A DNA stretch of 38,254 bases from Treponema sp. (GTDB lineage: Bacteria; Spirochaetota; Spirochaetia; Treponematales; Breznakiellaceae): positions 1 through 38,254 of the forward strand of contig JAITSE010000024.1 of the NCBI GenBank assembly GCA_031288005.1, in the 5' to 3' direction. A program made the translations under genes and the position numbers. The notes beneath the pieces are model-generated. The model worked only from the letters and a program-made list of their open reading frames with translations. It was not told the DNA's origin and ran no database searches. Below, piece after piece: positions 1 through 38,254 of this stretch (positions are counted from its first letter, which is position 1; each line of letters begins with the position of its first letter).

Positions 1-317
1 CCTCGGAGGACCGGCCCTGGGGAGAAGCCCCGTAGAGAAATGCGGGGAGTTTTGCGGCCCCCAAGGGGTTTTCAAGCGGCCCCCAAGGGCCGCTCTGGTC
101 CAACCCGCAAAACTCCAAGCGGACCGCAGGTCCGCAGGGTTCCCAAAACTCCATAGTCCTAAGGGCTGATTCCCGGAGAAAACCCCGGGGGAAAATGCGG
201 GGAGTTTTGCGAACCAGCGGCTGCACTGCGGCCCGTAAGGGCCGCGCTGTTCAAAAGTTCGCAAAACTCCTTAGCAATCAGGCTTTGCCTGATTGCAGGG
301 TTCCCAAAACTCCCCGG
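1..317. repeat. R1 palindromic mosaic repeat, two tandem units
   Basis: Two tandem units. Each opens with TGCGGGGAGTTTTGCG (41-56 and 195-210) and is answered by the inverted block CGCAAAACTCC (106-116 and 260-270), giving a large stem. A second palindrome follows each: 119-135 and 274-296, both placed between AAAACTCC-NN-AGC and GCAGGG. Each unit closes with GGGTTCCCAAAACTCC (137-152 and 298-313). The same blocks recur near 7570, 29750-29966 and 37760-38098. There is no credible coding content; an open frame at 195-545 simply runs through the palindromes. Confidence 0.85.
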
Positions 318-450
318 GTTTATATGACATTTTTTTGCACCCGTAAAAAAATGCGGCGGAGAAAAATACTACAAAGGCGCAGATCGACTTGTATTTTTAG
401 TAGCCCAACCGCTTACTGGCGGCGGAGCATATACAGTCCTGTTATGCGCC
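318..450 (-). repeat. attC-like element, inverted and truncated copy
   Basis: Read on the minus strand, this stretch starts GGCGCATAACAGGACTGT and aligns along most of its length with the plus-strand element at 2366-2545, sharing the GGTTGGGCTAC/GGCTTGGGCTAC block and the TTTTTCTCCGCC block. It contains its own A/T-rich hairpin where the other copy has a GC-rich one. The end that should carry the matching GTTATGC box is missing and is replaced by the R1 repeat at about 317. With the second copy it flanks the restriction-modification remnant as inverted elements. The integron interpretation is inference; no integrase is present. Confidence 0.55.
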
Positions 451-638
451 ATTTTTTTACCCCGCAGATTAGTTGTTGCACCACGCCATCCTTGGCGCGG
501 GGATTTTCTTCGCAAATTAGTATACAAAAGGAGATAAAAAAGTAGACTTTTTTGACCTATTTTACTTTATTTTCTTTCCTTAAATGATATTGCCAAAAAG
601 CCCTCAATATAGTAAACTGATAAAAACGGGAGTGAATA

Positions 639-1072
639 ATGAACTACTGGGCAGAATTGAGTATACAGTTTGCAAATCAACGTAACTATTTGGATGAGTT
701 GTTTCGAGTATACCCAATGAACCCAGAAGGTATCCGAGAAATAAACAAAGACACATGGAAAAATATTGAAAAATACTTCAACAGGCGGGACAACTTAAAT
801 CTTATAAAAAGTCTTTTGTCATTAGAATTATTTCCAATAAAAGACTCTTATGTTGCATATTTGAAACGGGATACTGGTGCATTGGAAAGAAACCCTGATA
901 CTATAGACAGGCTTTGTGGAAGAATTTATGAAATGGGTATTACGAAGATTTTTGAACGGTGTTCTCTATAATACCAAGTAATAATAAAATGTATCGCCAA
1001 TTATCGACTATCCATTCGGAAAAAAACATATTTAGTGCTCTTGTATTAAGAGAATTCTTATACTCACTTTAG
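639..1072 (+). pseudogene. Type II restriction endonuclease remnant, frameshifted
   Basis: The first frame (639-971, 110 aa) opens MNYWAELS after a GGGAG ribosome site and ends at a TAA. A second frame (971-1072) continues with coding-like sequence that includes NNKMYRQL and ends in ALVLREFLYSL, just before the methyltransferase ribosome site. From memory, such an N-terminus and such a LREFLY-type C-terminus belong to one family of type II endonucleases of roughly 300 aa. Here they lie almost next to each other, so the middle part with the catalytic residues appears deleted, with the frame lost at the junction. The position just upstream of a DNA methyltransferase fits an R gene. If the family guess is wrong, the first frame is simply a 110-aa protein of unknown function. 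Confidence 0.55.
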
Positions 1073-1083
1073 GAGATGCGATA

Positions 1084-2277
1084 ATGGAATTATATTATGA
1101 CGGCAAAAAATCCGTTAATGATATTTTGGATAATGTACCACAGTTAGCGCTTCCTGTTAAAAACGACTTTGATATTGAAAATAATAATCTTCTAATAAAA
1201 GGCGATAATCTATATGTGCTTCAGACTTTGCGAAAACAATTTGGCTTCAAAAATAAAATAGACTTAATTTACATCGATCCTCCTTTTTCAACAAATACAA
1301 CTTTTACTATTGGTAATGACCGGGTAAGTACCATTAGTTTTTCTAAAAATGATGATATTGCTTATTCAGATAATTTATCCGGTTATGAATATCTGGAATT
1401 TATTAGGGAACGGCTTATTTTAGCCCGTGAATTATTATCAGATGTAGGCTCAATATATTTCCATATTGATTATAAGATTGGGCATTATGTAAAAATAATC
1501 ATGGATGAGGTTTTCGGAATTGAAAATTTCCGGAACGATATAACACGTATAAAATGCAACCCTAAAAATTTTGATCGTAAAGCCTATGGTAATATTAAAG
1601 ACATGGTTTTATTTTACTCAAAGAATAAAACCCCTATTTGGAATGGCCCACGGGAACTATTTACTGAGGACGACATCTCAAAACTATTCAAAAAAATTGA
1701 CAAAAACGGAAGAGCTTATACAACTATACCCTTGCACGCCCCCGGTGAAACGATGAACGGCGCAACTTGTCAGGAATTCAAGGGACTTAAACCTCCAAAG
1801 GGTAGACATTGGCGTTGTGATCCTAGAGAATTAGAAGAGTTGGATTCTCAAGGACTAATAGAGTGGTCAAGTAATGGGAACCCTAGGAAAATAATCTATG
1901 CCGATGAACAACTGGGGAAAAAAATGCAGGATATTTGGGAGTTTAAAGACTATCAATACCCATTATATCCCACAGAAAAAAACATCAATTTGTTAAAAAC
2001 TATCATTTCCGCCTCCTCCAACGAGGGTAGTATTGTCATGGACTTTTTTTGCGGGTCAGGCACAACGATAGCTGCTGCCCAGGAACTGGGCCGCAGATGG
2101 ATTGGTGTTGATCGATCAGAAAAAGCAATAGAAGTTACCCGTAAAAAACTTGGTTCACTCGCTACAGATTTATTTTCTACAGTGCCTTATACTTTTCTTG
2201 AAGAAACAAAACCAGAAAAGCCTGCTTCACTTTCAGGGGCTACCATTAGACAAGTTAAAGAGGTCGCCAACGGTTAA
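1084..2277 (+). CDS. Site-specific DNA methyltransferase, beta class (N6-adenine or N4-cytosine)
   Basis: A 397-aa protein that should transfer a methyl group from S-adenosylmethionine to an exocyclic amino group of adenine or cytosine in a specific DNA site. Catalytic motif IV, DPPF, lies at residues 65-68 and the SAM-binding motif FFCGSGT at 321-327. Motif IV before motif I is the beta-class order. A partner motif GVDRSEKAIE follows motif I, as in the N6_N4_Mtase family. The ATG follows AGGAG with good spacing and lies 11 bases after the endonuclease remnant, so the two were probably one operon. Base composition is clearly more AT-rich than the core genes, suggesting transfer. With its endonuclease broken, it would act as an orphan methylase. 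Target sequence unknown. Confidence 0.9.
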   Translation: MELYYDGKKSVNDILDNVPQLALPVKNDFDIENNNLLIKGDNLYVLQTLRKQFGFKNKIDLIYIDPPFSTNTTFTIGNDRVSTISFSKNDDIAYSDNLSGYEYLEFIRERLILARELLSDVGSIYFHIDYKIGHYVKIIMDEVFGIENFRNDITRIKCNPKNFDRKAYGNIKDMVLFYSKNKTPIWNGPRELFTEDDISKLFKKIDKNGRAYTTIPLHAPGETMNGATCQEFKGLKPPKGRHWRCDPRELEELDSQGLIEWSSNGNPRKIIYADEQLGKKMQDIWEFKDYQYPLYPTEKNINLLKTIISASSNEGSIVMDFFCGSGTTIAAAQELGRRWIGVDRSEKAIEVTRKKLGSLATDLFSTVPYTFLEETKPEKPASLSGATIRQVKEVANG

Positions 2278-2312
2278 TGTTATTCTAAATAATAGTATAA
2301 AAATTTATTGTA

Positions 2313-2340
2313 TGCCCGTCGCCGTCCATGGCGACGGGCA
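2313..2340. repeat. Perfect hairpin downstream of the methyltransferase gene
   Basis: Eleven-base arms TGCCCGTCGCC and GGCGACGGGCA enclose a six-base loop. It lies 36 bases after the methyltransferase stop codon. It has no T run after it on the plus strand, so it is not a standard intrinsic terminator, though it could still protect or end the transcript. Confidence 0.6.
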
Positions 2341-2365
2341 GTTGGCAAATGGCAGGGTTAAAAAA

Positions 2366-2545
2366 CGGCACATAACAGGTCTGTTTACGCTTCGCCGCCT
2401 ACGGCGGCTTGGGCTACGAAAAACCGCAGTCGGGCTAACGCCCTTTGTGCGATTTTTCTCCGCCACATTTTGGCCCGCCGCAATGCTGCGCATTGCTTTA
2501 TGGGCGGGCCAAAACGTCGTAAACAGCCGGAACGTTATGCGCCGT
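2366..2545 (+). repeat. attC-like element (possible integron recombination site)
   Basis: The ends form an imperfect inverted repeat: ACGGCACATAAC at 2365-2376 against GTTATGCGCCGT at 2534-2545. A second inner pair is CTGTTTACG (2381-2389) against CGTAAACAG. Two box pairs separated by short spacers, with AAC and GTT triplets at the outer boxes and a long imperfectly palindromic centre, is the arrangement of integron attC sites. Inside are further hairpins, including TTTTGGCCCGCC against GGCGGGCCAAAA. The outer box GTTATGC only partly fits the usual GTTRRRY. A related, inverted, truncated copy lies at 318-450. It could instead be another kind of structured mobile repeat; no integrase gene is visible. 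Confidence 0.5.
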
Positions 2546-2559
2546 GCGTTATTCTTTTT

Positions 2560-2778
2560 ATTCGTATTGAGGGTTTAATACCCAAGGAAACTTGTTTCCA
2601 GAACCCGCTTGCGCGGGGGAGGCTCTGCGGCGGTCATATGGGAGCAAGCTCCCTTCGGAAACTTCTGAAACTTGTTTCCGAAGTTTCCGCGGTATTAAAC
2701 CCGAATATAAATACCTTATGAGAACAACCATACCCCGCCAAACTGAAGGTTTGAGATCTGCGGCGGGGTTGGTTGATT
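2560..2778. repeat. R2 dispersed palindromic repeat, copy A
   Basis: Shares its ends and most internal sequence with 37419-37581. Module 1 is framed by GGGTTTAATACC and GGTATTAAACCC; module 2 by AACCATACCCCGCC and GGCGGGGTTGGTT, with an internal AAACTGAAGGTTTGAGATC shared by both copies. Copy A holds about 55 extra bases rich in GAAACTT/AAGTTTCC palindromes. It covers the last third of the DUF1232 gene on the minus strand. Confidence 0.85.
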
Positions 2779-2996
2779 GATAAATATATTAATAGTGGCA
2801 ATATTATTAAATCGTCAAAATAACCTAATACCGGTATAAAATCGGGAATTAAATCTATCGGCGATAACCCATAAATTATTGCAGCTATGATTATTATTTT
2901 TGCAATTACAGGAACATCTTTCCGTTTATATGCTATATACAATACCGGTATATTTTGAGTTATTTCTTTCGCTTTTTCTTTTAATTTTCTGAACAA
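2634..2996 (-). CDS. DUF1232 (YkvA-like) small membrane protein, C-terminus replaced by repeat
   Basis: A 120-aa product starting at a TTG that follows AAAGGA by seven bases; no ATG fits better. Residues 1-75 show the DUF1232 hallmark LSPIDLIPDFIPVLGYFDD within a hydrophobic region, typical of small membrane proteins of unknown function. From about residue 76 the frame enters repeat R2 and reads a tail beginning QPRRRSQTFSLAG. Nearly the same tail is encoded in the unrelated R2 copy at 37419-37581, so it is repeat-derived rather than family sequence. The native C-terminus has probably been lost. The gene starts 12 bases after crcB and is very AT-rich like it, so the two look like one acquired operon. 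Confidence 0.75.
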   Translation of the reverse strand: MFRKLKEKAKEITQNIPVLYIAYKRKDVPVIAKIIIIAAIIYGLSPIDLIPDFIPVLGYFDDLIILPLLIYLSINQPRRRSQTFSLAGYGCSHKVFIFGFNTAETSETSFRSFRRELAPI

Positions 2997-3008
2997 TTAT
3001 TTATCCTT

Positions 3009-3386
3009 TTATTTTGTGAATAATATTTTATTCAGCCATGTTCCCATTAATACGAATAATATACACAAAATGTTATTCAATAATATATTCACAAGAGCGC
3101 ATTTGATATTTCCATTTATAAAATATTGCGCCGTTTCTAATGAATATGTTGAAAAAGTTGTATAACCTCCCAGAAAACCCGTTATTATCAATAATTTCCA
3201 TTTGTTATTTATTGAAAATATATCAAAAAAATTTATCAAAAAACCAATCAATAATGCCCCTATGCAATTAACAAAAAGAGTCCCTAAAGAAAATTTAGTA
3301 TTTACGGATCGATTTATAAACTGGGTTGATAAATGCCGTAATAACGCCCCAATTCCTCCGCCAATAATTATATACAAATAATTCAT
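3009..3386 (-). CDS. crcB: Fluoride channel CrcB/Fluc
   Basis: A 125-aa membrane protein of normal CrcB length with four hydrophobic segments. It carries the family motifs GGGIGALLRH near the N-terminus, GTLFVNCIGALLIGF in the second segment and GFLGGYTTFSTYS in the third, which line the fluoride pore. CrcB proteins act as dimers and export fluoride down its gradient. The ATG follows an AAAGG ribosome site. It is the first gene of an AT-rich pair with the DUF1232 gene. I looked for a fluoride riboswitch in the roughly 75 bases between it and the LuxR gene end and saw none. Confidence 0.93.
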   Translation of the reverse strand: MNYLYIIIGGGIGALLRHLSTQFINRSVNTKFSLGTLFVNCIGALLIGFLINFFDIFSINNKWKLLIITGFLGGYTTFSTYSLETAQYFINGNIKCALVNILLNNILCILFVLMGTWLNKILFTK

Positions 3387-3419
3387 TTCAATATCCTTTT
3401 ATCCATAATGTTTTATATT

Positions 3420-3446
3420 GGACTTGTTCAACAACCTGTTTTACTG
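3420..3446. repeat. R3 repeat fragment
   Basis: These 27 bases match the reverse complement of 31776-31802, part of the large R3 palindrome, at 25 positions by eye. The piece begins GGACTTGTTCAACAACC. Only one arm is present here, so it is a remnant. It lies between the start of crcB and the end of the LuxR gene. Confidence 0.6.
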
Positions 3447-3461
3447 TTTTTTATTTTGGTT

Positions 3462-6029
3462 TCAGGTAATTCCTTTTGCTGCCGCAATCCTCACTGCATC
3501 GGCCTTATTAAGCGCTCCCAGCTTGTTGTATATACTGCGAATAACGCTTTTAACCGTATTCACCGACAGTGAAAATGCGCTGGCGATTTCTTCCCGTGTC
3601 ATTCCCTGAGACAGACCCGTAAGGACTTCCATTTCCCGGGGGGATAAATTTGCCCCGGAATCTAATTTTTTCTTATGAGAAATCGCGGGCCGGTATTGCT
3701 CCGCCGCCGCAAAGAGCTTTTTCGCGTAACTTGCAGCACTCCGGCGGACCTTTTCCAGCCAGTTCCGGGGCATTGTCGTTGTCCCAGCCTTCAGCGCGGC
3801 TTCCGCCAGCGCCCGCATATTCTTCCCCAATTCCGTAAAGGGCATGGTGATTGCGTTTGATTGGGCCAGGCGGCAGGCTTGTTCCAGAGCGGCAAAAGCA
3901 TCCTCTTTATTTTTAAGCTGGTAACGGCATACCGCTTCCAGCGCCTTTCCCTCGATTTTTCCCAGAAGAAAAGACCAGCGGCTGCTTCTTGTTTCCCAAG
4001 TTTTTAAAACCGAAAGAACCGCAGAATACCGTTTTTCGGCAAAATGATATTTTGCTTTGACCAAAATTTCCAGACCGTAAACTATTGAATTAAAGTCGCT
4101 TTCCTCAAAATCGTCTTTTAGCCAGAGGGCAAGCCTGTCCGTCTGCCCGATGTGAGTGTAGTACCACCCGGTGACAATATCATAATTTGTAAAGCGAGTA
4201 AGATAATATTGTTCATTGAGCTGCGAATCCATGTGCTTGATGGTGTCCTGAACGGCCTCATAATTCCCCTGGGCGAGATATATCCGCAGAAGATAAAAGA
4301 GCGCCCTGTTTTCAGTGTCATACTGATTTCCCCGCCGGGCATTTTCAAGGGCGCTGAGAACGAATTGCTCCGCCTCTGCCATCTTACCCCTAAAAAAAGA
4401 CAGCTCTCCCCGGCACAATTCATCCATCCCCAAGGCGCTGCCTCCAAAGGTAACCGACACGTATGGAACCACTTTGCTTATGGCATCTATATACCGTTCC
4501 ATTTCCCCCTGCTCCTCACAGGTTACACGGCAGAGATAAGAGCTCAGAGGCATCATTGTTATGGGCGGCAGGGTTTCAAACTTGTTAAACTCGTAACATT
4601 TTCGCGCTTTTTCAAAATAATGAATGTAATCGTAGTCGCGGGTATAGGAACTTGTGATCATGCCGATAAAACCCAGGTTATTGTAACAACCCGTCAGAGT
4701 CCGGTAAACAGCGGGGGAAGGTGGCCGGGCTTCCAGTCTGCCGATAACCTTGGCTAATTCTTCCCTGGATTTATCGAACATCTCAAGAGTCAGGTAAAGT
4801 CCTGTCCTTATTATCTGCGCCGTGGCAATTTGGTCATATATTTTTTCAGGCGCCCGTTCCATAATTTCCAGCAGCATCCTGGCAGTCCGGTTCGGCAGTA
4901 TCGGCGGCATGGCCTCAACTACGCCGATGAGCCGCTCATAATTTTCCGCCTTTTCGTAGTAACTTAAAGCGTCCACTTTTTTATTATTCGCGGCGCACCA
5001 TAGGGCGGTTTTGCGCCACAGTTCTTTTTTTTCATCCGCCGTCAATTCATCCTGCCTGCATTTGAGGTAGTCGAGAAAGAGATGGTGTATATGGTAGGCG
5101 TTATGATATGTATCAAAGCGGATAAAAGAATCCATCTTTTTCATCTGTTTTATAATTGAAGGGTCCTCCGTAAGTTCTTCCAGCAGATCTGGAGTCAGAT
5201 GCTCTATAAGGGACAATTTAATAAGAAAGCGCTGCACAGGAAGCGGCAGAGGCGTCATAATCTCACTGGCAATCAGTTTGAAAATATTGGATCGTAGAGC
5301 TAAGTTTGCATAAACCGCGCCTGAATCCGCATTTTTGAGAGAAAGTCCCGCTAAATGTATTGCAAAAGCCCAGCCCTCGGTATCGTTATAAATTGAAGAA
5401 ATGGTTTTAGATGAAAGGTTGATATTTTGGATGCGGAAATATTCAGCTATTTCTTTACGGCTAAACCGGAGATTATCCTCGGTAATCCTTCCCACAAGCC
5501 CTTTGGAAATGAGCTGCTCAAGATCTATGGCGGGTTCAGTCCGTGATATAAGAATGGAAGTGATATTAGAAAAAGGAGCGTTAATGGAACGCTCAAGAAA
5601 ACGCAAAACCGCTTTATCGTGAAGAAGATGAAAATCATCGTAAACAATAATATATTTTTTACCGGCTTTGGTTTCCTCCCGGGGAATGATCAGATAGCGT
5701 TCAAATTCCCGTTCCGTTTCAGGAAAATTGATAACCGAAAGCCGCTCCGCCGCCTTTTTGTTGCCGCCGGAAATCCCGGCGGTAAAATTTTCCCAAAAGC
5801 GCTCGCCGATATTGTCCCGCTCTGAAATCTGCATCCATCCGGTCAGAGCAGGATATTTGCGGACAAATGAATAGACCGCCTGGGTTTTTCCGTATCCTGC
5901 GCCGGCGCAAACGATAAGCACTGGTTTTTGTATCGCCTTTTCCATCAGGCTGTCTATTTGAGGACGATTCAGATATATCTTATTGCCCGGAGACATGGGT
6001 ACATTACTATAAAAAAACTTTTCCTGCAT
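3462..6029 (-). CDS. MalT-like LuxR-family ATP-dependent transcriptional regulator
   Basis: An 855-aa protein of the large ATP-binding LuxR type. An N-terminal NTPase has Walker A AGAGYGKT at 42-49 and a Walker B-like VYDDFH near residue 127. A middle region of about 400 residues looks like helical repeats (MalT-type TPR). A C-terminal LuxR helix-turn-helix starts at LSPREMEVL and contains EEIASAFSLSVNTVKS. In MalT-type regulators the repeats sense a ligand, ATP drives oligomerisation and the C-terminus binds DNA. The inducer and target genes cannot be read here. The ATG follows AAGGGGAC. The broken M42 peptidase gene lies 52 bases upstream on the same strand. Confidence 0.92.
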   Translation of the reverse strand: MQEKFFYSNVPMSPGNKIYLNRPQIDSLMEKAIQKPVLIVCAGAGYGKTQAVYSFVRKYPALTGWMQISERDNIGERFWENFTAGISGGNKKAAERLSVINFPETEREFERYLIIPREETKAGKKYIIVYDDFHLLHDKAVLRFLERSINAPFSNITSILISRTEPAIDLEQLISKGLVGRITEDNLRFSRKEIAEYFRIQNINLSSKTISSIYNDTEGWAFAIHLAGLSLKNADSGAVYANLALRSNIFKLIASEIMTPLPLPVQRFLIKLSLIEHLTPDLLEELTEDPSIIKQMKKMDSFIRFDTYHNAYHIHHLFLDYLKCRQDELTADEKKELWRKTALWCAANNKKVDALSYYEKAENYERLIGVVEAMPPILPNRTARMLLEIMERAPEKIYDQIATAQIIRTGLYLTLEMFDKSREELAKVIGRLEARPPSPAVYRTLTGCYNNLGFIGMITSSYTRDYDYIHYFEKARKCYEFNKFETLPPITMMPLSSYLCRVTCEEQGEMERYIDAISKVVPYVSVTFGGSALGMDELCRGELSFFRGKMAEAEQFVLSALENARRGNQYDTENRALFYLLRIYLAQGNYEAVQDTIKHMDSQLNEQYYLTRFTNYDIVTGWYYTHIGQTDRLALWLKDDFEESDFNSIVYGLEILVKAKYHFAEKRYSAVLSVLKTWETRSSRWSFLLGKIEGKALEAVCRYQLKNKEDAFAALEQACRLAQSNAITMPFTELGKNMRALAEAALKAGTTTMPRNWLEKVRRSAASYAKKLFAAAEQYRPAISHKKKLDSGANLSPREMEVLTGLSQGMTREEIASAFSLSVNTVKSVIRSIYNKLGALNKADAVRIAAAKGIT

Positions 6030-6081
6030 TTTTAAGTCCCCTTAAAAGCCGCGCCGCCATTTTCCGTTTCGCTGCAATTTT

Positions 6082-7340
6082 TTATAAACTCACATAGTCC
6101 TGTAAATATTTAACGATATAGTTGACACAGCTCTCCAGATCGTCCAGGTGTACCGTTCCCACAGCGGTATGAATATAGCGCATAGGGATACTGATCCCCC
6201 CGCAAGAACGCCTTCTCCCGCCAGGCTGTCGGACCATGCATCGGTACCGCCCCCCATGATCGCTTCCCGCTGAAAGGGGATGCCGTGCTTTTTTGCCAGG
6301 GCTATCATGTGGTTAGTCAGTTTCCGGGGAACATTGTTGCCGGTGGTCAATATCGTTTCCCAGTCGTAGAATTTAACCGCGAATCCGCCCCCCCATTTTC
6401 GCGGAACACTGACGGTACTCAATCCCCGGAGTACCGCCAGTCAGAGCGCCGTCTACCGCAAACATCAGTTCCGGTTTCCAGCGGCTGGCGATGGGACCGC
6501 CTGCCCGCATCCCCACTTCTTCCTGTACCGATCCGGCTATACAGACGCTTGGTTCAATGGAAAGGCCCCGCAGCCGGCGCAGGACTTCTACCATGACCGC
6601 GAGGCCCGCCCGGTCATCTACGGACTTGCCGGAATAATATTTGCCGCCGTTGAGAAAACGTCCGGTCCGGGCGAAGGTTCCGTAGTCCCCAATCTCTATT
6701 CCCAGGCTCCGGGTCTCGTCCGCGCTGCCGGTCCCAAAATCCACAAAGAGATCTTCGATCTTCAGGGCCTTCTCGTGGTCTTCCGCCGTCATGATATGGG
6801 CGGGCTTTGATCCGGTAACGCCGTACGCCTTTTTTCCTGTGGAGGTAATAAAGACCATGTCCTGATTCACCGCCCCCCGGTCGTCGTGGCAGCCCACGGG
6901 GAAGATACGGGCAAAACCCTCATCCTCGATATATTTGATGATAAAGCCGATCCGTCCATGTGGGCCGAAAACATGACCCGTTTGTCCCGGTTTTTCCCGT
7001 GACGGACAAAAAACTGATCCCCCAGAGGGTCTTCAAAGTATTCATCATAAAGCCCGGGGTCAGGCAGATCATATCCGTAATCTTCCGCGTTTCCGGCGGA
7101 AACTGCGTTTCCGAGGTAATCATTCACAGTGACGGTTAAACCTGAAATAAAGGTCCCCAAAAGGGCCTGCCGTTTGGTTTTGATAAAACGCCGGACGCGG
7201 AGACCGAATGTCATAACCACCCCGGGCATTGCCCCGCGGGACATAGTGAACAGGGTATGCTTGGCGGCAGTACGGACAATAAAGATGAGCGCCTCAGGCA
7301 AAAAAAACAGAACGCCGCGGGGTGACGTAAATTTTTTCAT
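6082..7340 (-). pseudogene. M42-family metallopeptidase, multiple frameshifts
   Basis: Read across three frames, the sequence gives a nearly complete M42 (glutamyl aminopeptidase/FrvX-like) enzyme. Signatures in order are SAHMD, IGFIIKYIEDEG, AYGVTGSKPAHI, GKSVDDRAG, SVQEEVGMRAGG, GGGTDAWSD and ISIPMRYIHTAVG. These include the metal ligands and the catalytic EE expected of di-metal aminopeptidases. The frame breaks after SAHMD near 6955 (one base lost), at a run of seven G on the coding strand near 6385 (one base too many), and at a run of six G near 6210 (one too few). The first 50 residues match poorly and may hide another break. It is a decaying gene, unless the G-run changes are sequencing errors or phase variation. 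Confidence 0.85.
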
Positions 7341-7465
7341 AAGCGGATATACTCTCCAGAAGGCTATCCTAGCACAGATTGCGAAAAAAATCGTTTTTTT
7401 TCAGAAAAAATTTGTAGTATTCCGAGACATTGTTTTGAATTAAGGGCATCTCTGGAAATCCCTGT

Positions 7466-7709
7466 GGGGTCCAAGCCTGCGGCTTGCAGGCTTGGACCCC
7501 TCGGGGACTAGGTCCGGGTCCCCCGGGGACTTAGACCCCGCCCGTAGAACCAGCCCGGAGAAGCAATGCGGGGAGTTTTTTGCCGCCTATGATATCCACA
7601 GTTACAACGGGTCAAAAAACTCCAAGCAACCATCGGTTCTACGAACCGCGCAGCGGTTGCAGGGGACAGACCCTAAGAACAAGTGCAGTCTGCTTCGCAG
7701 ATTGCACTA
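7466..7709. repeat. R1 palindromic mosaic repeat at the 3' end of the PilZ gene
   Basis: It opens with a perfect hairpin: 15-base arms at 7466-7480 and 7486-7500, loop GGCTT. Then come the R1 blocks GCAATGCGGGGAGTTTT (7564-7580) and CAAAAAACTCC (7613-7623). A compound hairpin sits at 7624-7663 in the usual AGC...GCAGG frame. The last hairpin, 7683-7709, contains the stop codon of the PilZ gene. Confidence 0.8.
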
Positions 7710-9023
7710 GACGCAGCCCGTCAGAAACATAGCTTCGGCATCGGTGAAAGGCCGGCCATAGATGAATTCAAAAAAGAAACGGGTATCTTCCGGCCTCATG
7801 TCTAAAAAGCGGCAGCCAAAGTAGCCCTGAATATTATCTTTATACCGCCTGACAACCCGGGCCCGGGCGGAAATAGAGCGGACTGGGGTTTTAACCGTTA
7901 CCGAAAGCTCGCTTCCCGGGGCCAAAGCCTCCGATATTGCCGAAAGAGGATAGGCAAAGAGGAGGCCCGAAACGCTGATGTCAATAATCTTGCCCTCAAA
8001 GGGCGTATTTTTTATGCGCCCGGATTCAAAACAGCCGCTTTCCTTCATGGAAAACGACAAAACGCCGGCAAACTGGAAAACTCCGGCAATAACATCATAG
8101 CTGAAAGGCGGCCTCCCAAGCTCATTAATCCAGATATGTATGTATCCGATTATGTATTGATAAAATTGTATGGGCACCCAGGCGTCGGAGAAAATGCCTG
8201 AGTCGAATTTGGCCCGGATAAACCTGACCGCCGCGTCTTGGGGATCCGCGAAATCCGCGCTCGAGCTTTCAATGCAGCGGAGGAATATATCTTCCGTAAT
8301 GAGCAGTTTTTCGGGATAAGGATCGTTTTTTGGGAAGGACCCAAGTGTGGAAGGCAGATAGACGGCTTTTCCGGTTTCCGAGATCAGGCATTCTTCAAGG
8401 GAAGAGGGACGCAGATTCCCGAAGAGGATGAGCTGCCGTCCGCTTGAATAATCTTCGATCCATCTTGAGAACTGCGCGATAAGACCGTCCAGGTTCTTGA
8501 GGTCGTCATTCTTTACGTATTCCTGAAAGCGCGGCTCAATTTCCCCCTCGTCACTATGTATTTTGGGGTAGTCCAAAGAATAACGTTCGCCTGAAAAAAG
8601 GAACTGGGCCCTAATGTCTCGGGGGCCTTGAACCCGCAGATACGAGCGCCTCAGGTCCCTATAGAGGAATTCCGGCGCCTCGGCCTGAATGCGCCCGCTC
8701 AGGAAAGATTGAATCGTTATGGAAAAGGAGATCATCCGGCCCCGGAAGTTAAACATTAGATTCATCTTCCGCCCGGGCCTAAGTCCGGGAATGAGCCGGC
8801 CTGCTTTGAGATTAATCCGCTCTTTTACCGGTTTTTCCAGCGTCAAGGTATATTCGGTCCGGTTTTTCATGTATTTAACCGGAATTTGTTCGTCATATAC
8901 AACTTTGAGAAGGAAATCCTTCTCGATGCGTTTGATAGGAGTAGCCACTTTAAATATTTCCAGGGGAATAGGGACGCCGCACAAACCTGAAAGACCGCGC
9001 CGGTCTTGCAGTGGGGACTTCAA
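7707..9023 (-). CDS. YcgR/PilZ-like cyclic-di-GMP receptor candidate
   Basis: A 438-aa protein. The N-terminal half has a YcgR-like beta domain followed by RRSYLRV near residue 130, which resembles the RxxxR half of the PilZ site. The C-terminal part holds IDISVSGLLFAYP (D-x-S-x-x-G half) near residue 345, then the RARVVRRY and FGCRFLDM strands typical of PilZ. Such proteins bind cyclic di-GMP and in spirochaetes affect motility and adaptation. The two binding halves are about 200 residues apart, farther than in a compact PilZ domain, so they may not form one site. The start is uncertain: 9023 is a TTG without a clear ribosome site, and a GTG about 30 codons in is an alternative. The stop lies inside an R1 hairpin. 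Confidence 0.75.
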   Translation of the reverse strand: MKSPLQDRRGLSGLCGVPIPLEIFKVATPIKRIEKDFLLKVVYDEQIPVKYMKNRTEYTLTLEKPVKERINLKAGRLIPGLRPGRKMNLMFNFRGRMISFSITIQSFLSGRIQAEAPEFLYRDLRRSYLRVQGPRDIRAQFLFSGERYSLDYPKIHSDEGEIEPRFQEYVKNDDLKNLDGLIAQFSRWIEDYSSGRQLILFGNLRPSSLEECLISETGKAVYLPSTLGSFPKNDPYPEKLLITEDIFLRCIESSSADFADPQDAAVRFIRAKFDSGIFSDAWVPIQFYQYIIGYIHIWINELGRPPFSYDVIAGVFQFAGVLSFSMKESGCFESGRIKNTPFEGKIIDISVSGLLFAYPLSAISEALAPGSELSVTVKTPVRSISARARVVRRYKDNIQGYFGCRFLDMRPEDTRFFFEFIYGRPFTDAEAMFLTGCV

Positions 9024-9045
9024 GTCATGGGGCTGAAACTATTAT

Positions 9046-9666
9046 TCAGAAAAACCGCTCGTACGGGGTGAAGTCATAGGGATAGGCTTCGCCGGCGCTC
9101 AAGTTGTCCCGGGGCTCCTCAAGGATAATATCGTCTAGCTGCCACGATTCCTCTTCCCGGCGCAGATAAAGCTCTCCCGCCGCGCCCTTCTCCCGGCCAA
9201 TAAACCGGAAAAGGAAGGATGTGGCCCCGTCGTCTTCTTCGCGGCCTCCGCCTATGCGGTATTTCCCCGCATCTATCTCTTGCAAAGTTCCGTTAATCTC
9301 TTCCTTAAGCGCGGCGTTCACGCCGGCTAAAGCCGTCTGATCCGTAGTCCCGCCCAGAAAAGCCGACAGCAGCTCCCTGGCAAAGCCATAAGCCGAAGCC
9401 TGAGCCAGACCCCGTCCCAATTCTCCGATAACCGCGTCCCGGGGATAGCGGGGGTCTTCCCCTCTCGCGGGCCGGCGCACTACATCGGGAATAACCGCGT
9501 CTCCGTTCTCCGCCTCAATAGGAGAAAGAGCCGCGCTCGAAGCCTCGCCGGTCTCGATTTCTTGAGAAAAGACCGAAACACAAGGCAGACCAAAAATAAG
9601 CGCTTCTATCAATAAACCCATACGCATAAAAACGCACAGGGGTCCATAATTTTTTTTATGCTTCAT
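9046..9666 (-). CDS. Secreted protein of unknown function
   Basis: A 206-aa protein not recognised as a known family. The N-terminus, MKHKKNYG then a hydrophobic stretch to VSVFSQE, looks like a signal peptide with cleavage near residue 35, so the protein is probably periplasmic. The mature part is rich in Glu and Arg with an Ala-rich region around residue 95, and ends in aromatic residues (TPYERFF). It lies 22 bases upstream of the PilZ gene on the same strand, so the two are probably co-transcribed. An AAGGA ribosome site lies rather far (about 14 bases) from the ATG. Confidence 0.65.
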   Translation of the reverse strand: MKHKKNYGPLCVFMRMGLLIEALIFGLPCVSVFSQEIETGEASSAALSPIEAENGDAVIPDVVRRPARGEDPRYPRDAVIGELGRGLAQASAYGFARELLSAFLGGTTDQTALAGVNAALKEEINGTLQEIDAGKYRIGGGREEDDGATSFLFRFIGREKGAAGELYLRREEESWQLDDIILEEPRDNLSAGEAYPYDFTPYERFF

Positions 9667-9695
9667 AGTGAATACGATAATTCCTTATGCAAAAA

Positions 9696-9726
9696 TACGC
9701 AAGTTTAAAGCAAATAAATTTGCGTA
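9696..9726. promoter_or_regulatory. Inverted repeat in a divergent intergenic region
   Basis: Seven-base arms TACGCAA and TTGCGTA are separated by 17 A/T-rich bases, between the divergent genes starting at 9666 (minus) and 9846 (plus). Size and position suit a regulator site, but no factor is identifiable and it could be chance. Confidence 0.3.
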
Positions 9727-9845
9727 AATTTATTCGATGTTTAAGACCGCTTTCGGACGCCCGCCCGGCCGGCTTGATTTTTAGCTTTATTGCCCCTATG
9801 CTCTAAGCGCCATCCTGCATTGATTGCGGGTTTTCGCGCTGTTTT

Positions 9846-11096
9846 ATGCCGACAGAAATAAAAATGCCCCCATGGGGGCCGGTGATTTTTTTAGCCTCCC
9901 TTCTGGCGTTCTGTCCGTGGCTTCCGGGCTATGCCCAGACCATGAACGGAACATCGGTGTTTGCGCCCTTTGTTTCCAAGCTCCGGGGCGAAGTGAGGAA
10001 CAATCTGATCCGCCTGAGTTGGGAGGACTCCCTTCACGTGCGGGGACCGGTATTTATTTACCGTTCTAAAACGCCTTTTAACGGCGGCAATCCCTATTAC
10101 CTTCTCTCCTCTACGGAAGTGCCTTACGGGGCGCAGTCCTATATAGACGAGATTTCGGAGGCCGGAGACTGGCATTATTTTATAACCGCCAGCGACGAAA
10201 GCGGCCAGACTTACGAGGTTTTTATGCCATATAGCAATGCCATAACCGTTAAGGTTGATGTGATCCTCAGTGAAAGCCCCCGTCCGGTCCAGCGCCAGGA
10301 TACGGCCTCCAGGATTACCGGCTTGGAAGCCTCGGTCCGGGGCGACGGGATTCTCGTCTCCTTCCGGTTAAGCTCCCCGGTGAGAAATTCCCTGCTTTAC
10401 CGGAGCGTCAGTCCCATCGTCCAAACCCGAGACCTTCTAAGCGCGGTGCTTGTTGAAGATGAAATCTTATCCCCCTATATGGATTACCCTGTTCCCGGCA
10501 TCCCGTATTACTACGCTGTTATAGGCGAAGATGAATTAAGCTCCGGCGCCGTGGGAATTTATCCCGGCTACAATGCCACCGTAAGGGCCGTGGAGATTCC
10601 TTCCGGCTCCAGGATCGGCCTGGGAGATTCTCCGGGACTCAGATCTATTCCCCTTCCCCTCATCTCGGTAAATGCGGTCTCCCCTGGAAGCGCTTACGGA
10701 GACGCTCCCGTCCAGACGCCGCTAAGCTCCGAAGCGGCCCAGGCCGTAAACAGTCTTATGAGGCGGGTAGAACCTGCGGTTCCTGAAAAAACGCCCCGCG
10801 TCTTTGACCAGGACCTAGCGCCTCCCGCAGGCGGGGAGGAACATACCCTCCGTACCATTGCACAAGGCTCCTTCAGAAGCAGAAACTGGACCTTATGCAA
10901 GGAAGAGTTGACCCGTTACCTTTCTCTGCCCCGCAGCGCCGCCCCTGAAAACAGGGCCCGGTTTTATCTTGCCCAGGCACATTACTTTACCGGGTCATAT
11001 AGGGAAGCCCTCTTTGAATTTCTAGCCGTCCAGTCTTACTATCCCGCGGAAACAGCGGAATGGATACAGTCAGCGCTGGCGCTGATGACGCAGTAA
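9846..11096 (+). CDS. Exported protein with fibronectin-III-like N-terminus and helical-repeat C-terminus
   Basis: A 416-aa protein of unrecognised family. An N-terminal hydrophobic segment ending near PGYAQT reads as a signal peptide. Residues about 45-135 (RLSWEDS, VFIYRSKTPF, YIDEI, WHYFITASDES) have the pattern of a fibronectin-III-like domain, and a weaker second copy follows at about 150-250. The last 80 residues, with RFYLAQAHYFTGSYREALFEF, look like a TPR pair. This suggests a periplasmic scaffold or adaptor; that is inference. The start could be 9846 or the in-frame ATG at 9864, which adjoins a perfect 14-base palindrome. Neither has a good ribosome site. Confidence 0.75.
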   Translation: MPTEIKMPPWGPVIFLASLLAFCPWLPGYAQTMNGTSVFAPFVSKLRGEVRNNLIRLSWEDSLHVRGPVFIYRSKTPFNGGNPYYLLSSTEVPYGAQSYIDEISEAGDWHYFITASDESGQTYEVFMPYSNAITVKVDVILSESPRPVQRQDTASRITGLEASVRGDGILVSFRLSSPVRNSLLYRSVSPIVQTRDLLSAVLVEDEILSPYMDYPVPGIPYYYAVIGEDELSSGAVGIYPGYNATVRAVEIPSGSRIGLGDSPGLRSIPLPLISVNAVSPGSAYGDAPVQTPLSSEAAQAVNSLMRRVEPAVPEKTPRVFDQDLAPPAGGEEHTLRTIAQGSFRSRNWTLCKEELTRYLSLPRSAAPENRARFYLAQAHYFTGSYREALFEFLAVQSYYPAETAEWIQSALALMTQ

Positions 11097-11284
11097 CAAA
11101 GAAACGCCTCGCGCGCTCTTGTGAGGCTGTAGATCTCCGCAAACAGCCGGCGGAGCCGTGCGTCTTGACCGAATTACCAGAAAGATCAATGATCACCGTT
11201 AGAAAGCTGTAGACGGAGACATGGGGCTGGGTATGCTGATTAAGCATCTTTCCCAGATTCTAAGTCCAAAAAGAGAGAATTGCG

Positions 11285-11893
11285 ATGGAATCTATTATAT
11301 TGGCGTCCGGTTCGCTGCAAAGGCAGGAATATTTTCGGCTAATGGGGCTGCCTTTTAACATTATGCCCTCCCGCATTGATGAAGACTATAATATGGATTT
11401 GATCCCCCGGAAAATAACCGAGGAGTTGGCGGTGCGGAAAGTCAAAAATATCATCGAACTCCTCCGCGGGCGGATGCCGGCATGGATATGCGGGGCCGAT
11501 ACTGCCATTTCCATAGACGGGAAAATTTTTGGGAAGCCTTCGTCCAGGGAAGACGCTAAAAATATGCTGAATATTTTCCAGGACCGGGATCACGAAGTGG
11601 TTACTGCGGTGGCCCTTTTTAACGGCAGGGAAAAATCAATTGACTGCCGCTCCGTGGTCAGTACCGTAACCTTCAGTCCCATCTCGGATGCCGAAATTGA
11701 GTGGTACCTCAATACCGGGGAATGGCAGGGCGTTGCGGGGGCCTATAAGATACAGGGACTGGCTTCCTGCTTTGTTTCCCGTATCACGGGATCGTATAGC
11801 TCCATTGTAGGCTTGCCAATGCATGAATTTTATGCCATGCTTCGGGAAAATGGGTATCCTTACGGAATACCGGACGGAGAACCTACCCGTTAA
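11285..11893 (+). CDS. maf: Maf-family nucleoside triphosphate pyrophosphatase
   Basis: A 202-aa protein of Maf length. Family proteins hydrolyse non-canonical or modified nucleoside triphosphates to the monophosphate and pyrophosphate. Visible motifs are the N-terminal ILASGSLQRQE (usually ASxSPRR, so a variant P-loop-like segment), CGADTAISIDGKIFGKP with the catalytic-region Asp, GEWQGVAGAYKIQG and GSYSSIVGLP. Whether it prefers dTTP/UTP or 7-methyl-GTP cannot be told. It has a run of A/G bases before the ATG (AAAGAGAGAATTGCG). It lies about 240 bases upstream of rpsB on the same strand and could be co-transcribed. Confidence 0.9.
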   Translation: MESIILASGSLQRQEYFRLMGLPFNIMPSRIDEDYNMDLIPRKITEELAVRKVKNIIELLRGRMPAWICGADTAISIDGKIFGKPSSREDAKNMLNIFQDRDHEVVTAVALFNGREKSIDCRSVVSTVTFSPISDAEIEWYLNTGEWQGVAGAYKIQGLASCFVSRITGSYSSIVGLPMHEFYAMLRENGYPYGIPDGEPTR

Positions 11894-12135
11894 TATCGGG
11901 AATTTGCCGGCGTCCAGCGCGTTTAACGCGGGAAGGCAGCCGGACGGTTTTCGGCAGATATCGCCTGCTTAACGGGCGTTTCTGTTATTTTCCACCTTCC
12001 TTTTGGAGGGCGAGATACAGGGAAGGCGCCGGCATGACGCAATTTCCAATGAACGATGCCCCTTAACCCGGTTTCAAAGCCGGAGGGCCGTCATAATATG
12101 TGGAAACGTGATCTGGAGCGGCGCGGGAGGAAAAC
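11894..12135 (+). promoter_or_regulatory. Leader region of rpsB-tsf operon (nothing certain)
   Basis: These 242 bases hold no convincing gene. Weak inverted repeats (for example GCGCG...CGCG near 11920) and a short hairpin before TTTCTGTTATTTT at about 11970 could be a weak terminator for maf or part of a structured rpsB leader, as many bacteria have. A CATAAT at 12093-12098 is a possible -10 element without a good -35 partner. Confidence 0.3.
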
Positions 12136-13032
12136 ATGGCTGTAGTTACCATGAAAAGCCTGCTAGAATCGGGGGTGCATTTTGGTCACCAGGTAAAACG
12201 CTGGGACCCGCGGATGAAGAAGTATATCTTCGCCGAAAGAAATGGCATCCATATCATTGATCTGCAAAAGACTATTCAGTCGATTAAAGACGCCTACGAA
12301 GCGGTCAGAAAAAGCGTCTCGGCAGGCAAAAACGTGTTGTTTGTCGGGACAAAAAAGCAGGCTCAGCAGGCAATTCAAAAAGAAGCCGAACGGTGCGGTA
12401 TGTTTTATGTCAACAGCCGATGGCTCGGCGGTATGCTCACAAATTTCGCGACCATCAAAAAGTCACTTCTCCGCCTTAAAAAACTGGAAAAAATGGAGGT
12501 GGACGGGACCTTTGAGAATTTGACGAAAAAAGAAATCGCTTCTCTGGGCAAAGAGCGGGCAAAACTCCAGAAAAACCTTGGAGGAATTAAAGAGATGAAA
12601 GAGCTTCCGGGTATTATCTTCATCGTTGATACCCGAAAAGAGGCTATAGCCGTGGCGGAAGCCAAACGGCAAGGCATCCCTATGGTCGCTGTGGTGGATA
12701 CCAACTGCAATCCAGAGGGAATAAATTACCCCATTCCCGGGAACGACGACGCTATTCGGGCCATTACCCTGTTCACCCAGATCATCGCTAACGCGGTAAT
12801 CGAGGCGGACAACGAGGCGGGGCTTAAGATCATCGAGACCCTGGGAGACGAGAGTGAAAACCTGGAAGAAATTTTGACCGATGTCTCCATTAAGGAAGAA
12901 GATAGGGAGATTGACATCGAATCCTATTCTTCCGGTACGGCCCCTGTAGAAGAAAGGAAAGCGGCGGAAGCCGCTGCGGGAGATGACGAAGAGCTTCCGG
13001 TAGATGTTGATAAGGTTTACGACAAGGAATAA
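12136..13032 (+). CDS. rpsB: 30S ribosomal protein S2
   Basis: A 298-aa protein of the small ribosomal subunit, needed for binding of S1 and for initiation. Family sequence runs from [20 protein letters not shown] through [11 protein letters not shown] and [11 protein letters not shown] to [20 protein letters not shown]2 is usually 230-260 aa; here about 45 extra C-terminal residues form an acidic Glu/Asp-rich tail, common in spirochaete S2 proteins as far as I recall. GGGAGG lies just upstream of the ATG. It leads a tight cluster with tsf, frr, uppS, cdsA, dxr and rseP. Confidence 0.98.
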
Positions 13033-13059
13033 ATAAACCCCCTTTAAGGAGTCAGGCAA

Positions 13060-13911
13060 ATGGGAATCAGTGCAGAGGATGTTAAAAAGCTCCGGGAAAA
13101 GACCGGAGCGGGTATGATGGAATGTAAGAACGCCTTGGTGGAAACCGGCGGTGATTTTGCCGGGGCGGAAAAACTCTTAAAGGAAAAGGGGCTTGCGGCG
13201 GTGGAAAAACGTTCAGGCCGGGCGACCAACGAGGGCAAGATTTTTGTAAAGATAACGGACAATGCGGCGGCTTTGGTGGAATTGGCATCGGAAACGGATT
13301 TTGTGGCCAGAAATCCTGATTTCATCACCCTGGGAGAGGCCATCGCGGACCGGGTTCTGGAAAAAGGTTATACCGAACCAAACGACGAACTTGCCGGCAT
13401 GGTAACGGAGTTGGCGACTAAGATCCGGGAAAATATGGGCCTTAAGCGTGTCAAACTGGTTGCCGCGGGAGCCGGCGAGTATCTCGTTAAATATATACAT
13501 GGGGACGGCGCCATAGGGGTAGTGGTAAAATTGAGCGCCGGTAATGGGGAGATCCTTCAAAAAGAGGAATTTAAAGCCCTGGCTTTTAACCTTGCCCTCC
13601 ACATCGCGGCCTTTAATCCCGCGGCCCTGGACCGGAATCATATAGATGCGGCGTTCCTTAAAGAGCAGGAGGAGATCTTCCGCAAGCAGCTTGAAGGAGA
13701 TGAAAAACTCCAGGGAAAACCCGCCAATGTGATAGACAATATTCTCAAGGGGAAAGTTAATAAATATCTGTCTGACATTTGTCTTATGGAACAAGGGTAT
13801 GTAAAGGACGAAAAATTCTCCGTGTCTCAGGTTCTTGCCGACACGGGGAAACAGCTTGGGGCGGCAATAAATGTGGTTGACTATGTGTACTTTAAAGTAG
13901 GGGATAGTTAA
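13060..13911 (+). CDS. tsf: Translation elongation factor Ts
   Basis: A 283-aa EF-Ts, the nucleotide exchange factor that releases GDP from EF-Tu. The N-terminal UBA-like domain ([19 protein letters not shown]) and the signature [11 protein letters not shown] are both present, followed by two core domains of normal length. The ATG follows AAGGAG and lies 27 bases after rpsB. Its stop overlaps the frr start (TAATG), implying translational coupling. Confidence 0.98.
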
Positions 13912-14465
13912 TGCATAGCGTCATTTCTTCAGCCGAAGAACGGATGAAAAAAACCGTCGCTAATCTGAAAGACGGTTTTGCTTCTCTTAGAACCGGACGA
14001 GCGTCGGCTTCATTATTCGATAAGGTGAAGGTTGATTACTATGGGGATAAATCGCCTCTCAACCAGGTGGCGAATATTTCTATCCCCGAAGCCCGGCTTA
14101 TCGTGATACAGCCCTGGGACAAGGGGCTTATCGGGGAAATTGAGAAGGCCATACGGTCTTCGGAGCTTTCCCTTAATCCCAGCAATGACGGAAAGGTTAT
14201 CAGGATAGCCATTCCGCCGCTGACGGAGGAACGCCGGAAAGAGCTTGCCAAGGTCGCCAAAAACCAGGCGGAACAGAGCCGGGTGGCGGTGCGGAACATA
14301 CGGCGGGATGGTAACGATGAACTAAAGAAAATCCTCAAGGCCGGAGAACTTACGGAAGATGAGGAAAGCCGGAATTCTGAAGAACTGCAAAAGCTAACCG
14401 ATTCTTATATCGGGAAGATCAATCAGGTTCTGGAAGAGAAAGAAAAAGAAATAATGGAAGATTGA
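13911..14465 (+). CDS. frr: Ribosome recycling factor
   Basis: A 184-aa protein of exact family length. With EF-G it splits the post-termination ribosome. The [19 protein letters not shown] segment, the Q-PWDK motif and [14 protein letters not shown] are all typical, the last in the long helical domain. Start and stop overlap the neighbouring genes by one base each (TAATG, TGATG). Confidence 0.98.
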
Positions 14466-15202
14466 TGTCCGCTAAATACCTTGCCGGCAAAAAGCCCGTT
14501 CTGGAAGAAGGTCCCGGTCCTGTCCATATCGGTGTTATTATGGATGGTAATGGCCGATGGGCGGTACGGCGCGGGCAAATCCGTACTCAGGGGCATCTTG
14601 AGGGGCTCAAGACGGCAAAAAGAATCGTCAAGGCCGCAAGCGATATGGGCGTCGCCTACCTGACTCTCTATGTTTTCTCTACCGAAAATTGGAAGCGCAC
14701 CGCTGAAGAGGTGGGATTCATCATGGGGCTTGTCAAGCAGTACCTGGCGGCGGAACTGGACTTCTTCAGGCAGAACCGCATCAAAATACGCCACGCCGGG
14801 GATGCCCAGGGGCTTCCGCCTGACATCGCTGGGGAAATTCGGGAAGTATGCGACGATACCCGGGATTTTACGGGGCTCCAGGTCATCCTGGCCCTCAATT
14901 ACGGGGGCAGGGACGAGATAATGCGGGGGATACGGCGGCTTTTGGAGACGCCTCCTCCAGGCGGAGAGCTTACGGAAGCCTCCTTCCGGCGCTGTTTGGA
15001 CAATCCCGATATTCCCGATCCGGACCTTGTCATCAGGACTGCCGGGGAAATGCGTATCAGTAACTTTCTTCTCTGGGAAGGGGCCTATTCGGAATACTGG
15101 GTTTCGGAAAAACTGTGGCCCGATTTTACGGAAGAAGACTTGGCTTCGGCCATAGAATGGTTCCAGAGCCGGGAACGACGGTATGGCGGCGTAAAGGGAT
15201 GA
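14465..15202 (+). CDS. uppS: Isoprenyl transferase (undecaprenyl diphosphate synthase)
   Basis: A 245-aa cis-prenyltransferase that condenses isopentenyl diphosphate units onto farnesyl diphosphate to make the C55 lipid carrier of peptidoglycan synthesis. The motifs IMDGNGRWAV (catalytic Asp), LTLYVFSTENWKR, LALNYGGRDEI and LVIRTAGEMRISNFLLW are in order. The ATG at 14465 overlaps the frr stop (TGATG); a TTG one codon earlier is also in frame but less likely. dxr, three genes on, belongs to the pathway supplying its isoprenoid substrate. Confidence 0.97.
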   Translation: MSAKYLAGKKPVLEEGPGPVHIGVIMDGNGRWAVRRGQIRTQGHLEGLKTAKRIVKAASDMGVAYLTLYVFSTENWKRTAEEVGFIMGLVKQYLAAELDFFRQNRIKIRHAGDAQGLPPDIAGEIREVCDDTRDFTGLQVILALNYGGRDEIMRGIRRLLETPPPGGELTEASFRRCLDNPDIPDPDLVIRTAGEMRISNFLLWEGAYSEYWVSEKLWPDFTEEDLASAIEWFQSRERRYGGVKG

Positions 15203-16053
15203 AAAAACTAATCCAGAGGCTTCTTTTATTTATCATTACCCTGCCTCTTGTCGTGGTTATTGTGCTGTTTCTACCTTACCGCAATTATCTGGCAGCCAAC
15301 GTCATCGTAGTTATTCTTAGCGCCCTGGGAGCCGGCGAGTTCGCCGATATGTTGAACAGAAAAAGCATAACCCTCTCCAAAGGAGAAGCCCGCATACTCG
15401 GAGCGCTGGGTCCCGCCGTCATGACGCTGGCGGTAAGTTTCAGTCTGCAATTTTATGTCTTTGCCGGCGCTATTATGGCCGCTTTCATCTGGCTGCTCCT
15501 CTCCCGTGTTTTTACTTCACCGGACAAGTTTGGATATTCCCTAGATCGCATCATATCGGGCTTTGCTATCATGATCTATCCGGGTTTATTCATGCTCTGG
15601 ATCATCCTAATGGCCCGTCTTTTCCATGCGTCTCTGGTTATCCTGGTGTTCTTTTTTATCGTGGTAGCTAATGATTCCGTGGCTTGGGCTGCGGGTATGC
15701 TCTTTGGGAAAAACAACCGGGGGATCATACCTGCCAGCCCCAACAAAAGCGTCGCGGGCTTTATCGGCGGTTTTGCCGGTTCCATTCTGGTAGGCATTAG
15801 CGCTACCCGCTTCTTTCCATCCGTGTTCATATCAAATTTAATACCATCCCCCTGGGCCGGCGTCATTCTTGGTTTCATTTCAGCGGCGGCCGCTTCCATG
15901 GGAGACCTGGCTGAATCTATAATGAAACGAAGTTCCGCAATCAAGGATTCGGGAGAGATTGTTCCAGGCAGAGGCGGGGTACTGGATTCCATTGATTCTA
16001 TGGCAATGGCGGCGCCGGTATACTATGGACTTTATCGGGCTCTTTTTATGTAA
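15199..16053 (+). CDS. cdsA: Phosphatidate cytidylyltransferase (CDP-diacylglycerol synthase)
   Basis: A 284-aa membrane enzyme that joins CTP and phosphatidate to CDP-diacylglycerol, the branch point for phospholipids. It has about eight hydrophobic segments. The C-terminal signature is present as SIMKRSSAIKDSGEIVPG then RGGVLDSID. Compared with the usual PGHGG-x-x-DR form, His is Arg and the Arg after Asp is Ser, so it is a variant. The start at the ATGA overlapping uppS is chosen over an upstream in-frame start because the hydrophobic N-terminus begins here. Confidence 0.93.
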   Translation: MKKLIQRLLLFIITLPLVVVIVLFLPYRNYLAANVIVVILSALGAGEFADMLNRKSITLSKGEARILGALGPAVMTLAVSFSLQFYVFAGAIMAAFIWLLLSRVFTSPDKFGYSLDRIISGFAIMIYPGLFMLWIILMARLFHASLVILVFFFIVVANDSVAWAAGMLFGKNNRGIIPASPNKSVAGFIGGFAGSILVGISATRFFPSVFISNLIPSPWAGVILGFISAAAASMGDLAESIMKRSSAIKDSGEIVPGRGGVLDSIDSMAMAAPVYYGLYRALFM

Positions 16054-16086
16054 GCTGATTTTGAACTAAGCTACGGAGTTTTGGAT

Positions 16087-17277
16087 TTGAGTAAAAGAAT
16101 GAAGAAGCGGGTAGCGGTTCTTGGGGCCACCGGCTCCATCGGCAAGAACGCCATTGATATTTTACGGGAAGATAAAGAACGTTTCGATGTTGTCCTTCTA
16201 TCAAGCCATAGCGATATTTCCGGTCTTCTTAATCTCTCCCGGGAATTCCCCGCGGCGGCCCTGGCTGTAAGCGACCCGGATGCGGCGTCAAAGGTTTCGG
16301 CGTTGCCAAAAGGCGTATATACCGGAAATGCGGGGCTGCTCCGGGCCATTGGGGAGATCTCTCCCGACATGGCTCTAAACGGCATAGCCGGAGCCGCAGG
16401 CTTGGAGCCATCCTTGACGGCCCTTAAAGCGGGGGCGGACCTTGCCTTGGCAAACAAGGAAACCATTGTTATGGCCGCGCCCCTGGTTTTCGCCCTAGCG
16501 AAAAAGAACGGCCGTCGCGTTTTGCCTGTGGACTCGGAGCATCACGCCATTTCGAGCTTGCTGGAAGCCCACGGCAGGGAAAATATTGCGGAACTCATCC
16601 TTACCGCATCGGGCGGGCCTTTCAGGAAGCGAAAACGAGAAGACTTCAACAAGATAACAGTGGAAGAAGCCCTCGCCCACCCAACATGGAATATGGGGCC
16701 CAAAATAACTCTTGATTCGGCAACCCTGGCAAACAAGGGATTGGAAGTAATTGAGGCCGTAGGGCTTTTTAATATGCCCACGGAAAAGATATCTGTTGTC
16801 ATACATCCTCAAAGCATCGTTCATTCTATGGCGCGCTTGAGAGACGGAGCGGTATATGCCCAGCTTTCCAGGCCCGATATGCGACTTCCCATTCACAGCG
16901 CCCTGTATTATCCTAAATGCACGCCCTGCTCCTGGGGACGCCTGGATTTCTCAGAGGGCCTGACCTTGGACTTTGAACCACCCGATTTCGAGGCCTTTCC
17001 CATGCTTTCCCTGGCCTATGAAGCCGCAAAACAGGGGGGGCTTTACCCGACAGCATATAACGCGGCCAATGAGTCGGCGACGGAGGCTTTTTTCGCAAAA
17101 AAGGCTGGCTTTCTTGATATACCCCGCATTGTTGAGTATGTCTTAAATAGAGACTGGAATACAGCCGGGAATCTTGAGAACGCCGAAGCTCTGCAAATAA
17201 TACTGGAAGCCGATAAAAAAGCCAGAAAGACTGCTAATACATTTATTTCGGAGGAAAATCTATGCTTATGCTCATAG
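16087..17277 (+). CDS. dxr: 1-deoxy-D-xylulose 5-phosphate reductoisomerase
   Basis: Second enzyme of the MEP isoprenoid pathway: it rearranges and reduces DXP to MEP with NADPH. The NADPH-binding GATGSIG, LANKETIVMA, PVDSEHHAI (metal-binding Asp and Glu), HPTWNMGPKITLDSATLANK and SRPDMRLPIHSA are all intact. About 396 aa, normal length. The start is uncertain: TTG at 16087 lies eight bases after GGAG, TTG at 16081 is too close, and ATG at 16099 is too far. The end overlaps rseP by 16 bases. Confidence 0.96.
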   Translation: MSKRMKKRVAVLGATGSIGKNAIDILREDKERFDVVLLSSHSDISGLLNLSREFPAAALAVSDPDAASKVSALPKGVYTGNAGLLRAIGEISPDMALNGIAGAAGLEPSLTALKAGADLALANKETIVMAAPLVFALAKKNGRRVLPVDSEHHAISSLLEAHGRENIAELILTASGGPFRKRKREDFNKITVEEALAHPTWNMGPKITLDSATLANKGLEVIEAVGLFNMPTEKISVVIHPQSIVHSMARLRDGAVYAQLSRPDMRLPIHSALYYPKCTPCSWGRLDFSEGLTLDFEPPDFEAFPMLSLAYEAAKQGGLYPTAYNAANESATEAFFAKKAGFLDIPRIVEYVLNRDWNTAGNLENAEALQIILEADKKARKTANTFISEENLCLCS

Positions 17278-18623
17278 CTAAAATTATTTTAGGTCTATTG
17301 GGTCTTGGAATAGTGGTATTCATCCACGAATTGGGACATTTCCTTGCCGCCCGACTGGTGGGTATCGATGTGGAAGTCTTCTCTCTAGGGTGGGGGAATC
17401 CCATCTTCAAAAAGAAGGTGGGTAATGTGGAATACCGTCTCGGCATATTCCCCATAGGGGGCTATTGCAAAATGAAAGGGGAAAACGAATTCCAGGAAAC
17501 CCATGAAAAACAAAAACAGGAAATTCCCCCGGTAAAGGGAACCTACTACGGGACAGGACCGCTGCGACGTATAATTGTATCCTTTGCCGGCCCCCTTTTT
17601 AACTTTATCTTCGCTGTCCTTGTGCTGGCAGTCATCTGGAGCGTCGGTTTTGAAATACACACTCTGGATAACCGCATAGTCCTGGCATCGGATATAAATC
17701 CGGGGGAACGTTATCCTGCTGGCGAAGCGGGGCTTATAACCGGAGACCGGATTGTAAAAATTGGGAATACCGCTATAAATAGCTACCGGGATATACAAGA
17801 AACCATAACAACAAACCCTGAGAAAAATCTTGCGATAACAGTGGAACGGGACGGCGCCGTCCTGGAATTCAAGGTACGGCCCCAGCTTGATAGAAATACC
17901 GGGGCGGGAAAAATCGGGGTTTACTACTGGGCCGACCCGGTGGTAGAGGCGGTTAGCCCCGAAAGCCCTGCCGCTATTGCGGGTATAGAGGTGGGGGATA
18001 GGATACTAAAGGCAAATGGCCAGGATATTCCCTACACGGTAGCCCTGCTCGGCATATTACGGGATCAGCCGTCGGTATTATCTGTGGAATACGAACGTAA
18101 CGGCGGAATAAAAAAGGCGGATATTGTCCTCTCCTATACCGGCAAAGAAGCGGATATAGGTATAGCATATCAAACCCTCCGGTACCATACCCCTTCCTTT
18201 TCATTTTTTGGCGCCCTGGCTCAAGGCGCCAAAGAGGCATGGAAGACCTTCGCCGTTTCCCTCAAAAGTCTTGCCTTGCTTTTCAGGGGTATAGACCTGA
18301 CACAAGCTGTTTCAGGACCCATCCGTATTACTTACATGGTAGGTGATGTGGCTGCCGAAGGCTTCGGACAGAGCATGGGGACAGGTCTAAGTTCCACCGC
18401 CAACTTCCTGGCTCTTATTTCTATTGCCCTCTGCATCATGAACCTCCTCCCACTGCCGGTTCTTGACGGCGGCATGATCCTGCTTTTTATTATCGAGGCT
18501 GTTAAGGGCCGCTCCTTGCGTCCCAAAACCATCTACGCATTCCAGGCCGTCGGGGTAGTCCTAATCTTTGGCCTGATGATCTTCGCTGTCTTCGGGGACA
18601 TACTGTTCCTGGTCCGGCGCTAA
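17262..18623 (+). CDS. rseP: Site-2 zinc metalloprotease RseP/RasP family
   Basis: A 453-aa intramembrane protease of the M50 family. The zinc site HELGH is at residues 22-26 in the first membrane segment, and the third ligand lies in LPVLDGGMIL near residue 400. Two PDZ-like domains lie between: GLITGDRIVKIGN and AGIEVGDRILKANG. Family members cut membrane-bound anti-sigma factors or signal-peptide remnants; the substrate here is unknown and no anti-sigma gene is nearby. The ATG follows GGAGG and lies inside the end of dxr. Confidence 0.95.
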   Translation: MLMLIAKIILGLLGLGIVVFIHELGHFLAARLVGIDVEVFSLGWGNPIFKKKVGNVEYRLGIFPIGGYCKMKGENEFQETHEKQKQEIPPVKGTYYGTGPLRRIIVSFAGPLFNFIFAVLVLAVIWSVGFEIHTLDNRIVLASDINPGERYPAGEAGLITGDRIVKIGNTAINSYRDIQETITTNPEKNLAITVERDGAVLEFKVRPQLDRNTGAGKIGVYYWADPVVEAVSPESPAAIAGIEVGDRILKANGQDIPYTVALLGILRDQPSVLSVEYERNGGIKKADIVLSYTGKEADIGIAYQTLRYHTPSFSFFGALAQGAKEAWKTFAVSLKSLALLFRGIDLTQAVSGPIRITYMVGDVAAEGFGQSMGTGLSSTANFLALISIALCIMNLLPLPVLDGGMILLFIIEAVKGRSLRPKTIYAFQAVGVVLIFGLMIFAVFGDILFLVRR

Positions 18624-18666
18624 AAGAGGCGGCCATGAGACGAAACCTGTCGCTCTGGGTAATACA

Positions 18667-20655
18667 ATGAAAGGACGCTCACCCGTGTTCGCGACGGGGT
18701 TTCTCGTCGGCCTTCTTTTGGCTGTGCAGGCGGGGATGCCGGCCCCATCCCGGCATATCTATCCTTCCACTGCGGGAAAGCATACCGGGGCGGTAAACGC
18801 TGTGGCCTATGACGGGGAAGGCCGGGTCTTTAGCGCAGGGGCCGACGGCTTTTTGGGAATCTGGAACATCCGGGATGGAAGAGCGGAAGACCGGTTCCAA
18901 CTGAGCCAATACCCTCTTACCTCTATAGCCCTGCGTCCAGGGAAAACACAGCTTGCTCTTGTCGAAAGCGACGGCCTAGGGATCTGGCGTATTTCAGCCT
19001 GGGACTACAAAAAAAAACAACGTCTTTTTACCCTCAGCTTCAGGGATCCGCTTTTATACATCACTTACTCCGCGGGGGGAAATTTTATCATCCTGGCCAG
19101 GAGTGCCATAGCGGGAGTCGTATTCCTTCATCCGGAAACCGGCGGCCTCCTGCGCTCGCCTGAGAACTTTTCCTCGCCTGTCTCCTTTGCCGCCACAGGT
19201 AAATCCGAGCGGACCATGATAAGCTATTCTCCTGTCGGAACCCTCTCCTATCGGGAAATTGAGTCCGGAGAAGAAATCCGCCGTTTTACGGCGCCTCCAA
19301 ACATCATTACGCCTATTCTCTTCGGGAACAACATCTTCTTTGGCGGCTTTAGCAATGAGGCTCTTGTAATTCTTGATGCGGTTTCAGGAAATGAACTCAT
19401 CAGAGATACGGATGTCCCTAGAGGCCTCCTCTACCCCGCAGGCCGAGAAAGGGCTGAATTCATCTGCTTGACCCTGGAAACCCGCCACCGTATATTACGC
19501 TACGGGATCAGTCACACGAGAAAACTTGAAGCCCTGGGCGGGAGAGATGTCGCTTCAGAGGGAGTAAACGCATCTCCCCTTCCTGTAATTACGAGCGCCG
19601 TCATAACCGGAGACGCCATTGTTATGGGAACTGCCGAAGGAGGCATCTGGTCCCTGAGCGAAGACAAATATGCACAAATTTTCGCTTTTACGGAACAACT
19701 CGCTGTGCTGGAAGCCGGCGCTTCAGAAAAACATCTCGGCATCATCACTACCGGCGGCTTTTGTGGATTTATCCCCCTGGACTTAAGCGATTTTTCCGAA
19801 ACTGAACCCATAAGTCTTAAAAGGTCCGGAGCTTATACCCGCATCGAAGCGGACCCGTCCTCAGACGCGTTTCTTTTTTGGCAGGCTGAAGACAGTCAAA
19901 CGGACCCACCGGTACGGATATACCCGGATGGCAGCCGCTTTGCCCTGGACAAAATTCCCAGGCAATTCTCCATGCGCTCCGCCATTATCCTGGACGGCAT
20001 TGCTCTGTTTCTGGATTCGGCAGGAAACATAACGGCAGCCTCTCTGGACACCGGGGATATACTGTTCTCCTTCTTCGCAGCCGGCGCAATTGACGCCGCT
20101 TTTCTTGACAGACGGAACATCGTTATAGGTCGCAGCGCCGTTATGGGAAACACTCCCTTCCTCAAGGTGGACATCACAAACGGTGAAACCGTGCCTCTTG
20201 CCTACCCCGCCGATATAGGCGCCCGCATCTACCGGGGTGAAAGCGGCATCCTCTACGCCGCGGCAGTAAGCAGAGGACCCGCCGGCGCCAGCACCAACAT
20301 CATCCTCCTTGATCCATCCAACCCGGCAGGTTCAATACAACTCGCTAAATATCAGGGTGAGGATACGGCTTTCAGTATTACAGAAAGCGACGGCGTACCG
20401 GCATCCACTTTGGGCGAAGACGGGGCGGCCATCTACAATGAAGTTGGCGCAATCCATTTTGAACGAAGCGCCGGTCTACCCCGGCGCCTCATCAGCAGCA
20501 GCAAACGATTTATCACCGTGGACGCCGAAGGCAGCATCGTCTGGCATGACAACAAAACCGGGGAATTGCTTGCCATCCTGCGTTTCTATGCCGAAGAATG
20601 GATGTTGGAAAAGAAAGATGGCGTAATAAAAAGAGGCCCCCTCCTCAAGGACTAA
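18667..20655 (+). CDS. Exported WD40-like beta-propeller protein
   Basis: A 662-aa protein. The N-terminus MKGRSPVFATGF followed by a hydrophobic stretch to QAGMPAPS is a probable signal peptide. The first 110 residues hold a clear WD40-like blade (HTGAVNAVAYDGEGRVFSAGADG, LGIWNI), and similar but diverged blades appear to continue along most of the protein (GLGIWRIS, GGIWSL). It is the last gene of the rpsB-rseP run, 43 bases after rseP, and may be a periplasmic scaffold. I recall a protein of unknown function at this place in T. pallidum. No enzyme motif seen. Confidence 0.75.
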   Translation: MKGRSPVFATGFLVGLLLAVQAGMPAPSRHIYPSTAGKHTGAVNAVAYDGEGRVFSAGADGFLGIWNIRDGRAEDRFQLSQYPLTSIALRPGKTQLALVESDGLGIWRISAWDYKKKQRLFTLSFRDPLLYITYSAGGNFIILARSAIAGVVFLHPETGGLLRSPENFSSPVSFAATGKSERTMISYSPVGTLSYREIESGEEIRRFTAPPNIITPILFGNNIFFGGFSNEALVILDAVSGNELIRDTDVPRGLLYPAGRERAEFICLTLETRHRILRYGISHTRKLEALGGRDVASEGVNASPLPVITSAVITGDAIVMGTAEGGIWSLSEDKYAQIFAFTEQLAVLEAGASEKHLGIITTGGFCGFIPLDLSDFSETEPISLKRSGAYTRIEADPSSDAFLFWQAEDSQTDPPVRIYPDGSRFALDKIPRQFSMRSAIILDGIALFLDSAGNITAASLDTGDILFSFFAAGAIDAAFLDRRNIVIGRSAVMGNTPFLKVDITNGETVPLAYPADIGARIYRGESGILYAAAVSRGPAGASTNIILLDPSNPAGSIQLAKYQGEDTAFSITESDGVPASTLGEDGAAIYNEVGAIHFERSAGLPRRLISSSKRFITVDAEGSIVWHDNKTGELLAILRFYAEEWMLEKKDGVIKRGPLLKD

Positions 20656-21120
20656 CCCGCATCACATTATTTTCAGTTCCCTGAGACCGCTAAAACGTGA
20701 GAATCCTGTATGTCACTTGGCAGTTTTGGACCTTTGGAGCCTCCGCTTTTTTCTAAAACTGCACGGACGATTCCCGGCAAGGACCGGTTTTGGCCTCCGT
20801 GGAAGATAGTCTAACCCACAGAGACCGATAAGGTGTGAGACTATGCGCTGAGAGACTAGATGCGCGGGTCTTTTGAAATTTTTTGCTCCTGAAGTGATCA
20901 AAAAACTTTCTCGCAATGGAACCGGCGGACGGCGGCAGGTTGCAAGGGCCACGATTATTCTTAGGTTGGGCGGAGTTAAGTTGTAAGTTACGGGTGCTTG
21001 GATTTCCACTTATTTTGATCTTTGCATTTGCGTAATCAGTGGACTATTTGATGCAACTCCCTGGAGCCTTGTGCTTATACCCGCAAAAAATTACTGGCGA
21101 AAAAATTCAGCAAAACTTTA
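20656..21120. other. Intergenic stretch without recognisable gene
   Basis: About 465 bases between a plus-strand and a minus-strand gene end. I see no credible gene: the open frames are short, lack ribosome sites and resemble nothing known. Repeated short words such as CTGAGACCG / GAGACCG and GTGAGA occur, but no R1, R2 or R3 element. It could be a decayed gene or an unrecognised RNA. Confidence 0.4.
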
Positions 21121-21148
21121 TACGGAAAAAGCCGCCTGGCGGCGGCTT
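21121..21148 (-). terminator. Intrinsic terminator of the lipoprotein gene
   Basis: On the minus strand, arms AAGCCGCC and GGCGGCTT (21129-21148) with a four-base loop are followed at once by TTTTTCC. It lies 13 bases after the stop codon of the gene at 21162-22616. Confidence 0.85.
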
Positions 21149-21161
21149 GAAGCAATAATCT

Positions 21162-22616
21162 CTATTTAGAAGCTGTACCCCAAGGTACTGTAATTGTAAT
21201 AGACCCGCCGGGTATTTTAAGGCCATCCGTAGGATCCGATCTGCTTATAAGTTCGATATAGTCTGTGTACCCGTCCTCATCTGTGTCAGGCTTCAGCGGA
21301 TTAAGCGGGGGATTGCTCATATAGGCTTCAAATGTATCCGGAAGTTCAGCGTGTTCCGCTATATCCGGGTCTTTTCTCCCCATAACTTCTTCCCAATCGG
21401 TTAATCTGTCATCATCGGTGTCACGATCCTGTGGATTTGTACCATTAAGATACTCTTCCCAGTTAGTCAGCTTATCTTTATCCTCGTCACCATCCCTTGC
21501 GGGCTTCGACTTATCATTTACGGCATCGAGACCAAAATACTGATCCTCCCACCAGTCGGGGAACCCGTCTTCATCAACGTCACCCGGGACGATATACCCT
21601 ATTTTTGGATTATCATCCTGGACATAGATGAATACAGGATCGCCGCTTAAAGGAACACTTTTCAACTCCCGCTCTTCCCCGCCATATAAAGTCACCTTGA
21701 TATCGTATTTACCGGGCGCTATGCGCTCTCTTATATAGTCGCCTGGATACAGCGGCAATTGGTCCGCCATTAAATCGGCATAAGAAGAATCATTGCTCTC
21801 CCTTATTTCTAATTTAGCAATGAATAAAACAGCACACTGATTTACTACCCATAAATTAGAATTATCTGAAACCGCAACCGAGGTGTTAGCAAATACCAGA
21901 ATGTTAGTTACGGTCCCCGCCACAATATTTACTTTCTGGCTGTACCGCTCCTCAGTGGCGTCCTGGCCATTCCCGCTCAGGGCTAAGTATATTTCGATAT
22001 AATACTCCCCGGGATCCAACTGACTTGCATAGGATTGTTCGGGGTAAATTATCCCAAGTTCTTTAACTGTAGATGTGGAATTATCCCCCAGAGGCGTAAT
22101 TTTTGCAGAAGTAATAGGTCTTCTTGATAAATTGATAATATTGAGCTTGCCGATAAGCAGCTCTGCATTACTTATCCACAAGAAAGTATACTTACGGTGT
22201 TCTACCGTTCTTGTTATGGATTTAGAAATCACTTGCGGATTATGCTGACCCTCCTTGCTGTCATAACCCCCGGCATACTCTAGCTCAATAGTATACTCTC
22301 CCGGCTCATCAAGGATTATCGCCGCCGCATCCTGCGGCTTAATAATCTCATTATTTATTAAATTACCCGTGGACCTATAATTAACGCTCCTGCCTGACCC
22401 ATCTTTAATCCCAAGGAACTTTAAGTTTAAACCTTCCGCATCAGCGCCTTGAGGGACTTCAGCCATATTAAAAATTAATATCCCCCCCAGTTTTGCGAAT
22501 ATTTCTTCCGCGGGACGCACCTCATTTGGAATATCCATAGTACAGCTTAAAATTAGGAAGCCTGCAAATACGGCAAATCCTATTCCGAATATCTGAAAAA
22601 AAGGCCGGTTTTTCAT
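21162..22616 (-). CDS. Lipoprotein with thrombospondin type 3-like Asp repeats
   Basis: A 484-aa protein. The start is set at 22616 because MKNRPFFQ there opens a signal peptide ending in the lipobox LILSC and follows GAGGTG; an upstream in-frame extension of 36 codons has neither. The central part is beta-rich and unrecognised. The C-terminal 130 residues carry at least three calcium-binding-type repeats with D-x-D-x-D-G patterns: GDVDEDGFPDWWE, DGDEDKDKLTNWEE, DTDDDRLTDWEE and DTDEDGYTDYIE. Such repeats are common in surface and secreted proteins and probably bind calcium. A strong promoter lies 80 bases upstream and a terminator follows, so it is a single-gene unit. Confidence 0.85.
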   Translation of the reverse strand: MKNRPFFQIFGIGFAVFAGFLILSCTMDIPNEVRPAEEIFAKLGGILIFNMAEVPQGADAEGLNLKFLGIKDGSGRSVNYRSTGNLINNEIIKPQDAAAIILDEPGEYTIELEYAGGYDSKEGQHNPQVISKSITRTVEHRKYTFLWISNAELLIGKLNIINLSRRPITSAKITPLGDNSTSTVKELGIIYPEQSYASQLDPGEYYIEIYLALSGNGQDATEERYSQKVNIVAGTVTNILVFANTSVAVSDNSNLWVVNQCAVLFIAKLEIRESNDSSYADLMADQLPLYPGDYIRERIAPGKYDIKVTLYGGEERELKSVPLSGDPVFIYVQDDNPKIGYIVPGDVDEDGFPDWWEDQYFGLDAVNDKSKPARDGDEDKDKLTNWEEYLNGTNPQDRDTDDDRLTDWEEVMGRKDPDIAEHAELPDTFEAYMSNPPLNPLKPDTDEDGYTDYIELISRSDPTDGLKIPGGSITITVPWGTASK

Positions 22617-22695
22617 AACACACCTCATAATTTTGTATCGTTTATTAACTTCGCGGTTTCTCGCTAAATTATCATTTTGAGACATCACTAAACAT

Positions 22696-22724
22696 ATTAT
22701 ACCATGCTTTTCAAATAAAATCAA
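22696..22724 (-). promoter_or_regulatory. Sigma-70-type promoter of the lipoprotein gene
   Basis: On the minus strand, TTGATT (22719-22724), 17 bases, then a perfect TATAAT (22696-22701). It lies about 80 bases before the chosen start at 22616. Confidence 0.75.
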
Positions 22725-22883
22725 TGAATTTTTCTATAATTTCTATCAATACGGTAGAATAAACGCACAAAAAATAAAAATATAACGTTAATAATTCCGC
22801 AATTGCCTGACGGACGGCGCCTCAAGTCCGCTTCGTTTTCCTCGCCTGATCCTGGCGCACCCAATGGGAACGATATGCCGCTT

Positions 22884-24032
22884 CTAACAATCTTCAAAAC
22901 CTATTCCTTCTCCGTCCGGAATAAAACGGCGGGCTTTCCTCCCTATTATTTTTTCCGCCCAGGATGGGGGCAGTCCGGGACGCAGAATCTTTTCGGTTCT
23001 AAGAACTCTTATCATGCCGGCCTCAAAGACTTCTCCTTTGGCTATATCTCTCATAGCATGGATGGAGCGGTTGGTTCTCCGGTAGTTTGCCATTTCCGAA
23101 GGGGCTAAGCGTTTAACGCCGTCCCCCAGGACGGCGTTGACCAGGATATCTCCCCGTTCCTGTGAATAGACCGCGATGACTTCGTCCAGGTCCATAGCTG
23201 CGGCGTTGGTTACGGCCCTGACCATACGGGCAAATAAATCCGGCGTAAGGGCGATGGGGTCGTCCAGGCCGGGATCAGACCGGCTCAGGCAGAAATGTTT
23301 TTCTATAGCAGCCGCTCCCATGGCGGCAGCCAGAGCCGGTACAAGTTCCGGGTCTGTGCTGTGATCGCTTACTCCCATGGCTGTTCCGAATACAGCGCCC
23401 AGGCTTTCCAAAGTTCTGAGGTTGTAATTTTTTTCCGGGGCGGGATAAGCGGTTACGCAGTGGAGAAGGCAGACCTTTTCTGGTGAAAAAAATTCCAAAG
23501 TTTCTTCTATGTCTCCAAGCTTTGCAACACCTGTGGAAAGAAAAACCGGCAGGCCATACCCGGCAACCTGTTTTACAAGGGCGGTATAATTGATCTCCGG
23601 GGAAGCTATTTTAAAAGCCTTGGGCCTTAGCTCCCAAAGTTCCCGGGCGCTGCGGGGGCCGAAGGGAGTACACAAAAAGAGGAGTCCTTTGGATTCGGCG
23701 TAGTCCTTTATATCCGCGTAGAACGAAGGAGGGACTTCCAGGCACTTAAATGTATCGTAGAGCCTGACAAGGCCACCCGGCAGGAGGACATCGCCTGTGT
23801 TGGGGTGGAGTATCTCTTCGGCATAAACCATCTGAAATTTGACGCATCCAGCCCCTGACATGGCCGCGGCGTCCACGAGTTCCCGGGCTTTTACAGGATC
23901 TGTCCCGTGGCTCGTGCCAATCTCCGCGATGATCAGTGGCTGCTCGGCAGTCGTAAAATTACACGGCGTCACAGAATTGCTTGATTTTCCGGCGGAATAA
24001 ACCGTGCCGTCTATAATAAAATCCTTTTCCAT
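22884..24032 (-). CDS. NeuB-family sialic/nonulosonic acid synthase with SAF domain
   Basis: A 382-aa protein. Residues about 30-290 form a NeuB-type barrel: IIAEIGTSHG, CVKFQM, LFLCTPF, FKIASPEI, LSTGVA, LLHCVTAYPAP, GVSDHST and AIEKHFCLSR. The last 80 residues form a SAF (antifreeze-like) domain: RRTNRSIHAMRDIAKGE, then a LRPGLPPS motif. The family condenses phosphoenolpyruvate with an N-acyl-hexosamine to a nonulosonic acid such as N-acetylneuraminic acid. No CMP-transferase or epimerase genes are adjacent, so the sugar cannot be named. T. pallidum, as I recall, has a similar gene annotated spsE. The gene stands alone. Confidence 0.88.
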   Translation of the reverse strand: MEKDFIIDGTVYSAGKSSNSVTPCNFTTAEQPLIIAEIGTSHGTDPVKARELVDAAAMSGAGCVKFQMVYAEEILHPNTGDVLLPGGLVRLYDTFKCLEVPPSFYADIKDYAESKGLLFLCTPFGPRSARELWELRPKAFKIASPEINYTALVKQVAGYGLPVFLSTGVAKLGDIEETLEFFSPEKVCLLHCVTAYPAPEKNYNLRTLESLGAVFGTAMGVSDHSTDPELVPALAAAMGAAAIEKHFCLSRSDPGLDDPIALTPDLFARMVRAVTNAAAMDLDEVIAVYSQERGDILVNAVLGDGVKRLAPSEMANYRRTNRSIHAMRDIAKGEVFEAGMIRVLRTEKILRPGLPPSWAEKIIGRKARRFIPDGEGIGFEDC

Positions 24033-24090
24033 ATCTTTTTCGCTAATCCAGATATAGCGGGCCGTTTTTACGCAGCCTCACAAACTATTC

Positions 24091-24119
24091 TCGACAAATT
24101 TCAACATATAAAGTATACT
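24091..24119 (+). promoter_or_regulatory. Sigma-70-type promoter upstream of small ORF and yebC
   Basis: TCGACA (24091-24096), 17 bases, TATACT (24114-24119): five of six matches in each box with ideal spacing. Transcription would begin near 24126, about ten bases before the small ORF and 260 bases before yebC. Confidence 0.65.
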
Positions 24120-24136
24120 TTAATTTAACATTTTCT

Positions 24137-24361
24137 ATGATGCTTCGATCAAAGAGCTTGCCTACGGAATTATCCGCCAGCTTAAAGATAGGCGCCCGGC
24201 AAGACGGAAGGATTGACATATCTTTTCTTCTTGTGGTATGTATAGGCATTGTTATTATTTTAATGGAACTGTTCAATAAATCAGCTATTGAACAACTTCC
24301 GCTAAAGGACTTGTTCATCGGATTTGAGGTTTGCGCCAGCCGGGTTACCGAACAAGCCTAA
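24137..24361 (+). CDS. Small single-span membrane protein candidate
   Basis: A 74-aa frame that opens MMLRSKSLPTEL and has one clear hydrophobic segment, ISFLLVVCIGIVIILMELF, at about residues 28-46. It starts about ten bases after the predicted transcription start and lacks a ribosome site, so it would be nearly leaderless; or the region is only the yebC leader. It lies 24 bases before yebC on the same strand. Family not recognised. Confidence 0.4.
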   Translation: MMLRSKSLPTELSASLKIGARQDGRIDISFLLVVCIGIVIILMELFNKSAIEQLPLKDLFIGFEVCASRVTEQA

Positions 24362-24385
24362 TGTGTTTTTAACTAAGGAGTTGTG

Positions 24386-25126
24386 ATGTCCGGACACAGT
24401 AAATGGGCAACTATTAAGCATGCAAAGGGAGCCGCCGACGCCAAACGCGGCCAGATGTTCACCAAACTTATCAAAGAAATTTCTATTGCCGCACGTATGG
24501 GCGGAGGTAATCCTGAAGGTAATCCCCGGCTCAGGACCGCCATACTCAAAGCCAGGGGCGCCAATATGCCCAAAGATAACATCGACCGGGCGATCAAAAA
24601 GGGAACCGGCGAACTGGAAGGGGTAAATTACGAAGAACTGACCTACGAAGCCTATGCTCCAGGGGGGGTAGCCGTGCTTATCGAAGTCCTTACGGATAAC
24701 AAGAACCGGGCCGCCGCGGATGTGCGAAACATCCTTACAAGAGCGGGCGGTTCCCTGGCAACGGCGGGTTCGGTTTCCCGGCTTTTTACCCGCAAGGGCA
24801 TTATCACCCTAGACGGAGAGAAGTACACAGAAGATCAGGTTCTAGAAGTCGCCCTGGAGCGCGGAGCCGAAGACGTATCCCTTTCCGATGGAGTGATCGA
24901 AGTTACCACCTCGCCTGAGGATTTTGAAGCGGTGGTAAACGCATTGGAAGCCAAATCTCTGGAAACTACCAGCGCCGAGATCAGCATGATAGCTGAAGCG
25001 GAAGTTGCCATAGACCAGGAAGGCGCCGCAAAAGCCCTAAGGCTCATCGAAAAATTGGAAGATAACGACGACGTTCAGAACGTATATTCCAATGTGGCAA
25101 TCCCAGAAGGCTTTGAGGCTGAGTAA
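24386..25126 (+). CDS. yebC: YebC/PmpR-family protein
   Basis: A 246-aa member of a widespread family. MSGHSKWATIKHAKGAADA at the N-terminus, NMPKDNIDRAIKKGTGE and EVLTDNKNRAAADVRNI are the conserved blocks. Members act as DNA-binding regulators or, as shown in recent work on some of them, help translation of proline-rich stretches; which applies here is unknown. The ATG follows AAGGAG. It is followed after 16 bases by ruvC, a frequent neighbour in bacteria. Confidence 0.96.
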   Translation: MSGHSKWATIKHAKGAADAKRGQMFTKLIKEISIAARMGGGNPEGNPRLRTAILKARGANMPKDNIDRAIKKGTGELEGVNYEELTYEAYAPGGVAVLIEVLTDNKNRAAADVRNILTRAGGSLATAGSVSRLFTRKGIITLDGEKYTEDQVLEVALERGAEDVSLSDGVIEVTTSPEDFEAVVNALEAKSLETTSAEISMIAEAEVAIDQEGAAKALRLIEKLEDNDDVQNVYSNVAIPEGFEAE

Positions 25127-25142
25127 GCCGGCGGACCCTTCC

Positions 25143-25625
25143 ATGCTTAGGCGGCGGATCATGGGGGTAGATCCGGGGCTGGCTTCTTCCGGGTGGGGGG
25201 TCATTGAATTTAACAAGCAGAGGCTCCGGTACATCGCTCATGGCTGCATTGAAACTACGGCGGACCGCCCCCGGGCGGAACGCCTTTTTTTTATTTACGG
25301 GCAGTTCCTCTCTATTCTAGAAACCTATAGGCCCGGGGAGTCCGCCATAGAAACCCTCTATTTTGGCCGTAATGTAAGCAGCGCCATTGCCGTGGCGGAA
25401 GCCCGGGGAGTCCTATCCTTAGCTTTAGCCCAAAAGGGCCTTACTGTACAAGAATATACGCCCAATGCCATAAAGCAGGCGGTAACCGGCGGCGTCAGAG
25501 CGGACAAACGTTATGTTCAGGAGATGGTCCGCATCCTCCTGGGCCTGGATGCCGTTCCATCGCCGGATCACTCCGCCGACGCCCTGGCCGCGGCCATCTG
25601 CTGCGCCCATGGAGTGCGTTTTTAG
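25143..25625 (+). CDS. ruvC: Holliday junction endonuclease RuvC
   Basis: A 160-aa resolvase that cuts Holliday junctions in recombination. The acidic catalytic residues are present: Asp in IMGVDPGLASSG, Glu in AIETLYFGRN, and the pair in DHSADALAAAI. The start at 25143 (MLRRRIMGVDPG) gives the usual short N-terminus; an upstream in-frame start inside yebC is unlikely. ruvA and ruvB are not in the window. Confidence 0.95.
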   Translation: MLRRRIMGVDPGLASSGWGVIEFNKQRLRYIAHGCIETTADRPRAERLFFIYGQFLSILETYRPGESAIETLYFGRNVSSAIAVAEARGVLSLALAQKGLTVQEYTPNAIKQAVTGGVRADKRYVQEMVRILLGLDAVPSPDHSADALAAAICCAHGVRF

Positions 25626-25649
25626 GAGTAAATGTCTTTGCGGCGCTAC

Positions 25650-26645
25650 TTAAGCCCGCGCTAAAGTAACCGCGGATGTAACCACAATATCGTCTACAGA
25701 GGCGCCCCTGGAAAGATCGCTTATGGGTTTGGCGAAGCCCTGAAGAAAGGGGCCGAAGGCTTCAGCCTTGCCCAGGCGTTGAACCAGCTTGTAAGCTATG
25801 TTGCCCGCCCCCAGATCCGGAAAAACCAATGTGTTGACCCTGCCCCTGATTGGACTGCCGGGAGCTTTTTTATCAGTTACCGCCGGGATTAGGGCGGCAT
25901 CCGCCTGGATTTCTCCATCAATAATAAGATTGGGCGTCTTTGCCTTTACAAGTTCCAGAGCCTGCTTTACCTTGAGTACATTGGGATGATCGCCGCCCGA
26001 TCCTTTGGTTGAGAAAGAGAGAAGTGCGATTACCGGCTCCGCGTTCAAAAATTCACGGCAGGACTGAGCTGCGGATACCGCTATTTCCGCAAGCTGTTCC
26101 GCTGTGGGATCAGGAATCACGGCGCAGTCTGAAAAGATCAGCGCCCCATCAACTCCCCAGGAAGTGCTGGGAGTTTGTATAACGAAGCATGAAGAAGCGG
26201 TTTTTGAACCCGGGGTAGTCCCGATTATCGCAAGCCCCGCCCGGAGAACATCGGCAGTGGCGCTTTCCGCTCCGGCGACCATGGCATCGGCATCTCCCGC
26301 ATGAACCATCATGGCTCCCCAGCGCAGAAAATGAAGTATATCCTTTTTTGCCTGATCTTCGGTCATGCCCTTGTGTTTCCGGAGTTGGAAAAATTCACGG
26401 GCGTATTTTTCAGCCGCCGGTGATTCCGCCGGGTCCGCCAGGATTATATCTGTAAGCTTAACCCCTTCCGCGGCGGCGGCCTTCTGAATATCCGCTTCGG
26501 CTCCTACGAGCGTAACAGAAGCCGCAAGGCCCTCATCGGCGATGATCCGGGCGGCCCTTATGGTTCGTGGTTCGGTTCCCTCAGCCAAGACCAGCCGTTT
26601 TTGCAGGCTTTTCGCTTTATTTCTCATAATCTCAACGAAATTCAT
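25650..26645 (-). CDS. pta: Phosphate acetyltransferase
   Basis: A 331-aa single-domain enzyme interconverting acetyl-CoA and acetyl phosphate, the usual acetate-forming step with acetate kinase. Family segments are [76 protein letters not shown] and [18 protein letters not shown]. The start at 26645 follows AAGGAG and matches the normal length; a longer in-frame start about 47 codons upstream is rejected. No acetate kinase gene is adjacent. It is convergent with ruvC, 24 bases apart. Confidence 0.96.
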
Positions 26646-26691
26646 GATCTGCTCCTTACTATCAATATGGTAATTTTCTATTTTGGATTGT

Positions 26692-26720
26692 AGCATAGCT
26701 TGTTCCCATGGGCTTTGCAA
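26692..26720 (-). promoter_or_regulatory. Possible pta promoter
   Basis: On the minus strand, TTGCAA (26715-26720), 17 bases, TATGCT (26692-26697). Each box matches four of six positions. It lies about 47 bases before the pta start. Confidence 0.4.
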
Positions 26721-26933
26721 GTCCGCAATCCTTAAGACCGCTTTTGGCTTGCCATTGATTACACTGATCAGCAAATTCCTTGTCAAACTTTAATTTTCAA
26801 ACCCAGTTCGCAATTCGTGAACCATGATCTCCTCGCCGTAAGTCGAAAGCATAGCAGTCCAGCGCCTTATATGTCGCTTAGACTCTGTGAGGCACGGCTT
26901 TTTCAATACCAGCGCTCCACAACGCCTAATGTC

Positions 26934-26963
26934 TTGCCCATTTTCGCCGTTAATGACTATAAT
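26934..26963 (+). promoter_or_regulatory. Possible promoter of the transglutaminase/TPR gene
   Basis: TTGCCC (26934-26939), 18 bases, perfect TATAAT (26958-26963). The predicted transcription start, near 26970, coincides with the ATG of the downstream gene, so the message would be leaderless or the true start is elsewhere. The rest of 26721-26933 shows nothing recognisable. Confidence 0.5.
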
Positions 26964-26969
26964 ACGGCA

Positions 26970-28538
26970 ATGAACCGCGACGTATATCCTTCATCAAGGT
27001 ATATTTCCTTTGTCCGCGTCTTCATCCCGATGGGTATATTTGCTGCTTTAGCTATAGCCGCCGCGCCCCTCGGCGCCGCGGAACCCCTTGCGGCGGGGAA
27101 TTTCCCTAGACTTGAGGCGGACCCAAATGCGGGGGAACTCAACCTCTTGGAAAGGGATGGCGTATATTCCTGGCAGGACTTGACGGACATAGCGCTCTGG
27201 GCTTCCGGTGGAAATGCAGCCGGAAGCTATCCTGGAAAAAATGTAGAAGAAATTATCGTCGAAGCGGTGTCAGAGCTCAGACGATCCCAGATGCCGGAAG
27301 ACCTCAGAAAGCGGGGAGAATACGTTCTTACCTTTCTCTATGACAGGTTTCTCAAAACTTATTCCACCCATCAAACCAGAGTAGACGAAATTTTTAATTC
27401 CGGGCGGTACAACTGCGTTTCTTCGGCGGTGCTTTACACTATCTTTGCTGTTTCAGCAGGACTGGATGTCCAGGGAGTTATGACAAGAGACCACGCCTTC
27501 GTTACAGTCAATACGGGGAAAGAATTTATTGATGTGGAAACCACTAATCCCTACGGCTTTGACCCCGGAACCCGCAGGGAATTCCACGACGCCTTTGGGA
27601 CGGTAACAGGTTTCGCCTATGTACCAGCCCGGAACTACAAGGACAGGGTTTCCATAAGCCAGCTTGAGCTGGTATCCCTTGTTTTTTCAAACCGCATTGC
27701 GGAGTTGGAAAACCGGGGCCGGTATCCTGAAGCAGTCCCACTGGCGGTAGACCGGGCGGCCCTCCTTGCCAGGCGGACTAATCCGGTTAATTCCCCATTT
27801 TTTGCGGACCCTAACAAGGATTTACTGGACCGTATCTTCAATTACGGGGCTTCCCTCATCTCGGCTGGGAAAGAAGCCGACGCCCTGACTTGGTGCAACA
27901 ACGCATGGCGGCATTACGGAGGCACAGGCAGTACCTCAGCCGATTCCCGCTGGCAGGAATTCACCTATGCGGCGCTGAACAATTATCTGCTCAAGCTGCT
28001 TAAATCCCAGCAAATTTCCGAAGCCCGGACCCTCCTGACCCAATATACCCCGCGGCTGGGCGGAGAACATTACATACGGCTGAATACCTTGCTTGTGGAC
28101 GCTGAACTGCTTAACCGGATTTCCGGGATACGGAGCGCTGAAGACGCCGAGGCTGTCCTCCGGAGCATCGCCGCCGCCGAAAATCAGTCTACCCTTACGG
28201 CGAAGCGGGCGGTGGAAATGCGGAATTTTATCTTGATAAAAGAAGGGGAACGCATCGCCGCCGGACAGGGACCGCAGGCGGCTATAGCCTATATGGATGC
28301 GGCAATATCCCGGTACGGCAAGAATTCACAGATGGAAGAAGCCCTGCGGATACACCGCGGCAACCGGTTGGCGGACCTTCACAACGGCTTTGCCAGCCTT
28401 TTCAACCGCCATGAATATGAAAACGCCAGAGAATTCATTCTGGCCGCCCTTACTGAGTTTCCGGGAGACCGCCAGCTCACAGCGGATCTGAATATAGCGG
28501 AACGGGCGCTCCGCCGGTTGAAAACCGGCGGCTTTTAA
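26970..28538 (+). CDS. Exported transglutaminase-like protein with TPR-type region
   Basis: A 522-aa protein. Residues 1-40 (MNRDVYPSS, then a hydrophobic run to PLGAAEP) form a probable signal peptide, which sets the start at 26970 over an upstream in-frame ATG at 26817. Around residues 150-215 lies a transglutaminase-like core with the Cys in SGRYNCVSSAVLY, the His in TRDHAFVTV and the acidic residue in FIDVETTNPYG, so the triad appears complete. The rest is helical, with TPR-like pairs (EADALTWCNNAWRHYG, LLTQYTPRLGGEHY). It could be a periplasmic peptidase-like or cross-linking enzyme; the substrate is unknown. Its last codons form an intrinsic terminator. Confidence 0.8.
   Translation: MNRDVYPSSRYISFVRVFIPMGIFAALAIAAAPLGAAEPLAAGNFPRLEADPNAGELNLLERDGVYSWQDLTDIALWASGGNAAGSYPGKNVEEIIVEAVSELRRSQMPEDLRKRGEYVLTFLYDRFLKTYSTHQTRVDEIFNSGRYNCVSSAVLYTIFAVSAGLDVQGVMTRDHAFVTVNTGKEFIDVETTNPYGFDPGTRREFHDAFGTVTGFAYVPARNYKDRVSISQLELVSLVFSNRIAELENRGRYPEAVPLAVDRAALLARRTNPVNSPFFADPNKDLLDRIFNYGASLISAGKEADALTWCNNAWRHYGGTGSTSADSRWQEFTYAALNNYLLKLLKSQQISEARTLLTQYTPRLGGEHYIRLNTLLVDAELLNRISGIRSAEDAEAVLRSIAAAENQSTLTAKRAVEMRNFILIKEGERIAAGQGPQAAIAYMDAAISRYGKNSQMEEALRIHRGNRLADLHNGFASLFNRHEYENAREFILAALTEFPGDRQLTADLNIAERALRRLKTGGF
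28511..28537 (+). terminator. Terminator overlapping the end of the TPR gene
   Basis: Nine-base perfect arms CCGCCGGTT and AACCGGCGG (28511-28531) with loop GAA, followed by CTTTTAA. The stem encodes the last residues of the protein (RLKTGGF), and the T run contains the stop codon. Confidence 0.7.
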
Positions 28539-28560
28539 CTGGCGGTTTTCAACCGGTTGT

Positions 28561-28601
28561 AAAAAAGGCGTTCCGGTTTCTCTTTGCCTGCCGGCGGACG
28601 C
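28561..28601 (-). terminator. Probable terminator of galM
   Basis: On the minus strand an imperfect stem pairs GCGTCCGCCGG with CCGGAACGC and is followed by CTTTTTT. It lies just after the galM stop codon. The stem has one bulge and a long loop. Confidence 0.5.
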
Positions 28602-28608
28602 TGATTTT

Positions 28609-29640
28609 TCACCAGTCAAAAGCGAACAGAGCTTTCTCGTGGTAGTCCCGGCCAGGTCCAAAAACAGCTTTTGGGAATTCTTTCCGGTTCGGAGAATCTG
28701 GAAAGTGCTGAGTCTCCAGGCAGAAGCCCGCGTGTTTGCCGTAGACAGAACCGGCTTTACCGTTAACGCCGTCCAAAAAATTGCCTGTATAGAACTGTAG
28801 TCCCGGCTGGGTGCCGAAAACCCGCAGGACGCGGCCAGAGCGCGGCTCGGAAACTTCGGCGAAAGGGCGGAGAGTCCCCGCATCCCCGTCCACGGCAAAG
28901 CAATGATCGTAGCCGCCGCCCGCAGAACTCAGGTCCCGGCTCACAGGCTTCGCCGTCCTGAAATCAAAGGGGGTGTTTTGGACCGGCGCAAGGAGACCCG
29001 TGGGGATAAGGCTTTCATCCACCGCAAGATAAGAGGAAGCGTAAAGACGCGCCTCGTGGGAGAGAATGTCCCCGGCGCCCTCCCCGGCAAGGTTGAAGTA
29101 TGCGTGATTTGTAAGGTTCACCGGGCATGGAGCGTCAAGCTTGGCCTTGTAATCGGCGATGATCTCGTTGGATTTGGTAAGGCCGTAACTGACCGCGGCC
29201 TTTAGATTTCCGGGAAAGCCCTCGTCTCCATCAGGGCTTGAAAGTTCAAAACGTACAAAAACCCCGTCCTTTTCTTCGTAGGATTCCGCCTTCCATAGAA
29301 GTTTATCAAAACCCCGCCGCCCGCCGTGAAGGGAATGAAGGCCGTCGTTCCTGTAGAGGGCGTACTCTTTGCCCTCCAGGGAAAACCGTCCGCCCCCTAT
29401 CCGGTTCCCAAATCTGCCTATAGTGGAGCCTATGTAGGTTTTGTTCCGGGTATAGCCTTCCAGGGTAGAATAGCCCAAAATCACATCATCTTTCCCGCCG
29501 TTCCGGGAAGGCGTGAAAAGGGAAACCCAGTGAGCGCCCAATGTGGTCAGCGACAGAGACATATCCCCTGCTCTAAGAATATACAGGTAAACTTTTTTTC
29601 CCGAAGACAGAACCCCAAAAGTTTTTTTTATGATTTTCAT
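28609..29640 (-). CDS. galM: Aldose 1-epimerase (galactose mutarotase)
   Basis: A 343-aa enzyme interconverting alpha and beta anomers of hexoses such as galactose. Family motifs are GSTIGRFGNRI (substrate Arg), LHSLHGG, the catalytic His in NLTNHAYFNLAG, and the catalytic Glu in FCLETQHFPDSPN. The start at 29640 follows GGGAGG by five bases; an ATG four codons earlier overlaps that ribosome site and is rejected. It has no sugar operon around it. Its upstream region is filled by an R1 repeat. Confidence 0.95.
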   Translation of the reverse strand: MKIIKKTFGVLSSGKKVYLYILRAGDMSLSLTTLGAHWVSLFTPSRNGGKDDVILGYSTLEGYTRNKTYIGSTIGRFGNRIGGGRFSLEGKEYALYRNDGLHSLHGGRRGFDKLLWKAESYEEKDGVFVRFELSSPDGDEGFPGNLKAAVSYGLTKSNEIIADYKAKLDAPCPVNLTNHAYFNLAGEGAGDILSHEARLYASSYLAVDESLIPTGLLAPVQNTPFDFRTAKPVSRDLSSAGGGYDHCFAVDGDAGTLRPFAEVSEPRSGRVLRVFGTQPGLQFYTGNFLDGVNGKAGSVYGKHAGFCLETQHFPDSPNRKEFPKAVFGPGRDYHEKALFAFDW

Positions 29641-29727
29641 AAGGCCTCCCATAAAAGTGAATTGCCGCGCTCCGCAGCTTCCTGGACTATACCACAGGAG
29701 CTTTAATCAACCAAGTCTGCAATCCGG

Positions 29728-29966
29728 GCGACCCTTCGGGTCGCTTGGAGTGGGTTCCCAAAACTCCCCGCACTAGTTCTACAGGCTGTTTTGCAGGCCG
29801 ATCGGGGACCTCCCGGAGCCGTGCGTCCCGTTACACGGGCCTCGAAGAATCATTGCGTGGAGTTTTTTGCCCCCAAAATGTTCACAGTCATAAACAGTTC
29901 AAGAGACCGCAGGTCTCAAAACTCCAAGCGGCCCGCAGGGACGCAGGGACCTCCCCGAGTTTTGGG
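29728..29966. repeat. R1 palindromic mosaic repeat between galM and the pyrophosphatase gene
   Basis: It starts with hairpin GCGACCC-TTC-GGGTCGC and then GGGTTCCCAAAACTCC (29752-29767). TGCGTGGAGTTTTTTG (29854-29869), AAAATGTTCACAG, the hairpin GAGACCGCAGGTCTC and AAAACTCCAAGCGGCCCGC follow, ending in GAGTTTTGGG. The AAAATGTTCACAG block reappears inverted near 37860. The repeat fills the space upstream of two divergent genes, so their promoters must lie in or beside it. Confidence 0.8.
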
Positions 29967-30017
29967 CAGACGGCGGCATACTATAAAAAACGCGGCGTGT
30001 CATATATAGTTTCCGGT

Positions 30018-31667
30018 ATGGAGAAAACTGTTTACGTAATAGGACACAGAAACCCGGACACGGATTCCGTGGTTTCCGCCGCGGCCTATGCCCGGCTCAA
30101 GCAACTGCGGGGGCAGAAAAGAGTCGAAGCCGCCAGGGCTGGAAAGATAAACCCTCAGACCGAATACATATTTGAACGTTTCGGCGTACCTGCCCCGGAG
30201 TATCTGCCTGACCTTATCCCCAAGGCAAAGCATTACATTTCCTGTGAGCCTGTAACGGTCAGGGAAGACGCAAGCCTGTGGGAAGCCTTGGAACTCCTGC
30301 AAAAGGACGATTCTCAGGTGCTCCCCATCGTGGATGAAAACGGCGTATACCGGAGTATGCTCCACTACCAGGGCTTCAGCCGCTACATCATCAACCATAT
30401 CAACCCAAGGAAAAAATCTTCCTTTCCCCTCACTCTGGACCATCTTGCGGAAACCATACACGCCCAGCCCATAACGCTCTTTAACGGAGCGGAGCTAAAG
30501 AAATCCCCAATAGTCGTGGCCGCGTCATATACGGCGCGTTTCAAGGACCACCTTAAAGCGGAAGGCTCAGGCAACGCGCTGGTCATCGTCGGGGACCGCT
30601 GGGACATACAGAAATGCTGCATCGAGGCGGGGGTCCGCGCGCTGATTCTTTCAGGCGGCGACACTCTTTCAAGAGAGCTGACAGAACTGGCGGAAAAGAA
30701 CAGAGTAACTGTGCTGATAAGCCCCTTTGATACATCTTCCACAGCGATGCTGATCATCTATTCCGTGCCTGTGGGCGCTTTAGGAGACAGTACTGTTCCC
30801 CTTGTCCGCTTGAACGATCCTGTGTGGGCCTTCCGCGAGACCCTTACCAGGATTCCTTCCCGCTGTCTGCCTGTAGCCGGTGAAGACGGCAGGGTTGCGG
30901 GGGTTATTTTTGAGGGAAACCTCAGCCAGGAGCCGAATGTCGAGGTGATCATGGTAGATCACAACGAGCCAAGCCAGGCCATTGAGGGAATAGAAAACTA
31001 CAAGATTCTTGAAGTGATAGACCATCACCGGCTCGGAAACCTTTCCACCCGGTATCCGATTACTTTTATCAACCGCGTAGTAGGGGCCACCTGCACCATC
31101 ATCACCAACCTGTACCGGGAGCAGAAAGTCCCCCTGGAAAAAGGCATAGCATCAATACTGCTCTGCGGAATCATAGCCGACACTCTGATCTTAAAATCGG
31201 CGACAACGACGGAAACGGATATTGAAGCCGCCGAATACCTCGCCTCAATCACCGGGCTGGACATTAAAAGCCTGGGCCATGATATACAGACAGCCGTAAA
31301 TCAGATCAATTCCCTCAAGGCGGAAGAACTGATCAGGCTTGACATGAAGGAATACTCAGAGCGGGCCGTGACATTTTCGGTCAGCCAGATCGAAACCGGC
31401 AATCCTGAAGCCCTGGCGGAGCGGCGCGCGGAAATCGCCGCCGCGCTGGAAAAAACCCGCTCCCTGAAGGATCATCTTTTCTCCGCCCTGCTTGTGACGG
31501 ATGTAACAGTACTGGACTCCCTGCTCTTTGTCGCCGGGAAAAAAAACTTTACAAGCCTTATCAACTTCCCAGTAACAGAGGGAGGAATCTATATCCTGAA
31601 AGAAATAGTATCCCGCAAGAAACAGCTTATGCCCCTGCTGTCTGAACTGGTAGAAAAAGTGGCGTAA
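30018..31667 (+). CDS. ppaC: Manganese-dependent inorganic pyrophosphatase with CBS and DRTGG domains
   Basis: A 549-aa family II pyrophosphatase, which splits pyrophosphate into phosphate. Domains in order: N-terminal DHH part with GHRNPDTDS at 9-17; a first CBS motif (VTVREDASLWEALELLQ) near residue 80; a DRTGG-type region at about 135-250; a second CBS motif (VPLVRLNDPVWAFRETL); then the DHH metal motifs VDHNEPSQA and IDHHRLGN; and a DHHA2 C-terminus. In related enzymes the CBS pair binds adenine nucleotides and controls activity. The start at 30018 is chosen because the DHH domain begins there; upstream in-frame sequence is R1 repeat. The ribosome site is weak. Confidence 0.93.
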   Translation: MEKTVYVIGHRNPDTDSVVSAAAYARLKQLRGQKRVEAARAGKINPQTEYIFERFGVPAPEYLPDLIPKAKHYISCEPVTVREDASLWEALELLQKDDSQVLPIVDENGVYRSMLHYQGFSRYIINHINPRKKSSFPLTLDHLAETIHAQPITLFNGAELKKSPIVVAASYTARFKDHLKAEGSGNALVIVGDRWDIQKCCIEAGVRALILSGGDTLSRELTELAEKNRVTVLISPFDTSSTAMLIIYSVPVGALGDSTVPLVRLNDPVWAFRETLTRIPSRCLPVAGEDGRVAGVIFEGNLSQEPNVEVIMVDHNEPSQAIEGIENYKILEVIDHHRLGNLSTRYPITFINRVVGATCTIITNLYREQKVPLEKGIASILLCGIIADTLILKSATTTETDIEAAEYLASITGLDIKSLGHDIQTAVNQINSLKAEELIRLDMKEYSERAVTFSVSQIETGNPEALAERRAEIAAALEKTRSLKDHLFSALLVTDVTVLDSLLFVAGKKNFTSLINFPVTEGGIYILKEIVSRKKQLMPLLSELVEKVA

Positions 31668-31680
31668 ATGGCAGGAAGCC

Positions 31681-31801
31681 GCGCCGCGGACGATCCTGAC
31701 TCTTTGTTCAGGCGGCGCATTGCAAGACTTTTTCAACAAACCGAACCTGTCAGCTAACCGAAGGTTGGCAGGGTTCAGTAAAATAGGTTGTTGAAAAAGT
31801 C
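31681..31801. repeat. R3 nested palindrome with an adjacent hairpin
   Basis: A hairpin with arms GCGCCGC (31681) and GCGGCGC (31712-31718) follows the pyrophosphatase gene. It is followed by a long nested palindrome: outer arms GACTTTTTCAACAA (31726) and TTGTTGAAAAAGTC (to 31801), and inner arms GAACC...AACC-GAA-GGTT...GGGTTC. A fragment of the right arm recurs at 3420-3446. It may end the upstream transcript, but there is no simple T run. Confidence 0.7.
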
Positions 31802-31839
31802 CATTGAAATGAAGCGCATTATATGTGAGCATATAAAAC

Positions 31840-32658
31840 ATGATAAATATTTGGCAGGAAACCCTGCCCATAAGATTTGGCAGCGTAGACAGGTCAGACC
31901 GCTTAAGCCTTTTCGCCGCCTTCGATCTCTTTCAGGAGGCAGCCATAAACCATGCGGCCAGCCTTGGAGTAGGCCGGGATGATCTGGCCCGGACCAGGCA
32001 GCTCTGGGTTTTATCCAGGATGACGGCGCTGATGGAGCGCAGACCGGTATACGGCGAAACCGTTACTGTGCGGACCTGGCCCCTTGGTGCGGACCGGCTT
32101 TTTGCCGTCAGAGATTACGATATTGTGGACAGCGGGGACAGACCCGCCGTCAGAGGCAGAAGCGGCTGGCTTGTCCTTGATTTGGACAAACGGCGGCCGC
32201 TGCGGGTCCAGCAGGCGCTTGCGTCCCTGCCCCTCAACGAGGGGATTTACGCGCTTCCAGGCGGCGCGGGCGGTCTTGACGCCCCGCCTGATCTGCTTGA
32301 GACAGGAGAACGCCGGGCCGTCTTTTCGGATATCGATTACAACGGCCATGTCAACAACGCCAGATATATCCAATGGATTCAAGACCTGATAGAGCCTGAA
32401 ACCCTGGAAAAAGCGGATGCTCTGCGCCTTGACATCAATTACCTTGGGGAAGTGAAGTACGGGGAGTTTATCGGCCTTTGGACGGCCCCCGCCGCGGGCC
32501 CCGGCGCATGGAACGGCATAGGCCCAGGAACTGCGCCTTCAGGCGGAGAGCTTCCCTGCGCTTTCGGCCTTGCCGTAGAAGGACGGCGGCGGGAAGGCGG
32601 GCAGCCTGTATTCCGGGCTGAACTGCGGACCTGGGCGTCTTCCCATGAGGCTTCCTAG
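31840..32658 (+). CDS. Acyl-ACP thioesterase (FatA/FatB type)
   Basis: A 272-aa protein of the double hot-dog thioesterase family, which releases fatty acids from acyl carrier protein. The first domain has RFGSVDRSDRLSL, INHAASLGVGRDDL and LWVLSRMTALMERRPVYGE. The second begins with the catalytic loop FSDIDYNGHVNNARYIQW, which contains the N-x-H-V-N-N pattern of the plant and bacterial enzymes. The ATG has no good ribosome site. The stop is three bases before the MetF-like gene, so the two are co-transcribed. Confidence 0.88.
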   Translation: MINIWQETLPIRFGSVDRSDRLSLFAAFDLFQEAAINHAASLGVGRDDLARTRQLWVLSRMTALMERRPVYGETVTVRTWPLGADRLFAVRDYDIVDSGDRPAVRGRSGWLVLDLDKRRPLRVQQALASLPLNEGIYALPGGAGGLDAPPDLLETGERRAVFSDIDYNGHVNNARYIQWIQDLIEPETLEKADALRLDINYLGEVKYGEFIGLWTAPAAGPGAWNGIGPGTAPSGGELPCAFGLAVEGRRREGGQPVFRAELRTWASSHEAS

Positions 32659-32661
32659 CTT

Positions 32662-33441
32662 ATGAGGGTCTCTCTCGAAGCCGTAGCACGGAGCCGCGAA
32701 GCCCTGGCTGAAACGGCCGCCGCCGCCGCTAAATTCCCCCAAATTAGCGTCATAAACGTGGCGGATATTTTGCGCTTCCCCCTGCGCCCCTGGGACGCCT
32801 GCGGCATTCTGGCGAATTTTACGGCGGCAGGGCGCGGCGCTTCCCCGGCCCCGCATCTTATGCCCCACATCAGGGCGATTGATTTCGATCTAAGCGAACC
32901 CTTTCCCCACCGGGACTTGTTCCGCGGCGCCGGGATACGTCATGCCTTGGTCATTGCCGGAGACCCGCCGCAGGACAAGACGCGCCTGACATATCCAACT
33001 GAGACCGAAGCTTTTATCCGCAAGCTGAAAACGGAAATGCCGGAGCTGCGGATCTACGCGGCCTTTGACCCCTACCGTTATAATATACGCCGGGAACTTG
33101 AATATATGCGGGCCAAGGAAGAAGCCGGGGCGGAAGGTTTTATGAGCCAGCCTTTCTTCGATCTGCGGCTGCTGGAAATTTACGCTGAATATCTTGAAGG
33201 CAAGGAAATATTTTGGGGCCTTACCCCGGTGCTTTCAGCCGCAAGCCGGAATTACTGGGAATCCCGCAACCGGGCGGTTTTTCCAAAAGCCTTTAGGCCG
33301 ACTATGGAATGGAACGCCGAATTCGGACGCCGGGTTCTTGATTTCTGCGGCAGGAATCAGTTCAACCTTTACCTCATGCCCATCAAAGGAGACCTCTTGG
33401 CCTACCTTGGCGGATTGTTCGGCGGCGGGCGCGCTGTCTGA
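32662..33441 (+). CDS. Methylenetetrahydrofolate reductase-like (MetF family) protein
   Basis: A 259-aa protein with the MetF barrel pattern: PHIRAIDFDLS, HALVIAGDPPQ, then EEAGAEGFMSQPFFDL and IFWGLTPVLS. MetF reduces methylene- to methyl-tetrahydrofolate with FAD. This protein is shorter than the usual 280-300 aa and diverged in the N-terminal third, so it may be a partner subunit or a related enzyme rather than true MetF. It starts three bases after the thioesterase stop codon. A role in one-carbon metabolism is inference. Confidence 0.75.
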   Translation: MRVSLEAVARSREALAETAAAAAKFPQISVINVADILRFPLRPWDACGILANFTAAGRGASPAPHLMPHIRAIDFDLSEPFPHRDLFRGAGIRHALVIAGDPPQDKTRLTYPTETEAFIRKLKTEMPELRIYAAFDPYRYNIRRELEYMRAKEEAGAEGFMSQPFFDLRLLEIYAEYLEGKEIFWGLTPVLSAASRNYWESRNRAVFPKAFRPTMEWNAEFGRRVLDFCGRNQFNLYLMPIKGDLLAYLGGLFGGGRAV

Positions 33442-33454
33442 GACCTGCTGTGCC

Positions 33455-33502
33455 GGGCTCAAAACTCCACGGACTTATTTCACGGGCGCGGGTCTCGTGG
33501 AG
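33455..33502. terminator. R1 fragment acting as a possible bidirectional terminator
   Basis: Between convergent gene ends. CTCAAAACTCCACGGACTT matches R1 blocks, and arms CTCCACG (33465-33471) and CGTGGAG (33496-33502) form a stem directly abutting the stop codon of the beta-barrel gene. Without a T run, its efficiency as a terminator is doubtful. Confidence 0.4.
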
Positions 33503-34723
33503 CTACCAGCCAAAGCGCATCCCGGTATTGACTGCTATGCCGCCAGCCTTAAAACTGTTTATAAAATTCTCAGACTGCATGGCCGCGCCTATATTAAATT
33601 GAAAGGCCCTCAGATTCAGGGTAAGATCAATTCCCTGCTTCCAAATTTTATCTTCATAGCCTGATCCCAAAGTAAAGCTGAACAGCGGGGCCGGCCACAG
33701 GCTGGTAAGAAAGTCCAGCCGCAGTTTTAACGAACCCTCAAGGGAATGGGGTTTTACGAATATTTTGTTATAGGCATAGCCGATTTGGGGGAGAACGGAC
33801 AGGGAAAGAAAACTAACGTCAATAGGGGGTTTATAATCGGCGTTAATTTCCAGCCGGAAGGGCCGGAATATCATAATGGCGTTGTGAGAGGACTCAATAG
33901 TTCTATCGGTGATGATCCCGCTCAGGTCTCCGTTATCTATCAGTTCTTGAAGCATATCGTCCGAATCCAGGCTTTTGCCGCCGGATATGACGGTCCTGTT
34001 CACAAGCTGAGCTGGGAAAACGGGAATATGGCTTATGCTTGCCCCCACGGACAGATCGGTAAAATACGGGTGATCTATCGACAGCGGGTAATCAACCGAC
34101 GCCGTAAAATCAACGCCGCCCCGGCCCGTCAAAGTGCCATTAAAAAGGCCGTTCGTGCCGGAAAAAGGCGTGTATACGGCAAGATCGTATTCAAAGAAAG
34201 CGTTGATGTCCCCGGAATTGCCGGTATAAAATTTGTAGTGGGTATTCGGCGTAAGGTAGAGAAAAGGAAAATAATAAGCGGGCCGTAAAACGATTCTGAA
34301 ATCTTTTACATCAAAATAGCCCAAGGCGCCGGTTTCCAGAAAAACCTGCCCGCCCGTACCTATATCGCCTTCATAAGTTTTATTAAACTCGTTCCCTTGA
34401 AGAAGTTCCTGAATATCCTTGGAAATACTGAACTGCCCGGCGGCATCGGTTCCGATAAACATTCCAACTCCCATGGCGTCTTTCACATTTACGTTTAAGA
34501 AAAAATCAAAATCCGCGCCGGCGTCAAAGGATATCGGTTTTGGCTTCTGGGTAAAATCAAATTCAATGGTCTTTTTAAAAATATCCGCCGCCCGCATATA
34601 GTTGTTCGCAAAACCCGCTTCGAGATTAAAGCCTAATTCAAAAGTTCTTGGAGCCGGAGGCGCCGCCCAAAGGGACGCCGTATATACCAGCATGACGGAC
34701 GCCGCGGCGTAAAGTCTTTTCAT
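33503..34723 (-). CDS. Outer-membrane beta-barrel protein candidate
   Basis: A 406-aa protein. The signal peptide MKRLYAAASVMLVYTASLWA is followed by alternating hydrophobic strands with many Phe, Tyr and Gly, such as FELGFNLEAGF, FRIVLRPAYYFPFLYL, FFEYDLAVYTPF and FNIGAAMQSENF. It ends in NTGMRFGW with a terminal aromatic residue. This is the pattern of treponemal outer-membrane barrels, but no named family is recognised. The ATG follows AAAGGAG. It lies 20 bases after a large lipoprotein gene on the same strand; the pair probably forms one unit at the cell surface. Confidence 0.75.
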   Translation of the reverse strand: MKRLYAAASVMLVYTASLWAAPPAPRTFELGFNLEAGFANNYMRAADIFKKTIEFDFTQKPKPISFDAGADFDFFLNVNVKDAMGVGMFIGTDAAGQFSISKDIQELLQGNEFNKTYEGDIGTGGQVFLETGALGYFDVKDFRIVLRPAYYFPFLYLTPNTHYKFYTGNSGDINAFFEYDLAVYTPFSGTNGLFNGTLTGRGGVDFTASVDYPLSIDHPYFTDLSVGASISHIPVFPAQLVNRTVISGGKSLDSDDMLQELIDNGDLSGIITDRTIESSHNAIMIFRPFRLEINADYKPPIDVSFLSLSVLPQIGYAYNKIFVKPHSLEGSLKLRLDFLTSLWPAPLFSFTLGSGYEDKIWKQGIDLTLNLRAFQFNIGAAMQSENFINSFKAGGIAVNTGMRFGW

Positions 34724-34743
34724 TGATTTAATTCTCCTTTTTT

Positions 34744-37377
34744 TTAGAACTCGTAGGTAACGTCAACGCCGGCGTTAAGATTGATGCTTAAAAGACTGAG
34801 CCCCTTGGGTACATTGAGGCGCCCATCCTCCGCAATATGCAGAGCGATATTCGTTATTGTGAAACTCTGCTTCGAACCCAGATAGTCTGACAAATTCAGC
34901 GCTATGTTTCTGTCGTCTAATTTAATAGGCTCAAGATCAGGGAGCGCTTCCCCGCCTCCATCCTTGGCTGTATCTCTTTTGATTCTAATCTCACCTTTCT
35001 CAATGGGCGTGCCGGACAATCCAATATTAAGCGCCGCGGTGTTAAAAGTCACCGCCGCGTTTCCCGTGTCTTCAGTGAAACCAAGCAGATTGCTGCCTAT
35101 CATATCGCCCATATATCCGGTCAGATCAATATTGGCGCCATCGTTGTTGTCATCCGTCTTGGGCGCAAGGGTTAAGGGAACTATAATTATGAGGTCCGCC
35201 CTGAAAATTTTCACATCCGTGTTTTCGAGCGTTTCTTTGTATATTTTGATTTTAGGAATTACCACTTTATATTTTATTCGAAGGTCCAAACCGCCAATTA
35301 AATTGTTAAAAACAGGGGTAAAATCATAAGGGCCGTTAACGCTGCCGCCTGAGGCCGCGTTTGCGGCAATAGTCTTCGTATAAACGGCTCCCTGACTTTC
35401 ATCAGACAGAATCAGCCGTTCCGTGCCAAAAGAAACATGCGTCTCCGACGTTCCTATAGTAGGATTATCAGCGGCATTTGGGTCAGCATCATTGTAGAGA
35501 GCATTCATTGTAAGGTACATCTTCGGCTTTTCTTCCAGGGGGGGACCGGTTAAAACAAGATACCCCTTGACAGCGTCATGTTCAAATGCAAGATCCGCAA
35601 GAATAGTCGTCAAGTCATCGCTCTCTTTCAAATCGAAACTTTTGGTCTTTGGAAAAACCCCGCTTGAAAAACCATTTGAAATACTGCTGCCGGAGCCCTG
35701 TTCCGCCGTCCCCGGATCAATCTCCACGTATTCCCAGTCAAATATAACTTCCGGCGTGCAGTCAATAACCGTAACTTCTTCACCGGGAACTATATCGTTT
35801 AATTCCAGAACCGGAACGCTACTGCCGCCTCCGGCCTCGAGTTCAATATCAAACCGTATTTTCTTATTCTCAGGGTTGGATAAGTCGAAATCGAAGCCTT
35901 CTCTCTCATCGCTGGGCCCTTCTTTAGTCCGGTTGGTGAACCGCTTGTCTCCCTCCTCAACAGGCTCCCTGTTGAACACATGAAATGGAGTACAGTTAAC
36001 TTCCAAGAAAAGGCCCTCGAGAGAGCTTTTGCCGAAATGCAAAAGCACCCCCGTTTCATTTATAGAAATCTTGGTTACCGTCCTGCCCAGGCTCCCCAGG
36101 TCTACCTCTACCGCTGTGAGTTCGTTCGCTTTAAAATTGTCTATTATCGTCTGCCCGTTGATATAAACCGACTTGAATTTTTCAATTTTAAAGGCCACCG
36201 GGATTTCCATTCCGCCTTTCTCATCAAAACTCAGGTCAACATTGTGCTGATCCTCCGCCGCGCATTGGCCGCCTATAGTTATTTCTTTTGAATTAAGGAA
36301 CTGCCCCGCAAGCTCATTGACGCCCGGGGACAGATTTGAAATGGAAAGCCCCGCGTTAAGTTGTCTTCCGCCATATTCAGGCGCGGATTCGTTGGCAGCC
36401 TGGCTCACCGTAATCCCGCTGATATTAATGTCGAAGCCGTTGGCCTTTGCCTCAAAGGAAAGCGATCCCTTTTCAATTATGGCCTGAACAAATTCAGACG
36501 GCATATCAAAATTCAGTGTCTCGTTAACATCCTTGTTACTGAAGCCGCCAAGATTAACCCCTTCCGCGGTTTTTATTCTAGCGCCCTCCAGTTTAGTATC
36601 TTTTACCGTCATAGTGGCAAGGCCGGAAGGGGATGAGGGAACGGAAGCCGGCGCATTATACGTGAAACTCAGCTCGATATTACCGCTCACCAGAGTTTTG
36701 TCTTTCAGGGGAAACGTGGCCGTTATTTCGTTAGTGACGCCCGTAACTTCGCCCGTTGGATCTATGTCGGCATCTATATCATTCAGCTTCATGCTGTGGA
36801 TCAGTGCTCCGCCCGTTGTGGAGATCTTCATTACAATAGACCCGTCATAAAAAGTTAAACTGCGAAACCCGGTTGTGGGAACCGATACCGGGCCCACAGT
36901 GCTGTTCATCCCAGCGAGGGGTATAGGAGCCGGAAAGACCGAAAAGTCAGTCTGAGCCACGATGCTATCCTGCGCTTCGGTCATATCAATGCTGATTTTT
37001 GCATCCGTTGAAAGGCCGCCGCTCATCGTAAAGGTCTGTTTTATGACCCCAAACTTTGAATTTAAATCCAGGTCTTCGCTTAAATACTTCTTGAAATCCA
37101 GGGACTGCTCCTGCAGAGGGAGGTCTATCATGAATTTCTGAATGTTTTCTTCGTCGCCCTGGTAATCAAAGATTACGAACTTTTCCTCGGGCTGATCCGC
37201 TTGAAAAACCTCTTCCAGCCCTTCCTTAAAATTTTTGCTGAAACTAAAGGTTTCCGAGTTAACCGGAAAATTCGGGTTGATTTTCGCTTTGATATGCGCC
37301 CTTTCAGGTATTGAAAAATTGCAGGAGGCCGCCATGAGAGCCGCCGCCAAAAGAAAATAAAACAGAAATTTACACAT
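34744..37377 (-). CDS. Large lipoprotein of unknown function
   Basis: An 877-aa protein. A signal peptide ends in the lipobox LMAASC, with Cys19 as lipidation site. The mature protein is rich in beta-type sequence, Asp, Thr and Ser, with recurring segments such as GLSISNLSPG, GNIELSFTYNAP and NIALNLSDYLGS that suggest repeated beta domains. I do not recognise the family. The ATG follows GAGGAG. Repeat R2 lies about 40 bases upstream, so the promoter is in or next to it. The gene is followed by the beta-barrel gene, suggesting joint export or assembly at the outer membrane. Confidence 0.8.
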   Translation of the reverse strand: MCKFLFYFLLAAALMAASCNFSIPERAHIKAKINPNFPVNSETFSFSKNFKEGLEEVFQADQPEEKFVIFDYQGDEENIQKFMIDLPLQEQSLDFKKYLSEDLDLNSKFGVIKQTFTMSGGLSTDAKISIDMTEAQDSIVAQTDFSVFPAPIPLAGMNSTVGPVSVPTTGFRSLTFYDGSIVMKISTTGGALIHSMKLNDIDADIDPTGEVTGVTNEITATFPLKDKTLVSGNIELSFTYNAPASVPSSPSGLATMTVKDTKLEGARIKTAEGVNLGGFSNKDVNETLNFDMPSEFVQAIIEKGSLSFEAKANGFDINISGITVSQAANESAPEYGGRQLNAGLSISNLSPGVNELAGQFLNSKEITIGGQCAAEDQHNVDLSFDEKGGMEIPVAFKIEKFKSVYINGQTIIDNFKANELTAVEVDLGSLGRTVTKISINETGVLLHFGKSSLEGLFLEVNCTPFHVFNREPVEEGDKRFTNRTKEGPSDEREGFDFDLSNPENKKIRFDIELEAGGGSSVPVLELNDIVPGEEVTVIDCTPEVIFDWEYVEIDPGTAEQGSGSSISNGFSSGVFPKTKSFDLKESDDLTTILADLAFEHDAVKGYLVLTGPPLEEKPKMYLTMNALYNDADPNAADNPTIGTSETHVSFGTERLILSDESQGAVYTKTIAANAASGGSVNGPYDFTPVFNNLIGGLDLRIKYKVVIPKIKIYKETLENTDVKIFRADLIIIVPLTLAPKTDDNNDGANIDLTGYMGDMIGSNLLGFTEDTGNAAVTFNTAALNIGLSGTPIEKGEIRIKRDTAKDGGGEALPDLEPIKLDDRNIALNLSDYLGSKQSFTITNIALHIAEDGRLNVPKGLSLLSINLNAGVDVTYEF

Positions 37378-37418
37378 ACTTAAGCTCCTCTCTAAAAACT
37401 TTAAACTTTAACCGCATG

Positions 37419-37581
37419 ATTCGTATTGAGGGTTTCATACCCAGGGAAACTTGTTTCCAGAACCCGCTTGCGCGGGGGAGTCTCTGCGGCGGGGTATGAA
37501 ATCCTAATATAAATACCTTATGAGAACAACCATGCCCCGCCAAACTGAAGGTTTGAGATCTGCGGCGGGGTATGGTTGATT
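37419..37581. repeat. R2 dispersed palindromic repeat, copy B
   Basis: Same ends and inner sequence as 2560-2778, without the 55-base insert. Module 1 is framed by GGGTTTCATACC and GGTATGAAATCC, module 2 by AACCATGCCCCGCC and GGCGGGGTATGGTT. Compared with copy A, a stem pair has changed from A-T to C-G on both sides. Confidence 0.85.
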
Positions 37582-37608
37582 TCGATTGAAATTCAGCAAA
37601 GAAAAAGG

Positions 37609-37709
37609 CCGTAAATGAACGTGAATCTTCGCATATATTAACGTCCATTTACGGTCCCCTTTTCCGGCTGACTTGCAAGCGGCAAACTTGCCGCAAGTTT
37701 GCCGCTTGC
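37609..37709. repeat. Two large palindromes
   Basis: The first pairs CCGTAAATGAACGT (37609-37622) with ACGTCCATTTACGG (37641-37654). The second is a perfect hairpin with 16-base arms, GCAAGCGGCAAACTTG (37675-37690) and its complement (37694-37709), and a three-base loop. Neither is followed by a T run on either strand. The region holds no gene. Confidence 0.75.
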
Positions 37710-37740
37710 TGATAATATTACTCTACATATTAAAAAAAAG

Positions 37741-38098
37741 CAATCTTGAGACCCTTCGGGTCTCTTGGAGTTTTGGGAACCGCGGAAACGCGGAAACATC
37801 GGAAACTTCGTTTCCGCGTTTCCGAAGTTTCCGATGGTTCCCTTGAACCCTTTGCTGCTGTGAACATTTTTACGGGTCAAAAAACTCCACGCACTTCTCC
37901 CCGGGGCTGGTTTCACGGGGAATCAGCCCGGGGAAAATACGGGGGGTTTTGCGGCCCCTGCAATCAGGCAAAGCTGAGACCGGAGGTCTCAAGATTGCTT
38001 AGGGGGTTTCAAGCGGCCCTTGGGGGCCGCTCTGGTCCAACCCGCAAAACTCCTAAGCAAACCGGCGGAGCCGGTTTGCAGGTCCCTTAGCGGTCTCA
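37741..38098. repeat. R1 palindromic mosaic repeat, longest copy
   Basis: From the left: hairpin GAGACCC-TTC-GGGTCTC; GGAGTTTTGGGAACC; a GGAAAC-rich inverted repeat; the block GGTCAAAAAACTCCACGCA; a CCCCGGGGCTGGTTTC / GAATCAGCCCGGGG palindrome; and GGGGGGTTTTGCGG. An 18-bp hairpin lies at 38013-38030, followed by CCCGCAAAACTCC (38041-38053) and a hairpin at 38055-38082 in the AGC...GCAGG frame. It ends at the stop codon of the last partial gene. Confidence 0.85.
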
Positions 38099-38254
38099 AA
38101 ACAAGCCCGGCAGGGAGCCGTCTGTCTGTTTAAGGCGCCAGCCCTCTTCCCCGATTCTTTCGGCCAGGTCCTCAAGGACGCTCAGAATAGTCTGATGCTC
38201 CGGGGTGAGGCCGTTTTTGAGCAGGGGCATAATATTATACACAATGTCGTTAAA
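38096..38254 (-). CDS. C-terminus of an unidentified protein (partial)
   Basis: The last 52 codons of a minus-strand gene that continues beyond the window. It reads through YNIMPLLKNGLTPEHQTIL, VLEDLAERIGEEG and TDGSLPGLF before a TGA. Composition and a helical amphipathic pattern support real coding. The final residues and the stop lie at the edge of R1 repeat sequence. Family not recognised. Confidence 0.6.
   Translation of the reverse strand, partial: FNDIVYNIMPLLKNGLTPEHQTILSVLEDLAERIGEEGWRLKQTDGSLPGLF

Follow-up and report, generated by a model that had tools for sequence, protein, structure and literature searches.

The dRS3 repeat of Neisseria is a single palindrome with a fixed outer part and a variable centre. 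Excerpts of the REP survey PMC3733652 place it among the CGTC-1 repeats, and in the same excerpts an unpaired GTAG or CGTC tag is what defines the REP super-families; these consist of many short intergenic palindromes with short loops, which occur in clusters, lie mostly downstream of coding regions and include subfamilies with complementary stem changes or with different stems. These excerpts name Spirochaetes for the CGTC repeats without mention of Treponema, and those of a later survey (PMC12306157) list other Spirochaetota, again without mention of Treponema. Nearest in form to the repeat described here would be the mitochondrial double-hairpin elements of fungi and sponges, which the excerpted text of PMC2800124 presents as side-by-side hairpins that are dispersed and suspected to be mobile; they reside in organelle DNA, and the likeness is one of form only. 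A literature search, with most subscription journals outside its coverage, found no publication on the present double-hairpin repeat.

Double hairpins in the Treponema window

We analysed a stretch of 38,254 bases, hereafter the window, which carries four pairs of hairpins, H1 and H2, together with two degenerate pairs:

46..116, plus strand: H1 of copy 1, GGAGTTTTGCGG ... CCGCAAAACTCC, with two inner hairpins
119..135, plus strand: H2 of copy 1, GCGGACC-gca-GGTCCGC
201..270, plus strand: H1 of copy 2, GGAGTTTTGCGAAC ... GTTCGCAAAACTCC
274..296, plus strand: H2 of copy 2, GCAATCAGGC-ttt-GCCTGATTGC
7572..7623, plus strand: H1 of copy 3, GGAGTTTTTTG ... CAAAAAACTCC, with an inner stem unlike that of copies 1 and 2 on both arms
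7626..7660, plus strand: compound H2 of copy 3, GCAACC/GGTTGC around CGGTTC-tac-GAACCG
29859..29944, plus strand: degenerate copy 5, GGAGTTTTTTG ... CTCAAAACTCC-AA-GCGGCCC-gca-GGGACGC, H2 imperfect
37748..37888, minus strand: degenerate copy 6, GGAGTTTTTTG ... CCCAAAACTCC-AA-GAGACCC-gaa-GGGTCTC
37943..38053, plus strand: H1 of copy 4, GGGGTTTTGCGG ... CCGCAAAACTCC
38057..38079, plus strand: H2 of copy 4, GCAAACCGGC-gga-GCCGGTTTGC

A first-pass annotation of this DNA had described four places at which a conserved flank, AAAACTCC-NN-AGC, is followed by a palindrome of changing sequence and then by GCAGG. All four palindromes exist (the H2s of copies 1 to 4), while the description of the flanks needed correction. 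AAAACTCC is the 3' arm of the larger hairpin H1 (GGAGTTT...AAACTCC), more than a mere flank, and its 5' counterpart, GGAGTTTT (in copy 4 GGGGTTTT), lies 44-103 bases upstream, starting at 46, 201, 7572 and 37943. The H1 3' arm is followed by a spacer of 2-3 bases and then by H2, the stem of which varies; the annotated flank is exact at 263 and 38046, whereas the sites at 109 and 7616 have a spacer with one base less. As for GCAGG, the GC closes the H2 stem, and AGG follows in the four window copies but is absent from the listed copies of other genomes. Folded as single-stranded DNA, the H2s of copies 1-4 gave z-scores of -4.8, -6.2, -2.4 and -5.7, and the complete H1-spacer-H2 folds gave -6.3, -7.4, -3.2 and -8.0. 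The H1 arms also vary on both sides (TTTTGCGG/CCGCAAAA, TTTTGCGAAC/GTTCGCAAAA, TTTTTTG/CAAAAAA). Inside the H1 of copy 4 there is an inverted piece that resembles the copy 2 H2 and is broken up by a GAGACC/GGTCTC hairpin, a type that is also present at 29903 and 37748. Two of the H2s face stop codons of minus-strand reading frames: in copy 3, 46 nt separate the outer end of H2 from the stop of a PilZ gene (7707-9023), and in copy 4 the distance is 16 nt, to a stop codon (38096-38098) whose frame is open at the contig end. A search of the window against Rfam 15 gave no match above the gathering score.

When up to two mismatches were allowed, the flank pattern matched the window 22 times against 14.2 expected, a number reached in 2 of 100 shuffles, so the flank alone is weak evidence, and the strength of the case rests on the paired structure and on the relatives. 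A third exact match to AAAACTCC-NN-AGC lies at 16070 on the minus strand, just before the DXP reductoisomerase reading frame (which begins at 16081), with no GGAGTTT in its preceding 40 bases. The strict pattern including GCAGG was found in none of 10 near genomes, AAAACTCCNNAGC in none of the first 80 loci, and when the 195 family genomes were searched with the DNA of one window copy, the only two hits (32-35 bp) fell on a hairpin adjoining the element. Since these searches found almost nothing, the full consensus of the first-pass annotation does not travel between genomes, while the H1 core does.

Several other features of the window were observed. A Tsp45I-like restriction gene fragment (639-971, covering only profile positions 1-108 of 260) lies beside an N6/N4 DNA methylase gene (1084-2277), and both are bracketed by two imperfect inverted-repeat pairs (418-465/2352-2399 and 348-377/2442-2471), as if 348-2471 were a mobile restriction-modification unit. 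Near both contig ends, at 2560-2769 and 37419-37571, neighbouring direct repeats adjoin the hairpin clusters; their lengths are 74 and 82 nt and their identities 96 and 94%. At 6373-7340, one reading frame matches M42 peptidase (profile 44-204 of 292) and adjoins a frame without family assignment, and the two are possibly a split gene.

Distribution among relatives and pairing of the second hairpin

To survey the relatives we used a wider pattern, GGAGTTT-N(5-20)-AAACTCC-NNN-GC, with the reversed pattern as control. It matched 734 times in 100 of the 195 family genomes against 12 matches for the control (partly summed by hand), with 0 to 81 copies per genome; 13 genomes held at least 10 matches and 95 held none. 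The narrower GCAAAACTCCNNAGC matched 50 of the 195, no genome having more than 30 copies. Sampling was extended to 390 genomes across the order, of which the 221 not yet covered gave 17 matches in 13 genomes against 5 for the control (hand-counted), so any excess outside the family is slight at most and the repeat is essentially a family trait, unevenly spread. The genomes nearest to the window are poor in it (1, 3 and 0 matches to the wider pattern in G001, G002 and G003), and the complete genome of Breznakiella homolactica has 7 matches. The EF-Ts proteins closest to that of the window (92, 89 and 88% identity) come from MAGs named Treponema sp., which we take, from the MAG series and the literature, to be of termite gut origin.

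For comparison we assembled 151 copies from 18 genomes, counting identical copies once and excluding H1 gaps above 55, hence any window copy; loci L083-L112 are outside this count. All genomes except one were sampled through GCAAAACTCCNNAGC, so their copies are not a random draw. The exception, G063, was represented by 425 kb (its first 60 contigs) chosen independently of the element. Chance or artefact as the source of the pattern was ruled out by the reversed controls and by random positions: in the compared loci, a hairpin of the same stringency lay within 0-4 nt of only 624 of 20000 random positions.

The plan of the repeat is uniform. H1 has the fixed base GGAGTTT/AAACTCC with a variable inner stem and loop, the inner stem being perfect in 116 of 128 cases, and about 3 nt further on comes H2, with GC usually at or beside its base; its stem is free in sequence, mostly 9-14 bp long and usually capped by a triloop. 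The spacer was 3 nt in 117 of the 151 copies, the loop a triloop in 134 and H2 perfect in 132; H2 arms start with GC in 111 and have GC among the first three positions in 132. The fixed base and variable interior of H1 resemble dRS3, likened here by description only, from which the repeat differs in that dRS3 is a single palindrome. The R boxes of integron attC sites read GTTRRRY and RYYYAAC, and neither motif was found in any of the 151 H1s.

The observation in the first-pass annotation that form is conserved and sequence is not was borne out in the relatives, where the 151 copies carry 94 distinct H2 arms and covariation goes far beyond that of shuffled columns. Among 27 distinct 10-bp triloop stems, the Watson-Crick fraction was 0.993 (shuffled mean 0.498, maximum 0.567), and changes on both sides occupied 105 of 270 cells against a shuffled mean of 26.9, the 11-bp stems behaving alike. 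Only 19 of 1617 H2 stem pairs are not Watson-Crick (6 GT, 4 AC and 9 other), with no clear excess of G.T over A.C; wobble is not clearly favoured, which, small as these numbers are, speaks against selection on RNA alone. The near-perfect pairing is partly ascertained, because the search favours good stems and misses copies with many mismatches. Against pure ascertainment counts the G063 sample, in which H2 follows 32 of 74 oriented H1 sites (about 37 palindromes) and is perfect in 31 of the 32. The copies of the relatives do not share one hairpin sequence: distinct H2 arms numbered 27 among 37 copies in G078, 15 among 32 in G063 and 13 among 17 in G194, while G120 is fairly uniform, with 6 among 19. 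Much of the variation within a genome looks like compensated drift (GCTGAAGCCGC / GCTGAAAACCGC / GCTGAAAGCC) and not like swaps.

A further suggestion, that H2 is a replaceable module, held in part: the stems do vary, but H2 hairpins are almost never found away from H1. Stems starting with GGAGTT were the commonest (33) among 175 perfect hairpins of the G063 sample, and the commonest gap between neighbouring hairpins was exactly 3 nt (20 of the 36 gaps of up to 10). The H2 arm GCTCAACGC recurs 8 times within this genome. Within its 425 kb, 33 of 34 hairpins with an H2 arm had an H1 end within 12 nt, and the remaining one had a damaged H1 end; H2 is on this ground an integral part of the repeat, not a free cassette. 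H2 class in G063 was tied to the 3-nt spacer (reached by none of 2000 shuffles), its tie to H1 class not being significant (permutation 0.10); in G078 it was tied to both, and in G120 and G194 no significant tie to either was found. By eye, the intergenic mosaics of G063 (L233-L292) contain further modules around H1-H2, namely CGCCAGCGGG, CCGCTACGCGG and an arm ACAACAAGGGCGT before H1.

Genomic position and polarity

Gene positions were called with our own hexamer script and are approximate. All 32 listed copies of G063 are intergenic, in DNA of which 84.6% is coding (this set differs slightly from the 32 with H2, one copy lacking H2 being in and one out). An initial count of gene contexts took in 129 copies, including two window copies; 12 were inside predicted genes and 32 at contig edges. 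Of the 97 placed copies of this pattern-selected set, in which 81% of the DNA is coding, 85 were intergenic. Among the 151 compared copies, 10 are contained in predicted genes. A cruder call, by which 69 of 123 copies lay inside open frames of at least 100 codons, was replaced, those frames being taken as spurious. Exclusive location at gene 3' ends was ruled out, as all four gene arrangements are occupied (28, 24, 20 and 13 of 85). Long or divergent intergenic regions hold many of the copies, and those of G063 are mostly far from genes, within larger mosaics.

Where copies do approach genes they are polar, in the order gene 3' end, H2, 3 nt, H1. Within 30 nt, the H2 side faces 3' ends of genes 29 times and 5' ends 5 times, and the H1 side 9 and 2 times (binomial p of 4e-5 for 29/34 and 0.0017 for 29/38, kinship of copies ignored). 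Out of 35 gene 3' ends that the H2 side faces within 60 nt, 10 come from G194, and when this genome was left out the counts within 30 nt were 20 against 5 on the H2 side and 7 against 2 on the H1 side (p of 0.004 for 20/25 and 0.019 for 20/27, kinship again ignored). The preference is a post hoc finding, since it became visible only after distances and tRNAs had been added. H2 begins 0-2 nt behind tRNA-Ser (G192, G111), tRNA-Ala (G147) and tRNA-Thr (G078), and in G194 several stop codons lie inside H2, including those of the methionine sulfoxide reductase and glycine reductase component B genes. In G192 (L150, L151), incomplete tRNA-Ser 3' ends, each about 17 bp long and adjoining an H1-H2 copy, are repeated at distances of about 208 and about 240 bp (lengths by eye), an arrangement reminiscent of the duplicated attachment sites that a very small integrative element would have.

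One locus allowed occupied and empty sites to be compared. In G194, the gene that we take to encode glycine reductase component B, followed by that for protein A, ends in ...NKMRAN, and the gap to the next gene, which holds the element, is 150 nt. At the orthologous sites of G195, G149, G147 and G151, the gaps are 57, 72, 55 and 82 nt without the element, and the gene ends read ...NRMSAREQ, NRISATEF, NKITAREL and NRITVKEF, respectively. Gain of the element in G194 would be the simplest reading of this single locus. In L304, the reading frame behind component B meets TGA after ...STECFV, and the G194 copy (L174) reads TTTGTCTGA there, presumably the selenocysteine codon expected in protein A. 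For a further occupied site no orthologue was matched to the gene end, and for another only many related receptor genes were found. An empty counterpart of window copy 5 was sought in eight near genomes, none of which had both flanking genes on one stretch; the synteny of L001-L003 with the window covers 11273-20636 only, a part without any copy.

Probable mobility, proposed stem renewal and alternative readings

Taken together, these results show that the repeat is real, widespread and a polar double hairpin, and its mobility is likely. On balance we favour the reading that it is a short, dispersed, non-autonomous double-hairpin repeat which inserts near gene 3' ends and whose stems are rewritten by template switching. 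Copies would spread as mobile DNA, a trans-acting factor would read the geometry of the hairpins and not their stem sequence, and integration would take place at or near gene 3' ends; the hairpin nested in the H1 of copy 4 agrees with this reading. The renewal of the stems, and the upkeep of their perfect pairing, would happen in the DNA itself. Template switching at the replication fork is the most likely means, a process that could alter both arms in one step and may invert the loop. Given the G063 mosaics far from genes, the moving unit may be larger than the H1-H2 pair.

Two observations fit template switching: G.T is not in clear excess, and loops occur in both orientations. Permutation within genomes predicted 12.3 cases of reverse-complement loops on identical arms, and 19 were observed (p 0.019), spread over 6 of 15 arm groups; the test is modest and its pairs are not independent. 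In yeast, according to the excerpted text of PMC8604942, template switching inverts short spacers between perfect arms, 3 bp long in several cases, and excerpts of PMC8794818 present it as a maker and keeper of perfect stems. The likeness lies in arms made identical in one step and in short spacers inverted, as between the copies here; as excerpted, both sources describe the process in RNA genes and yeast coding DNA, not as the renewal of stems in a repeat family. Template switching probably keeps the present stems perfect at the DNA level, a favoured but unproven explanation.

The polarity could alternatively mean a function at RNA 3' ends, and the chief rival, although we judge it unlikely, is accordingly a functional RNA element at gene 3' ends (a terminator, an RNase III site or a stabiliser of mRNA or tRNA trailers) selected for its RNA structure. 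The 29 against 5 gene ends facing H2 and its abutment to tRNA ends in four genomes agree with this reading, as does one copy (G147, L198) that is followed by a run of T, and excerpts on the intergenic repeats of Borrelia plasmids report compensatory stem changes that were interpreted as RNA conservation (PMC2674063). However, a terminator T-tract (T5 within 12 nt, in the direction of the gene) followed H1 in 1 and H2 in none of the 151 copies, G.U is hardly commoner than A.C, many copies occupy intergenic regions that are long or divergent, and copy number runs from 0 to 81 among genomes of one family.

Identity with ordinary REP/REPIN elements, mobilised by a transposase of the Y1 (RAYT-type) family, is improbable, even though the copies are intergenic, palindromic, multicopy, mosaic and often clustered. 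The unpaired tag is absent: in up to 6 nt before H1, the spacer and up to 6 nt after H2 of the 151 copies, GTAG occurred 0, CTAC 3, CGTC 2 and GACG 4 times. Y1_Tnp (PF01797), the one transposase family compared with copy number, per genome, was present in 5 of the 13 genomes with at least 10 copies and in 114 of the 182 others (Spearman -0.11, p 0.12). This shows no association, with the caveat that draft genomes may lower the counts by missing genes. In the present repeat two unlike hairpins regularly stand 3 nt apart and the H2 stem is nearly free in most genomes, and no clear G.T excess was seen, in contrast to the GT pairing often reported for GTAG repeats in excerpts of PMC3733652. Like BIMEs, the copies are intergenic and dispersed, with several palindromic modules per cluster, but the hairpin sequence is not conserved among the copies of G078, G063 or G194, G120 being more uniform. 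The contrast with REP and BIME elements drawn in the first-pass annotation is fair in degree, while the complementary stem changes of REP subfamilies, in the same excerpts (PMC3733652), make it less than absolute.

The remaining two alternatives appear very improbable. According to the first, H2 is a pre-existing host hairpin, e.g. a terminator, that is recognised by its shape, and H1 alone is mobile. Group IIC introns choose terminator hairpins in this way, and H2 is indeed variable, often at gene ends and at a fixed distance from H1, but this reading is weakened by the 33 of 34 H2-arm hairpins that adjoin H1, by the recurrence of arms within a genome and by the lack of such a hairpin (by eye) at the four empty gene ends. 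According to the second, equally doubtful, the repeat forms the terminus or attachment site of an integrative element linked to tRNAs, as the tRNA-Ser repeats of G192 might suggest, yet most copies lie away from tRNAs and no such duplication was seen at the glycine reductase site.

Returning to the mobile double hairpin, a more specific version is put forward tentatively, as possible but still doubtful: the repeat would be recognised and moved by its two-hairpin geometry and not by sequence, with polar insertion at gene 3' ends (across stop codons and behind tRNAs), and its stems would be continually rewritten, on both arms, by template switching, giving genome-specific dialects of one shape. 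If this is true, recognition of shape would be separated from recognition of sequence, unlike in REP-like repeats, which are usually known by a tag or sequence. Template switching can also be studied in a natural experiment, provided by the many copies with perfect, rewritten stems, and insertion at 3' ends becomes directly testable through the polar placement beside tRNAs and gene ends.
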